From assembly GCA_020524525.2 (NCBI GenBank), contig CP129018.1:186001-250000 (forward strand): DNA of 64,000 nt, in the 5' to 3' direction. The notes below the pieces were generated by a model. It was not told the DNA's origin and ran no database searches. It was given only the letters and a program-made list of their open reading frames with translations. This DNA comes from Bacillus tianshenii. GTDB lineage: Bacteria > Bacillota > Bacilli > Bacillales > Bacillaceae_N. Positions 1 to 64,000 of the stretch are shown here, one piece after another; within the stretch, counting starts at the first letter, position 1, and each line of letters opens with the position of its first letter. Both the position numbers and the translations under genes were made by a program.

Positions 1-92
1 ATTATCGCCCACCGATGCCAAATGCCCAGAAACCGTTTATTGAGGCGATGGCTTCAGTTGTAACGAAAAAACTTAAAAAAGAAGGGATTTAA
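1..92 (+). CDS. hemH: Ferrochelatase C-terminus (partial)
   Basis: The last 29 codons of ferrochelatase, open at the left window edge. The frame runs from base 3 to the TAA at 90-92 and contains RPPMPNAQKPFIEA followed by a basic, Lys-rich end, which fits the end of Bacillus HemH. The enzyme inserts iron into the porphyrin in haem synthesis. The next gene, hemY, starts at the base right after this stop, so the two are almost certainly co-transcribed and translationally coupled. The call rests on this short tail plus the hemH-hemY order known in Bacillus. Confidence 0.85.
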   Translation, partial: YRPPMPNAQKPFIEAMASVVTKKLKKEGI

Positions 93-1514
93 GTGGATGA
101 CGCTAAGCAAAGCGTTGTAATCATTGGAGGAGGAGTCACTGGACTTACAGCTGCGTATTATATGCAGAAGGAAATACGTGAACGTAATTTGCCTGTCCGG
201 TGCACGCTGATCGAAGCAAGTGATCGTCTTGGAGGAAAGATTCAAACGTACACAAAAAATGGCTTCGTCATAGAAAAAGGTCCAGACTCGTTTTTGGCAC
301 GTAAAAAAAGTGCAGCACGCCTCGCAGCTGAAGTAGGTATGGCTGATAATCTTGTGGCAAATAAAGCAGGAAAATCTTACGTGCTTGTAAAGGGTCGGTT
401 ACACGAAATGCCAGGCGGTTCAATTATGGGGATCCCGACAAAAATGGCGCCTTTTGCTTTCTCAGGGTTATTCAGTCCATTTGGAAAACTACGCGCAGGC
501 GCTGATCTTGTGCTGCCTCGCTCGAAGTCAAATAATGACCAATCACTAGGACAATTCTTTCGGCGTCGTCTTGGGGGAGAAGTTGTCGAGAACTTGATTG
601 AACCATTATTATCAGGAATTTATGCTGGAGATATTGATAATTTAAGTCTTTTGGCAACGTTTCCGCAATTTCAACATGTTGAGCAAAAGCATCGCAGTTT
701 AATCCTTGGAATGAAAAGCGTAACCCCAAAAGCGCCAAAGCAAAAAGAAAAACCTGAGAACAAGAAGACAAGTATGTTTTTGACTGTTTCAACTGGATTA
801 GAGTCATTCGTGCATGCGGTAGAAAAACGTTTAGATTCAGGTTCAGTGTTAAAAAATACTGCTGTTCAAGCAATTGAAAAGCATGGCGAACGTTATCACA
901 TAACTTTAAATAATGGAGAAGTAATAGAAGCAGATACAGTAATTGTTACTACACCTCATAAGAAAACAGCAGAAATGTTTTCTCAATACGACTTTTTTGA
1001 GCCGTTTCGTCATATGCCGTCTACATCTGTTGCAACGGTAGCGATGGCATTTTCAGAGTCAGCAGTAAAAGAAGATATTGATGGTACAGGGTTTGTAGTT
1101 TCGCGGAACAACCATTATACGATTACCGCATGTACTTGGACCCATAAGAAATGGCCGCACACGACACCGGAAGGAAAAGTACTTCTTCGTTGTTATGTAG
1201 GCCGAGCAGGGTCAGAAGAAATTGTGGATTGTTCAGATGATGAAATTAAGAATGCTGTCTTAGAAGATTTAAACCAAACAATGAGTATTACTGAGGAACC
1301 AGAGTTTTCAGTCATTACCCGTTGGAAAAATTCGATGCCTCAATATACGGTAGGGCATAAACAACGGATCGAGACTATCAAAGAAAAGCTAGATAACGAG
1401 CTTCCGGGTGTCTTTTTAGCAGGTGCTTCTTATGAAGGGTTAGGCCTTCCTGATTGTATTGATCAAGGAGAAGAAGCTGTTAAAAAGGTCCTTCAACTTT
1501 TAAACCTAAAATAA
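93..1514 (+). CDS. hemY: Coproporphyrinogen III oxidase HemY/CgoX
   Basis: FAD-dependent oxidase of the Gram-positive coproporphyrin-dependent haem route; it oxidises coproporphyrinogen III to coproporphyrin III at the membrane face. The protein is 473 aa, the usual length. The N-terminus has the dinucleotide-binding motif IIGGGVTGL (residues about 10-18) and the C-terminus the FAD-contact motif AGASYEGLGLPDCI typical of protoporphyrinogen-oxidase-type flavoproteins. The start is GTG directly after the hemH stop, with GAAGGG inside the end of hemH as ribosome binding site. An imperfect hairpin follows the gene. Confidence 0.95.
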   Translation: MDDAKQSVVIIGGGVTGLTAAYYMQKEIRERNLPVRCTLIEASDRLGGKIQTYTKNGFVIEKGPDSFLARKKSAARLAAEVGMADNLVANKAGKSYVLVKGRLHEMPGGSIMGIPTKMAPFAFSGLFSPFGKLRAGADLVLPRSKSNNDQSLGQFFRRRLGGEVVENLIEPLLSGIYAGDIDNLSLLATFPQFQHVEQKHRSLILGMKSVTPKAPKQKEKPENKKTSMFLTVSTGLESFVHAVEKRLDSGSVLKNTAVQAIEKHGERYHITLNNGEVIEADTVIVTTPHKKTAEMFSQYDFFEPFRHMPSTSVATVAMAFSESAVKEDIDGTGFVVSRNNHYTITACTWTHKKWPHTTPEGKVLLRCYVGRAGSEEIVDCSDDEIKNAVLEDLNQTMSITEEPEFSVITRWKNSMPQYTVGHKQRIETIKEKLDNELPGVFLAGASYEGLGLPDCIDQGEEAVKKVLQLLNLK

Positions 1515-1522
1515 ATTCAAAA

Positions 1523-1553
1523 GCAGTCGGGCTATGAAGCCTGGCTGTTTTTA
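1523..1553 (+). terminator. Probable terminator of hemHY
   Basis: An imperfect inverted repeat, about AGTCGGGCT / AGCCTGGCT around an ATGA loop, followed by GTTTTTATT. It lies 8 bases past the hemY stop. Confidence 0.6.
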
Positions 1554-1594
1554 TTATGATTTTTTTACAAAATATAGAATTTTTGGCGAATTAA

Positions 1595-1623
1595 TTGACT
1601 GAATATTCTTTCTAAAATAAGAT
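1595..1623 (+). promoter_or_regulatory. Sigma-A-type promoter of cstA
   Basis: TTGACT (1595-1600), a 17-base spacer and TAAGAT (1618-1623), about 30 bases before the cstA start. The -35 matches the consensus in 5 of 6 positions and the spacing is ideal. Confidence 0.55.
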
Positions 1624-1655
1624 AGTAATGATAATAGTGAATAGGAGGGAGAAAA

Positions 1656-3398
1656 ATGAATGGAATTTGGCTTGCGATTGTCGGTCTGTTGGTTTTTACC
1701 TTAGGGTATAAGTATTATTCGAGGTTTGTAGCTGAAAAGATTTACAGACTTGATCCATCTTATCAAACACCTGCTCATCAGTACAAAGATGGTGTCGACT
1801 TTGTTCCGACTAACAAATTTGTTTTGTGGGGTCACCATTTTACCTCTGTAGCAGGCGCAGCACCAATTGTTGGTCCAGCTATTGCAGTTTATTGGGGGTG
1901 GTTGCCGGCTTTTTTGTGGGTTATTTTAGGCACAGTCTTTGCTGCTGGCGTACATGACTTTGGAGCACTTGTTTTATCTGTAAGGAATAAAGGGCAATCT
2001 GTTGGGACACTCGCTAATCGTTTGATCGGTAAGCGGGCAAAAATTTTGTTCTTATTCATCATTCTCATATTGGTATTAATGGTTAATGCCGTGTTTGCTT
2101 GGGTTATTTCAAATTTATTCATTTCATTTCCAGCTTCTGTTTTATCTGTTTTTATTCAAATTCCACTCGCTGTGTGGATTGGATACCATGTTTATAAGAA
2201 AAAAGGAAGTATGCTAGTGCCTTCTTTGGTAGCGCTTGCAGTGATGTATGCGACTGCTATTTTAGCAAGTTATGTTCCGGCTTTACAAATAGATTTAGTG
2301 AAATATTTTGGTGGGGAAGAAAGTACAGGGCTATTTGGACTTAATGGTGTGTCTATGGCATTCCTCGTTTGGATTATTATTTTAATGGCATATGTATATA
2401 TTGCCTCGACACTACCTGTATGGAAGTTGTTACAGCCTCGGGATTATATTAACTCTCATCAATTAATTGTTGGGCTGGCGATCCTTTATTTTGGTCTCTT
2501 ATTCTCAAGACCAGAAGTTACAGCACCAATGACAAATGCTACTCCTGATGTTCCGTGGTTCCCGCTCTTATTTATCACGATTGCATGTGGAGCAATCTCA
2601 GGCTTTCATGGTTTAGTTTCATCAGGCACCTCTTCTAAACAGCTAAGCAAAGAAACAGATGCTCGATTTGTCGGCTATTTGGGAGCAGTAGGAGAAGGAG
2701 CGCTTGCACTAATTGCGATTATTGCAGTTGTTACATTCTTTGGTTCAAAGCAGGAATTTTTAGCGACATATTCTAGCTTTAAAGCTGCGAGTGGTGGTGG
2801 ACTTGGCGCATTTATTGGTGGTGCAGGTGAATTAGCAACAGGTATATTAATCCCTGCAGGTGTAGCGAAAACAATTGTTGCTGTTATTGTCGTTAGCTTT
2901 GCTGCCACGACTTTAGATACATCCGTGCGTCTTATGCGGTATATTATTGCAGAGCTTGGTAGTGAGTATAATATTCAGCCGCTAACAAAAACACATGTTG
3001 CGACGTCAATTGCTGTAGTTTCAAGTGCCGCACTTGTTCTCATTCCTGAAGGGCCAAAAGGTTTTGGCTCAGGTGGATACCTTCTATGGCCGTTGTTTGG
3101 AACATCTAATCAATTATTAGCAGGTATTACATTATTACTTGTATCAATTTGGCTGAAAAATCAAGGCCGTAATTATTTAGTAACGATTATTCCAATGCTA
3201 TTTGTGCTTGTGATGACATTATGGGCGATGACAAAGCAAGTTTTCATGGAATGGGCGATTTGGGCAGATGGAGGAGGAAATATGCTTCTATTTGTCTTTG
3301 GAGCGATTATCCTCGGATTTACACTCTGGATCTTGCTTGAATCAGTCTCGGCATTATCTAATAAACCACCAATCGATAATGTTGAACAAAAGGCATAA
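1656..3398 (+). CDS. cstA: Carbon starvation protein CstA
   Basis: Polytopic membrane transporter of the CstA family, linked to uptake of peptides and/or pyruvate under carbon limitation. At 580 aa it is the usual Bacillus length and almost entirely hydrophobic, with many membrane spans. Family features include the conserved N-terminal segment HHFTSVAGAAPIVGP and the GFHGLVSSGTSSKQ loop (about residue 320). The start ATG has AGGAGGGAG 5-6 bases upstream. It is monocistronic: its own promoter lies upstream and a strong hairpin follows. Substrate cannot be read from the sequence. Confidence 0.93.
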   Translation: MNGIWLAIVGLLVFTLGYKYYSRFVAEKIYRLDPSYQTPAHQYKDGVDFVPTNKFVLWGHHFTSVAGAAPIVGPAIAVYWGWLPAFLWVILGTVFAAGVHDFGALVLSVRNKGQSVGTLANRLIGKRAKILFLFIILILVLMVNAVFAWVISNLFISFPASVLSVFIQIPLAVWIGYHVYKKKGSMLVPSLVALAVMYATAILASYVPALQIDLVKYFGGEESTGLFGLNGVSMAFLVWIIILMAYVYIASTLPVWKLLQPRDYINSHQLIVGLAILYFGLLFSRPEVTAPMTNATPDVPWFPLLFITIACGAISGFHGLVSSGTSSKQLSKETDARFVGYLGAVGEGALALIAIIAVVTFFGSKQEFLATYSSFKAASGGGLGAFIGGAGELATGILIPAGVAKTIVAVIVVSFAATTLDTSVRLMRYIIAELGSEYNIQPLTKTHVATSIAVVSSAALVLIPEGPKGFGSGGYLLWPLFGTSNQLLAGITLLLVSIWLKNQGRNYLVTIIPMLFVLVMTLWAMTKQVFMEWAIWADGGGNMLLFVFGAIILGFTLWILLESVSALSNKPPIDNVEQKA

Positions 3399-3404
3399 TG
3401 TGAT

Positions 3405-3436
3405 GAAGGGGTCTCCTAATCGAGATCCCTTCTTTT
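3405..3436 (+). terminator. Terminator after cstA
   Basis: GAAGGGGTCTC (3405-3415), 6-base loop, GAGATCCCTTC (3422-3432), then TTTTG. One mismatch in 11 pairs. Confidence 0.8.
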
Positions 3437-3452
3437 GAAGAGGAGGGCTATC

Positions 3453-3716
3453 ATGGGAAAATTACCATCCTTAAAAAGGCTACTACAACTATACGATGAA
3501 ATGCTAAGCATGCCGCATCGGACAGAGATTGCTAGGGAATTGCGAGATGAAGATGACTTATTCTTATTATTATGTGCTTCTGAAATGCTCGGACTGCCAA
3601 ACCCAGCTTTTTATTATACATTAGAGCTTTATCCGCACATATTAGAGAAGTTTCATGACTGGCATTTACGAATGGGGATGGAGCATTCTCCACTTGATGG
3701 CATTCGTTGTTGTTGA
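3453..3716 (+). CDS. Small protein with C-terminal Cys-Cys (cory-CC-star type)
   Basis: An 87-residue soluble protein that ends exactly in a Cys-Cys pair (SPLDGIRCC). The middle holds LPNPAFYYTLELYPHILEKF and HDWHLRMGME. This matches what I recall of the family called cory-CC-star protein: about 70-90 aa, an invariant terminal CC, and always a neighbouring ArsA-type ATPase gene. The start is the ATG at 3453 with AGGAGGG at 3441-3447; a TTG further upstream lies inside the cstA terminator and is not used. The ATPase follows 22 bases on. Function is unknown; a terminal vicinal Cys pair suggests metal or redox chemistry, which is inference. Confidence 0.8.
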   Translation: MGKLPSLKRLLQLYDEMLSMPHRTEIARELRDEDDLFLLLCASEMLGLPNPAFYYTLELYPHILEKFHDWHLRMGMEHSPLDGIRCC

Positions 3717-3738
3717 TTACCAAATGAAGGCGTGATTT

Positions 3739-4671
3739 GTGTTGAAACAATTATTAGATAAAGAAATTGTGTTTATCGGGGGAAAAGGTGGTGTCGGTAA
3801 ATCCACTTCAGCCGCTGCATTTGCATTGCAGGCAGCGAACTCAGGAAAGAAGACATTACTTGTTTCTACTGACCCTGCACATAATACAGGAGATATTTTT
3901 CACAAGAAATTAAGTGGTACAATTTCCACTGTCTCTAATAATCTCGATGCAGTCGAGATTGATGAAGAGCGGGAGACAAAAGCATATATTAAACAAGTAA
4001 AAAGCAACTTAAAAGGAAATATAAAAGCCCATATGCTCGAAGAAGTTCATCGTCAAATCGACCTTGCTGCAAAAACACCAGGAGCAGCAGAAGCTGCCCT
4101 GTTCGACCGGATGACGTCGTTAATACTAGAAGAGCGTTCAAGCTATGATTTATTAGTTTTTGATACAGCTCCTACCGGCCACACCGTTCGTTTGCTTACC
4201 TTGCCAGAATTAATGGGAGCTTGGATTGATGGGATGCTTGAACGACGACAAAAACGAAATGAAAATTACACCCAGCTTTTAAATGATGGTGAGCCCGTGG
4301 AAGACCCGATATTTGAAGTGCTGCAGGAGCGTCGGACGAGGTTTCGCAAAGTAAGAGAGTTATTGATGGATGACAGCCGCACAGGCTTTGCATTTGTGCT
4401 AAACCCGGAACGGCTACCTATTCTAGAGACAGCAAAAGCGATTGAATTATTGAGTGCCCACCAGTTGACTGTTCAAACACTCATTATTAATAAAGTTCTT
4501 CCCCATGATGCAGATGGATCATTCTTTCAGAAGAGACGCCTGCAAGAAAAAGAATACATTGAAAAAATCAAAAAAGAGTTTTCAAATCAAGAAAAAGTAT
4601 GGGTGCCATTCTTCTCTGAAGATATCTCTGATATAGAAAAATTAAAACAATTTTCTATATATCTGTTGTAG
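3739..4671 (+). CDS. ArsA/Get3-family ATPase
   Basis: A 310-residue P-loop ATPase of the ArsA/Get3 (deviant Walker) class. The deviant Walker A GGKGGVGKST sits at residues 14-23, with the signature Lys near the start, and the switch/Walker B region reads LLVFDTAPTGHTVRLLTLPE (about 139-158). There is one ATPase domain only. No arsR, arsB or arsC gene is nearby, so an arsenite pump is unlikely; the partner appears to be the CC-ending protein just upstream. The start is GTG at 3739 with GAAGG 8 bases before it; a TTG directly follows. The client or substrate is unknown. Confidence 0.85.
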   Translation: MLKQLLDKEIVFIGGKGGVGKSTSAAAFALQAANSGKKTLLVSTDPAHNTGDIFHKKLSGTISTVSNNLDAVEIDEERETKAYIKQVKSNLKGNIKAHMLEEVHRQIDLAAKTPGAAEAALFDRMTSLILEERSSYDLLVFDTAPTGHTVRLLTLPELMGAWIDGMLERRQKRNENYTQLLNDGEPVEDPIFEVLQERRTRFRKVRELLMDDSRTGFAFVLNPERLPILETAKAIELLSAHQLTVQTLIINKVLPHDADGSFFQKRRLQEKEYIEKIKKEFSNQEKVWVPFFSEDISDIEKLKQFSIYLL

Positions 4672-4680
4672 TACAAAAAG

Positions 4681-4710
4681 AAACCTGACACATTGTGTGT
4701 CAGGTTTTAA
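4681..4710 (+). terminator. Terminator after the ArsA-like gene
   Basis: AAACCTGACACA, loop TTG, TGTGTCAGGTTTT: a 12-bp perfect stem with a short U tract. It may also serve yhfH coming from the other side. Confidence 0.85.
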
Positions 4711-4745
4711 AAGTAGGAGGTAATATAGCAAAAGCACTAATGAAA

Positions 4746-4874
4746 TTACTTCATGTCGCTTAAGCAGCTATTACACTGATTGTTGTAGCACTCATGTTGC
4801 TCTTCGATTTTGTCACCACATTTATGGCAATGCTTTGGTGGCAGGTTCTTAAAAAATTCAGTAACTTTCATCAT
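4746..4874 (-). CDS. yhfH: YhfH family mini-protein (Cys-rich)
   Basis: A 42-residue protein beginning MMKVTEFFKNLPPKHC and carrying five Cys, including CHKCG (16-20) and CNSC (34-37): two CxxC knuckles of a small zinc ribbon. It is below the usual gene-length cut-off and easily missed. The name rests on resemblance to B. subtilis YhfH and on its place directly before yhfI, as in B. subtilis. RBS AAAGGGG at 4883-4889 and a consensus promoter upstream support expression. Function is unknown. Confidence 0.85.
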   Translation of the reverse strand: MMKVTEFFKNLPPKHCHKCGDKIEEQHECYNNQCNSCLSDMK

Positions 4875-4919
4875 GGTAAGTTCCCCTTTCGTTTGTTGTT
4901 CGTTTATTAAGTTGAGTTT

Positions 4920-4948
4920 ATTGTATTATAACAGATTGAAAGTGTCAA
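4920..4948 (-). promoter_or_regulatory. Promoter of yhfH
   Basis: Read on the minus strand: TTGACA (4948-4943), 17-base spacer, TACAAT (4925-4920). The -35 is perfect and the -10 differs at one base. Confidence 0.7.
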
Positions 4949-5064
4949 CACCTGTATTGAAACAAATTTTAATTTTTTGATAAATGGGAAAAAAGCCTAT
5001 AAGTTTGAGAAGATGAATGGTTTTAGGAAGCATAAGTAAGAGAAACTAAAAATGAGGTGAGAAT

Positions 5065-5799
5065 ATGAAGGTTACAGTAGTGGGATTTTGGGGAGCATTT
5101 CCGAAAGCAAATGAAGCGACAACAGGTTATTTATTTGAACACAATGGTTTTCAGTTATTAGTTGATTGTGGGAGCGGCGTTGTTTCAAAACTTCAAAATT
5201 ACATGGAAATTAAAGATTTAGATGCAGTGATACTGTCCCATTATCATCATGATCATATGGCCGATATCGGAGTGCTTCAATACGCTAGAATGATTAAGCG
5301 TATACTCGGAGAAGTAGAAGGAGTATTGCCCATCTATGGTCATGTGGAAGATACAGACGGGTTTATGAAATTATCGAGAGACCCAGATACAGTTGGTGTT
5401 GCTTATAATCCAGTCGAAACGTTAACAGTTGGGCCGTTTTCTATTCAATTTCTAAGAACAAAGCATCCGGTTGTCTGCTATGCCATGCGGGTCGAAACAG
5501 AAGAGAAAATTGTCGTTTTCACAGCAGATACAAGTTATACAGATGATTTTGTTCCTTTTGCAGCAGATGCTGATCTTTTAATTGCTGAAAGTAGCTTTTA
5601 TGATGGACAAGATGCACAAGCAGCAGGGCATATGACATGTACAGAAGCAGCATCAATAGCACAGCAGGCAAATGTAAAACATCTGTTACTTACACACTTG
5701 CCTCATTTCGGACAAATAGAAGAGATGCTGACCCAAGCAAAAGACATCTATCATGGAAAAGTGACCCTTGCAGCTACCGGCTGGGAATGGGAAGCATAG
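5065..5799 (+). CDS. yhfI: MBL-fold metallo-hydrolase YhfI
   Basis: A 244-residue metallo-beta-lactamase-fold hydrolase. The metal-binding motif HYHHDH lies at residues 59-64 (H59, H61, D63, H64); further ligands are in the ADTSYTDD, AGHMTCTEA and LLTHLPHF segments, an arrangement like RNase Z/AtsA-type small MBL proteins. It is cytoplasmic, with no signal peptide. ATG start with GAGGTGA upstream. Order yhfH-yhfI-lplJ-yhfL matches B. subtilis. The true substrate is not known. Confidence 0.88.
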   Translation: MKVTVVGFWGAFPKANEATTGYLFEHNGFQLLVDCGSGVVSKLQNYMEIKDLDAVILSHYHHDHMADIGVLQYARMIKRILGEVEGVLPIYGHVEDTDGFMKLSRDPDTVGVAYNPVETLTVGPFSIQFLRTKHPVVCYAMRVETEEKIVVFTADTSYTDDFVPFAADADLLIAESSFYDGQDAQAAGHMTCTEAASIAQQANVKHLLLTHLPHFGQIEEMLTQAKDIYHGKVTLAATGWEWEA

Positions 5800-5872
5800 A
5801 GCTTGCTTATCATGAAGTGCTTAAGTAGGATAAAAGGTAGAAAAAATGACTAAAAAAAGGCAGGCGATTTAA

Positions 5873-6865
5873 GTGCTCTTTATTGATAATCAAGGTATTA
5901 CAGACCCGCGTATGAATCTTGCAATAGAAGAATATGCTGTGAAACACTTAGACATTAATGAAACATATTTACTCTTTTACATAAATGAACCCTCTATTAT
6001 TATCGGCAAAAATCAAAATACAGCTGAAGAGATTAATCAAAGCTATGTAGATGAAAATGGCATTCATGTTGTACGCCGTTTATCAGGTGGTGGGGCTGTC
6101 TACCATGACCTCGGGAACTTGAATTTCAGTTTTATTACGAAGGATGACGGCAACAGCTTTCATGATTTCAAGAAATTCACAGAACCTGTTATCGAAGCAC
6201 TTCAGCGTCTTGGCATAAAAGCTGAACTTTCCGGGCGAAATGATATTGTTGCAGGAGATGGAAGGAAAATTTCCGGGAATGCTCAGTTTTCTACAAAAGG
6301 AAGAATGTTTAGCCACGGAACTCTCTTATTTGATTCTGAAATTGAAAACGTTGTCTCAGCGCTGAACGTCAAGATGGAGAAGATTAAATCAAAAGGTATC
6401 AAATCGATTCGGAGCCGAGTAGCAAATATCCGGGAATTTTTAGATGAACAAATGACAACAGAGCAGTTTCGTGAAATGCTGCTTCGTTATATTTTTGATA
6501 CGGATGGAGAAGTTCCGCAGTATGTATTAACAAAGGAAGACTGGAAGAAGATTAACGAGATTTCTGAAGAGCGTTACAAGAATTGGGATTGGAATTATGG
6601 GAAATCACCGAAGTTTAATGTTCAATACGCCCATCGCTTTCCGATTGGCCAAATTGATGTACGGCTAGAAGTTAAGAAAGGGATTATCGACCAAGTAAAA
6701 ATATTTGGGGACTTCTTCGGTGTTGGAGATGTAGCTGAAATTGAAAGTGTACTTATCGGTACACGCTATGAAAAGAAAGAAGTAACTAATGCTCTTCAAA
6801 ATATCGACATTACTCACTATTTCGGAAATGTTCAAAAAGAAGAATTCATTGATTTAATGTTCTAA
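5873..6865 (+). CDS. lplJ: Lipoate-protein ligase LplJ
   Basis: Lipoate salvage ligase: it adenylates free lipoate or octanoate and transfers it to lipoyl domains of 2-oxoacid dehydrogenases and GcvH. It is 330 aa, full length. The ligase motif RRLSGGGAVYHDLGNLNFSF is at about residues 70-89 and GRKISGNAQ with the catalytic Lys at about 133-141; the C-terminal accessory domain follows. GTG start with AAAGGCAGG upstream. It probably follows yhfI in the same transcript and ends at a strong hairpin that begins in its stop codon. Confidence 0.95.
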   Translation: MLFIDNQGITDPRMNLAIEEYAVKHLDINETYLLFYINEPSIIIGKNQNTAEEINQSYVDENGIHVVRRLSGGGAVYHDLGNLNFSFITKDDGNSFHDFKKFTEPVIEALQRLGIKAELSGRNDIVAGDGRKISGNAQFSTKGRMFSHGTLLFDSEIENVVSALNVKMEKIKSKGIKSIRSRVANIREFLDEQMTTEQFREMLLRYIFDTDGEVPQYVLTKEDWKKINEISEERYKNWDWNYGKSPKFNVQYAHRFPIGQIDVRLEVKKGIIDQVKIFGDFFGVGDVAEIESVLIGTRYEKKEVTNALQNIDITHYFGNVQKEEFIDLMF

Positions 6866-6901
6866 GGAAGAGAACGTCGGTTTATCGGCGTTCTCTTCCT
6901 T
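6864..6901 (+). terminator. Terminator after lplJ
   Basis: AAGGAAGAGAACG (6864-6876) pairs perfectly with CGTTCTCTTCCTT (6889-6901). The stem starts inside the lplJ stop codon; the following U tract is weak. Confidence 0.7.
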
Positions 6902-6924
6902 AGAATTAATTGAGGTAGAAATAT

Positions 6925-6953
6925 TTGAAAGAAAAGTGTAGAATGTTTATAAT
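6925..6953 (+). promoter_or_regulatory. Promoter of lcfB
   Basis: TTGAAA (6925-6930), 17-base spacer, TATAAT (6948-6953). Predicted transcription start near 6960, upstream of the FadR box. Confidence 0.7.
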
Positions 6954-6985
6954 AATTAAAGAATATTCTTAATATTATTATAAAA

Positions 6986-7003
6986 TGAATGATGCTTCAT
7001 TCA
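6986..7003 (+). promoter_or_regulatory. FadR operator
   Basis: TGAATGATGCTTCATTCA, with perfect 7-bp arms as in the B. subtilis FadR consensus TGAATGAMTANTCATTCA. The palindrome extends to 11 bp per arm (AAAATGAATGA/TCATTCATTTT). It lies between the promoter and the lcfB RBS, a position that fits repression relieved by long-chain acyl-CoA. Confidence 0.85.
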
Positions 7004-7024
7004 TTTTATTGAGGGGGAACTTCG

Positions 7025-8563
7025 TTGAACATTTGTAGAAAATTTAATGAAACAGCAGAACGTCTCGCTGAAAAGGATGCTTATATTTTTGAAGGTATGA
7101 GAGGAACGTATCGAGAGTTGAAGCAGCAAATTGATGCTTTTTCTAAGAACTTAATAAGTATGGGTGTGAAAAAAGGAGATCATATCGGCTTGATTTCGGG
7201 TAATAGTCCGCATTATGTAATTAGTTTATACGGTGCTTTGCAGGCGGGGGCAATTGTAATACCAATCAACCCAGTGTATACACCTGATGAGATTGGTTAT
7301 ATCTTAACTAATGGTGATGTTAAGGTCGTTATTGCTTTAGATAAGTTAATGCCTATATTTGAAAAGATAGACAAGGAATTGCCTGCAGTTGAGCGTTATA
7401 TCTTACTTGAAACGGAAAAGAGGACGTCTCCTTCATTATTAGAAGATAAATTGAAACCGTTTTCAAAAATGATGGAATCTGTTGAGGAAAAGATTAGCTT
7501 CCCTCAATTAGATGAAGAGGATACAGCGGTAATTCTTTATACGTCAGGTACAACTGGAAAACCAAAAGGAGCGATGCTAACACGTCGAAATATTTACAGT
7601 AATGCAAAGGATACAGCAAATTATTTATCCATTGATGAGCATGATATCGTCATTACAGTGTTACCAATGTTCCATGTTTTTTGTTTAACAGTGGCGTTAA
7701 ATGCCCCATTGATAAGCGGCGGGACAATCTGTATTATGCCGAAGTTTAGCCCAGATGCTGTCTTTCATGTTGCTTCTGAAAATAAAGCAACTGTTTTCGC
7801 AGGTGTGCCGACAATGTATAACTTTCTTAATCAAATTCCAACCGCTTCAAAAGAGTCCTTCTCTCATATAAGAATATGTGTTTCTGGCGGTGCTTCTATG
7901 CCTGTGGCCTTGTTGAAAAGTTTTGAGAAGAAGTTCGATGTTCAAATATCAGAAGGGTATGGTCTCTCAGAGGCTTCTCCTGTTACATGCTTCAATCCAC
8001 TAGACCGTCCACGAAAGCCTGGCTCTATTGGGACAAGCATTCTCAATGTGGAAAATAAAGTCGTAGACCCAGAAGGAAACGAAGTTGAAACAGGCGAGGT
8101 TGGCGAGTTAATCGTCCGTGGCCCTAATGTGATGAAAGGCTATTATAAGATGCCTGAAGAAACCGCAGCTACATTGAAAAATGGTTGGCTTTATACAGGA
8201 GATATGGCAAAGAAGGATGAGGATGGATATTTTTATATTGTCGACCGAAAGAAGGATATGATTCTTGTTGGGGGTTATAACGTTTATCCTCGTGAAATTG
8301 AAGAGGTGTTGTATGACCATCCAGCAGTTGTTGAAACAGCTGTTATTGGAGTACCGGACCCTGAATATGGAGAAGCAGTAAAGTGCTTTGTTGTTGTGAA
8401 CACTTCTACAACAGAAGAGGAGTTAAAGCAATATTGCAGTGAGCACTTGGCAAAATATAAAGTGCCGCAAGAAATCGAGTTTTTAGAGGAACTACCTAAG
8501 AATACGACAGGAAAAATCCTGCGCCGTTCGCTGCGGAATTTAGCAGTAAAATCGAATCAGTAA
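7025..8563 (+). CDS. lcfB: Long-chain fatty-acid-CoA ligase LcfB (YhfL)
   Basis: Acyl-CoA synthetase that activates fatty acids with ATP and CoA for beta-oxidation or lipid remodelling. It is 512 aa, close to B. subtilis YhfL. The AMP-binding motif ILYTSGTTGKPKGAML is at about residues 173-188, then EGYGLSEASP, GWLYTGD, the hinge DRKKDMILVGGYNVYPRE and the C-terminal catalytic Lys in PKNTTGKILRR. The start is TTG at 7025 with GAGGGGG 7 bases upstream. A sigma-A promoter and a FadR box precede it, and a terminator follows, so it is a single-gene unit. Confidence 0.95.
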   Translation: MNICRKFNETAERLAEKDAYIFEGMRGTYRELKQQIDAFSKNLISMGVKKGDHIGLISGNSPHYVISLYGALQAGAIVIPINPVYTPDEIGYILTNGDVKVVIALDKLMPIFEKIDKELPAVERYILLETEKRTSPSLLEDKLKPFSKMMESVEEKISFPQLDEEDTAVILYTSGTTGKPKGAMLTRRNIYSNAKDTANYLSIDEHDIVITVLPMFHVFCLTVALNAPLISGGTICIMPKFSPDAVFHVASENKATVFAGVPTMYNFLNQIPTASKESFSHIRICVSGGASMPVALLKSFEKKFDVQISEGYGLSEASPVTCFNPLDRPRKPGSIGTSILNVENKVVDPEGNEVETGEVGELIVRGPNVMKGYYKMPEETAATLKNGWLYTGDMAKKDEDGYFYIVDRKKDMILVGGYNVYPREIEEVLYDHPAVVETAVIGVPDPEYGEAVKCFVVVNTSTTEEELKQYCSEHLAKYKVPQEIEFLEELPKNTTGKILRRSLRNLAVKSNQ

Positions 8564-8571
8564 ATTTATTG

Positions 8572-8597
8572 AAAAGCGGGTGCTATGCCCGCTTTTT
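8572..8597 (+). terminator. Terminator after lcfB
   Basis: AAAAGCGGG, 7-base loop, CCCGCTTTTT. The U tract is part of the right arm. Confidence 0.85.
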
Positions 8598-8796
8598 ATT
8601 TATGAACTTGAACGGTTCTGAAGACCTAAACCTCCGAAAGGGCGCTTTTTTTGTGTTAGTGGGCAACATTGTGATTGGTTTAATATAAAACTTTTGTAAT
8701 GTAACGTAAAAACGCTTTAAAGCACGATAATAAATCGTTTTTTTCCACACAATTGCCTTATTTAAATAGAAATATAAAAAATAATGAAAATAAGGT

Positions 8797-8824
8797 TTGA
8801 TATTTTCTGATAATTTTGTATAAT
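8797..8824 (+). promoter_or_regulatory. Promoter of the ABC importer operon
   Basis: TTGATA (8797-8802), 16-base spacer, TATAAT (8819-8824), about 55 bases before the first start codon. Confidence 0.6.
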
Positions 8825-8879
8825 TTATTACATAAAAGCATGCAAGCATAAAAGTGGTAAAGGGATAAGGGGGAGTACG

Positions 8880-9887
8880 ATGGTACCGAAAAAATGGTGG
8901 AAAGTGTTAGGAAGCGCCGCGCTTAGTTTATCTTTATTAGCTGGCTGTGGCGGAGGTGGGCAAGAAACAGAAGAAGGTGCCCCACCTAGCGAAGAAAAGG
9001 CAGAAAGCTATACAGTTGGTGTAACGCAAATCGTAGAGCACCCATCTTTAGATGCAGCATTTGATGGCTTTAAGAAAGCATTAGAAGAAAAAGACCTAGA
9101 TGTGAAATATGATGTGCAAATTGCACAAGGAGATATGAATAACAGTCAAACGATCGCGAATAATTTCGTGGGAAATAATGTCGATTTAATTTTTGCTAAT
9201 TCGACACCAAGTGCACAAAGTGCTTTAAACGCGACACAGGATATTCCAATTGTATTTACCTCTGTCACTGACCCAGTTGGTGCTAGTCTTGTAGAAGCAA
9301 TGGATAAGCCTGGAGAAAATATTACTGGAACAACTGATACACATCCAGATGCAATTCCGAATACAGTGAAGTTTATAGATGAAAACTTTGATGCGAAGAA
9401 GATTGGGATGATTTTTAATGCAGGCGAGCAAAATTCAGTTGCCCAAGTAGATATCGTGAAAAAAGCTGTAGAAGGAACAGATATGAAAGTAGTAGAACGT
9501 CCTGTTTCAACTTCTGCAGAAGTGAAGCAAGCAGCTGAATCATTAGTTGGTGCAGCAGATGTTATCTACATTATTACAGATAACACAGTTGTTTCAGCTT
9601 TAGAATCAGTTATTCTTGTTTCGAACGAGGAAGATATCCCACTGTTTGTTGGAGAATTAGATTCTGTTAAGCGCGGTGGCTTTGCGGCATATGGATTTGA
9701 TTATTATGATATCGGTTATGAAGCAGGTGTGATGGCAGCAGATATTTTAACTGGAGAGAAAAAGACAGCTGATTTACCAGTACAATACCCGCAAAACTTA
9801 AAACTATTAATTAATGAAAAAGCAGCGGGTGAAATGGGAATTGAAGTAAAACCAGAATGGAAAGAAATCGCAGAGTTCACAGAATAA
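8880..9887 (+). CDS. ABC transporter substrate-binding lipoprotein (ABC_sub_bind/TrpX type)
   Basis: A 335-residue extracytoplasmic solute receptor. The N-terminal signal ends in lipobox LAGC with Cys23, so the mature protein is a lipoprotein on the outer membrane face. After a Gly/Glu-rich linker the periplasmic-binding fold starts with YTVGVTQIVEHPSLDAAF; DLIFANSTPSAQSAL and PIVFTSVTDPVGA are typical of the PF04392 family, which includes the tryptophan receptor TrpX. ATG start with AAGGGGGAG upstream. It is first in an operon with a permease and an ATPase. The ligand is unproven. Confidence 0.88.
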   Translation: MVPKKWWKVLGSAALSLSLLAGCGGGGQETEEGAPPSEEKAESYTVGVTQIVEHPSLDAAFDGFKKALEEKDLDVKYDVQIAQGDMNNSQTIANNFVGNNVDLIFANSTPSAQSALNATQDIPIVFTSVTDPVGASLVEAMDKPGENITGTTDTHPDAIPNTVKFIDENFDAKKIGMIFNAGEQNSVAQVDIVKKAVEGTDMKVVERPVSTSAEVKQAAESLVGAADVIYIITDNTVVSALESVILVSNEEDIPLFVGELDSVKRGGFAAYGFDYYDIGYEAGVMAADILTGEKKTADLPVQYPQNLKLLINEKAAGEMGIEVKPEWKEIAEFTE

Positions 9888-9917
9888 GCATTAAATTATT
9901 AGAGAGGATGAGCGTTT

Positions 9918-10949
9918 ATGTTTACAGCAACGTTTGGTGCAATTGAATCTGGTATCATATATGCAATTATGGCGCTAGGAGTATACCTCTCGTTCCGTAT
10001 TTTAGATTTCCCAGATTTAACGGTAGATGGTAGTTTCGTTACAGGAGCAGCTGTGACTGCTGTTCTCATTGTCAATGGCGTTAACCCGTTTGTCGCAACG
10101 ATTGCTGCTTTGTTTGCAGGGTTTTTAGCGGGTTGTGTAACAGGAGTGTTGCATACAAAAGGAAAGATTAATCCACTTCTCTCAGGGATATTAATGATGA
10201 TTGCTCTCTACTCAATAAACTTAAGGATCATGGGGCGTTCAAACGTTCCGTTAATTCAACAAGAGACATCATTAAGCATTCTTGAGAACTTTTGGAAGAG
10301 CTTAGGGGTTGATGACATGTTGAACAACATGTTAGCAACAGTTGGCTTAGGTGCGAATCTTCCGAAAACATGGTCAATTCTATTCTTTATGTTAATCGTT
10401 ACACTGTTCATTAAGTTTGCAACAGATTGGTTCTTACGTACGGAGGTTGGTCTAGCCCTTCGCGCAACAGGCGATAACCAACGAATGATTCGTAGTTTCT
10501 CAGCGAACACTGACGGCTTAACAATTCTTGGTCTTGGTGTCTCCAATGCACTTGTTGCTTTTTCTGGAGCACTTATTGCTCAGTACAACGCATTTAGTGA
10601 TGTTGGTATGGGGATCGGGATGATTATTATTGGTCTTGCTTCTGTTATTATTGGAGAAGCCTTGTTCGGAACAAAAACAATTGCTCGAACGACGCTTGCC
10701 GTTATTGGTGGGGCTATTATCTATCGAATTGTTATCAGTCTAGCACTCCGTGTTGAGTTCCTGGAAACAGGAGATATGAAGTTGATTACCGCAACAATCG
10801 TTGTTCTTGCACTCACTGTTCCAAAGATTATCGATACACAGCGTGAGAAACAACGTAGGAAGAAACGCCGTTCAGAGCAGGCATTAGCAGCAAACATCAG
10901 TGCGAAAAAAGGGGGCGAGGGCGTTGTTGCATCTAAATCAGATCTATAA
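9918..10949 (+). CDS. ABC transporter permease (TrpY/LivH-like)
   Basis: A 343-residue membrane permease of the branched-chain/ribose-like superfamily that pairs with ABC_sub_bind receptors. It has about eight hydrophobic spans, an N-terminal LGVYLSFRILDFPDLTVDGS segment typical of the subfamily, and LRATGDNQRMIRSF as the probable coupling loop to the ATPase. The C-terminus is a Lys/Arg-rich cytoplasmic tail. It follows the receptor gene by 30 bases and its last 26 bases overlap the ATPase start, a sign of translational coupling. Confidence 0.88.
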   Translation: MFTATFGAIESGIIYAIMALGVYLSFRILDFPDLTVDGSFVTGAAVTAVLIVNGVNPFVATIAALFAGFLAGCVTGVLHTKGKINPLLSGILMMIALYSINLRIMGRSNVPLIQQETSLSILENFWKSLGVDDMLNNMLATVGLGANLPKTWSILFFMLIVTLFIKFATDWFLRTEVGLALRATGDNQRMIRSFSANTDGLTILGLGVSNALVAFSGALIAQYNAFSDVGMGIGMIIIGLASVIIGEALFGTKTIARTTLAVIGGAIIYRIVISLALRVEFLETGDMKLITATIVVLALTVPKIIDTQREKQRRKKRRSEQALAANISAKKGGEGVVASKSDL

Positions 10950-11718
10950 AGTTTTCAATGAAGGAACATTGGATGAAAAAATTGCTCTTAACCATGTCAA
11001 CCTATCGTTAAAGCCAGGTGACTTTGTAACGGTAATTGGAAGCAACGGTGCAGGAAAATCAACATTGATGAATATGGTAGCGGGAGTATTGACACCTGAT
11101 GTTGGCAGCGTGGAAATTGATAATAAAGATGTAACAAATATGCCGGAATATAGACGGTCAAGATTAATTGGCCGCGTATTCCAGGATCCGATGGCAGGAA
11201 CTGCACCTACAATGACGATTGAAGAAAACTTAGCAATGGCATATTCTAGAGCAAACCGCCGTACACTTCGAAAAGGGGTTACGAAGAAACGAAAGGATTA
11301 TTTCAGAGAACAACTAGCTTCTTTGAATCTAAGCTTAGAAGACCGTCTCAATGCGAAGGTTGGCCTTCTGTCTGGCGGTGAAAGGCAAGCTTTGTCACTA
11401 TTAATGGCTACGTTCACTGAACCAAAAATTTTACTTTTGGATGAGCATACGGCAGCGCTTGACCCTTCTCGAGCAGAATTAATCACCAATATTACCAAGG
11501 ACATTGTTGATCGATTCCAATTGACAACTTTAATGGTCACACATAATATGCAGCAAGCACTTGATTTAGGTAATCGTCTTATTATGATGGATAAAGGGCA
11601 GATTATTTATAAAGCAGGAGAGGAAGAAAAGAAAAACCTCACTGTTCCAAATCTATTAAATGAATTCCAACGGATTCGCGGTGAAGGCATGACAAGTGAC
11701 CGCGCCCTATTAAGTTAA
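10924..11718 (+). CDS. ABC transporter ATP-binding protein (TrpZ-like)
   Basis: A 264-residue ATPase that powers the importer encoded by the two preceding genes. Walker A GSNGAGKST, signature LSGGERQALS and Walker B ILLLDEHTAALDP are intact, and the H-loop is in MVTHNM. The start is uncertain: a GTG at 10900 extends the frame, but TTG at 10924 (or 10927) has AGGGGG about 9 bases upstream and gives a natural N-terminus (LLHLNQIYKVF), so I chose 10924. The gene overlaps the permease end and is followed by a terminator. Confidence 0.88.
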   Translation: MLHLNQIYKVFNEGTLDEKIALNHVNLSLKPGDFVTVIGSNGAGKSTLMNMVAGVLTPDVGSVEIDNKDVTNMPEYRRSRLIGRVFQDPMAGTAPTMTIEENLAMAYSRANRRTLRKGVTKKRKDYFREQLASLNLSLEDRLNAKVGLLSGGERQALSLLMATFTEPKILLLDEHTAALDPSRAELITNITKDIVDRFQLTTLMVTHNMQQALDLGNRLIMMDKGQIIYKAGEEEKKNLTVPNLLNEFQRIRGEGMTSDRALLS

Positions 11719-11720
11719 AA

Positions 11721-11747
11721 ACATCGGCTTACGCCGGTGTTTTTTTT
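11721..11747 (+). terminator. Terminator of the ABC importer operon
   Basis: ACATCGGC, loop TTAC, GCCGGTGT, then TTTTTTT. Confidence 0.88.
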
Positions 11748-11903
11748 ATGTTCATTTTTAGGGACTAGGGTGTGACTTTTGATTCGAAATGCTTTTTTAT
11801 ATGGGTATATAGTAATTATCTACCACTAACTCTCTATGCAGGATTAATAGGTTTTTGTATAGTAAGGAAGTAGAAGATTGGTAGTATTGGAGAGATGTTG
11901 TTA

Positions 11904-13538
11904 ATGAGAAGACTTGTTGGAGTTGTTTTAGCGTTATTGATGTTTAGTTTCACCTTCGCACCTATTGGAGAAGCGGCAACACCGAAGACTGGGATGAGCT
12001 ATTTACATATTGGCACGCCAGAGGACCATGTTCAATATGTTGACAGAACCGATGGTGCCATTCAAACGGTTACACCGAATTACTTCGATATTGGTGACGA
12101 TGGAAATGTAAAACTAACAAACCGTGTTAGTACAAGCTTTATGGAGGCGATGGATGCTCGCAATGTAAGAGTGGTCCCTTTTCTAAGTAACCATTGGAAT
12201 CGTGAGTTAGGTAGAAAAGCATTAAAAAATCGCGATGCGTTCACGAGTCAACTTGTTCAGTATGTAAAGCAGTATGATTTTGATGGCATTAATGTAGACA
12301 TGGAAGGGTTAACAGAAGAAGATCGGGATGCGTTCACATCATTTGTGAAATTGCTTCGCGAAAAAATGCCGAAAGAGAAAGAAGTATCGGTTGCGGTAGC
12401 TGCAAACCCTACAGGCAGTATAAGAGGTTGGCATGGAAGCTACGATTACACAAAGCTTGGTAAGCATGCAGATTATTTAATGATGATGACTTATGATGAG
12501 AGCTGGGATGGAAGCGCTCCAGGTCCTGTTGCAAGCCTTCCTTTCGTTGAAAAATCTGTTCAATATGCGTTAAGCCAAAATGTACCTGCCCATAAGCTTG
12601 TACTTGGCCTGCCATTCTATGGCCGCATTTGGCACCAAGAGCAAACGAAAGTAGGGTATACACCACAGCCAGGAACCGAAAAGGTAAATGGACGCGGAAT
12701 TATTATGGATCGAATTGATGATTTTGTACAAAAGTATGATGGAGAGTCTACATACGTGTCTGGTTATGATAGTATTCGTACAACATTTGAAATAACTGAA
12801 GATGACCCAGAAGCGAAGTTATATAGCTGGTCAAAACCATTACCAGTTGGTCATTATGAAGTATGGCATGAATCTCCTGAAACATTAAAGAAAAAAATTC
12901 AGCTTGTTCATAAGTATGATTTAAAAGGAATTGGAAGCTGGGCCCTTGGGCAGGAATCAGCAAATGTGTGGGAAAACTTTGATTTCTGGTTAAGTGGAAA
13001 AGTCTTCGAAGATGTTGAATTAGAGCATTGGGCAGCAGAAGCCATTGCTCAAATGAAAGAAAAAGGCTGGATGGGCGGCCGCACAACAACACTGTTTGCT
13101 CCAGAGGGTTCTTTGAAACGATCAGAAACAGCAACAGTTCTTATAAGAGCACTAGAGCTAAATATGGTAGAGCCTTATGATACGCCTTTCAATGATGTGA
13201 AGAATACATATTGGGCGCATGTTCCGATTGAAGCAGCTCGTCAGCACGGGTTAATGAATGGTCGTGCAGAAGATAAGTTTGCTCCAGAGGCTAAGATTAC
13301 ACGTGAAGAAATGGCGGTTATCCTTAGCCGTATTGTTCATGCGGAGCAGGATCCTGCACATGCGACAACGGCATTCAAAGATGTAAGCAAGGATCGCTGG
13401 TCATACGGTGCAATTCGATTGATGAATCAAGCTGGAATCTTTGGTGGTTTTAGTGATGGTACATTCCGTCCAGAAGAACCTGTAACACGCGCACAAATGG
13501 CAGCATTGCTTGAACGTATTTCTCACCATTTAGAATAA
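11904..13538 (+). CDS. Exported GH18 glycoside hydrolase with SLH repeats
   Basis: A 544-residue secreted protein. A signal peptide of about 24 residues is followed by a glycosyl hydrolase 18 domain (about 28-370) and three SLH repeats (about 375-544) that anchor to secondary cell-wall polymer. The catalytic strand reads YDFDGINVDMEG with the proton donor Glu134; Asn in place of the second Asp is usual in the YaaH/YdhD/SleL branch, which acts on peptidoglycan or cortex muropeptides. The SLH anchor suggests a vegetative or sporangial envelope role rather than a LysM-bound spore enzyme (inference). ATG at 11904 is favoured by GGAGAG 9 bases upstream; an ATG at 11895 touches that RBS. Confidence 0.88.
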   Translation: MRRLVGVVLALLMFSFTFAPIGEAATPKTGMSYLHIGTPEDHVQYVDRTDGAIQTVTPNYFDIGDDGNVKLTNRVSTSFMEAMDARNVRVVPFLSNHWNRELGRKALKNRDAFTSQLVQYVKQYDFDGINVDMEGLTEEDRDAFTSFVKLLREKMPKEKEVSVAVAANPTGSIRGWHGSYDYTKLGKHADYLMMMTYDESWDGSAPGPVASLPFVEKSVQYALSQNVPAHKLVLGLPFYGRIWHQEQTKVGYTPQPGTEKVNGRGIIMDRIDDFVQKYDGESTYVSGYDSIRTTFEITEDDPEAKLYSWSKPLPVGHYEVWHESPETLKKKIQLVHKYDLKGIGSWALGQESANVWENFDFWLSGKVFEDVELEHWAAEAIAQMKEKGWMGGRTTTLFAPEGSLKRSETATVLIRALELNMVEPYDTPFNDVKNTYWAHVPIEAARQHGLMNGRAEDKFAPEAKITREEMAVILSRIVHAEQDPAHATTAFKDVSKDRWSYGAIRLMNQAGIFGGFSDGTFRPEEPVTRAQMAALLERISHHLE

Positions 13539-13545
13539 GACACGA

Positions 13546-13575
13546 AGTCCTAGAATTTTTTCTAGGGCTTTTTTT
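13546..13575 (+). terminator. Terminator after the GH18-SLH gene
   Basis: AGTCCTAGAA, loop TTTT, TTCTAGGGCT, then a T7 run. One G-T pair. Confidence 0.85.
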
Positions 13576-13657
13576 ATCTTAAAAGATTGAAAAATTACTA
13601 TTTTCCAATAAAATGGAGTAAAGTAAAGGGTAGATCGAAAGAAAAGAGGGGAAAAGT

Positions 13658-14383
13658 TTGGAAACAGTCATGGCTGTAAAGAAAAACTCTGATTTTAAGC
13701 ATGGCGTACAGTCAGGAGTTAGTATTGCAATTGGTTATATGCCTGCTGCGCTTACATTTGGTTTGTTAGCAAAGTCAACAGGGTTAACAATTATGGAAGC
13801 GTTAATGATGAGTGTACTTGTGTTTGCAGGAGCTGCTCAATATATTTCATTAAGCTTAATTGCACTCGGTACAGCTGGACCGATTATTATATTGACGACA
13901 TTTATTATTAATATTCGTCACCTTCTTATGTCTGCTTCACTTAGTGAAAGAACAGAAGAGGAACATAAGTTCAAGAAAGCACTCTATGCATTCGGAATTA
14001 CAGATGAAACATTTTCTGTTGCTTCTCTGAAAGAAGGGAAAGTTACCGCGGGCTATATGTTTGGTTTGATTGCTGTGTCCTACGGAAGCTGGGTAACCTT
14101 TTCGGTTGTTGGTCATTTCGTTGGTGCAAGCTTGCCGGAAGTATTGCAGGAAAGCATGGGAATTGCCCTCTATGCGATGTTTATCGGTTTGCTCACACCT
14201 TCATTGAAAAAGCACCGAAAAGTTGTTTGGCTAGCAGGGGTTGCGGCTGTAGCAAATAGCATTTTCACTGCGTTTTTTCCGCCAAATTGGTCTGGGTGGG
14301 CCATTGTATTAGCAACATTAGCTTCAGCAATCGCCATTGAATACATCGATTATCAAGCAAAACGGGCAGGTGAGAAGAAATGA
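13658..14383 (+). CDS. azlC: Branched-chain amino acid exporter AzlC
   Basis: Large subunit of the two-component AzlCD exporter (LIV-E family), involved in efflux of branched-chain amino acids and analogues such as 4-azaleucine. It is 241 aa with about six or seven hydrophobic spans; GYMPAALTFGLLAK and FAGAAQYISLSL are the hallmark first repeats. The start is TTG at 13658 with AGAGGGG 6 bases upstream. It overlaps azlD by four bases (ATGA). No regulator gene (azlB-like) is adjacent, unlike B. subtilis. Confidence 0.9.
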   Translation: METVMAVKKNSDFKHGVQSGVSIAIGYMPAALTFGLLAKSTGLTIMEALMMSVLVFAGAAQYISLSLIALGTAGPIIILTTFIINIRHLLMSASLSERTEEEHKFKKALYAFGITDETFSVASLKEGKVTAGYMFGLIAVSYGSWVTFSVVGHFVGASLPEVLQESMGIALYAMFIGLLTPSLKKHRKVVWLAGVAAVANSIFTAFFPPNWSGWAIVLATLASAIAIEYIDYQAKRAGEKK

Positions 14384-14691
14384 GTACAGCCTTAATGTGG
14401 ACAATCGTCGGCATGGCTATTGTAACTTATATTCCACGTGCGTTGCCTTTTTTAGCATTTGATGTAAACAAGATGCATCCATTTATAAAAGGAGTACTGC
14501 AAAATGTACCGTATGCTGCATTAGGCGCATTAATTTTTCCAGGTGTGTTATTTATGCAGTCTGATCACATCTGGTTTGGAATAATTGGAGCTATTGCGGC
14601 ATTTATACCTGCACTTTTAGGTGCGAATGTAATTGTCGTCGTTTTGAGTGCAATTGGAGTCCTTACTATTTATTCATCATTCTTTTCTTAA
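14380..14691 (+). CDS. azlD: Branched-chain amino acid transport protein AzlD
   Basis: Small membrane subunit of AzlCD, 103 aa with about four hydrophobic segments and the family's IPRALPFLAF motif near the N-terminus. Its ATG overlaps the azlC stop (ATGA), so the two proteins are coupled in translation and presumably form one complex. A strong terminator begins at its stop codon. Confidence 0.9.
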   Translation: MSTALMWTIVGMAIVTYIPRALPFLAFDVNKMHPFIKGVLQNVPYAALGALIFPGVLFMQSDHIWFGIIGAIAAFIPALLGANVIVVVLSAIGVLTIYSSFFS

Positions 14692-14723
14692 AATACCGCT
14701 AATTCGATAGCGGTATTTTATTT
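14691..14723 (+). terminator. Terminator of azlCD
   Basis: AAATACCGCTA, 6-base loop, TAGCGGTATTT, then TATTT. A perfect 11-bp stem. Confidence 0.85.
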
Positions 14724-14801
14724 GCCTTCACAATTTTGAAGAAATGAAGGCAGAGGTTGGACATATTAGTAAGAGAAGAAGTTCGGATAGGAGGGAATGA
14801 G

Positions 14802-16064
14802 ATGACAAAGTTATTTTGGACCTGTACTGCTTTTTATATTTTTTATGCATTCTTAATGTGGTGGTATTTATTTTATGGTTCACCAGCACAGCTGCCTGAT
14901 GCATTGGAAGGAACAGCTGCTGATCCAACAACATTTATGACCAGTCGGGAAATTCAGTTGAGTTATGATTACTCACGATTAAAGCATTTATTGTTCTTTC
15001 TTGTGACGCCGTTTGAGTGGCTTGTGCTGCTTAGTATTATTGTTTTTGGAGGTTCAAGTTGGTTTTACAGAACAGCAGAAGCGGTAACAAATCGTCCTTG
15101 GCTAAAAAATGTGCTCTATGTTTTTTTGCTTTCTGTTACAACTTTTGCCCTCATGTTTCCACTGAAGTGGTTGAGTCATCAAATCTCTGTAAACTATGGT
15201 GTATCCGTAGCTGATTTTTCAGTTTGGATGAAGGATGTCGTAATTGGATATTGGTTAAATTTATTGATTTTGATTGTTATTGCTTCATGGTTTGTTTGGA
15301 TTATGAAAAAAGCACCTAAGCGGTGGTGGTTCTATTCATGGCTTGCTTCAGTGCCTTTCATTTTATTTCTTGTCTTTATTCAACCTGTTGTCATTGATCC
15401 GCTCTACAATGACTTTCGTTCATTACAGGATAAACAGTTAGAAGCGAAGATTTTGAATATAGCACAGCAAGCAGATATACCAGCAGAACATGTGTATGAA
15501 GTAAATATGTCAAAAAAAACAAATGCTTTAAACGCCTATGTGAATGGAATTGGCTCGAACGCGAGAATAGTTTTATGGGATACAACCTTGCAGAAGTTAA
15601 ATGATGATGAAGTAATTTTCATTATGGCTCACGAAATGGCCCATTACGTATACAAGCATGTTTTTATCGGTTTATCTGGTTATTTGCTTCTATCGTTTTT
15701 TGGTTTTTGGTTTGTAGCAAAAGGTGTTGCCGTTATCAAACGTAAATGGGGAGAGGGTTTGGGGGTACGTAAAGAACATATATTATTGTTGCCTGTAATT
15801 CTGTTACTGTTTTCTGTTCTTTCTTTTGCATCAAGTCCGTTAAGTAATTATGTCTCAAGAGAAATTGAACGAAGTGCAGATACATATGCAATCGAATTAA
15901 CAGAAGATCAACAAGCGGCCATTAAAACCTTTCAACAGTTAACAGCAACTGGTTTGAGTGAAGTACAACCGCCAACCCTCGTATATTGGTTTCGGTATGG
16001 CCACCCATCAATGCTTGAACGTTTACAAAAAGTAGAACAGTTTGAAACAGCTGAAGAGAAGTAA
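14802..16064 (+). CDS. yhfN: M48 membrane zinc metalloprotease YhfN
   Basis: A 420-residue integral membrane protease of the M48 (Ste24/HtpX-like) family. The zinc site HEMAH lies at about residues 277-281 after IFIM, and the third ligand is the Glu of SREIERSADTYAIEL. Several hydrophobic spans precede the catalytic domain, as in CAAX-type Ste24 enzymes. It corresponds in size and place to B. subtilis YhfN. ATG at 14802 has AGGAGGG at 14789-14795. It probably degrades or processes membrane or small peptide substrates; targets are unknown. Confidence 0.88.
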   Translation: MTKLFWTCTAFYIFYAFLMWWYLFYGSPAQLPDALEGTAADPTTFMTSREIQLSYDYSRLKHLLFFLVTPFEWLVLLSIIVFGGSSWFYRTAEAVTNRPWLKNVLYVFLLSVTTFALMFPLKWLSHQISVNYGVSVADFSVWMKDVVIGYWLNLLILIVIASWFVWIMKKAPKRWWFYSWLASVPFILFLVFIQPVVIDPLYNDFRSLQDKQLEAKILNIAQQADIPAEHVYEVNMSKKTNALNAYVNGIGSNARIVLWDTTLQKLNDDEVIFIMAHEMAHYVYKHVFIGLSGYLLLSFFGFWFVAKGVAVIKRKWGEGLGVRKEHILLLPVILLLFSVLSFASSPLSNYVSREIERSADTYAIELTEDQQAAIKTFQQLTATGLSEVQPPTLVYWFRYGHPSMLERLQKVEQFETAEEK

Positions 16065-16123
16065 TTGCCTTTGAATAATGTTCTATAACAGAAAAAAGAA
16101 AACATTTTAAATTGCTTATAAAC

Positions 16124-16137
16124 GTTGTTAAAACAAC
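16124..16137. promoter_or_regulatory. Operator-like palindrome 1 (GTTGTT-AA-AACAAC)
   Basis: A perfect 6-bp inverted repeat with a 2-base centre, ending 1 base before the cre site. It shares its half-site with the palindrome at 16216-16234. Confidence 0.4.
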
Positions 16138-16138
16138 A

Positions 16139-16154
16139 ATGGAAGCGATTACAT
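16139..16154 (+). promoter_or_regulatory. cre site (CcpA operator)
   Basis: ATGGAAGCGATTACAT matches the Bacillus cre consensus WTGNAANCGNWNNCWW at every position. It lies upstream of the old aceB start and of aceA, so it most likely mediates glucose repression of the glyoxylate-shunt transcript. Confidence 0.75.
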
Positions 16155-16215
16155 AGTATCTCAATAAAACTTTTTTCTGAATTTTTTGCTAAAAAGGACT
16201 TTTCTTTTTTAGTCT

Positions 16216-16234
16216 GTTGTTATACAATAACAAC
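16216..16234. promoter_or_regulatory. Operator-like palindrome 2 (GTTGTTAT-ACA-ATAACAAC)
   Basis: A perfect 8-bp inverted repeat with a 3-base centre. TACAAT (16223-16228) inside it could be a -10, in which case a bound repressor would cover the promoter. Another ATAACAAC half-site occurs at 16254-16261. Confidence 0.45.
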
Positions 16235-16286
16235 TGTAAAAGATAACTGATATATAACAACGGTAGCGGGGGGATGCGGAAAAGAA

Positions 16287-16560
16287 ATGAACATGCAAAC
16301 TTCGACTATTCAAGCAAAAGGACCGATGAAGTCAGGGTGTGACAAGTTCTAACTCACAGCTGACAGCTTTAAAAAGGGTAATGGTACATATTTCTACCAT
16401 TCTAAAGTGAAAAGTAGGTTCACTATTAAAAAGGGGTCAATAGAGGACGGACAAACTTTATGGTAGAAATAATTCAAGGCAAGAAGTAGAACAGTTTAAG
16501 AATATGGAAGAAAAGCAATGAGTTCGTGGTAAAACTAACATGAGATGAGGGGTTAAACTT
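16287..16560 (+). pseudogene. aceB: Malate synthase remnant (aceB)
   Basis: Decayed relic with about 90 of the usual 530 codons. ATG at 16287 opens MNMQTSTIQAKGPM, resembling malate synthase A N-termini, and stops at TAA 16350. The same frame continues with LTADSF and, at 16374-16421, KGNGTYFYHSKVKSRF, which parallels the family segment KGSGPYFYLPKLESHL. KGSIEDGQTL (about 16431-16460) then resembles the C-terminal KGxLDDGRKV. After a frameshift, 16483-16550 reads EVEQFKNMEEKQ-stop-VRGKTNMR-stop-GVKL, like EVEKIKNELGEKQFxxGKYxEAxKL. Order is preserved, with large internal deletions. The family comparison is from memory. Intact aceA follows, the usual aceB-aceA order. Confidence 0.75.
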
Positions 16561-16700
16561 CCAAAGGGGCATTCTTAAGTGTTCTAGACTGTAAGCATTT
16601 GTAAGGGGATTGGTAGTTTTATAGAGTGGGCAAACAAAGGGGTTTCACGGGTAAAGGTGTTTGAAAATTAAAAAATATTAATATATAGGGGGACATTCAT

Positions 16701-17984
16701 ATGTCAAATCAAGAACGTATTGAACAATTAGAGCAAAGCTGGAAAAATGAAGAGCGTTGGAACGGCGTTACACGTCCATATTCTGCTGAAGATGTAATTC
16801 GTCTTCGCGGTTCAATCGACATTGAGTATACACTTGCTCAACGTGGTTCACAAAAGCTTTGGAAGTTAATGAAGGAAGAGCCATATATCAATGCTCTTGG
16901 TGCTCTTACAGGTAACCAAGCTGTTCAACAAGTAAAAGCAGGTCTTAAAGCAATTTACTTAAGCGGTTGGCAGGTAGCTGCTGATGCTAACTTAGCAGGT
17001 CATATGTATCCAGACCAAAGCTTATATCCTGCAAACAGTGTGCCACAAGTTGTTAAACGTATTAACCAATCTTTACAACGTGCTGACCAAATTCAACATA
17101 TGGAAGGCAAAGGAGATACGGACTGGTTCGCTCCTATCGTTGCTGATGCTGAAGCTGGCTTTGGTGGACAACTAAATGTATTTGAACTTATGAAAGGCAT
17201 GATTGAAGCAGGCGCTTCTGGTGTTCACTTTGAGGACCAATTAGCTTCTGAGAAAAAATGTGGTCACTTAGGTGGTAAAGTATTACTTCCAACACAATCA
17301 GCGGTTCGTAACTTAATCGCAGCTCGTTTTGCAGCTGACGTAATGGGTGTACCAACAGTGTTAATCGCACGTACAGATGCTGATGCAGCTGACATGATTA
17401 CAAGCGATGTTGACCCATATGATAAAGAGTTTATTACTGGTGAGCGTACAGCTGAAGGTTTCTACCGTACAAAACCAGGTATCGACCAAGCAATTTCTCG
17501 TGGTCTTGCTTATGCGCCATATGCTGACCTTATCTGGTGTGAAACGTCTACACCTGACCTTGAGCAAGCGAAGAAATTTGCTGAAGCAATCCATGCAAAA
17601 TATCCTGGTAAAATGCTTGCATACAACTGCTCACCTTCTTTCAACTGGAAAGCAAACCTTTCTGAAGATGAAATTGAAGTATATCAAAAAGAGCTTGGTA
17701 AGCTAGGATACAAATTCCAATTCGTTACATTGGCTGGCTTCCATGCACTTAACTACAGCATGTTCACATTGGCTAATGGCTACCGTGACCGTGGCATGGG
17801 TGCATACTCTGAGCTTCAACAAGCTGAGTTTGAAAGTGAAAAAGACGGCTATACTGCAACGAAGCATCAACGTGAAGTTGGTACAGGATACTTTGATGAA
17901 GTTTCTCAAGTTATCTCTGGTGGTACTTCTTCTACAACAGCAATGAAAGGTTCAACAGAAGAAGCACAATTTACAAAAGCATAA
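16701..17984 (+). CDS. aceA: Isocitrate lyase
   Basis: Glyoxylate-shunt enzyme that splits isocitrate into succinate and glyoxylate. It is 427 aa, the usual bacterial length. The catalytic loop [11 protein letters not shown] is intact at about residues 184-194, and the substrate and Mg sites [14 protein letters not shown]-like DAEAGFGGQ and the C-terminal [10 protein letters not shown] are present. ATG start with AGGGGGA upstream. A cre site lies about 550 bp upstream. Its usual partner, malate synthase, survives here only as fragments, so glyoxylate must be used by an enzyme encoded elsewhere or by another route. Confidence 0.97.
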
Positions 17985-17994
17985 AACAGAGAAG

Positions 17995-18024
17995 CCGCTG
18001 ACCATTTTGGTTAGCGGTTTTTTT
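17995..18024 (+). terminator. Terminator after aceA
   Basis: CCGCTGACC, 5-base loop, GGTTAGCGG, then a T7 run. Confidence 0.88.
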
Positions 18025-18044
18025 ATATACATTTCTTTTAGACC

Positions 18045-18080
18045 AAAAAAGCCACATGCAACGTATTGCTGCATGTGGCT
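18045..18080 (-). terminator. Terminator of the IDEAL-domain gene
   Basis: Stem AGCCACATGCA/TGCATGTGGCT (18050-18060 and 18070-18080). Read on the minus strand it is followed by a U6 tract (the A run 18045-18050). Confidence 0.85.
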
Positions 18081-18118
18081 TGTATTTTATGCCTCGTTGT
18101 GGGAAGTCACTTTTTCTC

Positions 18119-18343
18119 TTACGCAAGCTTTGCTCGCACTTCCTTATACTCCTTAGTGAGCTCCATGAACGTTTCTTTATCTGAATTATCTAGTGCCTTA
18201 TCGATCTGCATCTCTAACTGATTTCTCTTGTACAAAAGGGCCGCTTCATCAAGGATCATCTGGATATAAATCTCCATCTCTACGGAACTAATATGCTGTT
18301 GTGCACCTGTCTGTTGTTCTGGAAAAGATTTTTTATAATTCAT
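18119..18343 (-). CDS. IDEAL-domain protein
   Basis: A 74-residue soluble protein with an IDEAL domain (about residues 28-66: ILDEAALLYKRNQLEMQIDK and then DNSDKETFMELTKEY). This short helical domain occurs in several small Bacillus proteins of uncertain role; some contain it next to regulatory domains. Start ATG with AGGGGTGA upstream, and a TTGAAT-17-TATAAT promoter. Monocistronic with its own terminator. No more specific function can be given. Confidence 0.8.
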   Translation of the reverse strand: MNYKKSFPEQQTGAQQHISSVEMEIYIQMILDEAALLYKRNQLEMQIDKALDNSDKETFMELTKEYKEVRAKLA

Positions 18344-18372
18344 TCTTTATCACCCCTGATGTTCTTTTATTC

Positions 18373-18401
18373 ATTATAGTAAAAAAAGAAAGAAAATTCA
18401 A
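18373..18401 (-). promoter_or_regulatory. Promoter of the IDEAL-domain gene
   Basis: Minus strand: TTGAAT (18401-18396), 17-base spacer, TATAAT (18378-18373). Confidence 0.6.
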
Positions 18402-18507
18402 TGATATTTTCTTATTTTTCTGAAAATTTTATGTTTTGTTGGTTTGAAATGGGATGAAAAACAAAGAATGCTTGTCAAATATGGATTGTGAACTTCTTGT
18501 GAACAAT

Positions 18508-18963
18508 TTAACTTTGCAAAAATAACATTACCGCCCCGAGTAATACAAGGATAATTGCCCAAAGAGCAATCTTAAAGAAGATACTAAAGGCGATTAACGT
18601 GAGAGCGAGGCTGCAATATAAAGGCCAATATAAAAGGTGAGGATTTGCAGAACGTATATGCAAGGTGTGCAAGAAGAAGATGAGAACAAATGCTAGGCCA
18701 AGACCAATGTAAAGCAGGCCTGGATTTGAAAACCAAGCAAACTGTTTAAGGAAATTCCATACGCCAAGTGCCCCTAGCAAACTGCCTAATAAAAGCCAAA
18801 CGAAGTTTTCTTCTTTAAGTGGGCCTTGCCTGAGGAAATAAAAGATAAAAAAACTAATTCCAAGTACTAGAAGTTGAAACGTTAAAGAATGAATTGGGAA
18901 GATAAGCAAAAGAATCCCAACAACAATAAAAGAGCCTGCCGGAATCAACACGTTTTTCTTCAA
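18508..18963 (-). CDS. Small integral membrane protein, unknown function
   Basis: A 151-residue, very hydrophobic protein with about five membrane segments (near residues 6-22, 28-44, 55-70, 83-100 and 112-148) and short, mildly basic loops. Start TTG at 18963 with AGAGAGGAA upstream. I do not recognise the family. It lies between the IDEAL-domain gene and comK, divergent from comK; nothing in it suggests a competence role. Confidence 0.7.
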   Translation of the reverse strand: MKKNVLIPAGSFIVVGILLLIFPIHSLTFQLLVLGISFFIFYFLRQGPLKEENFVWLLLGSLLGALGVWNFLKQFAWFSNPGLLYIGLGLAFVLIFFLHTLHIRSANPHLLYWPLYCSLALTLIAFSIFFKIALWAIILVLLGAVMLFLQS

Positions 18964-19045
18964 AAAGCATGTTCCTCTCTGAATTTGTCCTTCTTAAGAA
19001 ATTATATGAACATGCTCCTTGAAAATATTTAAAAATTTGAAATTA

Positions 19046-19054
19046 TGTTATAAT
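19046..19054 (+). promoter_or_regulatory. Extended -10 promoter of comK
   Basis: TGTTATAAT (TG-N-TATAAT). No -35 consensus at the right distance; the AT-rich A/T-tract stretch at 19021-19040 is where ComK autoactivation sites would be expected, but a clean AAAA-N5-TTTT box is not evident. Confidence 0.5.
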
Positions 19055-19102
19055 TAGGATTGGGAAGGATTTATCATTTTATTGAAAGGAGAGGAAGATG
19101 CT

Positions 19103-19597
19103 TTGAATGAGTTTGAACAATCACATCAATTTGAGATTAATGAAAAGACGATGGCTGTTGTAGCAGAGCAAGGCTTAGAAGGAACAGTCTATTCTCGAGT
19201 ACTGGAGGTTGAGAATGAATTCGTACTTCCACTTAAGCCGGTAAAGGTTATTGATAAAAGCTGTCGTTATTTTGGCTCAAGCCTAAAAGGTAGACAAGAG
19301 GGCACAAAAGCCATTACAGGTATCACGTACAAGCCTCCGATTGCGATTGACCCGACAAGCGACATTTATATGTTTCCGACAAACTCTCCTCGCAGCCAGC
19401 AGTGCACATGGGTTGCTCATAGTTATATTTCACATTACAAGCCCTCAGCTCAAGGAAACACAATTGTAACGTTTGCGAATGGTCAATCGATAACGCTGAA
19501 GATTTCATTCCGTTCTTTTGAAAATCAACTAAACCGAACGGCTCAATTTCGTTACCTGCTTTCCAAACGGCTTCAGCCGAAACGTGTGTTTAACTAG
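19103..19597 (+). CDS. comK: Competence transcription factor ComK (short C-terminus)
   Basis: Master activator of DNA-uptake genes. The 164-residue protein shares the ComK core: VIDKSCRYFGSSLKGRQEGT, YKPPIAIDP, FPTNSPRSQQCTWVAH and SFENQLNRTAQFR. It ends at about the point where B. subtilis ComK (192 aa) begins the tail that holds the FMLYPK element bound by MecA; that tail is absent, and no remnant is seen past the stop. The start is probably TTG at 19103, with AAAGGAGAGG about 8 bases upstream; an upstream TTG overlaps that RBS. The last 8 bases overlap the convergent yhjD. Confidence 0.93.
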   Translation: MNEFEQSHQFEINEKTMAVVAEQGLEGTVYSRVLEVENEFVLPLKPVKVIDKSCRYFGSSLKGRQEGTKAITGITYKPPIAIDPTSDIYMFPTNSPRSQQCTWVAHSYISHYKPSAQGNTIVTFANGQSITLKISFRSFENQLNRTAQFRYLLSKRLQPKRVFN

Positions 19598-19994
19598 ATT
19601 TTTGCTTTGTAAAAAGTTGTTTTTCTGAAAAAAACTCCCCATCTTTCTTCAAGAAGTACTGCTTCATTAACAATTCCACATTATGACGAATTTTTGGATT
19701 AAAATAGTTCCGCTTCTCTTCATAACCATTGTAAATAAATAAGTATTGGGAAAAGACGTCATCTTGCCCTTCTTTAAATGCTTTCAAGTTTCGTATCTTC
19801 ATCAGTTGCTTTACTTTTCGTAGGTCGTTTTGGATATGTTTCTGCGTTTCTTCAATTAACTCCACGTATGGTTCATTAAGCTTAAAAGGTACTTGCTTAA
19901 GAGCATTTAAATCTTTAGTGAGGACAGTAAGAACCATAGGGAGAAAAATGGATAATTCTAATGCTTTGCGATCATTTTCTAAAATCCTTCCCAT
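19590..19994 (-). CDS. yhjD: YhjD family protein
   Basis: A 134-residue soluble, alpha-helical protein of unknown function, matching B. subtilis YhjD in size, sequence character (IFLPMVLTVLTKDLNALK, PFKLNEPYVELI, YNGYEEKRNYFNPKIR) and place beside yhjE-sipV. ATG start with a GGAGGG motif upstream. It converges on comK with an 8-base overlap and no terminator between them. A LexA-type operator overlaps its probable transcription start, so it may belong to the SOS response. Confidence 0.82.
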   Translation of the reverse strand: MGRILENDRKALELSIFLPMVLTVLTKDLNALKQVPFKLNEPYVELIEETQKHIQNDLRKVKQLMKIRNLKAFKEGQDDVFSQYLFIYNGYEEKRNYFNPKIRHNVELLMKQYFLKKDGEFFSEKQLFTKQKSS

Positions 19995-20022
19995 TCAAAA
20001 CCCTCCCTGGCAAATAGTAAGG

Positions 20023-20034
20023 GAACATTTGTTC
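20023..20034. promoter_or_regulatory. LexA (SOS) box
   Basis: GAACATTTGTTC, matching the Bacillus core GAAC-N4-GTTC. It lies 2 bases downstream of the predicted yhjD -10 (20037-20042) and about 30 bases before the start codon, a classic repression position. Confidence 0.65.
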
Positions 20035-20036
20035 TT

Positions 20037-20065
20037 ATTTTATCTTAAGTATATGCAGCATGCAA
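20037..20065 (-). promoter_or_regulatory. Promoter of yhjD
   Basis: Minus strand: TTGCAT (20065-20060), 17-base spacer, TAAAAT (20042-20037), directly next to the LexA box. Confidence 0.6.
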
Positions 20066-20267
20066 GAGAGTAATGACATTTTTTATAATTGGAATAATAT
20101 TGTATTTTTTGGCTAACATCTTAGGTTATTATTTAGTTATATGGAAAAATATATACAAATAGTGGACGGGATCAGCCGATACTAGGAAAACAAAAAAGGT
20201 TGTAGTAAACTGTCTTTAATGACAACCATAATTGTTTGTTTCACCTAAAGGATAAGGAGTATCGTTG

Positions 20268-20861
20268 ATGAAGGTGCGCTTCTTGGATAACGACATTACT
20301 GTTGAACAAATCGTTACATGGTTAGAACAATACGCTGGACTTGGACCATTGCCTGGAATTTTATTGCCGTTTCTTGAGGCGATTTTGCCATTCTTGCCGT
20401 TGGTGTTATTTGTGATGGGAAATGCGGCCGCGTTTGGTTTGTGGCAAGGGTTTCTATTCTCTTGGATTGGAACGTGTTTAGGAGCATTGTTTGTTTTCTT
20501 CTTAGTTAGAAAATTTAAAAATACGAGGTTATTCCTCTTTTTGCGTAAGCGTAAGCAATTTACTCGGTTAGCTAATTGGGTACAGCGCCATGGGTTTGGA
20601 CCGTTATTTTTATTGTTTTGCTTTCCGTTTTCTCCATCTGCACTTATCAATTTAGTGGCAGCTCTATCGGAAGTAAGCAAAAAACAGTTCACTTTAGCAG
20701 TGCTGTTAGGGAAATTAGTAATGGTATTCTTCGTTTCACTTGTTGGCCAAGACATTATTTCTTTAATACGTGAACCCCAAAAGTTATTGATTTTACTCGT
20801 CGTTATTGGCGTGATGTGGGTGATTGGTAAAGTGATTGAACGTCGTATTCAGGCTGAGTGA
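20268..20861 (+). CDS. yhjE: DedA/VTT-like membrane protein YhjE
   Basis: A 197-residue membrane protein of the SNARE-associated/VTT (TVP38/TMEM64-like) family, with about five hydrophobic segments and the family core FLEAILPFLPLVLFVMGNA and GTCLGALFVFFLVRKF. Members are lipid scramblase-like or transporter proteins; the cargo here is unknown. ATG 20268 has GGAG 8 bases upstream. It overlaps the GTG codon opening the sipV frame, and the pair yhjE-sipV is conserved in B. subtilis. Confidence 0.85.
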   Translation: MKVRFLDNDITVEQIVTWLEQYAGLGPLPGILLPFLEAILPFLPLVLFVMGNAAAFGLWQGFLFSWIGTCLGALFVFFLVRKFKNTRLFLFLRKRKQFTRLANWVQRHGFGPLFLLFCFPFSPSALINLVAALSEVSKKQFTLAVLLGKLVMVFFVSLVGQDIISLIREPQKLLILLVVIGVMWVIGKVIERRIQAE

Positions 20862-20887
20862 AAATGGGTAATGAAAGAGGGATGATG

Positions 20888-21439
20888 ATGAAGAGGGATA
20901 GGGGGAGGATTTCGCTTGGGTGGGTGCAGTCCTTAGGCCTGGCCATACTGATTGCACTACTTATTCGCTCGTTTTTCTTTTCGAGTTATGTTGTGCAAGG
21001 GGAATCGATGCTGCCAACTTTGAATGATGGAAACTTACTTGTTATTAATAAAATTGGTTATGAAATGACAGACATTCGCCGTTTTGATGTGATTGTTTTT
21101 CATGCAAATGAGAAGGAAGATTACGTCAAGCGTGTGATTGGATTGCCTGGTGATACAGTTAAGGTTAAAAACAATACATTATTTATTAATGGTGAACCAA
21201 CACCTCAAGCTTTCTTACAAAATATAGAGGACCCTGCTGCCGATATTTTTACAGAAGATTTTACGCTTGAAGAAATTACAGGCGAGAAAGAAGTACCCGA
21301 AAACTATTTATTTGTGATGGGGGACAACCGCGGAAAAAGTTATGATAGCCGCTATTTTGGATTTGTGTCGATTGAAAAGGTTGTAGGAAAGGTTAATCTA
21401 AGATATTGGCCTGTTCAAGATATTGATGTTCACTTTTAA
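20888..21439 (+). CDS. sipV: Type I signal peptidase (SipV-like)
   Basis: Membrane-anchored serine/lysine protease that removes signal peptides from exported proteins. It has 183 aa, one N-terminal membrane anchor (about residues 14-34), the catalytic Ser40 in QGESMLPTL and Lys81 in YVKRVIGLPGD, and the later box GDNRGKSYDSRYFG. ATG 20888 is preferred because AGAGGG ends 6 bases upstream; earlier in-frame starts at 20858, 20864, 20882 and 20885 exist. Named after the syntenic sipV; another sip paralogue cannot be excluded. Confidence 0.88.
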   Translation: MKRDRGRISLGWVQSLGLAILIALLIRSFFFSSYVVQGESMLPTLNDGNLLVINKIGYEMTDIRRFDVIVFHANEKEDYVKRVIGLPGDTVKVKNNTLFINGEPTPQAFLQNIEDPAADIFTEDFTLEEITGEKEVPENYLFVMGDNRGKSYDSRYFGFVSIEKVVGKVNLRYWPVQDIDVHF

Positions 21440-21440
21440 C

Positions 21441-21471
21441 ACTGCTGGCAGCTTGATGTTAGCAGTTTTCT
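21441..21471 (+). terminator. Terminator after sipV
   Basis: ACTGCTGGCA, 6-base loop, TGTTAGCAGT (two G-T pairs), then TTTTC. Confidence 0.7.
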
Positions 21472-21619
21472 TTATGGGTTAAACTACCAACACCTTCTAT
21501 TTTCAAGAATTTCTCTTTCTTTGTTAAAATAATGGATAAGGATGTTTTAGCTTTTGTACAAAGAGGGAACTTTTTTGTGTGTGTAATATATTAAAAAAAA
21601 GAGAGTGGAGGGATGGGCT

Positions 21620-24600
21620 GTGTTCGAGTGGATTCTAGGGCGGGCAAAAGTCATTGTGATTATGCTGACGCTGCTGGTGCTTGTTGGAATTATTACAGTT
21701 GTACAGTTGCCAAAGCGTGAGATACCAGAAGTAAGCGTAAATATTGCCACAGTGAAAACAGTATTTCCAGGCGCCTCGCCTGAAGAAGTAGAACGAAATA
21801 TTACAAACCCTCTTGAAGAGGAATTAAAGGATATAGACGGTTTGAAAGAAATTTCATCAGTTTCTGCTACAGGCTTCTCAAATATTGTCTTAGAGTTCGA
21901 AGACAGCTTTAATGAAAATGATGCGTTCTCGCAGCTGAGGCAATCTGTGTCAGATGTTTCACGAACCTTCCCAGACGATTCACAAGAACCTGAGGTGAAT
22001 ACTGACTTAAGGCCTTCAGCAGTTGCCTCATATCATTTAATGAGTAGTGATCCCTCTTGGCTTCTCGATATTCGTGATCAGCTTGAGGCTTGGGAAGAAA
22101 AGATGCTTGAAATTGATGGTATAGCAAAGGTTCAAGTGAAAGGTCTTCCAGAACAAGAAGTGCTAATTACACTTAATGCAGATCAACTACAAGCTTACAA
22201 TGTTGTTATGCCACAAGTGATGCAAGCGATTAATAAAGAATTTTCGCCAGCTGCATTAGGAAAAGCAGAACGTCAAGGTACAGCTTATCAATTGAAAATC
22301 CGTAACTATGATCAAGTTTCTGAAATAGAAAATGTCACAATTACAAAGGGAAAATACAATCAGCCCGTCTATGTAAAAGATGTCGGCAGTGTGGAAATTG
22401 TTCCGAAAGAGAAACAGGATTTAATTACATATCGCGAAACGCCTTCACTTTCAGTAACTGTTCTTGCAGAAAAAGGGGTTAATATTCTCCCACTGCAGGA
22501 AAAAATCTCAGCGGAAATGAAGCAGTTGCAGAAAGAATTACCGCAGCAGATAGAAGTAGAACCGTTCTATCTTCAAAGTACATTCGTTGAAGATATTTTT
22601 CGCGATTTAGCTATTTCCTCGGTCATATCAGTTGGTGTTGTCATATTGGTCATGCTTCTTGGGTTGACACCTTCTTCAGCTTTTCTTGTTGCTTTGGCAA
22701 TTCCGTTGTCCATTTTAATCGGTATTATTCCATTGCCATATGCAGAGGTGGATTTGAATCAAATTACAATTATCGGGATGATAATCGCTATTGGTATTTT
22801 AGTTGATGATGCGATTGTGGTAAACGATAACATCCAGCGGCGTTACCGATTAGGAGATGGTCCGAAGCAAGGGGCTGTGAATGGTGTTAAGGAAGTATGG
22901 ATCTCAATTGTAACGTCCTCGTTAATGATTATTTTTAGTTTCTTTCCGCTCGTTTTCTTATCAGGAAGCAGTGGTGCCTTTATTCGTGCCCTGCCGACAG
23001 TATTAATTACAACTATTATTGGTTCAACGATTATTGCTTTAACTTTTATTCCAATTTACACATCATGGCGTGAGAAAAAGAATCAACGTAAGGAGCGGCA
23101 GGTGAAAAGAGGCGGACTGCTTGGAGGCTTCTTCGCATGGTTGGAGCGTTTTTATGCAGATAAAGTTCTTGCAAAAATCGTTAAGAGGCCTGTTATCGTC
23201 GGGCTTAGTGGTCTTGTTGCTTGTATTTTATTATCAAGCTTAGCGACGAAAATCCCATTTGAATTCTTTCCCGCAGCCGATCGTGAGGAAGTAACGGTTT
23301 CTGTTCGGCTTCCAAATGGAACGCTGCTTGAAGATACTGAAGACACTCTTAAGGAGATTGAAGATACGCTTCAGCAAGATGAATTAGTGAAGGAGACCGC
23401 TGTATTTGCAGGCACGGGCTTGCCTGGGTTATTTAGTGCCCAGCTCGATAACCCAGGAGAAAATACTGGTCAAGTACTTGTAAGGATAGACAAAGAAGAA
23501 ACGTCTACGACTAATTTTATGAATAAATGGGATGACAAGTTACGTGAGCAATATTCAAATGCAGTAATTGAGCTAGAGACGATTGTAACAGGTCCGCCTG
23601 TCGGAGCTCCAGTCGCAGTAAAGGTGGCAGGGCCTGATATTGATTATTTGATTGACTTAGCTGATAGTTTGCAGTTCCAGCTTGAAAACCTTGAAGGTGC
23701 AAAATTTGTGACAGTTGATGTTGGTACTCCTCAGCCTGTTGTTGAATATGTACCTGATCGGACAATGCTTGATTGGAATGGACTAACCATTCAAGATGTC
23801 AGTCAGCAAATTCAAGCAGCTGTTGAAGGGGTTCGGATGGGCACCTTCGATGATGGAAATGAACGGCGTGATATGCGTTTGTTCCTTGATGATAATGTCG
23901 ATAGTGAGACAGTTGATTTACGTCAGCTGGAACTTCGCAGTCAATATCAGCAAGAAGGTGCCTTGCAGACAGTTTCAGTAGATGAACTTGTCGATGAAGT
24001 GAAGAAGAAGCAGCTTCAACGTATTCCGCATATTGATGGAGAGCGAACGATTACCATTCGTGCCTATCCTGAAGAAGGCGAGAAAGCTGCTTTTGAGGAG
24101 GAAGCTCTTTCGATTGTTAATGAACTTAAAGGAAAGACACAGGAAGGGTATTCTTTAACGATTGGTGGAGAAACATCGGAGCGCTCTGAGTTCTTTATTG
24201 AAGTAACAAAGCTGTTTATCATTGTGCTATTTTTAATTTACCTTGTGATCGTAATTCAGTTCAACTCATTGCTTATGCCGTTCTTAATCTTAAGTTCTGT
24301 TTACTTAGGTATTACCGGAGCGATTATTGGCTTGTTCATCACAGGAACCCCGCTAAGCTTCCTTGCTGTGCTTGGTATGGTTTCGTTATCAGGTATTGTA
24401 GTGCGTAACTCTGTTATTTTAATTGAATTTATTCAGCAGCGAATGGATGAAGGAATGTCGATGATCGAAGCTGTGATTGAAGCAGGACGGGCACGTATTC
24501 GTCCGATTGTATTAACAACACTAACTTCAATTGGAGCGTTGCTTCCAATTGCGATTGCAGGGGATGTATTGTTTCGTCCGCTTGCGATTGCGGTCGTAGC

Positions 24601-24703
24601 TGGTCTTGCTTTTTCAACAGGGCTAACACTTCTATTAGTGCCAGCATTTTATTTAATCTTAGCTAAATTCAGCCGAACTAAGACAAAAGCGATAGAAGAA
24701 TAA
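21620..24703 (+). CDS. RND-family efflux transporter permease
   Basis: A proton-driven exporter of the AcrB/HAE-1-like RND superfamily, 1027 aa. An N-terminal membrane helix (about 12-30) is followed by a large extracytoplasmic domain, a helix bundle with GILVDDAIVVNDNIQRRY, a second extracytoplasmic domain and the final bundle with GMVSLSGIVVRNSVILIEF and AGRARIRPIVLTTLTSIGAL. The duplicated architecture and full length suggest a working pump. No membrane-fusion protein or regulator is adjacent. GTG 21620 has GGAGGG 7 bases upstream; a GTG at 21605 gives a weaker start. Substrate unknown. Confidence 0.9.
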   Translation: MFEWILGRAKVIVIMLTLLVLVGIITVVQLPKREIPEVSVNIATVKTVFPGASPEEVERNITNPLEEELKDIDGLKEISSVSATGFSNIVLEFEDSFNENDAFSQLRQSVSDVSRTFPDDSQEPEVNTDLRPSAVASYHLMSSDPSWLLDIRDQLEAWEEKMLEIDGIAKVQVKGLPEQEVLITLNADQLQAYNVVMPQVMQAINKEFSPAALGKAERQGTAYQLKIRNYDQVSEIENVTITKGKYNQPVYVKDVGSVEIVPKEKQDLITYRETPSLSVTVLAEKGVNILPLQEKISAEMKQLQKELPQQIEVEPFYLQSTFVEDIFRDLAISSVISVGVVILVMLLGLTPSSAFLVALAIPLSILIGIIPLPYAEVDLNQITIIGMIIAIGILVDDAIVVNDNIQRRYRLGDGPKQGAVNGVKEVWISIVTSSLMIIFSFFPLVFLSGSSGAFIRALPTVLITTIIGSTIIALTFIPIYTSWREKKNQRKERQVKRGGLLGGFFAWLERFYADKVLAKIVKRPVIVGLSGLVACILLSSLATKIPFEFFPAADREEVTVSVRLPNGTLLEDTEDTLKEIEDTLQQDELVKETAVFAGTGLPGLFSAQLDNPGENTGQVLVRIDKEETSTTNFMNKWDDKLREQYSNAVIELETIVTGPPVGAPVAVKVAGPDIDYLIDLADSLQFQLENLEGAKFVTVDVGTPQPVVEYVPDRTMLDWNGLTIQDVSQQIQAAVEGVRMGTFDDGNERRDMRLFLDDNVDSETVDLRQLELRSQYQQEGALQTVSVDELVDEVKKKQLQRIPHIDGERTITIRAYPEEGEKAAFEEEALSIVNELKGKTQEGYSLTIGGETSERSEFFIEVTKLFIIVLFLIYLVIVIQFNSLLMPFLILSSVYLGITGAIIGLFITGTPLSFLAVLGMVSLSGIVVRNSVILIEFIQQRMDEGMSMIEAVIEAGRARIRPIVLTTLTSIGALLPIAIAGDVLFRPLAIAVVAGLAFSTGLTLLLVPAFYLILAKFSRTKTKAIEE

Positions 24704-24705
24704 TG

Positions 24706-24739
24706 AAAAACAGGCAGAGGTGTTTCCCTGCCTGTTTTT
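24706..24739 (+). terminator. Terminator after the RND gene
   Basis: AAAAACAGGCAG paired with CTGCCTGTTTTT around a 10-base loop, with extra GG/CC pairing inside; U tract in the right arm. Confidence 0.9.
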
Positions 24740-24801
24740 GTTCGCTATAATGGAAACATCAGTACGGTTTTTCGGAAACAACATGACGATAATGCATAAG
24801 C

Positions 24802-24837
24802 AGCCTGGCTTTACGAATGTACAAGCTGGGCTTTTTC
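24802..24837 (+). terminator. Hairpin with U tract in the addB leader
   Basis: AGCCTGGCTT (24802-24811) pairs with AAGCTGGGCT (24823-24832) with two G-U pairs, then TTTTTC. It lies about 40 bases before the addB start, so it could be an attenuator or a terminator of incoming transcription. Confidence 0.45.
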
Positions 24838-24873
24838 TGCCTTATTTTAAGGGAAAAAAGGGGGAGTACCGAC

Positions 24874-27800
24874 GTGTCACTTCGTTTTATAGTGGGCCGA
24901 GCTGGTAGCGGGAAAACGAGTCAATGCTTGAACGAGATTCGAGAACGCCTTCACAAAGAGCCAGACGGTCAGCCGATTATTTACTTAGTACCTGAACAAA
25001 TGACATTTCAGTCAGAATCACACTTAATTAAAACACCTGGACTTGGAGGGATGATCCGAGCTCAAGTATTCAGCTTCACACGTCTTGCGTGGCGGGTGTT
25101 ACAAGAAACAGGAGGGATTGCCCGTTACCACCTTTCTGCAACAGGAATTCATATGTTATTACGGACCATTATTGAAAAGAATCGTCAACAGTTAAAGGTT
25201 TTTCAGAAAGCCTCTAAGACAAGTGGCTTTGTGGAGCAAATGGAAACAATGATTACAGAATTTAAAAGGTATTGTGTTGACTCTGAAGACCTCCTTCATA
25301 AACGAGATGAAATTGAAGGAGCAGTGGTGAAGCAGCCGCTTGATGTTGTCTTAAGTGATAAATTGCATGATTTTCATTTAATCTACCATGCCTTTGAAGA
25401 ACATGTTCGCAATCATTATGTCGATTCAGAAGATTATTTGCAATTGCTTGCTGAGAGTATTCCACATGCCAAAAGTTTAAAAAATGCTGAAATCTATGTT
25501 GATGGCTTTCATAGCTTTACCCCGCAGGAAATGCTTGTGCTTACAGCGTTAATGAAGCATTGCAAACGAGTCAATGTTGCTCTAACGATGGACCGGCCTT
25601 TAGAAGGAAGTGTCGTTCACGAGCTTGATTTATTTCATATGACCTCCTCTACTTACCAGCATCTGCAAAAGGTTGCTTCAGAGGAAGTGGTTGAGACAGA
25701 GCCGACATCTTTTCTAAGTGGAGTGCCAAAACGCTTTCAACATAGTCCTTCACTCGCTCATTTAGAATTGCATTATGATACACGACCTGCCGTTCCTTAT
25801 GAACAGAAGGGTGATGTGCATGTGTATCCAGCGGTTAACCGCCGTGCAGAAGTAGAAGGAATTGCGCGGGAAATTTACGAGTTGGTCCAGAACAAAGGCT
25901 ACCGCTACCGGGATATTGCAATTCTAATTCGAAATAGCGGAGCTTATCATGATTTATTTGAAACGATTTTTGCAGATTATGAGATTCCTGTTTTCTTAGA
26001 TAGCAAAGGTTCGATGCTGAATCATCCGTTAATTGAGCTGATTCGTTCAACGCTTGATATTATTCAAGGAAACTGGCGGTATGAAGCTGTATTTCGTGCG
26101 TTAAAAACTGAATTATTATTTCCAGCAGATATGGATACGAAAGTTCTTCGTGAAGAAGTGGATGTTCTCGAAAATTATGTGCTCGCTTACGGCGTTCAAG
26201 GCGAACGGTGGAAACAGAAAGAACCTTGGACGTATCGCCGTTTCAGAACGACAGTTGATCAAAACTTAGCAAAAACTGATCGAGAAGCCGAGTATGAAAA
26301 ACGAATCAATGACTTGCGTAACTTGATTGTTCCACCTCTTCAAAAGCTGGAGAAGAAAATGAAGAAGGCAAAGACTGTCCGGGAGCTGTGCATGTATCTT
26401 TATCAATTTTTAGAAGAAATGGACGTACCAAAGAAGCTAGAGTATCTTCGCAATGAAGCAGAAGAGACCGGTCGTCTAACAGCTGCTCGTGAGCATGATC
26501 AAGTGTGGCGTGCGGTTGTTGATTTATTCGACCAAATTGTTGAAGTAATGGCTGAAGAGCAGTTGTCGTTTGATTTGTTCCGCAAAATCATGGAGACAGG
26601 GCTTGAATCAATGAAATTCTCGCTCGTTCCACCTGCAATGGACCAAGTGTTGGTAGGAGATATTGAACATTCCCGTTTCTCTGACATTCGCTGTACATTC
26701 ATTTTAGGTGTGAATGATGGTGTTATTCCTGCAAAGCCTGTTGAGGATGGAATCCTATCAGAGTCGGAACGTGAAGCTCTTGCAGTCGCCGGTATGGAGC
26801 TTGCTCCTGGTAGTAGGCGTCAGCTTCTTGATGAGAACTTTCTTATCTATTTAGCATTAACGAGTGCTTCAGAGCGGTTATATATCAGCTATCCGCTTGC
26901 AGATGAAGAAGGAAAGACGCTTGTTCCGTCTGTGCTCATTAATCGAGTGAAAGATTTATTCCCAGAAGCTCATCATAAACTTCTGTACGATGAACCGAGC
27001 GAGGAATCACAAGCTGAGCAATATCGGTATGTAACAACTCCGCGTAAGACAACATCATATTTAGCTTCCCAAATGCAGCAGTGGAAGCGCGGTTATCCGA
27101 TAGCTGAATTTTGGTGGGATGTTTACAATTGGTATATTGACCATCCAGAGCAAGGGTTTGCCGCAAAGAACGCACTGAGCAGTCTCTTTTATAAAAATGA
27201 AGCAAATGCGTTAAAAGAAGAAGTCAGTCGTAAGTTATACGGGAACCATATTCAAACGAGTGTTTCAAGAATGGAGCGATTTCAGTCTTGTGCGTTTTCA
27301 CAGTTCGCCTCACATGGTTTGCGGTTACAGGAACGAGAACATTATCGACTTGAAGCGCCAGATATTGGACAGCTATTTCATGAAGCACTTCGCAAATTAG
27401 CGGATTACGTTCAGCAGAACAAGCTGGATTGGGGCAAGCTGACGAAGGATCAATGCCAGCATCTTGCAAAGCAAATGGTAGAAGAGCTTGCGCCGAATAT
27501 TCAGCGGGAAATTCTATTGAGCTCGAATCGTTATCATTATATTAAGCATAAATTACAAGCCGTTGTCGGCCGTGCATCGACGATATTAAGTGAACATGCG
27601 CGGTTAAGTGGTTTTTCTCCGGTTGGTCTTGAGCTTGGATTTGGTAAGAACCAGACGGATAAGCTTCCTCCTTTGTCATTCACATTGCCGAATGGCTGTA
27701 CGATGGAAGTGATCGGACGCATTGACCGTGTCGACCAAGCGAAGGATGAGACACACGGGCTGCTGCTACGGATTATTGATTATAAATCAAGCCAAAAGAC

Positions 27801-28392
27801 ACTCGATTTGGCTGAAGTGTATTTTGGGCTTGCATTACAAATGTTGACTTATTTAGATGTCGTCATCACGTACTCACAGCAATGGCTCGGGCAAGAAGCA
27901 TTGCCTGCTGGTGTGCTCTATTTCCACGTGCATAACCCAATGCTTAGTACATCTGGAATGTTGAACGAAGCAGAAATTGAAGATAAGTTGTTTAAGGAAT
28001 TTAAAATGAAAGGCTTATTAACTGCCGAAGAAAACGTTGCCCGGTTAATGGATACGACGTTAGAGAGTGGGCATTCCGATATTGTGCCTGTAGCATTGAA
28101 ACGGGATGGCAGCTTCTATAAGCAATCAGCTGTTGCAAGCAAGGAAGAGTTCCAAATGCTTCAGAAGCATGTGCGACAATTACTTTCATACATTGGAAGG
28201 GATATTACGGATGGAAAGATTGAAATCAATCCATATAAATTAAATGATAGAGTGCCATGCACATATTGCTCATTCAAGTCTGTCTGTCAGTTTGACCCGT
28301 CTCTTGAAGAAAACAATTACCGTATTATGAAGAAAAAAGAACGTGATGAAATATTTGAGGAGCTGCGCAAGGATGGTGAAGCGGATGATTAA
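24874..28392 (+). CDS. addB: ATP-dependent helicase/deoxyribonuclease subunit B
   Basis: Subunit of the AddAB helicase-nuclease that resects double-strand breaks to Chi and loads RecA. It has 1172 aa, close to B. subtilis AddB. A nucleotide-binding GRAGSGKTS begins at residue 8; the C-terminal nuclease has LLLRIIDYKSSQKTLDL, and the iron-sulphur Cys appear in FQSCAFSQF and PCTYCSFKSVC. The start is GTG at 24874 with AAAGGGGGAG upstream; the frame is open further upstream without a better start. It overlaps addA by 8 bases. Confidence 0.96.
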   Translation: MSLRFIVGRAGSGKTSQCLNEIRERLHKEPDGQPIIYLVPEQMTFQSESHLIKTPGLGGMIRAQVFSFTRLAWRVLQETGGIARYHLSATGIHMLLRTIIEKNRQQLKVFQKASKTSGFVEQMETMITEFKRYCVDSEDLLHKRDEIEGAVVKQPLDVVLSDKLHDFHLIYHAFEEHVRNHYVDSEDYLQLLAESIPHAKSLKNAEIYVDGFHSFTPQEMLVLTALMKHCKRVNVALTMDRPLEGSVVHELDLFHMTSSTYQHLQKVASEEVVETEPTSFLSGVPKRFQHSPSLAHLELHYDTRPAVPYEQKGDVHVYPAVNRRAEVEGIAREIYELVQNKGYRYRDIAILIRNSGAYHDLFETIFADYEIPVFLDSKGSMLNHPLIELIRSTLDIIQGNWRYEAVFRALKTELLFPADMDTKVLREEVDVLENYVLAYGVQGERWKQKEPWTYRRFRTTVDQNLAKTDREAEYEKRINDLRNLIVPPLQKLEKKMKKAKTVRELCMYLYQFLEEMDVPKKLEYLRNEAEETGRLTAAREHDQVWRAVVDLFDQIVEVMAEEQLSFDLFRKIMETGLESMKFSLVPPAMDQVLVGDIEHSRFSDIRCTFILGVNDGVIPAKPVEDGILSESEREALAVAGMELAPGSRRQLLDENFLIYLALTSASERLYISYPLADEEGKTLVPSVLINRVKDLFPEAHHKLLYDEPSEESQAEQYRYVTTPRKTTSYLASQMQQWKRGYPIAEFWWDVYNWYIDHPEQGFAAKNALSSLFYKNEANALKEEVSRKLYGNHIQTSVSRMERFQSCAFSQFASHGLRLQEREHYRLEAPDIGQLFHEALRKLADYVQQNKLDWGKLTKDQCQHLAKQMVEELAPNIQREILLSSNRYHYIKHKLQAVVGRASTILSEHARLSGFSPVGLELGFGKNQTDKLPPLSFTLPNGCTMEVIGRIDRVDQAKDETHGLLLRIIDYKSSQKTLDLAEVYFGLALQMLTYLDVVITYSQQWLGQEALPAGVLYFHVHNPMLSTSGMLNEAEIEDKLFKEFKMKGLLTAEENVARLMDTTLESGHSDIVPVALKRDGSFYKQSAVASKEEFQMLQKHVRQLLSYIGRDITDGKIEINPYKLNDRVPCTYCSFKSVCQFDPSLEENNYRIMKKKERDEIFEELRKDGEADD

Positions 28393-31300
28393 TACAATCC
28401 CAAAACCGAAAGATAGTATGTGGACAGATGAACAATGGCAGGCGATTACAGCAGAAGGAAAGGATATTCTTGTTGCAGCTGCTGCCGGCTCAGGTAAGAC
28501 GGCCGTACTTGTTGAACGGATTATCCGAAAGATTACAAATACGAACAATCCAGTCGATGTCGACCGCCTGCTTGTCGCAACATTTACAAATGCAGCTGCA
28601 GCAGAAATGAGGAAAAGAGTAGGCGAAGCACTAGAAAAAGAGTTGCAGACAAACCCTTCTTCCTTACATCTGCGCCGACAGCTTTCATTGCTGAATAGGG
28701 CATCGATTTCTACCTTGCATTCATTTTGTATGGAGATTGTCCGGAAGTATTATTACAAGCTTGATTTAGACCCGAAATTTCGGATTGCTGACCAAACAGA
28801 GGCTGAGCTACTGCGTGAAGAAGTATTGGACGAGATCTTTGAAGAGGAATATAGCACAGAGGAAAATGAGCGCTTCTATGACTTAGTGGACCGGTATAGC
28901 AGTGACCGCAGTGATCTTGATCTGCAAGTACTGATCCGAAAGTTGTATGACTTTGCACGAGCTAACCCACATCCGAATGAATGGCTTGAACAGATCAAAC
29001 GAAGCTACGAGCTTAAGGACGAGGCGACAATTGAGGATTTGCCATGGATTTCTGATTTGCTCGCTGATATTCATTTACAGCTTGAAGGGGCAGAGCAGCT
29101 GCTGACAAAGGCAATGGATTTAACGCATGAGCCGGGAGCACCTGCAGCTTATGCGGAAAACCTTGAAGTTGATTTGGAAGGTGTTCGTCAGCTTCGAGCG
29201 CACAATGATTGGACTGCTTTGTATGAAGGGTTTCAAAGCCTTCAAGCATTTGGCCGTTTAAAAAGTGCCCGTGGCAAAGATATCGATAAGAATCTGCAAG
29301 AGCAGATTAAAGGGATGCGTGATTCAGCTAAAAAAATCGTCAAAAAAATCGAGGAAGAGCTGTTTCAACGGTCGCCGCAAAGCTATTTAAAAGATTTGAA
29401 AGAAATGGCACCAGCTGTTGGAAAGTTAATAGAGCTTGTTCAAGTCTTTTCTGAAAGGTTCGACCAAGCGAAGAAAGAGCATGGCCTTGTGGATTTCTCT
29501 GATCTCGAACACTATGCACTGGCAGTATTAGCAGAGGAACTGTCAACAGATTCAGCTATTCCTTCAGAAGCCGCGCTAGATTATAAGCAACAATTTGCAG
29601 AAGTGCTTGTAGATGAGTATCAAGATACAAACCTTGTACAAGAAACAATTATTCAGCTTGTTTCAAAGGGAGATAATTTGTTCATGGTCGGCGATGTGAA
29701 GCAAAGTATCTATCGCTTCCGTCTTGCTGAGCCGGGACTGTTTCTACAGAAATACAAGAAGTTTACGAAAGATGGCACAGGAGAGGGATTGCGGATCGAC
29801 CTTGCAAAGAACTTCCGAAGCCGTTCAGAAGTGCTTGATGCAACGAATTATATTTTTAAACAATTAATGGATGAGCCTGTTGGGGAAATTGATTATAACG
29901 AAGATGCTGAATTGAAGCAGGGAGCTTCTTATCCAGATACTGCGAACGTTGAAACAGAACTTTTACTCGTTCATCGTGAGGGGATGGAGACTGAACCACA
30001 ATCAGAGAATGAGGCAATCATTGATGTAGATGAGTTAGAAACTGCGCAATTAGAAGCAAGGTTAGTGGCTCGAAAGATAAAAGCAATGATTGAAAGTGGA
30101 TATGAAGTTTTTGATAAAGAATTGAAACGAATGCGAAGGATGACCTACCGTGATGTCATCATCCTTTTACGTTCCTTTGGATGGGCGCCGACAATCATGG
30201 AAGAATTTAAGCAAGCGGGTATTCCAGTGTATGCGGAGCTTTCAACCGGCTATTTTGAAGCAGTCGAAGTGTCGATTATGATGTCATTACTTAAAACAAT
30301 CGATAATCCGCATCAAGATATTCCGCTTGCCGCTGTACTGCGTTCTCCGATTGTTGGCTTGACAGAGAATGACTTAGCTGAAATTCGAACAGCAAACCCG
30401 CGAGTTTCTTATTATGAAGCTATGCAAGAATATATGAAGCAAGCAGAGGAAACAGAAAAGATTGAAAAGGTGCGTGCATTTTATGAGAAGCTTACAAATT
30501 GGCGTACATGTGCGCGACAAGGAGCACTCTCTGAATTAATTTGGCAGATTTATAGTGAGACAGGTTATTACAACTTTGTTGGTGGTATTCCAGGTGGAAA
30601 GCAACGTCAAGCTAATTTACGTGCTTTATATGACCGGGCGCGTCAATATGAAGAAACGTCATTCCGAGGACTGTTCCGCTTCTTGCGGTTTATTGAGCGG
30701 ATGCAAGACCGTGGTGACGACCTTGGAGCTGCCCGTGCCCTTGGTGAACAAGAAGATGTTGTCCGCCTAATGACAATTCACAAGAGTAAGGGACTTGAGT
30801 TCCCGATTGTTTTTGTTTCTGGGTTAGGAAAGCAATTTAATTTACAAGACCTGCGAGCGAAAACGATGCTTCACAAAAACTTAGGCTTCGCTTCGAAATA
30901 TGTCCATCCGCAGCTAAGGATTAGTTATCCAACGATTGCACAGCATGCGATGAAGCGAAGAATGCAGATGGAAATGATTGCTGAGGAAATGCGTGTCCTT
31001 TATGTAGCATTAACTCGGGCAAAAGAGAAATTGATTTTAACTGCAACGGTAAAGGATATTGAAAAAGAGTTGAACAGTTGGTCAGATGCTCTGCAGCACC
31101 CTGAGTGGTTCTTGCCTCCGTTCGAGCGTTCAAAAGCCATTTCTTATTTGAATTGGCTTGGCCCTGCCCTGTTACGTCACCAACATGTACATTCAACTTT
31201 AGCGAGTGAGCAGGATAATCAATCTCCAGAAGAGGTAAAGAGCTACCCTGCTCAGTTGAAGGCCGAAATTGTAGAAGCAGCAATGCTTGGTGAGGAAATG

Positions 31301-32104
31301 TTGGAAGAAGCCGCACAGCATGAAGAACTACAGGAGGCATTGCGTAATTGGGAGAAGGCTAGTGTGCAAAGTGAATGGCACGAGGATGTCTACAAACGAT
31401 TAAATTGGCGTTACCCATATGCTGAAGCAACGGATCGACGCTCAAAACAATCTGTTACTGAAATTAAGCGAACACATCAGCAGGTGGATGAATATAGCGA
31501 CCATCGTTTTGTTCGTCAATACCGTGCACCTATTTCTGAGCGTCCGCTGTTTATGCAAAGCAGTCAGCTTACTTCAGCAGAACGTGGGACAGCGATGCAC
31601 GCCGTTATGCAGCATATTGACTTTGAGCTGCCTGTTTCTGAAGAGTCGATTGCTGCTCAAATTGCAGAGATGGTTCAGAAAGAACTGCTTACACAAGATC
31701 AGGCAGATGCGGTTGAGATTGAGTCAATTACAGCCTTTTTTGCATCCGAGCTTGGTCAGAAAGTGTTACAAGCTGACAATGTAAGGCGTGAGGTGCCATT
31801 TACAATGGCTTTGCCAGCTGAAGAAGCTTACCCTGAGTGGCACGATGGCGATGAAACCGTGCTTGTGCAAGGGGTTATTGACTGTCTTGTGAATGATGAG
31901 GACGGCTTAACATTGATTGATTATAAATCAGATAACATTACAGACCGTTTTAAAGGTGGGTTCCAAGAAGCGAAACCGTTACTTGAAGAGCGCTATCGGG
32001 TTCAAATTGACATGTATGCGAAAGCACTTGAACAAATTTGGAAAGCACCAATTGCGGCAAAATATTTGTATTTCTTTGACGGGAGTCATGTTATTAAAAT
32101 GTGA
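28385..32104 (+). CDS. addA: ATP-dependent helicase/nuclease subunit A
   Basis: UvrD-like SF1A helicase fused to a RecB-type nuclease; motor and 3'-strand nuclease of AddAB. It has 1239 aa. Helicase motif I is AAAAGSGKTAVLVERI (about residues 34-49), motif II VDEYQDTN, later motifs VRLMTIHKSKGLEFP and LYVALTRAKEKL; the nuclease motif LTLIDYKSDNIT is near the C-terminus. The start at ATG 28385 matches the family N-terminus (IPKPKDSMWTDEQW); an ATG at 28373 would add four residues. It overlaps addB, which indicates coupling. Confidence 0.96.
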   Translation: MINTIPKPKDSMWTDEQWQAITAEGKDILVAAAAGSGKTAVLVERIIRKITNTNNPVDVDRLLVATFTNAAAAEMRKRVGEALEKELQTNPSSLHLRRQLSLLNRASISTLHSFCMEIVRKYYYKLDLDPKFRIADQTEAELLREEVLDEIFEEEYSTEENERFYDLVDRYSSDRSDLDLQVLIRKLYDFARANPHPNEWLEQIKRSYELKDEATIEDLPWISDLLADIHLQLEGAEQLLTKAMDLTHEPGAPAAYAENLEVDLEGVRQLRAHNDWTALYEGFQSLQAFGRLKSARGKDIDKNLQEQIKGMRDSAKKIVKKIEEELFQRSPQSYLKDLKEMAPAVGKLIELVQVFSERFDQAKKEHGLVDFSDLEHYALAVLAEELSTDSAIPSEAALDYKQQFAEVLVDEYQDTNLVQETIIQLVSKGDNLFMVGDVKQSIYRFRLAEPGLFLQKYKKFTKDGTGEGLRIDLAKNFRSRSEVLDATNYIFKQLMDEPVGEIDYNEDAELKQGASYPDTANVETELLLVHREGMETEPQSENEAIIDVDELETAQLEARLVARKIKAMIESGYEVFDKELKRMRRMTYRDVIILLRSFGWAPTIMEEFKQAGIPVYAELSTGYFEAVEVSIMMSLLKTIDNPHQDIPLAAVLRSPIVGLTENDLAEIRTANPRVSYYEAMQEYMKQAEETEKIEKVRAFYEKLTNWRTCARQGALSELIWQIYSETGYYNFVGGIPGGKQRQANLRALYDRARQYEETSFRGLFRFLRFIERMQDRGDDLGAARALGEQEDVVRLMTIHKSKGLEFPIVFVSGLGKQFNLQDLRAKTMLHKNLGFASKYVHPQLRISYPTIAQHAMKRRMQMEMIAEEMRVLYVALTRAKEKLILTATVKDIEKELNSWSDALQHPEWFLPPFERSKAISYLNWLGPALLRHQHVHSTLASEQDNQSPEEVKSYPAQLKAEIVEAAMLGEEMLEEAAQHEELQEALRNWEKASVQSEWHEDVYKRLNWRYPYAEATDRRSKQSVTEIKRTHQQVDEYSDHRFVRQYRAPISERPLFMQSSQLTSAERGTAMHAVMQHIDFELPVSEESIAAQIAEMVQKELLTQDQADAVEIESITAFFASELGQKVLQADNVRREVPFTMALPAEEAYPEWHDGDETVLVQGVIDCLVNDEDGLTLIDYKSDNITDRFKGGFQEAKPLLEERYRVQIDMYAKALEQIWKAPIAAKYLYFFDGSHVIKM

Positions 32105-32175
32105 AAAAACGGAGGCTGCTTGATTGCTTTAGGCAGTCTCTCTGTTTATTAAATAAAACAAAGGATGATAGGGGA

Positions 32176-33348
32176 ATGCGGTTATTACATACAGCTGACT
32201 GGCATCTAGGTCGTACATTAGAAGGGCGGAGTCGTCTAGAGGAGCAAGAGCAATTTCTTGATGAATTGTGTGAGATTGTTGAACGAGAAAAGATCGATGC
32301 AGTGTTAATGGCAGGCGATGTATTTGATACGGTGAATCCTCCGGCACGAGCGGAACAATTATTTTATGACAGTATGGCAAGGCTTTCGGATAATGGTAGA
32401 CGACCTGTCATTGTCATTGCAGGAAACCATGACAACCCAGATCGTTTGTCTGCTTCGTCTCCTCTTGCTCAAAAGCATGGCATTACATTAGTTGGTTATC
32501 CGATTGAACAAATGATTAAATTACCTGTACCAACTAGTGGGGAATTATTAAATGTTGCAGCACTTCCATATCCGTCAGAAGCACGTTTGAAAACAGTATT
32601 GTCGGAAGAAAATGAAGAACTATTACTACGGGAGACGTATGATGCACAAATACGAGGCATCTTCGATAAACTGTGTCATTCATTTACAAACGATACCGTC
32701 AATGTGGCAATGAGTCATATCTTTACAGCGGGTGGCAGCTCAACTGAATCAGAGCGGCCGATTGAAGTTGGAGGCGCCTATACGGTTCGTGCGACAAGCT
32801 TGCCAGCGAAAGCGCAATACACAGCATTAGGCCACTTACATCGTCCGCAAAATATTAAGAATGCACTGGCTCCCGCACGCTATTCAGGCTCTCCATTAGC
32901 ATTCAGCTTCTCAGAAGCCAATTATACAAAGTCAGTTACGATCGTTGATGTCAAGCCAGGAGGACAAGCACAGCTTGAGGAAATTTACCTTTCATCAGGA
33001 AGGCCGCTTGTTTCGTGGAAGGCTTTGAACGGCATGCAAGAAGTCTATCAATGGCTTGCTGAAGGCCGCGACCATAATGCGTGGATTGACCTCGAAATTC
33101 ATGTTGAAAATGCTTTATCAATTGAAGAAATTCATCGTCTACGCAAACAGCACGATGGGTTGATTCATATTCGCCCAATCTTTCCTGAGATGGAAGCTGA
33201 AATGAATGACACACCAAAGCGCAATATACCAATAGATGAGATGTTTAAAATATTTTATAAACGGCAGACAGGTGGCGGAGTCCCAGAACCAGAACTTGTC
33301 GAATTGTTTTTGAAAATTATTCAAGATGACGACAGGGAGGAGGAGTAA
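32176..33348 (+). CDS. sbcD: Exonuclease subunit SbcD
   Basis: Mre11-like Mn-dependent nuclease of the SbcCD complex, which opens hairpins and protein-blocked DNA ends. It has 390 aa. Phosphoesterase motifs are intact: LLHTADWHLGR (1-11 region), MAGDVFDTVNP, IAGNHDNPDR and ALGHLHRPQ. ATG 32176 has AAGGAT about 10 bases upstream; a longer frame from 32101 has no family match in its extra part. It sits 71 bases after addA and 3 bases before sbcC. Confidence 0.95.
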   Translation: MRLLHTADWHLGRTLEGRSRLEEQEQFLDELCEIVEREKIDAVLMAGDVFDTVNPPARAEQLFYDSMARLSDNGRRPVIVIAGNHDNPDRLSASSPLAQKHGITLVGYPIEQMIKLPVPTSGELLNVAALPYPSEARLKTVLSEENEELLLRETYDAQIRGIFDKLCHSFTNDTVNVAMSHIFTAGGSSTESERPIEVGGAYTVRATSLPAKAQYTALGHLHRPQNIKNALAPARYSGSPLAFSFSEANYTKSVTIVDVKPGGQAQLEEIYLSSGRPLVSWKALNGMQEVYQWLAEGRDHNAWIDLEIHVENALSIEEIHRLRKQHDGLIHIRPIFPEMEAEMNDTPKRNIPIDEMFKIFYKRQTGGGVPEPELVELFLKIIQDDDREEE

Positions 33349-33351
33349 ACG

Positions 33352-36300
33352 ATGCGTCCTATTCATTTAACAATTGCGGGGTTGCACAGCTTTCGTGAGA
33401 AGCAAGAAGTGCAATTTGATGAACTTACGAAAGGTGGCGTATTCGGCATTTTCGGTCCGACTGGCAGTGGGAAATCGTCATTATTAGATGCGATGACGTT
33501 AGCGTTGTATGGAAAGGTGGAGCGTGCATCTAACAATACACAAGGAATTCTAAACCATGCAGAAGATACACTTGATGTGGGATTTACATTTGAGTTAGGG
33601 AACGCGAAAACGATAAAACGCTACAGAGTGGAACGTCGTTTCAAACGCTCAGGAGATGTGAACATTCGTACCTCCACTTGTCGTCTGATTGATTTAACAG
33701 ATAAAACAATTGTCCTTGCAGAAAAAGCCGGAGATGTGAATCAACACATTGAAACAATCCTCGGCTTAACAATTGATGATTTCACACGTGCTGTCGTTCT
33801 TCCGCAAGGGAAATTTGCTGAATTTCTTTCATTGAAAGGCTCTGAGCGCAGACAAATGCTGCAACGCCTCTTTCATTTAGAACAATACGGAGACAAGTTA
33901 AATCAAAAGCTTCGTATCCGCATTCAATCAGTAGAAGGTGCACTTCGTGAAATAGAAGCAGAAAAAACAGGGCTCGGTGACGCTTCAAAAGAAGCGCTGC
34001 AACAAGCGGAGGAAGACTTGAAAGTAGCTGAAAAACATTTGCAAACAAAGCAAACAGAATTAGAACGTGTTCAGAATCAATACGAAGAGGCGAAGGAAAT
34101 TCGACAGTATCAAGAGCAAAGAGAAACAGTGGAACAAAAGTTAGAAAGCTTGCAACAACAGTCCCCGCAAGTCGAACAGTTAAAAAAGCGCCTCGAGCAA
34201 GCAGAGAAAGCAGAAGCATTAACGCCGTACTTAGAGGAGCTAAAAGCAGCAGAAATTCAATTTGAACATGCTCAAAAAGAAAAGAAGCGCTTAGAAGAAA
34301 CGTTAAAAATATCGAAGCAGGCTTATGAAGAAAGTGAAAAGAAATATACAGAACTAAAAGAAGTCCATGACCAGCAAGTACCAAAATATTCAACACAGAT
34401 TGAACAGCTAAAGGGTGCACTAGAGGAGAAGCAACGACTGCTAAAATTTCGTAATGAACGAAGGAAGCTTGAAGCAGACATTGAAAGCTTGGAAAAAACA
34501 AAAAAAGAGAAGAAACAGGTATACTCTCAAACAGAAGCAATAAAGCAAAAGGGTGAACAGAAACAAAGGCAATTAAAAGAAGAACGAAATAAAGTAAATG
34601 TCACCGTGGAAGAGCGAGAGAATATTCAAGCTGCCTCAGAGCTGAAGCAAGTGTATGATTTAACGAACAAGCAAGTGAAAGAGATAAATGGACAAGTTGA
34701 AGCAAAGCAAGCCGCATACTCTGAGCAAGCAAAAGCACATGAGCTTGTTGAACAGCAGCTGAAAACGACGATGGAAAAGCTTCAAGAGACATTCATCCGT
34801 AATGAACAAGTATATGCAAGGATATGTAAACGGGAACGTGAATGGGAAAAGCTTTCATATAGTGTGTCAACCTTTATCATGAATAAAAAGAAGCAGCTTG
34901 ATAATGAAAAAGCAAAGCAGCTTGCATCCCAGCTTGTTCATGGGCTCGAAGATGGAAAGCCATGTCCGGTCTGTGGCTCAGATCATCACCCTGCGCCATC
35001 TTCAACAGAGCTTCATCAGGTTGAACAGCTGACAAGTGAAATTCATAAGCTGGAAGAGGTACAGCAACAATTTCAAGCACAGCAACATCAGCTTTCTGCA
35101 CATCGAAGTCAACTCGAGCAATTCTCATCAGAATTAACCGAACAATTAGCAGAAAATGTTCCGCAATCAATATCTGTTGATGAAGAGAAATCACTACTTG
35201 AAGAGAATCTAACAAGTGTAGAAGATTTCATTACTGGTATGAAAACATTGATAACGGAATGCAAAGCATTAGGTCAAGATATGCTTGAGCTTCAGCAGCT
35301 TGTTCGTAAGTATATACGTACTTTTCAAGAGCAACGTCAACAGCAAACACATATGAAACACCGTCTTGATACGCTGAATGAAGATATAACTCGCACTGAG
35401 GAGCAACAGAAAGAAGTATCTGAGACGTTGAAAGCAAAGCATCAGCAATGGGAACAGCGTTTTTCAGGCTTATCATTTGAAGAGGTAGAAAAGCGTAAGC
35501 ATGAAATAAATGAAAAAGACCGCTTAGCGGCTGAATATAATCAACGCATTGAGAAAAGTATTCCTTTTCTCGAACAAAAAGAGAAAGAATTAAATAAGCT
35601 TCAAACCGAGCTTTATCAAGTTGAGAATAATCACGCTATAGCTGTTAATACGTTAAACAATAAAGCAGAATCAGAAAAAGAACTTATTGGAAGAATTGAG
35701 AAGCAAGCCCCTTTAGATAAGCTGGAAGATGTGTTAAAGCAAACGGAAAAAGAGCTTGAACAGTTGCGCCAAGCAACAAACGAAGCATATGAGAAAAGAG
35801 ATACCAACCGGGAAGCATACAACCGTATTCAAACAGAAATGACTGAAGCAGAAACGACATTCAGTCATGCTAACACGAGGTGTACCGAAGCAAAACAGCG
35901 TTGGGAAGAGAAGCAATCAGTCTCATCATTTTCATCTATTCAAGAAGTACAAGCCGCCCATATCAATAATGAAACGAAGCAAGAATGGAAGCAAAGAATA
36001 GAGGCCCATGGTGACGCAATGCGAGAGCAGCAAAGTGAATTTAAAAAAATAAAGGCACGATTACAAGATCGCTTCATTTCCATAGAGCAATGGAATGAAC
36101 TGCTACAACAGAGAAGCAAGCTTCAAGAGGAAGTTTCAGATGCTCAACAACAAAAAGGCAGTAGGTTAAATACTTTGCAAGAAGTGAAACGAAAGCATGA
36201 GCGTTATCAGGATTTAGAAGAAGAAGGGAAGAAACAACAAGCTTCACATGACAACTTGAGGAAACTGCAAAATGTATTTCGAGGTAACACATTTGTTGAA

Positions 36301-36756
36301 TTTCTAGCTGAAGAACAGCTGATGCATGTAAGTAAGGATGCATCTGAGCGATTGAAGAAGCTGACACGTGGTCGTTACGCGATTGAAGTTGATTCAGCAG
36401 GTGGATTCGTTATCCGTGACGATGCAAATGGCGGCGTGAAACGTCCTGTGTCTACCTTATCGGGTGGGGAAACATTCTTAACATCCCTAGCACTTGCGCT
36501 ATCACTTTCGGCGCAAATTCAATTAAGAGGCGAGTTTCCGCTTGAATTCTTTTTCCTTGATGAAGGCTTTGGAACATTGGACCAAGAGCTACTGGAGACA
36601 GTCATTTCTGCACTAGAAAAGCTAAACCATGAGCAGCTATCTGTTGGTGTGATAAGCCACGTTCCTGAATTAAGAGAGCGGTTACCGAGAAAATTAATTG
36701 TAAGTCCTGCAGAACCATCTGGAAAAGGAAGTAGTGTAGCATTAGAAGCACTCTAA
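33352..36756 (+). CDS. sbcC: Exonuclease subunit SbcC
   Basis: Rad50-like SMC ATPase that pairs with SbcD. It has 1134 aa. The N-terminal Walker A FGPTGSGKSSLLDAM is at about residues 35-49; long Glu/Gln-rich coiled coils run on both sides of the zinc hook CPVCGSDHH (about 538-546); the C-terminal part holds signature LSGGETFLTSLALALSL and Walker B EFFFLDEGFGTLD. ATG start with GGAGGAG upstream, 3 bases after sbcD, so clearly co-translated with it. Confidence 0.96.
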   Translation: MRPIHLTIAGLHSFREKQEVQFDELTKGGVFGIFGPTGSGKSSLLDAMTLALYGKVERASNNTQGILNHAEDTLDVGFTFELGNAKTIKRYRVERRFKRSGDVNIRTSTCRLIDLTDKTIVLAEKAGDVNQHIETILGLTIDDFTRAVVLPQGKFAEFLSLKGSERRQMLQRLFHLEQYGDKLNQKLRIRIQSVEGALREIEAEKTGLGDASKEALQQAEEDLKVAEKHLQTKQTELERVQNQYEEAKEIRQYQEQRETVEQKLESLQQQSPQVEQLKKRLEQAEKAEALTPYLEELKAAEIQFEHAQKEKKRLEETLKISKQAYEESEKKYTELKEVHDQQVPKYSTQIEQLKGALEEKQRLLKFRNERRKLEADIESLEKTKKEKKQVYSQTEAIKQKGEQKQRQLKEERNKVNVTVEERENIQAASELKQVYDLTNKQVKEINGQVEAKQAAYSEQAKAHELVEQQLKTTMEKLQETFIRNEQVYARICKREREWEKLSYSVSTFIMNKKKQLDNEKAKQLASQLVHGLEDGKPCPVCGSDHHPAPSSTELHQVEQLTSEIHKLEEVQQQFQAQQHQLSAHRSQLEQFSSELTEQLAENVPQSISVDEEKSLLEENLTSVEDFITGMKTLITECKALGQDMLELQQLVRKYIRTFQEQRQQQTHMKHRLDTLNEDITRTEEQQKEVSETLKAKHQQWEQRFSGLSFEEVEKRKHEINEKDRLAAEYNQRIEKSIPFLEQKEKELNKLQTELYQVENNHAIAVNTLNNKAESEKELIGRIEKQAPLDKLEDVLKQTEKELEQLRQATNEAYEKRDTNREAYNRIQTEMTEAETTFSHANTRCTEAKQRWEEKQSVSSFSSIQEVQAAHINNETKQEWKQRIEAHGDAMREQQSEFKKIKARLQDRFISIEQWNELLQQRSKLQEEVSDAQQQKGSRLNTLQEVKRKHERYQDLEEEGKKQQASHDNLRKLQNVFRGNTFVEFLAEEQLMHVSKDASERLKKLTRGRYAIEVDSAGGFVIRDDANGGVKRPVSTLSGGETFLTSLALALSLSAQIQLRGEFPLEFFFLDEGFGTLDQELLETVISALEKLNHEQLSVGVISHVPELRERLPRKLIVSPAEPSGKGSSVALEAL

Positions 36757-36773
36757 TGTAAGGGGGTGAGGCA

Positions 36774-37082
36774 GTGGGGAAGAAGAAACGAATTGGAACT
36801 TGTGCATTATGTGCAAGAACAGAAGTCGAAACAACCGTTCATCATTTAACACCTAAAGAGAGGGGTGGTACATTCGAAGAAACGGCCAATTTATGTATTC
36901 CTTGTCATCGCCAAATTCATGCCCTATTTACGAATGAAGAGCTTGCAGTTAGCTTAAATTCGATTGAAGCTCTAAGAAACAACGAGCAAATTGCAAAATT
37001 TATAAAGTGGATTCGTAAACAGCCACCTACAAAGCTTGTCAAAATGAAAAAATCAAATCATAAAAAGAAGAAGGCTCATTAA
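36774..37082 (+). CDS. yisB: HNH endonuclease-like protein YisB
   Basis: A 102-residue HNH-type protein. It has CALC (10-13), TVHHLTPKERGG as the HH part of the nuclease motif and CIPCHRQIHALF as the second CxxC plus HxxxH, then a very basic tail (KKSNHKKKK). Start GTG with AAGGGGGTGAG upstream, 17 bases after sbcC. Position sbcC-yisB-gerPF is as in B. subtilis. DNA-repair involvement is inferred only from the operon. Confidence 0.85.
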   Translation: MGKKKRIGTCALCARTEVETTVHHLTPKERGGTFEETANLCIPCHRQIHALFTNEELAVSLNSIEALRNNEQIAKFIKWIRKQPPTKLVKMKKSNHKKKKAH

Positions 37083-37100
37083 GGTTGCCTTCTTCTTTTT
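37062..37100. terminator. Bidirectional terminator between yisB and gerPF
   Basis: AAAAAGAAGAAGGC (37062-37075) pairs perfectly with GCCTTCTTCTTTTT (37087-37100). U tracts lie on both strands; it overlaps the ends of both convergent genes. Confidence 0.88.
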
Positions 37101-37317
37101 ATACATTAGCAGCTGTCGGTTGGTCGATAAGATCAGGATCTAACGAATTTGTCGAACTCAATCCGTTGTTTGTGTTGACAAAGTTCCCAATATTACCTCC
37201 ACCAGAACCATTAGCAGTTTTTGATGAGCTTTTTGGAGAAATATTAAGTGTATCACCGAAGTTCATAACACCACTTACATTGTTTACATTAATGGGGCCA
37301 CCGATAAATGAAGGCAT
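37099..37317 (-). CDS. gerPF: Spore germination protein GerPF
   Basis: A 72-residue member of the GerPA/GerPF family, needed for passage of germinants through the spore coat. It starts MPSFIGGPINVNNVSGVMNF and continues with GDTLNISPKSSSKT, hallmarks of the family, and ends in a Gly/Asn-rich segment. ATG 37317 has AAAGGGTG six bases upstream; an upstream TTG is too close to that RBS. Last gene of the gerP operon. Confidence 0.93.
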   Translation of the reverse strand: MPSFIGGPINVNNVSGVMNFGDTLNISPKSSSKTANGSGGGNIGNFVNTNNGLSSTNSLDPDLIDQPTAANV

Positions 37318-37410
37318 ATTCAACACCCTTTAATTAATACGTTCATCTGGGGTCAAGCTTTTCCGCAGAAGGTGTTCTTTCTTATCATATGAATTAATTA
37401 TTTGATTTGT

Positions 37411-37782
37411 TCATTCTTCTCCAGCTAATTGACGGATATGCTTTACCCTCGCTTCATTATTAATCGATTTTGTTGAACCGATATGCAAGATGGAGGACGT
37501 GGAAATCCCTAAAATATCAATATTTTTGACGTAGATTTCGTTATTTAAATTTTGTCTAGTCATCGTTATGCGCTCGTTTACAACTGGCTTTGGAAGTGGG
37601 ACTTGAAATAAAGGATATTTATTAAAGTTTCCTTCGTTTCCAAAGAAAACTTGGAATTGTCGCTGTACAGCTAAAACACGGACTGAAGTTGAAATACGTT
37701 CAGAATCTCCAATTTCAAATACAGATGCAAAAGACAAAATATTTAAGTCAATATGGTCGACTCTTGATGTTCGTTTAATCAC
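37411..37782 (-). CDS. gerPE: Spore germination protein GerPE
   Basis: A 123-residue GerPE protein; mother-cell gene product acting in coat permeability. The repeat-like segments SFASVFEIGDSERIS and GISTSSILHIGSTKSI carry the xSSVxxIG theme common to GerP proteins. GTG 37782 is chosen because AAAAAGGTGG lies about 8 bases upstream and the start falls just past the gerPD stop; a TTG at 37821 would overlap gerPD. Confidence 0.88.
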   Translation of the reverse strand: MIKRTSRVDHIDLNILSFASVFEIGDSERISTSVRVLAVQRQFQVFFGNEGNFNKYPLFQVPLPKPVVNERITMTRQNLNNEIYVKNIDILGISTSSILHIGSTKSINNEARVKHIRQLAGEE

Positions 37783-37798
37783 AGCTTTAACCACCTTT

Positions 37799-37975
37799 TT
37801 ATTCGGTTGTAAGGGGGACAAATGGTCCGATAATCAATGATTCAGGCGGTGTATCAAATAAAGAAGACAAGCAAATTTGTTCAGTGTCACCAATTAATAC
37901 GATAGACGAACTGGACACCCCGACAATATCCAGATTTCCAACGCAGAGCTCGCGATTAACAACATGGAAGTTCAT
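37799..37975 (-). CDS. gerPD: Spore germination protein GerPD
   Basis: A 58-residue GerPD protein, too short for common ORF cut-offs. It reads MNFHVVNRELCVGNLDIVGV, then SSSSIVLIGDTEQICLSS and FDTPPESLI, which is the GerPD pattern. The ATG overlaps the gerPC stop (ATGA), and 16 bases separate it from gerPE, so it belongs to the six-gene operon. Confidence 0.9.
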   Translation of the reverse strand: MNFHVVNRELCVGNLDIVGVSSSSIVLIGDTEQICLSSLFDTPPESLIIGPFVPLTTE

Positions 37976-38589
37976 GACTGTGCTCCTTTCTGTTGATGGT
38001 TTTGAATGAACATTTCTACACCTTTTTCAATATCGCGTTGAATCGCAGCGACTGTTTCTTGGACAATTTTCTTTTCGCCTTCTGTTTCAACTTGGTTCGG
38101 TGTAATGCGTTGTAAATAGGAAAAGATTCTATCGTCTAGTTGATTATGAATATCTTGGATAATAAATGTGTGTAAAGATTGGTCAATTGGCATGCGATAA
38201 TGTTGTGAAACCTTATGAATTATCGTAGGGGCATGGTTATTTAAAAAATGTTCAGAGCGGCGTTTAATTTCAGTCATTAAATTCGGATAACTTTTCATAA
38301 TTGCAGGTGAGAGATCAGTTTCATTTTCACCAGTTGAGAACTCTTCGAGAGTACCGGGAGCGTTAGGTGTCAAACCGATATTTAAGGTGCCTTCTAGTGT
38401 TTCGATTTTTAGCTGATCAAAGTGATATTCAATTCTTTCAATCTTGCTGTTTCCATTTTTTTCTTCTATCTGAGTGAGTTGCTCCTGCATATTCGTTAAC
38501 ATCATTTCAAGTTCTTCGATTCGTTTGTTCTGCTGATGAACGTATGAAGTTAATTGGTATATGTAGGACATCCAATTTTGATTAAGCAA
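37972..38589 (-). CDS. gerPC: Spore germination protein GerPC
   Basis: A 205-residue GerPC protein, the largest of the operon. An N-terminal coiled coil (about residues 15-45, Glu/Gln-rich with QQNKRIEELEMMLTNMQEQL) is followed by IERIEYHFDQLKIETLEGTL and LNIGLTP, then a helical C-terminus. TTG 38589 start with AAAGGAGG 8 bases upstream. It overlaps gerPD by four bases. Role: proper passage of nutrients through spore coat, known for the family. Confidence 0.9.
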   Translation of the reverse strand: MLNQNWMSYIYQLTSYVHQQNKRIEELEMMLTNMQEQLTQIEEKNGNSKIERIEYHFDQLKIETLEGTLNIGLTPNAPGTLEEFSTGENETDLSPAIMKSYPNLMTEIKRRSEHFLNNHAPTIIHKVSQHYRMPIDQSLHTFIIQDIHNQLDDRIFSYLQRITPNQVETEGEKKIVQETVAAIQRDIEKGVEMFIQNHQQKGAQS

Positions 38590-38622
38590 GTCAAGTTCCT
38601 CCTTTACAGCAGGACCAATTCA

Positions 38623-38826
38623 TTATTGTGGTGGTGGAAGTGGGACATATGGAGCTTGTAAAGGTTCAACGACTTCTGGAGCCTCTTCAATATATCCTCC
38701 TGTATTATAAAGATTGGAAAGTGATTTTATAATACCTGCGCTTCCAATTTGAAAAACCGATGAATTTGTAATCCCTTCAATTTTAATAGAATGGATATTA
38801 ATTTGTTGGTTTACATAAATGTTCAT
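38623..38826 (-). CDS. gerPB: Spore germination protein GerPB
   Basis: A 67-residue GerPB protein: MNIYVNQQINIHSIKIEGIT, SSVFQIGSAGIIKSLSNLYN, and a Pro-rich end (VPLPPPQ). ATG 38826 has GGAGGA a few bases upstream; the longer frame from 38871 lacks a RBS. Third-from-left in the gerP operon, between gerPA and gerPC. Confidence 0.9.
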   Translation of the reverse strand: MNIYVNQQINIHSIKIEGITNSSVFQIGSAGIIKSLSNLYNTGGYIEEAPEVVEPLQAPYVPLPPPQ

Positions 38827-38871
38827 GATTGTTCCTCCAATTCTTAGGAGATGTTTTTCGGAAGAACACAA

Positions 38872-39093
38872 TTATAAATTTCCGAGCATTTCTTGGTCAA
38901 TGACGTCATTATCATACGTGTTTGTCACGCTATATTCATTTACATTCGAAATACGTTCGCCAGTATTGAATGAGCCTGCTCCCGAGAAGGTTTTTGCGGT
39001 GCTGCGAGGAGCGATCGAGTACACATCCCCAATATTAAAAACTGCTGAACTACCTATACTATTCACGTTGACTGCACCTACAATTGATGGCAT
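38872..39093 (-). CDS. gerPA: Spore germination protein GerPA
   Basis: A 73-residue GerPA protein, first gene of the operon. It opens MPSIVGAVNVNSIGSSAVFN and continues GDVYSIAPRSTAKTF, the same architecture as GerPF, then GAGSFNTG. The second of two nearby ATGs (39093) is favoured: AAAGGAG lies 7-8 bases upstream, while the ATG at 39099 almost touches it. Confidence 0.9.
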   Translation of the reverse strand: MPSIVGAVNVNSIGSSAVFNIGDVYSIAPRSTAKTFSGAGSFNTGERISNVNEYSVTNTYDNDVIDQEMLGNL

Positions 39094-39132
39094 AGGCATG
39101 CTCCTTTTACGAAACCTTATCTTTATTAGATT

Positions 39133-39153
39133 TATGCAAGCTTTGAAACAAGT
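39133..39153 (-). promoter_or_regulatory. Candidate sigma-K promoter of gerP
   Basis: Minus strand: an AC (39153-39152), 15 bases, then CATA followed by ATCTA. This resembles the mother-cell sigma-K pattern AC-N16-CATA-N3-TA, with slightly off spacing. gerP is a late mother-cell operon in B. subtilis. Confidence 0.35.
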
Positions 39154-39210
39154 ATTCTATATTCCTATTTTTCCTAAAAGTCAAAAAATTGTAATAAACT
39201 AGACAAGAAA

Positions 39211-39225
39211 ATGAATTCGCTTTCA
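39211..39225 (+). promoter_or_regulatory. Possible cre site before the acyl-CoA ligase
   Basis: ATGAATTCGCTTTCA fits WTGNAANCGNWNNCW with one mismatch. It lies 66 bases upstream of the acyl-CoA ligase start. Confidence 0.4.
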
Positions 39226-39290
39226 AATGAAAGAGTGCTATCCTTGATATATGGGAATTTAGAATTTTCTAAAAAAAGAGGGGGATGGCA

Positions 39291-40892
39291 ATGCAAGTAC
39301 CTTTACTGTTGAATGATTTTCTAGATCGTGCTGTTCGTTTATACGGCACAAAAAAAGCCGTTGTTAACGATGATGGGCGCGAATATACATATGCTGAATT
39401 GAATGACCGTGTCAATCAATTATCACACGGTTTGAAAGACCTTGGTGTAGAGAAAGGTGATCGAATTGCATATTTGGCACCGAATACACTTGAAATGTTA
39501 GAAGGGTTTTACGGTGTCTTCCAGCTCGGTGCTGTTATGGTTCCGTTAAATATTCGTTTAAAGCCAGAGGACTATGTGTTTATTTTAAATCATAGTGGTT
39601 CAAGGTTCTTATTCTGTGATCAAGAGCTTTATCAAATGATTGAGCCAATTCGTGATCAACTTGAAACTGTTGAAAAAGTCATTATTCATTATGCAGATAA
39701 AGATACAAAAGATGTAAATTATGATGAGTGGTTAAGTAAGTACCCAACAGATGCTTATGAACGTCCTGAAATGGATGAGAATGATATGTGTTCATTGCTT
39801 TATACAAGTGGAACAACAGGTAATCCAAAAGGTGTTATGCTGACACATCGTAATAACTACTTACATGCGATGTCAATGATGCATCATTTACGTGTGACGG
39901 ATGAGGATAATTATCTTCATATCCTGCCAATGTTCCATGTTAATGGATGGGGAGCTCCGTTCTATTACACTGCAAACGGTGCAACGCATATCTGTTTGCG
40001 TAAAGCGGTTCCAGAAGCGATTTTCAATAATATTCAGAAGCATAACGTGTCATCAATGCATATGGCGCCAACTGTATTGAACGCACTTATTCAATATTAT
40101 GATGAGCATAAGCCGGAAATGAATCATGATTTACGTGTTGTAATTGCAGGTTCTGCACCACCTCCTGCATTTGTTACACGAGTTGAAGAAGAGATTGGAT
40201 GGGAGTTTATCCAAGTATACGGAATGACAGAATCCTCTCCATTAAGTACAATCTCGCGTGTACGCTCACACTTAGAAGACCTTCCTAAGGAAGAAAAATA
40301 TAAAATGAAGGCAAAAGCTGGTCATGAACTTGTTGGCTGCCAAGTGCGCGTCGTAAATGATTACGGTGAAGAAGTTCCGCATGATGGCAAGTCAATTGGT
40401 GAGGTTGTTGTTCGAAGCAATGGCGTTATGGTCGGTTATTGGAAGAATGAGCAAGCTACTAGGGAAACATTGCAAAATGGTTGGCTCCATACTGGTGATA
40501 TGGGAACGATGGATCAATATGGAAATGTTGATATTGTTGACCGTAAGAAAGATGTTATCATTAGTGGTGGCGAAAATATTTCTTCTATTGAAGTTGAAGG
40601 TGCTCTATATGATCACCCGAAAATTCTGGAAGCAGCTGTTGTTGCATTACCGCATGAAAAATGGGGCGAAACACCACATGCATTTGTTGTAGTCAAACAA
40701 GGTGAACAGCTTACAGAAGAAGAAGTAATCAAGTTCTCCCGTGAGAATCTTGCACACTTTAAAGCTGTTACAGGTGTTACATTTGTTGATGAACTCCCGA
40801 AGACGGCTTCTGGTAAAATTCAGAAGGTTCATTTACGTAATCAAGCTTGGGAAGAAAAAGGTGCTGTAAAAGACGGTCGTTTCGTTAATTAA
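39291..40892 (+). CDS. Acyl-CoA synthetase (AlkK-like, AMP-forming)
   Basis: A 533-residue ANL-superfamily ligase, probably for medium/long-chain fatty acids. Motifs: LLYTSGTTGNPKGVMLTHRN (about 177-196), ILPMFHVNGWGAPF, QVYGMTESSP, GWLHTGD, DRKKDVIISGGENISS and PKTASGKIQK with the catalytic Lys. PMFHVNGW is typical of AlkK-type enzymes and differs from lcfB in the same window. ATG 39291 has AAAGAGGGGG 6 bases upstream; the ATG at 39285 touches it. It is inserted between gerP and yisI, which are neighbours in B. subtilis. Confidence 0.9.
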   Translation: MQVPLLLNDFLDRAVRLYGTKKAVVNDDGREYTYAELNDRVNQLSHGLKDLGVEKGDRIAYLAPNTLEMLEGFYGVFQLGAVMVPLNIRLKPEDYVFILNHSGSRFLFCDQELYQMIEPIRDQLETVEKVIIHYADKDTKDVNYDEWLSKYPTDAYERPEMDENDMCSLLYTSGTTGNPKGVMLTHRNNYLHAMSMMHHLRVTDEDNYLHILPMFHVNGWGAPFYYTANGATHICLRKAVPEAIFNNIQKHNVSSMHMAPTVLNALIQYYDEHKPEMNHDLRVVIAGSAPPPAFVTRVEEEIGWEFIQVYGMTESSPLSTISRVRSHLEDLPKEEKYKMKAKAGHELVGCQVRVVNDYGEEVPHDGKSIGEVVVRSNGVMVGYWKNEQATRETLQNGWLHTGDMGTMDQYGNVDIVDRKKDVIISGGENISSIEVEGALYDHPKILEAAVVALPHEKWGETPHAFVVVKQGEQLTEEEVIKFSRENLAHFKAVTGVTFVDELPKTASGKIQKVHLRNQAWEEKGAVKDGRFVN

Positions 40893-40904
40893 TATGAATA
40901 ATAG

Positions 40905-40951
40905 AGAAGCTGATTCAAAGAGATTTTCTTTTGAATCAGCTTCTTTTTTTC
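40905..40951 (+). terminator. Terminator after the acyl-CoA ligase
   Basis: AGAAGCTGATTCAAA (40905-40919) pairs with TTTGAATCAGCTTCT (40930-40944), then TTTTTT. A 15-bp perfect stem. Confidence 0.92.
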
Positions 40952-40962
40952 GATTCGAAAAA

Positions 40963-40996
40963 ACAAAAAGTTGCTTCACATTGTGTGAAACAACTT
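40963..40996 (-). terminator. Terminator of yisI
   Basis: Stem AAGTTGCTTCACA/TGTGAAACAACTT (40968-40980 and 40984-40996). On the minus strand it is followed by a U-rich run. Confidence 0.8.
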
Positions 40997-41015
40997 CAAA
41001 TGTTAGCTATCCTAT

Positions 41016-41183
41016 TTAAAAAGTTTTGATGGAGGAAACATTATTATTACTGTTTTTAGCTAAGAAAGCAGCAATAAGCTTGTCCAACTCTTGACTATAT
41101 TTGACAGTTTCTTTAGACGTAATGCCGTATTTTTTTGCAGCATCCATCATTTTTTTTCTTTTTATCTCAATCGTTTGTTGCAT
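41016..41183 (-). CDS. yisI: Spo0E-like aspartyl-phosphate phosphatase
   Basis: A 55-residue protein of the Spo0E family, which dephosphorylates Spo0A~P and so delays sporulation. It reads IEIKRKKMMDAAKKYGITSK, then the signature TVKYSQELDKLI with the SQxLD motif. It sits two genes from gerPA, where B. subtilis has yisI. ATG 41183 is 9 bases after AGGGA; an ATG at 41192 would add three residues. Too short for ordinary ORF cut-offs. Its own terminator follows. Confidence 0.85.
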   Translation of the reverse strand: MQQTIEIKRKKMMDAAKKYGITSKETVKYSQELDKLIAAFLAKNSNNNVSSIKTF

Positions 41184-41480
41184 ACCCTTCATTCCCTATT
41201 CTTTGGTTTTTATTCTTTTTGTTATTATGCCCCATTTTAAACTCTTTTTAAATACATTCGCTAAAAGAACAAATAAAGTGACAATAAAAGTCAAAATCAG
41301 TTCTATTTAACTTATTAAAGCTCTATAATATGACAAGAAAAGGAGTTTAGCCTAGTTTAAAATTGTTGCATTATGTCTATAGACTTGTGAGGATCATCAT
41401 GATTTCAAAGGATATGGAAGGGTTTTTACGTTCTAACTAGAAATAAGAACATGAACAGAGGAGTGGAGGGAGCAAAAATA

Positions 41481-42392
41481 ATGAGATTTGTTACAGCTAC
41501 AAAAGGTGAACATATTTTCATTGGTATATTAGATAATGAGTCGAAAAAAGTATTAAATCTTCAAGAGGCACAAGAGCAAAGTGGTTACTCGTTTTCTCTT
41601 TCGTCAGATATTGTTACATGCTTAGAGCAAGGAGAGGAATTCCTTGACAATGTTAGACAATTACAAGCATGGGCTTTAGAAAACTCATCAAAAGAAGGTG
41701 TTTTTGAAAGCTTAGAAACTGTTGACCTTCTTGCGCCAATTCCGCGTCCGCGTAAAAATATTTTTTGTATTGGCAAGAACTATGCTGCGCATGCAATTGA
41801 AATGGGAAGTGAATCAGATATTCCTAGTGCACCGATGGTTTTCTCGAAGGCACCAACAGCTGTTACCGGTCCGAACGACATTGTGCTGCACCACCGTAAT
41901 GTAACGAAAGAGCTTGACTATGAAGGTGAGTTGGCTGTTGTTATCGGGAAGCATGGTAAAGGAATTTCAAAAGAAGATGCGATGGATTATGTGTTTGGGT
42001 ACACAATTCTGAACGATATTACAGCAAGGGACCTGCAAGCACGTCACAAACAATTTTTATTAGGGAAAAGCATGGATACATCTTGTCCAATGGGGCCTTA
42101 CCTTGTACATAAATCACTTGTTGAGGACCCGCACAATCTAAAAATTGAAACTCGTGTAAATGGTGAAGTGCGTCAAACAGGAAATACAAGTCAGTTTATC
42201 TTTGATATTCCGACCCTTATTTCTGTGCTTTCGCAAGCCACTACATTAGAGCCTGGTGACATTATTGCAACAGGAACGCCTGCAGGGGTTGGAAAAGGGT
42301 TTAAGCCACCAAAATACTTGCAGCCAGGCGACAAAGTTGAGATTGAAGTTGAGAAAATTGGTACATTAGTTAATATGATTGAAGCACAATAA
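41481..42392 (+). CDS. yisK: Fumarylacetoacetate hydrolase family protein YisK
   Basis: A 303-residue FAH-superfamily enzyme. The core NIFCIGKNYAAHAIEMGSE, the metal ligands in DYEGELAVVIG (two Glu) and ITARDLQARH (Asp), and IATGTPAGVGKGFKPP are intact. B. subtilis YisK is described as an oxaloacetate decarboxylase that associates with the Mbl cytoskeleton; similar activity is plausible here. ATG 41481 has GTGGAGGGAG 9 bases upstream; the ATG at 41451 has none. It is 28 bases before the SDR gene and likely shares its transcript. Confidence 0.87.
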   Translation: MRFVTATKGEHIFIGILDNESKKVLNLQEAQEQSGYSFSLSSDIVTCLEQGEEFLDNVRQLQAWALENSSKEGVFESLETVDLLAPIPRPRKNIFCIGKNYAAHAIEMGSESDIPSAPMVFSKAPTAVTGPNDIVLHHRNVTKELDYEGELAVVIGKHGKGISKEDAMDYVFGYTILNDITARDLQARHKQFLLGKSMDTSCPMGPYLVHKSLVEDPHNLKIETRVNGEVRQTGNTSQFIFDIPTLISVLSQATTLEPGDIIATGTPAGVGKGFKPPKYLQPGDKVEIEVEKIGTLVNMIEAQ

Positions 42393-42420
42393 TAAAAAGG
42401 ATTTACAGGAGGCATCTGCT

Positions 42421-43209
42421 ATGGAATTAGGTCTTGCAGGAAAAACAGCGTTAGTAATGGCATCAAGCAAAGGGCTAGGGAAAGCAATTGCGACAAAGTT
42501 CGCAGAAGAAGGCGCCAATGTAATGATTACAAGCCGAAGTGAAGAGACGCTTCAGCAAACGTCTCAAGAAATTAAGAAAAAAACAGGCAGAGATGTTTCA
42601 TATCAAGTATGTAACCTTACAAATCCCTATGATATCCAATCACTTGTACAACAGACTGTTGATACATACGGAACTGTGGATATTTTGATTAATAATGCTG
42701 GTGGTCCTCCTGCTGGAAAATTCGATGATTTTCGCGATGAAGAGTGGCAGAAAGCTTTTGAACTGAATTTATTAAGTTATGTGCGTGCTGTTCGCGAAGT
42801 GCTACCTTTAATGCGTAAGCAAGGAGGAGGACGGATCTTGAATATTGCCTCTTCTTCCATTAAACAGCCGATCGATGGTTTGATTTTATCAAATACATTT
42901 CGAACAGGGATTGTCGGCTTAGCAAAGAGCTTATCGTCAGAGCTTGCTCCGGACAATATTTTGATTAATACACTTGGACCAGGGCGAATTGCGACAGACC
43001 GTGTCGACGAGCTTGACCAAAAGGCTGCCGAAAAACGAGGAAAATCAATAGAAGAAGTGAAAGAAAGCTTTGAAGCACTTATTCCGATTGGGCGTTATGG
43101 CACCCCTGAAGAATTCGCAAACACAGCTGTCTTCCTATGTTCTGAGGCTAACACCTACGTAACAGGACAAGCCTTACTAGTAGACGGAGGATTGGTTAAA
43201 GCATTGTAG
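42421..43209 (+). CDS. Atypical short-chain dehydrogenase/reductase (YxxxK missing)
   Basis: A 262-residue protein with the SDR Rossmann fold: ASSKGLGKAIA replaces the usual TGxxxGxG, NNAGG is present (91-95), and the Ser site NIASSS is at 141-146. Where classical SDRs have YxxxK, this one has SNTFR (157-161), so Tyr becomes Ser and Lys becomes Arg. The C-terminal YVTGQALLVDGG is normal. This points to a non-classical or changed catalytic role. ATG start with AGGAGG 8 bases upstream. Co-transcribed with yisK, followed by a hairpin. Confidence 0.85.
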   Translation: MELGLAGKTALVMASSKGLGKAIATKFAEEGANVMITSRSEETLQQTSQEIKKKTGRDVSYQVCNLTNPYDIQSLVQQTVDTYGTVDILINNAGGPPAGKFDDFRDEEWQKAFELNLLSYVRAVREVLPLMRKQGGGRILNIASSSIKQPIDGLILSNTFRTGIVGLAKSLSSELAPDNILINTLGPGRIATDRVDELDQKAAEKRGKSIEEVKESFEALIPIGRYGTPEEFANTAVFLCSEANTYVTGQALLVDGGLVKAL

Positions 43210-43218
43210 CATGACAAG

Positions 43219-43244
43219 AGGTTGACTTAAGGGTCAGCCTTTTA
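43219..43244 (+). terminator. Terminator after the SDR gene
   Basis: AGGTTGAC, 6-base loop, GTCAGCCT, then TTTTA. One G-U pair. Confidence 0.75.
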
Positions 43245-43361
43245 TAGTGGAAAAAGAGCGAAGTTTCAAGCAAGGTGTTGGCTGTACTTTAAGTCGTAAG
43301 AAGTGAAAGCAGCAGAGTTTGACGAATTTGGCACAATGTTTAGCCAAATGGTGTATTTGTT

Positions 43362-43389
43362 TTGTTTCTTAGATAATATCGTTTATAAT
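43362..43389 (+). promoter_or_regulatory. Promoter of yisL
   Basis: TTGTTT (43362-43367), 16-base spacer, TATAAT (43384-43389). Confidence 0.5.
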
Positions 43390-43424
43390 GAAAGTTGATT
43401 TCAAACATAGAGGGAGGGAAAACT

Positions 43425-43778
43425 GTGGATATAAATGCAATTATGCTTCACACACACGTTACAGCTTGGACGTTAACATTGATTCTCTTCTTTGTCAGCG
43501 CTGCAAAGCTGAATAAAGGACAAGCACCGAAAGTTTTACATATGATTCTGCGTCTGCTCTACATCATTGTGTTTGTTACAGGTACACATTTATTATTTGC
43601 GGTATGGCAAATGGTGACACCTGCGATTATTAAAGGGTTAGCAGGTATATGGCTACTTTCAACAATGGAAATGATTCTCGTACGTGGCAAGAAAGGAAAG
43701 TCTGTAAAGTCATTCTGGATTCAATTTTTAATAGCATTAATTCTAGTATTTGTTATGGGTTACGGCGTACTAGGCTAA
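43425..43778 (+). CDS. yisL: YisL family membrane protein
   Basis: A 117-residue membrane protein of the YisL family (DUF1516), with four hydrophobic segments and the family core HTHVTAWTLTLILFFVS near the N-terminus plus KVLHMILRLLYIIVFVTG. No function is known. The start is GTG at 43425 with AGGGAGGGAA upstream. It has its own promoter and a terminator. Place between yisK and asnO fits B. subtilis. Confidence 0.87.
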   Translation: MDINAIMLHTHVTAWTLTLILFFVSAAKLNKGQAPKVLHMILRLLYIIVFVTGTHLLFAVWQMVTPAIIKGLAGIWLLSTMEMILVRGKKGKSVKSFWIQFLIALILVFVMGYGVLG

Positions 43779-43786
43779 GAGAGTTC

Positions 43787-43813
43787 AACTGCTGCAATTT
43801 GCGGCAGTTTTTT
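43787..43813 (+). terminator. Terminator after yisL
   Basis: AACTGCTGC, loop AATTT, GCGGCAGTT, then TTTT. One G-U pair. Confidence 0.8.
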
Positions 43814-43816
43814 ATT

Positions 43817-43838
43817 GGGAAAAAGGGCGGAGCTACAC
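43817..43838. repeat. 22-bp direct repeat, copy 1
   Basis: Begins GGGAAAAAGGGCGGAGCT and continues ACAC. Recurs with one mismatch at 43961-43982. A 12-base inverted relative (GTGCAGTTCCGC) lies between them at 43904-43915. Confidence 0.6.
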
Positions 43839-43960
43839 TTCAGATGCTCCCTATCATCTGAGTTACACATATTATTCGAAATGTGAAGAACGAAAAGAGT
43901 AAGGTGCAGTTCCGCTCACACCGCTTTTATTGAAGTGTACAAAGAGCTGAACGCGAGGAA

Positions 43961-43982
43961 GGGAAAAAGGGCGGAGCTGCAC
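43961..43982. repeat. 22-bp direct repeat, copy 2
   Basis: Same as 43817-43838 except for one base (GCAC for ACAC at the end). Together with 43904-43915 it could form a long-range stem in the asnO leader. Confidence 0.6.
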
Positions 43983-44107
43983 GCTGAATGTTGCATGTAG
44001 TCTAAGATCGATCACTCTATTCGCTGTCATTCATTTGTTTAGGTTGCATATGTTAGATCTATGAAGGCCTAAAACGAGGATACGACAGCATGAAAGGGTG
44101 AGGCAGG

Positions 44108-45955
44108 ATGTGTGGGATTACTGGATGGATAGATTGGAAGAATGATTTGCGGCAAGCGGAAGTTGTTGTAAGTCGCATGGCGCAAACACTTAATAGACGT
44201 GGACCAGATGATATGAATGTATGGACATCACCGCATGTAGCATTTGGTCATACACGTCTTATTGTGGTGGACCCAGAAGGTGGAAAGCAACCAATGTCAA
44301 AGGAAAAAGACGGTACCACCTATATGATGGTGTATAACGGTGAATTATATAATACAGAGGATCTACGAAAAGAGCTATTGCAGCGTGGGTACCGTTTCAA
44401 ATCTCATTCAGATACTGAAGTCCTTCTCACATCATACATTGAGTGGAAGGAAGAGTGTGTGGAGCATTTGAACGGTATCTTTGCTTTTGCTATTTGGGAT
44501 GAGAAGGCCCAACATGTTTTTATCGCTCGTGACCGCTTAGGGGTGAAGCCATTGTTTTATAAGCAGTCAGGTGAATGTCTCCTATTTGGTTCAGAACTAA
44601 AAGCGGTTCTTGCTCATCCACAAGTAAGAGCTGAACTTGACCAAGAGGGTTTATCAGAAGTGTTTGGGCTAGGTCCCTCACGTTCTCCAGGAAATGGTGT
44701 ATTTAAAGGAATTGATGAATTAAGGCCAGGTCACTGCTTGAAGTTCTCGCCAGAGGGGTTGAAGGTTTGGCGGTATTGGAATGTTGTAAGTCGTGAGCAT
44801 ACGGATTCATTTGAAGAAACGGTAGATCGGGTGCGAAGCTTGTTTTTGGATACGGTTCATCGTCAACTTGTTTCTGATGTGCCAATTTGTACGTTCTTAT
44901 CAGGCGGGCTAGATTCCAGTGCAATTACAGCTCGTGCAGCAAATGTGATGAAGGCTGAGGGGAAAGGTCAACTGCATACATTTTCAGTTGACTATATCGA
45001 TAATGATAAGTATTTTAAAGCGAGTGAGTTTCAGCCGAATACTGACCATCCTTACATTGAACAAATGTCAAAAACGTTTGATACGATTCATCATCGTTGT
45101 TTGATTGATACAGAAGAACTGACAGCGTTACTAAAAGATGCTGTAATCGTCAGAGACTTACCAGGAATGGCGGATGTTGATTCCTCATTACTATGGTTTT
45201 GTAAAAAAATCAAAGAACACGCCACAGTGAGCTTGTCTGGAGAATGTGCGGATGAAATCTTTGGGGGATATCCTTGGTTTCATCGTAAGGAAGACTTAGA
45301 GCGCGGCGGGTTTCCGTGGATGCGTTCAATGGATGAGCGAATGACATTGTTGCGTCCGAATTGGCAGAACCAGCTTGATTTGAAGTCCTACGTGATGACA
45401 AAGTATGAAGAAACAGTTGCTGAAATGCCACAACTTGATGGAGAAACAGGTGAAGCGAAGAACCGTCGTGAATTGTTCTATTTAAATATGTTATGGTTTA
45501 TGACGACGTTGCTTGATCGGAAGGACAGGATGAGTATGGGTGCCTCCTTGGAGGTTCGTGTTCCGTTTGCTGATCATCGTCTTGTCGAATATGTATGGAA
45601 CATCCCGTGGGAGATGAAGATGCATGAAGGCAGGGAGAAAGGAATTCTTCGAAAAGCCTTAGAAGGTTTGTTGCCGCATGACGTTCTTTACCGGAAAAAG
45701 AGTCCGTACCCGAAAACACATAATCCACATTATACAAAGGCTGTACAGCAGTGGATGAATGAAATTCTAGCAAATAAAAATGCACCGTTGTTTGAGTTCT
45801 TCGATCGAGAGAAAATTAAAGCCCTCAATGATTCTGGCGGTGCTTCCTTTCAAACTCCTTTCTTCGGTCAGTTGATGACTGGTCCGCAGCTGCTTGCTCA
45901 TTTGGCACAAATTAATTATTGGTTTGAAGAATATAAGGTTAATATTGTTCCGTAA
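44108..45955 (+). CDS. asnO: Asparagine synthetase AsnO (glutamine-hydrolysing)
   Basis: Makes asparagine from aspartate, ATP and glutamine. It has 615 aa. The N-terminal glutaminase domain starts MCGITGWIDW with the catalytic Cys2 and has LNRRGPDD; the synthetase domain has the PP-loop FLSGGLDSSAI (about 264-274) and SLSGECADEIFGGYPWF. Close resemblance to B. subtilis AsnO (YisO), which is associated with sporulation, plus the yisL-asnO order, supports this paralogue. ATG start with GTGAGGCAGG upstream; terminator follows. Confidence 0.93.
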   Translation: MCGITGWIDWKNDLRQAEVVVSRMAQTLNRRGPDDMNVWTSPHVAFGHTRLIVVDPEGGKQPMSKEKDGTTYMMVYNGELYNTEDLRKELLQRGYRFKSHSDTEVLLTSYIEWKEECVEHLNGIFAFAIWDEKAQHVFIARDRLGVKPLFYKQSGECLLFGSELKAVLAHPQVRAELDQEGLSEVFGLGPSRSPGNGVFKGIDELRPGHCLKFSPEGLKVWRYWNVVSREHTDSFEETVDRVRSLFLDTVHRQLVSDVPICTFLSGGLDSSAITARAANVMKAEGKGQLHTFSVDYIDNDKYFKASEFQPNTDHPYIEQMSKTFDTIHHRCLIDTEELTALLKDAVIVRDLPGMADVDSSLLWFCKKIKEHATVSLSGECADEIFGGYPWFHRKEDLERGGFPWMRSMDERMTLLRPNWQNQLDLKSYVMTKYEETVAEMPQLDGETGEAKNRRELFYLNMLWFMTTLLDRKDRMSMGASLEVRVPFADHRLVEYVWNIPWEMKMHEGREKGILRKALEGLLPHDVLYRKKSPYPKTHNPHYTKAVQQWMNEILANKNAPLFEFFDREKIKALNDSGGASFQTPFFGQLMTGPQLLAHLAQINYWFEEYKVNIVP

Positions 45956-45983
45956 AAGTCCTTCTTTTGAAGGGCTTTTTTAT
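45955..45983 (+). terminator. Terminator after asnO
   Basis: AAAGTCCTTC, loop TTTT, GAAGGGCTTT, then TTTA. One G-U pair. Confidence 0.85.
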
Positions 45984-46037
45984 TGCGGTGTTATCCAAAA
46001 ATTAATAATACTGGGAGAGCAACTCCGCCCTGTTACA

Positions 46038-46070
46038 TAAAAAAAGCCTGCAGCGAGGGGGTGCTGCAGG
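46038..46070 (-). terminator. Terminator of glnK-amtB
   Basis: Stem CCTGCAGC/GCTGCAGG (46047-46054 and 46063-46070); on the minus strand a U8 tract follows (A run 46038-46045). Confidence 0.88.
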
Positions 46071-46113
46071 TGAGTAACAGGAGATTTGGAGTCCATAAGC
46101 GAATGGGTAGGGA

Positions 46114-46145
46114 ACTTGGCTGAAGCCCCACAAGCTCAGCCAAGT
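46114..46145. other. Strong hairpin in the amtB 3' region
   Basis: ACTTGGCTG (46114-46122) pairs with CAGCCAAGT (46137-46145), then a bulged A and a further AGC/GCT, enclosing a 7-base loop. It has no U tract on either strand, so it is not a standard terminator; a 3' stabilising or processing structure is possible. Confidence 0.55.
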
Positions 46146-46151
46146 ATGTTG

Positions 46152-47543
46152 TTAGCTCGTTTTTGTTTTTGTTTTGGGAGGAGGAGAATGAAGACCATCT
46201 AAACGTTCGATTAAGCCAATACCGAAGGAAGAACCTTCATCCCCAATATTTTCATTGAAAATGCTTCTTGTTGCTTCATAAGCGGCAGAACCATGCTCTG
46301 CAAAATCAAGTCCTGAGATTTCTTCTTCACGAGAAACACGGATGGACGACAAGCGGGTAACGAGGAACAGCGACAGTGATACGGCGGAAACAGTCCACAC
46401 GATAACGGCGCTGACCCCGATAAGTTGCGTTGCGAACAATTCTATTCCGCCGCCATAGAACAGGCCGCCTTCTGTAGCAAATAATCCAACAGAAACCGTT
46501 CCCCAAATACCACAGATTCCATGAACAGCAATTGCGCCAACAGGGTCGTCGAGCTTTAGTTTCCGATCAATAAACTCAACCGATTCAAGAAGAATGATAC
46601 CTGCAATAAGACCGATTACTGTGGCACCGATAAATGAAACATTTGCACACCCTGCAGTAATACCGACAAGTCCGCCAAGTGCTCCATTCAATGTAAGAGA
46701 GGCATCAATTCGTTTGTATTTTAATTGTGAGTAGAACGCACTGGAAATGACACCGGCACTTGCAGCAAGAAGTGTTGTCGTAACAACATGTGGTACAAGG
46801 GTTGCATCAGCAGCAAGCGTGCTGCCTGCGTTAAATCCGAACCAACCAAACCATAGGATAAAGACACCTAGAGCTCCAAGTGGAATGTTATGTCCAGGAA
46901 TTACATTTACTTTTCCTTGTGAATACTTTCCGATTCGGCCCCCGAGGAAGGAAACTGCTACAAGTGCTCCGGTAGCTCCAGTTAAGTGAACAACTGTTGA
47001 ACCTGCAAAGTCAGTGAATCCCATCTCAGCCAGCCAGCCGCCGCCCCATACCCAGTGGCCTACAACTGGATAAATGAAACCTGTCATGATAATTGTAAGG
47101 AGGAGGTAAGAGCTTAATTTAATACGTTCTGCTACAGCTCCTGAAATAATTGTGGCACATGTTGCTGCGAACATTGCTTGGAAGGCAAAGAAGCCAACTT
47201 GGTCTTCGTGTTCGCTTAGAAGAAAGCCGTTTGTACCGAGGAAACCTCCAGCAGAATTACCGAACATCAATCCATAGCCGACGAAGAAGTAAAGAACAGA
47301 AGCAATTGACATTGTCATAATATTTTTCATTAAGATGTTTAACGCATTTTTCGAACGTGTAAAGCCTGTTTCAACCATTGCGAAGCCTGCGTGCATAAAG
47401 AACACTAAAAATGCGGCAATCATAATCCACATCATATCCATTGACTGAACGACCGATTCGACTGTAGGAGCTGTTTCCTCTGCATATGCAGTTGAAGTTA
47501 GGAGGAAACTACCTAAGAACAAGCTGCCAATTTTCTTATTCAC
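46152..47543 (-). CDS. amtB: Ammonium transporter AmtB/NrgA
   Basis: Ammonium channel of the Amt/MEP/Rh family, 463 aa. An N-terminal signal-like segment ends at AYA (about residue 21), then about 11 membrane spans. The twin pore His residues lie in FAGSTVVHLTGATGAL and VGAIAVHGICGIWG; ETGFTRSKNALNIL is conserved. The tail is cytoplasmic with a Pro/Lys-rich end. GTG start with AAGGATGA upstream. It follows glnK by about 50 bases on the minus strand, the reverse of the B. subtilis nrgA-nrgB order. Confidence 0.95.
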   Translation of the reverse strand: MNKKIGSLFLGSFLLTSTAYAEETAPTVESVVQSMDMMWIMIAAFLVFFMHAGFAMVETGFTRSKNALNILMKNIMTMSIASVLYFFVGYGLMFGNSAGGFLGTNGFLLSEHEDQVGFFAFQAMFAATCATIISGAVAERIKLSSYLLLTIIMTGFIYPVVGHWVWGGGWLAEMGFTDFAGSTVVHLTGATGALVAVSFLGGRIGKYSQGKVNVIPGHNIPLGALGVFILWFGWFGFNAGSTLAADATLVPHVVTTTLLAASAGVISSAFYSQLKYKRIDASLTLNGALGGLVGITAGCANVSFIGATVIGLIAGIILLESVEFIDRKLKLDDPVGAIAVHGICGIWGTVSVGLFATEGGLFYGGGIELFATQLIGVSAVIVWTVSAVSLSLFLVTRLSSIRVSREEEISGLDFAEHGSAAYEATRSIFNENIGDEGSSFGIGLIERLDGLHSPPPKTKTKTS

Positions 47544-47594
47544 GTTCTCTTCATCCTTTCAGTTGTAATTATCGTATAAGAGAATTACGTGGTG

Positions 47595-47933
47595 TTAGAT
47601 TGCCTCTAAGCCTCGCTGACCTGTTCGGATTCGAATGACATTTTCAACAGGATAGACAAAGATTTTCCCATCTCCGACTTGGCCTGTAGCGCATGTTGTT
47701 TGAATGATATCGATAATTGACTCAAGCTTTGATTCTTCAATAACCATTTCAACTTTTACTTTCGGATAAAGGTTAATTTCAAAACGATTTCCACGAAAAA
47801 TACCTTCCTGTCCCTTTTGCTTGCCACATCCAGCGACTTCCGAAACAGTTAAACCGCTAATTCCTGCGCTGTCTAAACGTTTACGAAGTGTTTGAAAATG
47901 TTCAGGGCGAATAATTGCTTCTAACTTCTTCAC
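47595..47933 (-). CDS. glnK: PII signal protein GlnK
   Basis: Trimeric PII regulator that binds AmtB and senses ATP/ADP and 2-oxoglutarate. It has 112 aa: MKKLEAIIRP at the start, the T-loop CGKQKGQEGIFRGNRFEINL (36-55) and TGQVGDGKIFVYPVENVIRIRTG with the PII C-terminal signature. Both T-loop Tyr known in E. coli (46 and 51) are Phe here, so uridylylation is not possible at position 51. First gene of glnK-amtB; two TnrA/GlnR-type boxes precede it. Confidence 0.93.
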   Translation of the reverse strand: MKKLEAIIRPEHFQTLRKRLDSAGISGLTVSEVAGCGKQKGQEGIFRGNRFEINLYPKVKVEMVIEESKLESIIDIIQTTCATGQVGDGKIFVYPVENVIRIRTGQRGLEAI

Positions 47934-47950
47934 TTTTGTTCCTCCCTGTA

Positions 47951-47967
47951 TGTTAGTTTTATTAACA
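47951..47967. promoter_or_regulatory. TnrA/GlnR box 1
   Basis: TGTTAGTTTTATTAACA matches TGTNA-N7-TNACA exactly. It lies 18 bases upstream of the glnK start codon, downstream of the predicted transcription start. Confidence 0.8.
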
Positions 47968-47986
47968 TTTATTTGTTATGTTTATT

Positions 47987-48015
47987 ATCATAATGGTTTT
48001 TTTAGTTAAAATCAA
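47987..48015 (-). promoter_or_regulatory. Promoter of glnK-amtB
   Basis: Minus strand: TTGATT (48015-48010), 17-base spacer, TATGAT (47992-47987), between the two nitrogen boxes. Confidence 0.55.
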
Positions 48016-48043
48016 GTGAATTTTTAGAAAAATCAATACTTTA

Positions 48044-48060
48044 TGTAAGGAAACTTAACA
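48044..48060. promoter_or_regulatory. TnrA/GlnR box 2
   Basis: TGTAAGGAAACTTAACA matches TGTNA-N7-TNACA exactly. It lies upstream of the predicted glnK promoter, an activator-type position, with centre 93 bases from box 1. Confidence 0.8.
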
Positions 48061-48150
48061 TAAAGACTTAATTTACATTTTTTTCTAGAGTATTTCTTAG
48101 GTATGGTTGTGAAAAATAACCACAATGAAACTTCTAAAGAGGTGAATGCC

Positions 48151-48606
48151 GTGTGGTATAAATTTGTTGTTCTTTGGATTTTGTTGTTTGTTGCATTAAC
48201 TGGATGTCAGCAGTACGGAGACAAAAATGTGGAAATCAACCCGCATACGATTAGTATCAAAAATGAAAATAATTTAAAAACGGAAAATATTACCGTGAAA
48301 AAAGTGGAAGACATAATCCGTCCGATGAAAGAAGTACGAAAAATGAAAGTTGCCGCATTGAATAAAGACATTATCGCAGTCTTAGAACTTAAGCACTTAT
48401 ATACGTTTCGTTCGGAGAAAATAATCGGAAAAGCACAAGATAAGATTAAAAAGGAGTTTCCGCAAAAAACAGTTCGAGTTACTACTGACCACAAAATCTA
48501 CATTGAACTTGAAAAGCTTGAGAAGAATATTAAAAACAATGAGGTTAATCGAAATGAGTTAAACAAGCAAATGAAAAAAGTGAAAGAATTATTAAAGCAA
48601 ACGTAA
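48151..48606 (+). CDS. YhcN/YlaJ-type sporulation lipoprotein
   Basis: A 151-residue lipoprotein. The signal segment WYKFVVLWILLFVALTGC has lipobox LTGC with Cys19. The rest is Lys/Glu-rich, with VRKMKVAALNKDIIAVLEL and HKIYIELEKLEK, resembling YhcN/YlaJ proteins of spore membranes, though more distant. GTG 48151 with AGAGGTGA is preferred over an ATG at 48103. It is 12 bases before spoVAC, and a YhcN-type gene also precedes spoVAC in the mobile spoVA2 operon of some Bacillus, which supports the assignment. Confidence 0.7.
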   Translation: MWYKFVVLWILLFVALTGCQQYGDKNVEINPHTISIKNENNLKTENITVKKVEDIIRPMKEVRKMKVAALNKDIIAVLELKHLYTFRSEKIIGKAQDKIKKEFPQKTVRVTTDHKIYIELEKLEKNIKNNEVNRNELNKQMKKVKELLKQT

Positions 48607-48618
48607 GGGGGACTGACA

Positions 48619-49095
48619 ATGGCTAAACCAAAGAAAGAATTAACGCCTGAAATGAAGGCTTATCAGCAAATGACTCAGGAGCAAGCGGTGAAAAGACCGT
48701 TATGGAAAAATTCTGTACGTGCATTTTTGTTTGGCGGATTCATTTGTTTGATTGGGCAAATATTCCAATCTTTTTTCATGCGAAATTTTAGTTTTACTGA
48801 ACAGACGGCAGGAAATCCAACTGTTGCGGTGTTAATTTTTATTACAATGCTATTAACCGGATTTGGCCTTTACGATAAGATCGCTCAGTTTGGAGGAGCA
48901 GGTACAGCTGTTCCGATAACTGGATTTGGGAATGCAGTAATATCTGCCGCCATTGAACATCGTTCTGAAGGCCTTGTGCTCGGTACAGGTGGAAATATGT
49001 TCAAACTAGCTGGTTCTGTCATTATGTTTGGAGTGTTCGCAGCCTTTGCAGTAGCGTTAATTAAAACGCTATTGATTCAATTTGGAATCATCTAA
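48619..49095 (+). CDS. spoVAC: Stage V sporulation protein AC (SpoVAC)
   Basis: A 158-residue membrane protein of the SpoVA channel, which takes up dipicolinic acid during sporulation and releases it in germination. N-terminal KKELTPEMKAYQQMTQEQAV is typical of SpoVAC, followed by hydrophobic segments and the motif GAGTAVPITGFGNAVISAAIEHRSEG in two parts. ATG with AAGGGGGACTG upstream. spoVAE follows at once; the usual middle gene spoVAD is absent. Confidence 0.9.
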   Translation: MAKPKKELTPEMKAYQQMTQEQAVKRPLWKNSVRAFLFGGFICLIGQIFQSFFMRNFSFTEQTAGNPTVAVLIFITMLLTGFGLYDKIAQFGGAGTAVPITGFGNAVISAAIEHRSEGLVLGTGGNMFKLAGSVIMFGVFAAFAVALIKTLLIQFGII

Positions 49096-49113
49096 TGATT
49101 GGAGAGAAAAGCA

Positions 49114-49467
49114 TTGATTATTTATTTATGGGCATTCGTCGTTGGTGGAATTATTTGTGTCATCGGTCAACTGTTGATGGACATTTTCAAAATGACCCCT
49201 GCACATGCGCTAAGTATTTTAGTCGTATTAGGTGCGGTTCTAGCTGGCTTTGGCATTTATGACAATTTAATTGACTTCGCTGGAGCAGGCGCTACAGTGC
49301 CGATTACAAGCTTTGGAAATGCACTAGTTGACGGAGCTATGGGAGAAGCAGAGAAATATGGAATTGTTGGTGTTATTACAGGGATGTTCGAAGTTACAAG
49401 TGCTGGCATATCTGCTGCAATTGTTTTCGGTTTCCTTGGTGCTGTATTATTTCGGCCAAAAGGATGA
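49114..49467 (+). CDS. spoVAE: Stage V sporulation protein AE (SpoVAEB-type)
   Basis: A 117-residue membrane protein of the SpoVAE(B) family: [39 protein letters not shown] and [18 protein letters not shown]. It is homologous in its core to SpoVAC. TTG 49114 is favoured by GGAGAG 7 bases upstream and by the usual family N-terminus; the frame is open from 49099. A shared terminator follows. Together with SpoVAC and the lipoprotein it forms a short spoVA-like cassette. Confidence 0.88.
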
Positions 49468-49477
49468 GTCACGAGAA

Positions 49478-49502
49478 AAGCCTTGGCGTAATGCCGAGGC
49501 TT
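49478..49502. terminator. Bidirectional terminator spoVAE/yukJ
   Basis: AAGCCTTGGC (49478-49487), 5-base loop, GCCGAGGCTT (49493-49502), one G-U pair. On the minus strand TTTTC follows; on the plus strand TTATT. Confidence 0.8.
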
Positions 49503-50187
49503 ATTGCTTTGCATTTAAATGGTTGCATTGTTCAACGGGCTTTGTAGCGTATCCGTGCTTATCAGTACACCATGATTGGGATTGAAAAGCAAGAAAGATA
49601 CCAACCCAGCGCTGTTGCTGCTCAAATTCAATTAAAATTCCTCCGTCCTGCCAAATTCCATTGTCGTCTTTCCATCTCCCGATATTTCCTTGATTCATAT
49701 GAATATCGTGAATACCGTTTCCAGGTGTAAAGCCAAAATATTTATCTGGGCTATTCTTTTCCGGACCCCATCGTTCACCGAATGCATAGATGGTCGCTTT
49801 ATGTCTAATTGCTTCGTGAATATAATGCTGAATTTTTTCGTTTAAATCATTGTTAGGACCTTCTTTTTCAGCAGGGAGTGGAACCATCTTGGCAGGGTTG
49901 AATAGTTCACCGCGAATATAGTCTAGAGCAATTTCAGGGTCATTGTGGAGAATGGGAGTAAATCCAGAGTTTAAATCGGTCAAATGAGGAATCGCGTCAT
50001 AATTGAAATCTTCACTGACAAAGTAGAGTACTTCAGAAGGTTTGCTTTGTGACTGAATGTTAATCGCAATTCGATACTGTGTACCTTCTTTGTCATGGAT
50101 AAGTACTTCATAGTGAGGGCTGCTGCCTGCCCCTAATTTTGTTTCTGTTGCTTGTCCTTTTAACACGCCGTATCGTTTTAAAGGCAA
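49501..50187 (-). CDS. yukJ: YukJ family protein (DUF2278)
   Basis: A 228-residue soluble protein of the YukJ/DUF2278 family, function unknown. It starts with PLKRYGVLKGQA and has the conserved FGFTPGNGIHDIHMNQGNIG and WQDGGILIEF segments; HxxHMNQG and the Gly-rich loop look like a metal or ligand site, which is inference. TTG 50187 gives the family N-terminus and has AGGGAG upstream; a GTG at 50196 touches that RBS. Apparently monocistronic. Confidence 0.82.
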   Translation of the reverse strand: MPLKRYGVLKGQATETKLGAGSSPHYEVLIHDKEGTQYRIAINIQSQSKPSEVLYFVSEDFNYDAIPHLTDLNSGFTPILHNDPEIALDYIRGELFNPAKMVPLPAEKEGPNNDLNEKIQHYIHEAIRHKATIYAFGERWGPEKNSPDKYFGFTPGNGIHDIHMNQGNIGRWKDDNGIWQDGGILIEFEQQQRWVGIFLAFQSQSWCTDKHGYATKPVEQCNHLNAKQ

Positions 50188-50292
50188 TTGTTTCACTCCC
50201 TAGTCAACTTGTTTTTCTTAAAATTAAATGAATTTACTGAACTTTTCAATAGTGTTAATCACCTAATTTACGAGAGGAAAAAAGAGAGAAGA

Positions 50293-50314
50293 CCCTTAGA
50301 TAAATATCTAAGGG
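50293..50314 (-). terminator. Terminator of the XRE-PAS/sda transcript
   Basis: CCCTTAGAT, loop AAAT, ATCTAAGGG: a perfect 9-bp stem. On the minus strand a U/C-rich run follows. Confidence 0.8.
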
Positions 50315-50322
50315 AAGTGGGG

Positions 50323-50478
50323 CTATGAAGAAGAATCTGAAGGATGTACTTTGACTTTATGAAAGAGGTTTCGGTGTTTTAATTCAGCTTCTAATAACTC
50401 AATAAATTCCCGATTAACGCTATGCTTGATGGCATCTTTATATGCTTGGACTAACAAATCATTTGGTATATAGTTCAA
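50323..50478 (-). CDS. sda: Sporulation histidine kinase inhibitor Sda
   Basis: A 51-residue Sda-type protein: IPNDLLVQAYKDAIKHSVNR then EFIELLEAELKHRNLFH, the antiparallel helical hairpin of the family, extended by a short polar tail. Sda binds sporulation kinases (KinA, KinB) and blocks phosphorelay entry when replication is disturbed. TTG 50478 is preceded by AAGGGGGA. The first 20 bases overlap the end of the XRE-PAS gene, so translation is coupled. No DnaA-box cluster was seen near it. Too short for usual ORF calls. Confidence 0.85.
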   Translation of the reverse strand: MNYIPNDLLVQAYKDAIKHSVNREFIELLEAELKHRNLFHKVKVHPSDSSS

Positions 50479-51052
50479 AGAATCCCCCTTCATGGTCTTG
50501 TTCTTTTAAATATAATATGTTTTTTTTTAGATAATCTGTAAGGTCTGTTGCTGAGGTGGAGATCCCAATTATATTCCCGTTTGGATTTCTTAACGGTTGA
50601 GCGAATACATCAAACGTGCGAACTCCTTTCTTGAAAGGAAATGTGACGATTTTTCTTAATGGTTTTTTTTCTTTAAGAACAGTGCTTTTCAAAGTCATAA
50701 ATTCAACAATACCCTCATTCATTGTAAGTTCGTCATCTCGAAGACCAATTACTTGCTCTGATGGGAAATTCAATGAGTTATAAATCCAAGTATAACGAAG
50801 CTCTAAATCACAATGAGCTATAATAATGGGAGAATTCGTTAGAGCTAAATGAAATGCTTCACAATGTTCCATGAAAAAAATAGAGGAACTAAAATTGAGG
50901 GTGTCTGCGATATTTTTAGCTACATGTAAGCTTGGATTTCTATTCCCGTTTTCGATTTGTGTGTAGTATGCGCGATCAATAAATGCTGCTGATGCCACAT
51001 CTTCTTGTGTAAGTCCTTTGTTTTTACGAATTTTAATTAACCAGTTTCTCAT
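50459..51052 (-). CDS. XRE-family HTH regulator with PAS domain
   Basis: A 197-residue regulator. The N-terminal helix-turn-helix (about residues 6-60) reads IRKNKGLTQEDVASAAFIDR and YYTQIENGNRNPS, a typical XRE domain. A PAS-like domain follows (about 75-185) with ITNSPIIIAHCDLELRYTWIY-type strands and GNIIGISTSATDLT near the end. There is no membrane segment, so it senses a cytoplasmic signal. ATG 51052 is 5 bases after GGTGA; an ATG at 51064 is the alternative. It overlaps sda and is divergent from a histidine kinase. Its signal and targets are unknown. Confidence 0.82.
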   Translation of the reverse strand: MRNWLIKIRKNKGLTQEDVASAAFIDRAYYTQIENGNRNPSLHVAKNIADTLNFSSSIFFMEHCEAFHLALTNSPIIIAHCDLELRYTWIYNSLNFPSEQVIGLRDDELTMNEGIVEFMTLKSTVLKEKKPLRKIVTFPFKKGVRTFDVFAQPLRNPNGNIIGISTSATDLTDYLKKNILYLKEQDHEGGFFELYTK

Positions 51053-51394
51053 TTTCATCACCATTTCTCGTTGATCTTCCCACCCGCTGTTTTTCTTACA
51101 TAAAAGAATTATTCTGACTGTATTTTGTTATACCTTGTGGCTATTTTGCCACGGGTAGAGGTGGAAGATGTATAATTAAAAAGATAGTGCGTGTCTTTTC
51201 AATAGGCATACACAACTAGTACATACGAAAAGGTAGGGCTTGGTACATAGTCATAATGATGATAGTCATTTATTAACCGTTGAAAAACTTTTTAAACCTT
51301 ATATGCTGGGTTTTTGTATACAGACTAAAGAATATCAGTGATAAAACATGTTATGATGGAAGAAGGAAAATTTATTAAAAGATAGGAGATTATT
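51053..51394. other. Divergent regulatory region XRE-PAS / kinase
   Basis: 342 bp with no gene. It contains an inverted repeat GTGGC-N6-GCCAC (51137-51152), a direct repeat ATAGTCAT at 51247-51254 and 51262-51269 (15-base period), a TATAAT at 51171-51176 without a good -35, and the kinase RBS ATAGGAG. Candidate operators for the XRE protein, unproven. Confidence 0.5.
51137..51152. promoter_or_regulatory. Operator-like inverted repeat GTGGC-N6-GCCAC
   Basis: A perfect 5-bp palindrome with a 6-base centre, about 85 bases upstream of the XRE-PAS start. Such spacing is usual for XRE-family dimers; function unproven. Confidence 0.35.
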
Positions 51395-52540
51395 ATGGAG
51401 CGGTTGCAGTCTGAACAGCAGTTTATCCAAAGACTTGTAACATTAATTATAAAAAAACAAACAATGATTATTGAAAACTGGTTAAAAGCGACATATTTTA
51501 CTGAGGATGATCCCTTTTATGAGGAGATTGTACAAAATGCTAAAAAAACCATTACGTTAATTCTTCTTTACTTAGAAGAGCAGAATGAAACATACATGAT
51601 TGACTTAACAAAAAAAGTTGCAAAGGAACGGATTGAAGCAGGGGTTAACATTAGTGAATTTGTTAGTAATATAAATATCGGACGAACAATTATAAATGAA
51701 TTGATTTCTGTTTCTGACCTAAATGATAAAGAAAAGTTAAGCAGCATGATGATAATTGATGATGTTTTCCATATCTATTTGTACCATTCTGTAAAGGAAT
51801 ATACGAAGTTAAAAGATGAAATTATTACGAAGAAGAATTTGTTCATTCAAGAAATGCATAGTGACCGACTTACAGTTCTCGGACAAATTGCTGCAAGCTT
51901 TGCCCATGAATTTCGTAACCCGTTGACATCGATAAAGGGGTTTATGAAAATCCTTTCCCGAAAGTTTAAAGGGGATAAAGAAGCAAGAACGTATTTTTCA
52001 ATTATTGATCAAGAAATGGAGAGCTTGGAAGAGAAGGTGTCTCAATTTTTATTCTTATCAAAAGTAAGAGGATTAGATGATACGACAGACAAAGTCGATT
52101 TAAATAACCTGGTGCAAAAAATGGTTAACTTCTTATATCCTCGTTTTGTAGATGAAAACATTGAAGTTAAAGTAAATTTAGATGAGGATTGTTTTATTGA
52201 GGCTGTAGAAGAGCAAGTTAAGCAAGTATTATTAAATATTTTAACGAATGCAGTTGAAGAATTAGCATCGATAACGAAAAAGAGATATATCAAAATTGAT
52301 AGTTGGAAAGAGAATAATCAAGTTATTTTGGAACTGTCTAATAACGGGCCTCAAATACCTGGACATTTGCAAGAAGATATTTTTGAGCCATTTGTGACAA
52401 CGAAAGACCTAGGAACAGGATTAGGGTTATCGGTTTGTAAGCAAATTGTTGAAAAGCATTCAGGAAGATTAGAAGTTACATCAGATGAGGATTGGACAAC
52501 GTTTAAAATTTTCTTTCAAAATATAGAAGAGCCCGCCTAA
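51395..52540 (+). CDS. Soluble sensor histidine kinase (HisK_N type)
   Basis: A 381-residue cytoplasmic kinase with no membrane segment. Residues 1 to about 150 form a helical sensory domain (ENWLKATYFTEDDPF, RIEAGVNISEFVSN) like the HisK_N/RsbRD_N class. The H-box ASFAHEFRNPLTSIKGFMKI has the phospho-acceptor His171, the N-box is LLNILTNAVEEL and the G-box LGTGLGLSVCKQIV. No response regulator is adjacent, as with orphan sporulation kinases that feed Spo0F. ATG with ATAGGAG upstream. A phosphorelay role is inferred from its soluble form and the neighbouring sda. Confidence 0.85.
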   Translation: MERLQSEQQFIQRLVTLIIKKQTMIIENWLKATYFTEDDPFYEEIVQNAKKTITLILLYLEEQNETYMIDLTKKVAKERIEAGVNISEFVSNINIGRTIINELISVSDLNDKEKLSSMMIIDDVFHIYLYHSVKEYTKLKDEIITKKNLFIQEMHSDRLTVLGQIAASFAHEFRNPLTSIKGFMKILSRKFKGDKEARTYFSIIDQEMESLEEKVSQFLFLSKVRGLDDTTDKVDLNNLVQKMVNFLYPRFVDENIEVKVNLDEDCFIEAVEEQVKQVLLNILTNAVEELASITKKRYIKIDSWKENNQVILELSNNGPQIPGHLQEDIFEPFVTTKDLGTGLGLSVCKQIVEKHSGRLEVTSDEDWTTFKIFFQNIEEPA

Positions 52541-52556
52541 ATTGGTGGGCTCTTGT
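52527..52556 (+). terminator. Terminator after the kinase gene
   Basis: AAGAGCCCGCC (52527-52537) pairs with GGTGGGCTCTT (52544-52554), one G-U pair; the stop codon lies in the loop. Weak U tract. Confidence 0.65.
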
Positions 52557-52647
52557 ACGTTCTATATTGTGTAAGGGACGAAGAGCGGTCCCCTCCACAT
52601 TCTGTCTTATGCTTGTCGCCCCTGGTCAAGCCGCCTCCGCTTTTCTT

Positions 52648-55600
52648 TTAGTAAACGTTAAAGTAGCGTGCTTCTGGGTGGGCGAAGACGATTGCTGAGA
52701 CTGAAGCTTCAGGGTGCATCATATAGCCGTCTGTTAAGTCGACGCCGATTTCTTCAGGGCGAATGAGTTTGAAGAGCTTTTCTTGGTCCTCAAGGTTCGG
52801 GCAAGCTGGATAGCCGAATGAAAAACGTTGGCCTTGATATTTAGCTGAGAAAAGCTTCTGCATCGTCATATCGACAGGATCAGGGAATCCCCAATTGTCT
52901 CGCATAAGCTCATGGACTCTTTCTGCTAAGCCTTCTGCTGTTTCAAGGGCAAGAGCTTGTAAGGCATGGTTCTTAAGGAACTCTCCGTTTTCTTTAAGCT
53001 GTTCTGCTTTTTCTCTTACCCCGAGGCCAGCTGTTACGGTGATGAAGCCTACATAATCCATTTCTCCACTCGAAACAGGGCGGAGAAAATCTGCAAGACA
53101 GAGGTAAGGCTCTTTCTTCTGACGCGGAAATTCAAAGCGTTCAATTACTTTGCTTGTGTCTTCTGGATCATACACAATGACAGAATTGCCGTCAGCTTGT
53201 GCAGGGAAGAAGCGATAGACAGCTCCAGCCTTCATAAAACCTTCTTGCTTTGCTTCGTTCAACAATTCTTCGATTAAATTTTTTAACTCCACAGCCTTCG
53301 GATGGCCTTCTTCAAGCATTTTTTTAACTTTCCCTTTTAAACCGAGGTGGTGGCCGATTAATGTTTGGTAGTTAATATATGGTTGAATATGTGAAAGGTC
53401 ATAATTTTTAATGACATGCTGTTTCGTGTCTTTTGGTATGTGCAATTGGACATCTGTTGCAACATTCGAACGTACTTTTGTTAAGGTTGCAGTAGCTGTA
53501 GCAGTATCATTGCTTTCAGAAGCAGCTGCAACTTTCGGCTTTTCTGACTTCTTGATTAATCCTTTATTCAAATCGTTTGCTAAGCTTAAGCCATTCATTG
53601 CATCTTTTGCATATAGTACATTTCCTGTATATTCTGGTGAAATTTTATTATTAGTAAACTTTCTAGATAATGCCGCGCCTCCGACTAGAATCGGAACAGA
53701 AATATTTGCTTGTCGTAAGTCTTGAGCTGTAATGACCATTTGCTGTGCTGATTTTACAAGAAGACCTGAAAGTCCAATAATGTCAGGTGACTCAGCTTTG
53801 ACGGCTTTGATTAAGTCAGGTGGAGTTACCTTAATACCTAGGTCTACTACTTCAAAGCCATTATTGCTTAAAATAATGTCAACTAAGTTTTTACCGATAT
53901 CATGCACATCACCTTTAACAGTGGCAAGTAACACTTTTCCTTTCTTGCCTGTGTCATCACCTGCTTCCATGAAGTCCTCAAGGAAAGCAACAGACGCTTT
54001 CATGACTTCCGCACTTTGCAATACTTCCGCAACGATTAATTGGTTGTCATTGAACAATTCACCGACCTTTGCCATGCCATCCATTAATGGTCCGTTTATA
54101 ATATCAAGTGGTTTATCATACTTCGTTAAAGCAATTTCAAGGTCTGGAATTAAACCTTCTTTTGTTCCTTCTATTACATATTCGGCAAGGCGTTCTGGTA
54201 ATGGTAATTGTTTTGTGTTCTTCTTTTGCTTTGTTTTCTTGCCACGGTAATGCGCTGTGAAATCTGCAAGAATTTGGTCGCCTGTTTCAAACAGAAGCTT
54301 CTCAGCTAGTTCGATTTCTTCCTTTGGAATTGAGGCGAAGCGTTCGAGTTTCTCTGTATTGACAATCGCATAGTCTAAGCCTGCTTGTGTACAGTGATAC
54401 ATATAAACAGCGTTTAACACTTCACGTCCTGCTGGAGGAAGTCCGAAAGAGACATTACTAACCCCAAGGATTGTTAAACAATGCGGGAACTTTTCTTTAA
54501 TGATACGAATGCCTTCAACTGTTTCCTTTGCAGAGCCAATATATGCTTCATCACCTGTGCCGACAGGGAAGACAAGCGGGTCAAAGATTAAGTCAGATGG
54601 GTCTAACCCATGACGATTTACAAGAATATCGTATGAACGTTCTGCCACTTCAAGCTTCCGTTCAGCAGTAACGGCCATGCCTACTTCATCAATTGTCCCA
54701 ATCACAACCGCCGCTCCATATTGTTTAATGAGCGGGAGTGTTTTCTCAAAGCGTTCTTCTCCATCTTCAAGGTTTATGGAGTTAATAATCGCTTTACCTT
54801 GAGAATAAGAAAGAGCTTTTTCAATAACAAGGTTATCTGTTGAGTCAATTACAATCGGTACTTTTACTTTTTGTGTAACTTGCTGCATGAATTGTTCCAT
54901 GTCCTGCAGCTCATCGCGGTCAGGATTTGCTAAGCAAATATCGATGACATGTGCACCATTCTTTACTTGCTTCCGGGCAATTTCTGAAGCTTCTTCGTAC
55001 TTTCCATCTGTAATTAAGTCACGGAATTTCTTAGAGCCAATGACATTGGTCCGTTCTCCGACAAGAAGGGGACGCATCGTTTCATCATAAATAAGCGGCT
55101 CAATGCCAGAGACTTTATGAGCTTCATTTTGTTCATGTTTTGTGCGTGGTGGATAGTTTTTCACTACTTCAGCAATAGCACTAATATGTTCTGGCGTTGT
55201 ACCACAGCATCCGCCGACGATATTTAACCAACCTTTTTCAGCAAAAGCCTGAAGCTTCTTTGCTAATGATTCAGGTGTTTCGTGATAATTCCCTTCCTCA
55301 TCAGGCAGTCCTGCGTTTGGATAACAATGAACGGCGCAATCTGCTAAGTTTGAAAGAGAGCGAAGGTGATCACGCATAAATTCTGGACCTGTTGCACAGT
55401 TAAGTCCGACAGCAGTTGGTTTCATATGTTCAATTGAAATATAGAAGCTTTCGATATTTTGTCCTGCAAGCGTTGTGCCCATAGGTTCAATTGTACCCGA
55501 AATAATCAGTGGTAATGTCTTTCCTGTCGCTTGTTGTGCTCGTTGAATACCGAGATAGCCTGCTTTGACATTTAACGTATCTTGGCTTGTTTCTAATAAA

Positions 55601-56076
55601 ATAAGATCAGAACCACCGTCAATTAAACCCTTTGCTTGTATTTCATAGTTCTCAATTAATTCCTCAAACGTAATTCCGCCTGTTACTGCTAATGTTTTTG
55701 TAGTAGGACCCATCGCTCCAGCCACAAAGCGAGGGTGGTCAGGTGTCGAAAATTCTTTCGCCGCCTTAACAGCAAGCTCTGCAGAACGACGGTTAATCTC
55801 ATATGCTTGATGTCCTAGATCATATTCATCTAAAACAAATGGCGTCCCACCGAAAGAATTGGTTTCAATAATATCTGCTCCTGCTTCTAGATATGAGCGA
55901 TGAATCCATTCCACTACGTGGGGAGCAGTAAGGTTTAAGTTTTCATTACAACCTTCATAATCAACACCGCCAAAGTCTTCTGCAGATAGATCAGCTTGCT
56001 GGAGCATGGTGCCCATTGCTCCGTCAAAGATAAGGATCTTTTGTTGTAGTTGTTGTTCGAATATATTGTTAGACAT
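52648..56076 (-). CDS. metH: Cobalamin-dependent methionine synthase
   Basis: Transfers a methyl group from methyl-tetrahydrofolate via methylcobalamin to homocysteine. It has 1142 aa with all four modules: homocysteine domain (1 to about 320; zinc Cys in [10 protein letters not shown] and [12 protein letters not shown]), folate domain (about 345-610; [16 protein letters not shown]), cobalamin domain with lower-ligand motif [13 protein letters not shown] (about 755-767), and C-terminal SAM-dependent reactivation domain with [18 protein letters not shown] 56076 has GGAAGG upstream. It overlaps yitJ by 8 bases and shares its S-box. B. subtilis relies on MetE instead. Confidence 0.96.
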
Positions 56077-57916
56077 GATGAACCTTCCTTTCTGCATTTG
56101 ACGAATAGTGGTCGTTAATATAGCGAGTGAGTGCTGCAGTTATCTCATATCGAATAAATGGCGTAATTAAATAAATACCATTAAAATATTGAACAGCCGT
56201 ATCAATTAGTGACTTTGAAATCGCTATTCCTTCAGCTTGAGCTTTTTCGCGATCATTTCCACAGGCCGCCATGCGTTCACGGATTGATTCTGAAAGTTTA
56301 ATGCCGGGCACTTCATGGTGAAGGAACTCTGCGTTTCTGGAACTAACAAGCGGCATTACACCTATATAAATTGGTGTATGAAGGTGTTTCGTTGCATGAT
56401 AAACCTCTTCAATTTGTTCCTCTGAGTAAACAGGCTGACTAATAAAATAATCTGCTCCGTATTCAATTTTCTTTTCTAGTCGTTTTACTGCTCGGTCCAG
56501 ATGACGGACATTTGGATTAAAGGCTGCTCCGACTGAGAAAGAACATTTTTGCTTTAGTGGTTTCCCAGAGAAGGATACGCCTTCATTTAATTGTTTAATA
56601 AATTGAATGAGCTCAAATGATGATAAGTCATAGACAGAGCTTGCTCCTGGAAAGTCGCCAACCTTTGTTGGATCGCCTGTAATGGCTAGTACATCATGAA
56701 TACCTAGTGTATGAAGACCCATTAAATGTGATTGCAAGCCAATTAAGTTACGGTCTCGGCATGTAATATGCACAAGCGGACGTACATCATATTCCTGTTT
56801 CGCAATTGCTGCCATAGCGGAATTACTGATTCTTGGTGAAGCAAGCGAATTATCAGCCATCGTTAAGGCATCAATATTTACGTCTTTCAAAGCTTTTGTG
56901 CCTTCGAAAAATTTAGCTGTGTCTAAATGCTTCGGTGGATCTAATTCAACAATGACTGAACGCCGCTTTTTGGCAATTTCATGCAGTGGCTCTTCTGTAC
57001 GTTCCTTTTCTTGGATCACTGTTTCTGATTGATAAGGCTTCACATGTTTTTCTGTAACAGGAGGAAGCCCCTTTAACTTTTTGCTAAAAGCACGAATATG
57101 CTCAGGTGTAGTGCCGCAACATCCGCCTAGAAGACGTACACCTTGAGCACGAAGGTCAGCGGCCCGTTCACCAAAGTAACTAGCATCGGACTCATAGACA
57201 AAACGTCCGTCTACATATTCAGGCAGGCTTGCGTTAGGATAAGCTGATAAATAGGCATTCTCTAGCAGTGGAACCTGCTCTAATGACTGAATAATATGGT
57301 AAGGTCCAAGACGACAGTTAATCCCAACAATATCTGCCCCTAAGTCAGCAAGCTGTTTCAGCCCTTCAGCTACAGGGGTGCCATCTTGTAGAACACCGAC
57401 TTCATGCAGAGAAACCTGGGCCACAATTGGTTTATCTGTTTCTTCTCGTGCAATCTTTAATACTGTTTTAAGTTCAGCGAAATCGTAATAAGTTTCAAGC
57501 AGGATACCATCTACACCTTCTTTAAGGAGTGGATAGAGCTGTTCACGAAACGTTCGTTTTACTTCTGTTAAGGTGATATCTTGCTTTCGTATTCCTCTTA
57601 AGCCGCCGATTGTCCCAAGTACATATGCTTTGTTGTTAGCTGCTTTTTTGGCGATTTGTACGGCTTTTTCGTTTAAATCTTTCACATGCTCCTCAAGTCC
57701 GTAGCGAGCAAGCTTAATGTAGTTTGCGCCGTAAGTATTCGTTTGAATAACATCAGCACCAGCTTCTAAGTATGCTTGGTGAATTTGTTCAATTCTTTCT
57801 GGCTGTGTTGCATTTAATTCTTCAAAGCAAAAATCAATGCCGTATGAATAGAGAAGTGTCCCCATTGCACCGTCACCAATTAATATGCGTTCCTTTAAAT
57901 CTTCACGTAAACCCAT
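56069..57916 (-). CDS. yitJ: Homocysteine S-methyltransferase / methylenetetrahydrofolate reductase fusion (YitJ)
   Basis: A 615-residue bifunctional protein. The N-terminal half (about 1-300) is a homocysteine methyltransferase barrel with zinc Cys in GINCRLGP and [13 protein letters not shown]. The C-terminal half (about 325-605) is a MetF-like reductase: [19 protein letters not shown] and [12 protein letters not shown]. It provides 5-methyl-THF and probably methylates homocysteine. ATG 57916 has GGTGG 8 bases upstream; GTGs at 57925/57928 are alternatives. It is controlled by the S-box just upstream and is coupled to metH. Confidence 0.95.
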
Positions 57917-57937
57917 CGGTTGCACCACCTTTTTCCA

Positions 57938-57979
57938 TTAAAAAAGCCCTTTTTCTTGAGTAACAAGAAGAAGGGCTTT
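57938..57979 (-). terminator. S-box expression-platform terminator
   Basis: Minus strand: AAAGCCCTTCTTCTTG, short loop, CAAGAAAAAGGGCTTT, then U tract (A run 57938-57945). It sits between the aptamer and yitJ. Confidence 0.92.
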
Positions 57980-57994
57980 GCGATTTTACTTCTT

Positions 57995-58092
57995 CTTATC
58001 TTTCAAGTTGAAACTTGCTGGATTTAGCACCTGACCAATCGGCTGGTTGCTGAGATATCAAAGGGCCAGTTCCCTCCATCTCTCGAGATAAG
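57995..58092 (-). ncRNA. SAM-I (S-box) riboswitch
   Basis: Minus strand: P1 CTTATCT (58092-58086) closes with AGATAAG (58001-57995). Inside are the S-box hallmarks CGAGAGATGGAGGGAACTGG, GCAACC and GGTGCTAAATCCAGCAA. With the downstream terminator this is a transcriptional OFF switch that stops yitJ-metH expression when S-adenosylmethionine is plentiful. Confidence 0.96.
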
Positions 58093-58221
58093 AATCTTGC
58101 TATTTAATTATGCTTTCACAGAAAAGCATTTGATCTATGGCTTGTTATGTATTGTACAATGTACACCACCTTTATTTGAATTGCAAGAACATTTTTATTA
58201 AATAAAAAACGTATAAAGAAA

Positions 58222-58257
58222 ACAGTCCTGCTGTCAAGATTGTGACAACAGGACTGT
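58222..58257 (-). terminator. Terminator of the DUF3941 gene
   Basis: ACAGTCCTGCTGTCA (58222-58236) pairs with TGACAACAGGACTGT (58243-58257), one G-U pair on the RNA; U-rich on the minus strand. Confidence 0.88.
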
Positions 58258-58263
58258 ATTCGC

Positions 58264-58389
58264 TTACAAATGATCTGTCTTTTTTGAAAATTGAAATTTA
58301 CCATCTTGCCGGTTTTTTTCACGAATTTCATTCTTCTTTGCGCGTTTTGCGTTGTTATCTAACGGCTTCTTATCATTATCTTTTGTCAT
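58264..58389 (-). CDS. DUF3941-like mini-protein
   Basis: A 41-residue, strongly basic polar protein: MTKDNDKKPLDNNAKRAKKN, then EIREKNRQDGKF and the end FSKKTDHL. The DNNAKRxxKN centre and SKKTDHL end match what I recall of the DUF3941 family of Bacillus mini-proteins. RBS AAAGGAG lies in the loop of an upstream hairpin. Own terminator. Function unknown; probably intrinsically disordered. Confidence 0.75.
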   Translation of the reverse strand: MTKDNDKKPLDNNAKRAKKNEIREKNRQDGKFQFSKKTDHL

Positions 58390-58393
58390 ATTA

Positions 58394-58423
58394 AAACACA
58401 GCTCCTTTCCTCATGCTGTGTTT
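58394..58423 (-). terminator. Hairpin between degV gene and DUF3941 gene
   Basis: AAACACAGC/GCTGTGTTT (58394-58402 and 58415-58423). On the minus strand TTTTAA follows, so it can end the DegV transcript; the loop also contains the AAAGGA of the next gene's RBS. Confidence 0.6.
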
Positions 58424-58447
58424 ATTTTCTGCGATTAGGTATGTGTT

Positions 58448-59308
58448 TTATTCTTCTGCATCATTCATAAAGAAAACTGCAACAGTGCCAGGACCGACAT
58501 GTGCCCCAATAGCAGAACCAACTTCATTAATAATGAAGTCTTTTGTTCCAAATTTTTCAGTGAACATTTCTTTCACTTGCTGAGCAGCTTCTTCATCAGC
58601 AGCATGTGTAATGCAAACAGTTTGCTTGTCTAAATTTTTTGCACGTTCCTCAGCGAGTTCTAGAAGACGTCTAAACAACTTTTTGCGCCCACGGATTTTT
58701 TCGAGAGGAAGCAGCTTGCCATCCTCTAAATGAAGAATTGGTTTTATATTAAGCAGACCGCCAACAAAGGCAGATGTTTTGCTAATACGTCCTCCGCGGT
58801 ATAAATATTCTAAGGAATCAACTGTGAAGATATGTTCCATTTGCTCGCCTAACGCTTTTACAACCTGTAAGATTTCATCCTTGCTCTTACCAGCTTTGGC
58901 CATTTCAGCAGCTCTTTTGACAATGTAGCCTTGCCCAAGTGAAGCGCACTTTGTATTAACAACTGTTACATCAAGGTTCGGATGTTGACTAATGACATTT
59001 TCCTTCATCATTTCAGCTGTTTGAAACGTACCAGACAAGTCAGCTGAAAAGGAGAGATAAATGGCTGATTGTTCTTGCTTTGCAATGTCGGTGAACGTTT
59101 CTTCAAATATTGCTGGCGACACTTGAGAGGTTTTTGCGACTTTTTCAGCCCGCATCTCATTGTAGAGAGTTGTTGGGGTGATTGTTTCGCCATCTAAATA
59201 GTCATTACCTTCTATGTGCACACCAAATGGTAAGCAAGTAATGTCAAGTTCTTTCATCATTTCTTTTGATAAATCACAACCAGTATCGGTGATAATTTTC
59301 ACACTCAT
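58448..59308 (-). CDS. yitS: DegV family fatty-acid-binding protein
   Basis: A 286-residue DegV/FakB-type protein that binds a fatty acid in its core; FakB proteins present it to the kinase FakA. Motifs: KIITDTGCDLSKEMM, AKTSQVSPAIFEE, SFSADLSGTFQTA, VNTKCASLGQGYIV, SLEYLYRGGRIS and INEVGSAIGAHVGPGTVAVFF. ATG with GAAGGTGAAA upstream. Placement beside yitT suggests the yitS orthologue; the paralogue name is less certain than the family. Confidence 0.87.
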   Translation of the reverse strand: MSVKIITDTGCDLSKEMMKELDITCLPFGVHIEGNDYLDGETITPTTLYNEMRAEKVAKTSQVSPAIFEETFTDIAKQEQSAIYLSFSADLSGTFQTAEMMKENVISQHPNLDVTVVNTKCASLGQGYIVKRAAEMAKAGKSKDEILQVVKALGEQMEHIFTVDSLEYLYRGGRISKTSAFVGGLLNIKPILHLEDGKLLPLEKIRGRKKLFRRLLELAEERAKNLDKQTVCITHAADEEAAQQVKEMFTEKFGTKDFIINEVGSAIGAHVGPGTVAVFFMNDAEE

Positions 59309-59448
59309 TGTTTCACCTTCTTTCGTTTTTGTAGCTTTATTTTAAGTCTGTATAGTTGATTTTTCAACGAAAGAGGAATAAATTATGCAAGCAATGAAGA
59401 AGAATTTAAAAAATTATACGATTTGTTGTCAAAAAATAAAAGAAATGA

Positions 59449-59477
59449 TTTAAACATTGAGAGAGAGTCGTTATAAT
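59449..59477 (+). promoter_or_regulatory. Promoter of yitT
   Basis: TTTAAA (59449-59454), 17-base spacer, TATAAT (59472-59477). Confidence 0.5.
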
Positions 59478-59543
59478 GAGAAAGGCAAATTTGAGGATAT
59501 GTTACTTAACATATAAAACATGCAATGTAAAAAGGAGGAGTTA

Positions 59544-60392
59544 ATGTTGATGGTGTGGATGGAGGCGAAAAAAGTCGCTGTTGTTATATTCGGGGCAATG
59601 TTAAATGCGGTTGCCATGAATTTGTTTCTAATTCCAGCAAATGTTTATGCCAGCGGCTTTACGGGTATCGCCCAATTAACATCTAGTTTATTAATGAGAG
59701 TACTTCCTATAGATGATATTACAGGTATTTTGCTCTTGCTCATGAATATTCCGGTTGCCATTCTTGGCTGGAAGAAAGTTGGTAAGAGCTTTACTGTTTA
59801 TAGCTTTATTAATGTTGTCTTTACGAGTATTTTCATGCAAATTATTCCAGTTACTTCATTGTCGCCAGATATCTTATTAAATGCTGTATTCGGCGGTGTT
59901 GTGGCAGCCATCGGTATCGGTTTCACACTCAAATGGGGTGCTTCAACTGGTGGTATGGATATTATTGCGATGATTATTTCTCGTATGAAAGATCGCCCAA
60001 TTGGAATTTATTTCTTGCTTATGAATTCTGTGATAACAGGGGCAGCAGGTCTCCTATTCGGTTGGGAAAAAGCGCTCTATACACTTGTGACATTATATGT
60101 CTCAACTCGTGTAATTGATGCGATCCATACTCGTCATGAAAAGCTAACAGCTATGATTATTACAAAGAAAGCTGAAGATCTTGAGAAAGCAATCCATAGC
60201 AAGCTAGTCCGTGGAATTACGACTGTGCCAGCTCGGGGAGCATTTTCAAAGGAAGAAAAAGAAATGCTTATTATGGTAATTACACGGTACGAACTGTTCG
60301 ATCTAGAACAAATTATCCATGAGGTTGACCCTTCAGCGTTTACAAATATCGTTCAGACGACTGGAATCTTTGGATTTTTCAGGAGAGATTAA
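59544..60392 (+). CDS. yitT: YitT family membrane protein
   Basis: A 282-residue member of the YitT/DUF161 family: five to six membrane segments (FGAMLNAVAMNLFLIPANVY, GASTGGMDIIAMIISR) followed by a C-terminal soluble DUF2179 domain (about residues 195-280: HEKLTAMIITKK, RGITTVPARGAFS, FTNIVQTTGIFGFF). Function unknown, perhaps transport. ATG 59544 follows AAAGGAGGAG; TTG 59547 and ATG 59550 are close alternatives. Order degV-yitT-ipi is as in B. subtilis. Confidence 0.87.
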   Translation: MLMVWMEAKKVAVVIFGAMLNAVAMNLFLIPANVYASGFTGIAQLTSSLLMRVLPIDDITGILLLLMNIPVAILGWKKVGKSFTVYSFINVVFTSIFMQIIPVTSLSPDILLNAVFGGVVAAIGIGFTLKWGASTGGMDIIAMIISRMKDRPIGIYFLLMNSVITGAAGLLFGWEKALYTLVTLYVSTRVIDAIHTRHEKLTAMIITKKAEDLEKAIHSKLVRGITTVPARGAFSKEEKEMLIMVITRYELFDLEQIIHEVDPSAFTNIVQTTGIFGFFRRD

Positions 60393-60458
60393 TCAAATTG
60401 TAACTTTCACTTTTTCCTCTGGAGGAATACAATAGAAATGGAAAGGAGTGCAATCATT

Positions 60459-61277
60459 ATGAAAAAGTTTTTAGCTGTTATATTAACCGGCATATTGTTA
60501 GCAGGTTGTGGGCAAACAGCAGAAGATGAAAATCCACCAGCGGAAGATAAACCTCAAGACGAAGCCCAAGCAGCAGAAGAAACCTTAGAATCATTAGGTG
60601 CCTCTGCAGATATTCACCAAAGCGGTAAGGCAGTTATGTTTGATATGGAGCTTGCGAATAACGGTAGTGAGGATGCAGAATTAACGTACACATCTGGCCA
60701 ACAATATGAAATTGTGGTAACAAATGAAGAGAATGAAGAAGTGTACCGTTATTCTAAAGACCAGGCTTTTACAGAAGCTATTGAAGAGAAAACACTTCAA
60801 GCTGGAGAATCAATGACATGGCATGAAGAATGGACACCTCAAGATGCAAAGAGTGGTACTTATGAAGCGACAATTACATTAATGCCTGCAAAAGTAAATG
60901 GCGAGGAAGTATCAGAAAAGACATTTGAAATCTCAAAGACATTCGAAATCGAAGAGCAAGGAACAGCCTTCAAAAACCTACAAGTTGAAGGTGATGAAGG
61001 AAAGTATTCAATTACAGGTGAAGCTCGTGTATTTGAAGGAGTATTTTTCTACTCAGTAGAAGAAGGTCATGAATACCTTGTGGAGGAAACAAAAGTTGAC
61101 GTGAAGCAAGGTGCACCGAATTGGTCTCCTTTTACTATTGAATTAGATATTCCAAAAGAAGATCTTCCTGTTAACGGTACGGTAACATTAGTTCTTTATG
61201 AAAAGTCAGCAAAAGATGGACAACCAACGAATGTAACAACTATTAAAGTCGATGATATTCAAAAAGATTTAAATTAA
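60459..61277 (+). CDS. Lipoprotein with BsuPI and Gmad2-like domains
   Basis: A 272-residue lipoprotein (lipobox LLAGC, Cys17). After an acidic linker, a BsuPI domain (about 50-165: AVMFDMELANNGSEDAELTY, SGQQYEIVVTNEENEEVYRY, WTPQDAKSGTY) is followed by a beta-rich segment (about 175-265: YSITGEARVFEGVFFYSVEE) like the Gmad2 domain of spore/germination proteins. B. subtilis has ipi, the intracellular proteinase inhibitor, at this place; here the domain is exported and membrane-anchored. ATG 60459 with AAAGGAG upstream. Its job is unknown. Confidence 0.82.
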   Translation: MKKFLAVILTGILLAGCGQTAEDENPPAEDKPQDEAQAAEETLESLGASADIHQSGKAVMFDMELANNGSEDAELTYTSGQQYEIVVTNEENEEVYRYSKDQAFTEAIEEKTLQAGESMTWHEEWTPQDAKSGTYEATITLMPAKVNGEEVSEKTFEISKTFEIEEQGTAFKNLQVEGDEGKYSITGEARVFEGVFFYSVEEGHEYLVEETKVDVKQGAPNWSPFTIELDIPKEDLPVNGTVTLVLYEKSAKDGQPTNVTTIKVDDIQKDLN

Positions 61278-61288
61278 AATGACTAGAA

Positions 61289-61317
61289 AAGTCGGGGCGT
61301 TTTCCTCGGCTTTTTTT
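61289..61317 (+). terminator. Terminator after the BsuPI lipoprotein gene
   Basis: AAGTCGGGG, 6-base loop, CCTCGGCTT (two G-U pairs), then a T run. Confidence 0.82.
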
Positions 61318-61455
61318 GTTTGATAAATTTTTAAAGACAAAGATAAAAAATGGGAATAATGGTATAGTATATATAGAATAATTAGTATCCTTTTCCTGTT
61401 ATTTCAAAAGGTTTAATTCTTTCAATAACAAAAGGAGAAGAATGGGGGAAATATA

Positions 61456-62409
61456 TTGTTTGGTTTAAAATCAGAGAATAAACGGTTAAGGGACGAAATT
61501 GAAGAGTTGAAAGCAGAATTAGCAAAAGCTAAAAGAACCGAAAATGAGCCAAATGTAAAAATGAAATCTTTCCTAGAGGATTTATATAATGATTTAACAT
61601 CAACAGTGAAAAAGCATGAGGCTGTAAATGGCCAGCATCATTTATTAGATGAGCTTGTCCGAAAGCTGAAAGACCGGTTTAATACAGTTAATGATTTAAG
61701 TCAGCAATCAAATGATAATTCAGAAACGATGGAGCAAAAAGGTGAAACACTTATCAGCTCCACAAATGAAATGGTAAAACAATCACAAGAAGGTCTCGAA
61801 GCCGTCAGCAAGGTGGAGGCGTTAATTAAGCAGCTTGGAGATCACTCGCAAGAAACATCGAAAAGCATGACCCAGCTCGGTGTTCGTTCAAAAGAGATTG
61901 AAGAAATTGTGAAAGTTATTAATGAAATTGCTGAACAAACGAACTTACTTGCTTTAAATGCTTCCATCGAAGCTGCACGGGCTGGAGAACACGGCAAAGG
62001 ATTTGCTGTTGTGGCCAACGAAGTGAGGAAGCTAGCTGAAAATACAGCTCAAAGTACAAAGCATATTGATGATTTGACGAAACGAATTCAACAGGAAATC
62101 GAAGAAGCGCTTCAAGATACGCAAGGCAGTATAAAATTCGTAAATGAAGGCATTGAGATGAGTACGACAACCACGGAAAAAATTAAATACATCCAACAGG
62201 TTATTGCGACTGTCCGTGGAGAAGTAGGAGACGTGCTTGACACAATTCAAGAACAAAAAACTTACAGCAAAAACGTTATGGAAGAAATTGCGACAACGCA
62301 AGAATTGTTTGAAGAAATCAATACCGCGCTCATTCATCATATTGAGGATGCACAGGAAGTTGATACGAAACTGGTTAACGAAATAAATATGATTAGCAGT
62401 ATGAAATAG
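61456..62409 (+). CDS. Soluble methyl-accepting chemotaxis-like protein
   Basis: A 317-residue chemoreceptor signalling protein without membrane segments. A short N-terminal coiled coil (about 4-30) leads to the MCP signalling domain with the conserved tip [20 protein letters not shown] and [19 protein letters not shown], then a long antiparallel helix. No PAS, globin or other sensor is seen, like B. subtilis YfmS. TTG start at 61456 with GGGGGAA upstream. It presumably couples to CheA/CheW in the cytoplasm; the stimulus is unknown. Confidence 0.87.
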
Positions 62410-62441
62410 AAAAGGCGTGGGGAATAAACCTCACGCCTTTT
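62410..62441. terminator. Bidirectional terminator MCP / DUF3813 gene
   Basis: AAAAGGCGTGGGG (62410-62422) pairs with CCTCACGCCTTTT (62429-62441), one G-U pair; U tracts on both strands. Confidence 0.85.
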
Positions 62442-62448
62442 CATATGT

Positions 62449-62664
62449 TTAATGTTTTATTGAGGAAGCAGCTTGGTCAAGCTTCTGCTGTAACTCACGT
62501 AATTGAGCACGTTCAGCGTTAGAAGATTGAGCAAAAGCTGATGAAAGGTTGTTTTTCGCTGTGGCTAGAGCTTGTTGTGTCTCTGCGTCAGACTGTGGTT
62601 GTTGCACAGCTTGTTCAGCACGATGAACGGCTTCTTCTGCTAGTTGGAAAAGTTTATTGCTCAT
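62449..62664 (-). CDS. Small helical protein, DUF3813-like
   Basis: A 71-residue soluble protein, Ala/Gln-rich and helical (FQLAEEAVHRAEQAVQQPQS, LATAKNNLSSAFAQSSNAER). It resembles the DUF3813 family of small Bacillus proteins as I recall it. It starts 3 bases after the preceding 50-residue gene, so the two form an operon. ATG with AGGGAG somewhat far upstream. Function unknown. Confidence 0.68.
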   Translation of the reverse strand: MSNKLFQLAEEAVHRAEQAVQQPQSDAETQQALATAKNNLSSAFAQSSNAERAQLRELQQKLDQAASSIKH

Positions 62665-62667
62665 CGT

Positions 62668-62820
62668 TTAGAGACTCCCTAATGATGTTTCATCAATTAA
62701 CTTTTCTTTTCGCTGTTGTGCTTCCTCCATAGTGGAGTAGTACGGAATACGTTCATCATGTTTTTTGACAGCATCAGCGCTCTGTTGTGCAAAACGTTTT
62801 GACTTATTGCGTTTGCTCAA
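62668..62820 (-). CDS. Small basic protein, unknown
   Basis: A 50-residue polar protein starting SKRNKSKRFAQQSADAVKKH and ending with a Glu/Lys-rich helix (STMEEAQQRKEKLIDE). I do not recognise a family. TTG 62820 has GGGGGGAA about 6 bases upstream; the frame is open back to 62853 but without an RBS there. It precedes the DUF3813-like gene by 3 bases, which supports real translation. Confidence 0.6.
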   Translation of the reverse strand: MSKRNKSKRFAQQSADAVKKHDERIPYYSTMEEAQQRKEKLIDETSLGSL

Positions 62821-62918
62821 GCGAATTCCCCCCAGATAGTTAAAGTGAGTCATTCATTTGACTCATTGTTAGTTTGTCCGTTCTGTAGAGGGACATGAAC
62901 GGCAATGAATGGGAGTCC

Positions 62919-63737
62919 TTATTTGACTGTAAGCGACAAGGCTTCTTCAAGAAATTGGGCAATACCATCATCTTCATTTGAAGCTGTAACTGTATTACTG
63001 ACAGCTTTTAATTCATCAATCGCGTTATCCATGGCAACACCGGTACCGGCATATTCAATCATTTCTAAGTCATTATCTTCATCTCCGAACGCAATAATCC
63101 GCTCACGTGGAATATTATAATAATTAGCCACTCTTTCAACACCGACGGCTTTATGGATACCTTTTTTTACAATTTCAATAACATGCCATGGGGCAGCCCA
63201 TTTGCGGTGCTCGATGACTTCAGCATGTGCGTCTGTTAAGTGCTCACGAATCGTATTTACTTTATCAAGGTCAGGGTAAATCAGCAATGATGTCGGTTCT
63301 TCAGTTAACAATTCGTCGAGCTTCCCTGATTGGATTTCAGGGTCGCCTAGGTTGAATAAATTAATAATCGCTTCGTCATGGTAATGAAAATATACTTTAT
63401 CTAAAACTTCCGCGATAATATTTTTAATTCCGAATTCTTCGCAGGCTCGAACAATCCGTTTTGTTGTTTCCTTAGAAAGCGTTGTATGATAGTTACCCCA
63501 ATCATTATCGAGAGGGTGATGAATGTGGGCACCATTAAAGTTAACAATAGGTGTATTTAATTCAAGCTGATCATAATACATTTTACTTGCTCGGTAAGGT
63601 CTGCCTGTTGCAATCATGACAACATGCCCTTGTTTTCTCGCTTCGAAAAGAGTCTGTTTTGTCCGCTTTGAAATGAGTTTTTCATCAGTTAATAGCGTTC
63701 CGTCTAAATCTAATACGATTAAATGGCGATCTCTCAT
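62919..63737 (-). CDS. yitU: HAD-superfamily (Cof-type) phosphatase YitU
   Basis: A 272-residue haloacid-dehalogenase hydrolase of the Cof subfamily. Motif I VLDLDGTLL (Asp10, Asp12), motif II MIATGRPYR, motif III Lys in VKKGIHKAVGVE, and motif IV IAFGDEDNDLEMIEYAGTGV are intact, with a type IIB cap between. B. subtilis YitU has been linked to dephosphorylation of a riboflavin-pathway intermediate; that role here is inferred from similarity and its place near yitT. ATG start. Confidence 0.88.
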   Translation of the reverse strand: MRDRHLIVLDLDGTLLTDEKLISKRTKQTLFEARKQGHVVMIATGRPYRASKMYYDQLELNTPIVNFNGAHIHHPLDNDWGNYHTTLSKETTKRIVRACEEFGIKNIIAEVLDKVYFHYHDEAIINLFNLGDPEIQSGKLDELLTEEPTSLLIYPDLDKVNTIREHLTDAHAEVIEHRKWAAPWHVIEIVKKGIHKAVGVERVANYYNIPRERIIAFGDEDNDLEMIEYAGTGVAMDNAIDELKAVSNTVTASNEDDGIAQFLEEALSLTVK

Positions 63738-63931
63738 AATTCGGTAATCAGTCCCTTCTCTAAAGTAGCTTGCTATTATGGCTATATAGGTAGCTTATTC
63801 CCATTATAAAGCAAGAATGTTATCTAAGTGTAAAGAGATGCTTGAGCAGGCGTAATTTTGTTGGGAATGTTTTAGGGAATGAAAGGGTGGGTACTTAGAT
63901 TATAAGAGGTAAAACTTAAAGGAGGAAGTTA

Positions 63932-64000
63932 ATGATGAGAAGACGTACTGTAGCAATGTTGGCAGGCGTAGGAGCAGCTACAGCAGTGACAGCTGTTATG
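63932..64000 (+). CDS. N-terminus of an Arg-rich, hydrophobic small protein (partial)
   Basis: A reading frame that begins MMRRRTVAMLAGVGAATAVT and runs off the right edge. AAAGGAGG lies 6 bases upstream, a very strong RBS. A basic start followed by an Ala/Gly/Val-rich hydrophobic stretch suggests a signal peptide or a single membrane anchor. Identity cannot be decided from 23 codons. Confidence 0.6.
   Translation, partial: MMRRRTVAMLAGVGAATAVTAVM

Follow-up and report, generated by a model that had tools for sequence, protein, structure and literature searches.

The stretch directly upstream of the intact isocitrate lyase gene aceA in the window, a 64,000-nucleotide stretch of the Bacillus tianshenii genome, is confirmed at the sequence level to be a decayed malate synthase A gene (aceB), as the first-pass annotation had claimed. 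This assignment is carried by a chain of AceB-like fragments that none of 1000 shuffles equalled, a match to the aceB promoter, and gene order. Very probably aceB was displaced by glcB, a gene at another site in the chromosome that encodes a very different malate synthase (type G), and decayed, and the old aceB promoter was retained for aceA. The ancestor of this Bacillales lineage would have had the order M48 protease-aceB-aceA, with aceB and aceA under one promoter, and glcB would have made AceB redundant, presumably before decay began. Two large deletions, a stop, and a frameshift would have reduced aceB to roughly 16% of its length, and the promoter would have been retained because it now drives aceA alone, making the remnant an untranslated leader of aceA. 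Isocitrate lyase would then supply glyoxylate, which malate synthase G would condense with acetyl-CoA.

Comparison with the aceBA loci of relatives, proposed in the first-pass annotation, finds the order M48 protease-aceB-aceA in many of them, and the same M48 neighbour precedes aceB or aceA in many relatives; in the window the order is M48-remnant-aceA (Table 1). The protease is apparently the ancestral upstream neighbour of aceBA. The aceA product is a full-length isocitrate lyase (PF00463/TIGR01346) with the KKCGH catalytic motif, intact as first described. In the aceA tree, the window and a sister species (G001, 91% identity) fall inside a well-supported set of ten species, of which seven have only malate synthase G and three only malate synthase A (hereafter G only and A only). 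One A-only species (G125), which belongs to the clade neighbouring the window's genus, retains M48-aceB-aceA.

A profile was made from 55 intact AceB sequences, each encoded directly upstream of aceA in Bacillales aceBA loci, and compared with positions 16251-16700 of the window by a dynamic programme permitting frameshifts, stops, and costly jumps. Positions 16287-16540 are collinear with the profile (532 columns) in five blocks, all in order. The lesions are an in-frame stop, a frameshift, and two large deletions (columns 25-201 and 217-462 are absent); about 250 bases are left and about 1.3 kb is gone. With no open reading frame containing the catalytic core, the locus does not encode a working malate synthase A, while collinear similarity over columns 2-523 of 532 and the ancestral position and promoter of aceB identify it as a malate synthase A (TIGR01344) pseudogene. 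Three penalty settings gave chain scores of 100.5, 84.6, and 70.0, and at each the score was reached by 0/1000 dinucleotide shuffles (z of 6.2, 7.9, and 10.6) and by 0/400 column-permuted profiles, so the frame-tolerant alignment suggested earlier is significant as a chain. A version with a low join cost (12) was dropped and stricter settings were adopted because chance chains score too high at that cost. The fragments lie where they had first been placed, except that the C-terminal piece is KSNEFVVKLT rather than GK...GVKL; it is a probable piece and the least certain of the five.

Table 1. Features of the aceA locus, in positions of the window.
Feature	Position	Strand	Detail	Basis
M48-type membrane metalloprotease (HtpX-like)	14757..16064	+	synteny marker	ORF; HtpX-like NCBIfam matches
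Box 1 of paired palindromic boxes	16218..16229	+	TGTTATACAATA, holds -10-like TATACAAT	conserved in sister species
Box 2 of paired palindromic boxes	16248..16259	+	TGATATATAACA, 30 bp after box 1	former aceB promoter
aceB remnant, N-terminus	16287-16354	+	columns 2-24, reads MNMQTSTIQAKGPMKSGCD	frameshift-tolerant profile alignment
In-frame stop TAA in the N-terminal remnant	16350-16352	+		frameshift-tolerant profile alignment
aceB remnant KKGNGTYFYHSKVKS	16371-16415	+	columns 202-216, frame as N-terminal block	profile alignment
aceB remnant KGSIEDG	16431-16451	+	columns 463-469, frame as first two blocks	profile alignment
aceB remnant VEQFKNME	16486-16509	+	columns 477-484, shifted frame	profile alignment
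Probable aceB C-terminal remnant KSNEFVVKLT	16511-16540	+	columns 514-523, shifted frame	loosest setting only
aceA ribosome binding site	16687..16692	+	AGGGGG	sequence
aceA, isocitrate lyase	16701..17984	+	427 aa, intact, KKCGHLGGK motif present	

The promoter has outlasted the gene. A nucleotide model covering the promoter and start of aceB was built from 43 intact aceBA loci, leaving the window out. Its best match here, at E 1.6e-6, spans 16218-16329 and takes in the promoter, the start codon, and the first codons of the remnant. Intact aceB genes are preceded by a pair of palindromic boxes resembling TGTTATATAATA and TGTATTATAACA, with a spacing of about 30 bp, and the pair in the window scores 21/24 (shuffle maximum 17). 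The boxes are putative sites of a regulator, and the former aceB promoter would now serve aceA.

If the leader were instead a functional element regulating aceA, either as an upstream open reading frame peptide or as RNA, its likeness to AceB would be due to chance or to reuse of the N-terminus. The start codon of aceB and a frame of 21 codons do survive in the remnant, a small open reading frame ahead of aceBA in Bacillus licheniformis was required for function after transfer (PMC3728045), and the leader folds slightly better than its shuffles (z -2.3; 2/100 as good), which was given no weight. Against this, the window and the sister species are alike in two places, the promoter stretch with its boxes (146 positions, 72% identity) and the final 20 or so bases ahead of aceA, with no conservation in the stretch between them. 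The sister species thus keeps the promoter and nothing of the remnant, the reverse of the conserved leader named in the first-pass annotation as grounds for doubt. In addition, no Rfam family reaches threshold in the leader, and the AceB matches run beyond the stop towards the C-terminus. A functional leader is therefore improbable. The sister species also lacks aceB, and no remnant was detected there (z -0.4), so that shared loss and separate loss both fit; none was found in three other species (G016, G060, and G005).

With displacement and decay as the preferred reading, the second enzyme has to be accounted for. The window genome (G000) is a single contig of 3.87 Mb, 100% complete. Family profile searches of the genome for malate synthases found no second AceB, TIGR01344 matching only the distant type G gene, and found an intact glcB at G000:C1:3859306-3861483 (725 aa). 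Its product scores 1256.8 bits against TIGR01345 (cut-off 989.15) over residues 4-721, a full member of the family, and can be aligned along its whole length with solved structures of malate synthase G (1087 bits to one), from which malate synthase activity is predicted. The whole-genome search proposed in the first-pass annotation thereby returned the first of the three options it had listed, a distant malate synthase; it was correct that the standard second step has been lost at this locus, and with an intact glcB the glyoxylate shunt itself is complete on paper. A further malate-synthase-like match at 3.0859 Mb scores 21.5 bits, short of the cut-off; judged by its length (306 aa) and appearance it is a CitE-like lyase, and it was set aside. 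Two adjacent CitE/HpcH-like lyase genes lie on the minus strand at L118:2546-4742.

The relationship between the two isoforms was examined across 151 related genomes, each from a different species, of which 124 have an isocitrate lyase over the curated cut-off. Among these 124 species, 68 are A only, 52 are G only (in two of them a divergent G scores under the cut-off), 4 have both, and none has neither, so that 120 carry exactly one isoform (Fisher p 1.2e-30, the species not being independent). On the aceA tree the A/G label requires about 16 changes, compared with 35 in shuffles, and at least 9 when well-supported branches alone are counted. Six G-only species (G032, G039, G068, G078, G130, and G137) carry glcB no more than about 2 kb from aceA, and in these type G appears to have taken the place of aceB beside aceA. 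Two other species (G009 and G019) have malate synthase G, but no isocitrate lyase of theirs exceeds the cut-off. A recent transfer of glcB between lineages was considered as the cause. Distances of aceA and glcB are correlated, with a Mantel r of 0.54 where permutations reach 0.29 at most, but the two trees disagree in deep places, and the history of glcB may be one of mere inheritance or of transfer.

The paired boxes are present at 41 intact aceB loci with at least 20/24 matches, and at the same threshold it lies upstream of aceA in 32 of the 52 G-only species; at least one box with at most one mismatch lies within 600 bp of aceA in 49 of the 52 (2.3 in shuffles). Spacing between the pair and aceA in G-only species ranges from 6 to 459 bases, as would be expected if the intervening gene had been deleted to different extents. 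In the window genome, the 13-base pattern CTGTWWTATWACA occurs 8 times (2 matches for the backward control), and some of the 8 may be chance. One of them, CTGTATTATAACA, is 75 bp upstream of glcB, and the same box precedes glcB in the sister species. Another of the 8, the perfect box CTGTTATATAACA at L270:2948-2960 (G000:C1:2829947-2829959), is 26 bp upstream of the acetate-CoA ligase gene acsA, which suggests an acetate/glyoxylate regulon. Across the relatives, an exact box is found at 9 of 48 glcB genes, compared with 0.1 in shuffles, and 34 of the 48 have no box; this makes a common regulator plausible in some lineages but not as a general rule. A wider reading for the order stands at even odds: the A and G isoforms in Bacillales would be interchangeable, almost mutually exclusive, and swapped at least 9 times, with the paired-box promoter of aceB passing to aceA in most swaps, and the boxes would be the operator of a putative acetate/glyoxylate regulator in Gram-positive bacteria. 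No report of the A/G exclusivity or of the boxes was found in the open-access literature using limited terms, although absence is unproven.

Isocitrate lyase could also work outside the shunt, with glcB serving glycolate alone. The distance of glcB from aceA (about 217 kb, assuming a circular chromosome) and its unrelated neighbours fit such a role, but isocitrate lyase never occurs without a malate synthase in the sampled species, glcB lies next to aceA in the six G-only species named above, and boxes lie upstream of both glcB and acsA. We consider a role outside the shunt quite unlikely. Chance resemblance of an AT-rich spacer to AceB draws on the weakness of individual fragments (E-values of 0.04 to 0.6 or worse): over six frames, no single fragment is significant alone (best HMMER E 0.04, BLASTP E 0.56). 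Plain HMMER and BLASTP searches were consequently discarded as sufficient proof, being too weak by themselves, and the evidence is the collinear chain together with the promoter and gene order. Leaders of aceA in G-only genomes, without aceB or evident AceB matter, served as a natural control and gave z of at most 3.1; aceB-less leaders at named loci, some overlapping coding DNA, gave at most 4.0 apart from Priestia abyssalis. The window gave 6.2-7.2 in the same scans. The chain statistics, together with a promoter model that was trained without the window and matches exactly here, into the start codon, already refute chance, and the ancestral gene order M48-aceB-aceA leaves it scarcely credible. 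Sequencing or assembly error, for which only general caution speaks, is just as negligible given several independent lesions, the missing length, a complete single-contig genome, and the absence of aceB from the sister species too.

Other stages in the displacement and decay of aceB are seen among the relatives, from a split gene (G033) through a remnant with stops (G089) and the window to nothing in most others. In the first of these (L174), aceB is split into two frames and glcB is intact, an earlier stage. In the second (L157), a remnant of about 430 bases lies 15-444 bases upstream of aceA and covers columns 2-59, 319-392, and 474-483, interrupted by two stops (z 54), better preserved than that in the window; this genome has two malate synthase G genes. 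In Priestia abyssalis (L007), a stretch 53-254 bases upstream of aceA, between the M48 protease and aceA, matches columns 7-54 and 433-440 (z 5.3) and looks like a second, independent aceB remnant. An aceB with three stops, in a genome without glcB (L184, G105), is possibly an error; the assembly is a draft and 6% contaminated. Within a single genus, four species (G063, G127, G097, and G020; loci L162, L168, L171, and L172) have a malate synthase A-derived open reading frame of 308-365 aa directly upstream of aceA. The frame is shortened and its core motifs are changed (DGTWVAHP, for instance, has become DGTCVSDI or DGTCVSNP), and each species also has an intact malate synthase G. This product is possibly a pseudoenzyme kept open rather than a wreck.

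The puzzle of an isocitrate lyase without its usual partner is settled, and an order-wide rule emerges, in which isocitrate lyase is always accompanied by a malate synthase in the sampled relatives, nearly always a single isoform. Reading aceA without aceB as a broken shunt, in annotation or in modelling, would be wrong. A 2013 paper described regulation of the glyoxylate shunt in Gram-positive bacteria as relatively little known (PMC3728045), and the conserved paired boxes offer a testable handle on it in Bacillales.

Compared with the Bacillales aceBA operon, as in B. licheniformis (PMC3728045), the window has the same locus order, the same aceA, and the type of promoter boxes found at the intact aceBA loci of relatives, but aceB is a short remnant and aceA is the first and sole intact gene. 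The second enzyme is a full member of the malate synthase G family (GlcB, TIGR01345), but glcB is not linked to aceA, and no glycolate oxidase genes were recognised in 10 kb of its neighbourhood. As in other non-orthologous (isoform) gene displacements that leave a pseudogene behind, decay of one isoform goes with presence of the other, here repeatedly across the order. The displacement is ordinary in kind and unusually well documented by relatives; what sets the window apart is that the promoter of the lost gene appears to be kept for its downstream partner.

Follow-up and report, generated by a model that had tools for sequence, protein, structure and literature searches.

An Sda paralog encoded with an XRE-PAS regulator in Bacillus tianshenii as a candidate signal-dependent brake on sporulation kinases

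Sda is a DNA-replication checkpoint protein, and in the 64,000-nucleotide stretch of the genome of the spore-former Bacillus tianshenii analysed here (the window) a gene for a second protein of its family overlaps the end of a gene for an XRE-type regulator with a PAS domain. We put at roughly 60% the probability that the two genes form an operon in which a ligand-responsive XRE-PAS protein sets the level of this second Sda, which in turn brakes a kinase of the KinA/KinB type. In such an arrangement the regulator gene and then sda would be transcribed together from a sigma-H-like promoter, the regulator would bind an inverted repeat beside the -35 element, and a ligand of the PAS domain would govern how it adjusts transcription of both overlapping genes, its own and sda. 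The second Sda would hold down a phosphorelay kinase, so that a signal-dependent brake on sporulation would be added to that of the canonical, DnaA-controlled Sda, and the histidine kinase gene divergent from the regulator would be a separate and older gene.

The overlapping regulator and sda genes

The sda-family gene (50323..50478, minus strand) encodes 51 aa from a TTG codon, and its product scored 45.6 bits against Pfam PF08970 (cut-off 22.6); membership of the Sda family was defined by a score above the Pfam curated cut-off and a length of about 45-56 aa. Its PDB matches were the Sda chains 3fyr, 1pv0 and 3d36_C, and in an alignment it is 37% identical to B. subtilis Sda. The TTG at 50478 is preceded by AAGGGGG and aligns with residue 1 of known Sda proteins; it is therefore most likely the start, and the overlap with the regulator gene (50459-50478) measures 20 bases, as had been stated in an earlier reading of the sequence only. 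The alternative, the first ATG at 50493, would give an overlap of 35 bases and has no comparable Shine-Dalgarno sequence before it. The same sequence-only reading had called the two genes fused, but they overlap without fusion. A terminator-like hairpin (50293..50314, minus strand) lies directly after sda. In the open reading frame taken from the ATG (50323-50493), five of the six serine codons are TCN, the codons by which Sda production is lowered in B. subtilis (PMC11925247).

The regulator gene (50459..51064, minus strand), upstream of sda, encodes 201 aa from its first ATG, and alignment of 21 relatives indicates that translation may instead begin at the ATG at 51052 (MRNWL...). The product contains HTH_3 (48.1 bits) and PAS_4 (36.2 bits) domains, both above cut-off, which makes it an XRE protein with a PAS domain, and in its AlphaFold model (mean pLDDT 90) a helical HTH precedes a PAS fold. 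Among the fold matches is VqmA, a quorum-sensing receptor of the PAS-HTH kind that likewise joins a PAS sensor to an HTH, although the match is chiefly over the PAS part and the HTH of the window protein is of XRE type and N-terminal. A scan of a collection of genome contigs with the regulator returned three loci only, with the match limited to the HTH part, and the plasmids and phages searched gave no match, so that those sequences give no sign of a mobile origin. We considered an identity as SinR or SlrR and rejected it, with an NCBIfam SlrR score of 20.5 bits against a cut-off of 250.

The pairing of a gene for a small helical protein with one for an XRE regulator is reminiscent of sinI-sinR, and the Sda-like protein could in principle act on the regulator, as SinI does on SinR, instead of on a kinase. 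We regard this as improbable, as the protein scores above cut-off as an Sda, the regulator lacks SlrR/SinR scores and the partner of the regulator in two other families, described below, is a KinB-like kinase.

The 3.87-Mb genome contains three sda-family genes, the window copy included. A canonical sda locus was defined by DnaA boxes upstream and by an adjacent yqeG, beside which sda lies in B. subtilis (PMC4923064). The copy at C1:2268002, with the top score of the three, fits this description, since it adjoins a gene read as yqeG and is preceded by three DnaA boxes, one exact and two with a single mismatch; in a congener, five DnaA boxes with at most one mismatch lie near its sda. The window copy has different neighbours and lacks the boxes: a scan of 50300-51500 allowing one mismatch returned a single TTATCCAAA, within the kinase gene, and none upstream of sda. 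The earlier observation that no DnaA-box cluster is present here is thus borne out. The contrast that had been drawn with B. subtilis, where sda stands under DnaA control, holds only for the window gene and is weaker than it appeared, because the genome also carries a canonical sda with boxes elsewhere. By its sequence and surroundings the window sda is a paralog, and the usual sda is retained by the species. The likeness to the DnaA-Sda-KinA/KinB checkpoint of B. subtilis lies in the shared PF08970 family and in a predicted action on sporulation kinases, and the difference lies in the placement of a paralog without DnaA boxes in an XRE-PAS operon. The third sda-family gene (C1:775645-775767, locus L002) has neither DnaA boxes nor an XRE-PAS gene nearby.

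Recurrence of the regulator beside sda and kinB genes

We sampled as many as 399 genomes from the order and 400 from the class and identified 63 XRE-PAS loci in 15 families, and an sda or a KinB-like kinase gene, KinB being the kind of kinase that has been co-crystallised with Sda, adjoins 33 of them, spread over seven families. The arrangement varies. In 12 of the 13 loci of family f7, sda directly follows the regulator gene in the same orientation, as in the window, and in f25 it lies upstream on the same strand; in f36 (L098) and f49 (L247) it is divergent, with a repeat inside the short common gap, and in two f36 loci the two genes are convergent. A KinB-like kinase gene lies directly downstream of the regulator gene in 13 loci of f27 and divergent from it in f73, and for the two such kinases searched, the structure 'Sporulation kinase B' (3d36) matched far better than any other structure. 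Besides that of the window, 11 linked Sda proteins were verified by Pfam and the remainder were identified with custom profiles. On the regulator tree, linkage to sda arises at several separate positions. Taken as a whole, the genome comparison suggests recurrent association of this XRE-PAS family with either Sda or the kinase inhibited by it.

Both module genes are missing from the congener, as would be seen if regulator and sda had come together by chance and had no functional link. The recurrence of the linkage in several families and orientations, together with the control, in which no XRE-PAS gene was found within 1.5 kb of any of 33 other sda loci, makes mere adjacency very hard to credit. 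The 30 loci without an sda or kinB neighbour imply that the regulator must also have other roles. One f7 genome (L226) retains the XRE-PAS gene with neither an sda downstream of it nor the operator-like repeat, and another locus (L241) carries a tandem pair of XRE-PAS genes, each with a perfect GTGGC-GCCAC repeat.

It is known from other species that Sda inhibits KinA and KinB through the DHp domain (PMC8534201), and by analogy the window paralog would act in the same way. The operon could also be real and regulated while its Sda has drifted towards a partner other than the sporulation kinases: identity to canonical Sda is low (37% to that of B. subtilis), and the linked f7 copies diverge most in the first helix. 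We nevertheless find such drift unlikely, since the core hairpin residues are conserved in every linked copy and KinB-like kinases are also paired with the same regulator family.

Control of the window sda by the PAS regulator rather than by DnaA, as had been suggested beforehand, is probable from the operon layout, the recurring pairing and the conserved operator-like repeat. For the family as a whole, we see about even odds that these proteins serve specifically as local, ligand-sensing regulators of the Sda/KinB node of sporulation entry, one regulator and operator being wired to sda or to kinB depending on the lineage. In the literature that could be searched, with most subscription papers lying outside it, we found no description of Sda paired with an XRE or helix-turn-helix regulator, nor of an XRE-PAS-type signal input to the phosphorelay. 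If Sda paralogs repeatedly stand under a PAS-sensing regulator that also stands before kinB, this would amount to a further ligand-gated input to sporulation entry that can be read from genomes. A predicted operator that covaries with the recognition helix lends itself to straightforward tests of direct binding and of the promoter, and the identity of the PAS ligand can be asked as a well-defined question.

A candidate operator and promoter

An inverted repeat, GTGGC-N6-GCCAC (GTGGCAAAATAGCCAC, 51137..51152), lies upstream of the regulator gene, and its distribution points to it as the likely operator of XRE-PAS. The whole genome contains GTGGC-N4-7-GCCAC only twice, and a perfect GTGNC-N5/6-GNCAC was found upstream of 29 of 62 XRE-PAS genes. 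Among 608 other ORFs it precedes 14, of which ten are divergent partners that share the XRE-PAS site. GTGGC-N5/6-GCCAC is the form of the repeat in most families, and the arms track the recognition helix: YxAQ and YxTQ go with GTGGC, HIDRSYYSK with GTGAC or GTGCC, IERSYYAQ with GTGTC and HIDRAYYAQ with GT[T/A]GC. Such covariation is what direct binding would produce and supports it short of proof, the agreement not being wholly independent evidence because related subfamilies share helix and repeat by descent.

Several further repeats were recorded. The second genomic GTGGC-N6-GCCAC (C1:2149855-2149870; L153, L189) lies upstream of an unannotated 46-aa ORF (MKEELNYDHPLIKKC...) for which there was no Pfam or NCBIfam match. 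A second XRE-PAS subfamily of f27 (L090, L091, L093, L231, L232) has a GTGTC-GACAC repeat in common with a divergently transcribed gene (about 273 aa; RsbR-type by eye), and at L087 and L092 GTGTCATTTAGACAC is found between two genes upstream of the XRE-PAS gene, the nearer of which (about 585 aa) is HD-GYP-like by eye. A wider regulon of GTGGC-N5/6-GCCAC sites was considered and set aside, most of the sites inspected falling within coding regions.

Adjoining the window repeat is a sigma-H-like promoter (AGGTATAACAAAATACAGTCAGAAT, 51111..51135, minus strand). The sigma-H consensus is RnAGGAwWW, 11-12 nt, RnnGAAT; the window sequence agrees with it in the GAAT and in the spacing, with AGGT in place of AGGA, and the f7 promoters come closer to the consensus. 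In the window, and likewise in 10 of the 12 sda-linked f7 loci, AGG[A/T]-N17/18-GAA[T/C] follows the repeat within a few bases; 3% of random 220-base stretches contain this pattern at some position. The window operon may thus use sigma-H. The f27 loci with KinB-like genes have a TATAAT about 23 bases past the repeat. In the window, f7 and f27 the repeat borders on the -35 region, a position compatible with either sign of regulation, and in f19 and at L083 it lies near or beyond the probable transcription start, which suggests repression there. Since the position relative to the promoters differs by family, repression and activation are both possible.

In B. subtilis, kinA is transcribed via sigma-H and kinB via sigma-A, and the XRE protein SinR controls kinB through an inverted repeat located at -57/-42 (PMC5733473). 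The systems are alike in that a phosphorelay input is controlled, or would be controlled, by a protein of XRE type and a promoter-proximal inverted repeat, and the f27 arrangement, with the XRE-PAS gene directly before a KinB-like gene, is similar too. The XRE-PAS proteins nonetheless belong to a different regulator family that has a PAS domain, their repeats have GTGNC arms instead of the GTTCTYT of SinR, and they appear to be local, with the likely target adjacent, which in the window is sda.

The divergent histidine kinase

The gene divergent from the regulator (51395..52540, plus strand) encodes a histidine kinase with HisK_N, HisKA and HATPase_c domains, all above cut-off, which places it with the HisK_N sporulation kinases, and without an obvious membrane part, in agreement with its earlier description as soluble. 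Structure matches for its N-terminal domain were 3pmc (pXO2-61) and 3pmd, and the likeness of the locus to the B. anthracis HisK_N-type sensors BA2291 and SkiA (pXO2-61) is limited to this domain of a neighbouring kinase that is probably outside the module.

The sequence-only reading had combined regulator, Sda and kinase into one self-contained checkpoint with the kinase as a possible target of Sda. The three genes are indeed adjacent, the inverted repeat lies within the divergent gap common to regulator and kinase, and the DHp domain of the kinase is of the HxxxNP type, as in other sporulation kinases. The comparative data point the other way. In the one congener compared, the AmtB-GlnK-YhcN-SpoVA and kinase-MetH order is the same as in the window and the kinase (64% identical) is still flanked by metH and the spoVA genes, although the DUF2278-sda-XRE-PAS block is missing and its position is taken by a gene of 586 aa that looks amylase-like by eye; a search of that genome returned no XRE-PAS gene and one sda. 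No sda or XRE-PAS gene lies within about 1.5 kb at any of 29 loci of the closest kinase relatives in other genomes, the congener included, no operator-like repeat was found upstream of the related kinases, and some 240 bases separate the window repeat from the kinase start. The genome also encodes 12 further histidine kinases related to this one, including two that are KinB-like, so that the divergent kinase is not a privileged target for Sda, and neither sda nor XRE-PAS lies within about 1.5 kb of these 12 loci. We therefore consider a three-gene checkpoint unlikely. Conservation of the neighbourhood, which had been proposed as a check, extends to the regulator-sda pair and does not include the kinase, and the divergent kinase is probably outside the regulator-sda module. 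Further along the window (48103-49467), a gene for a YhcN/YlaJ-like lipoprotein is found with two genes of the SpoVAC/SpoVAEB type, and their order in the congener is identical.
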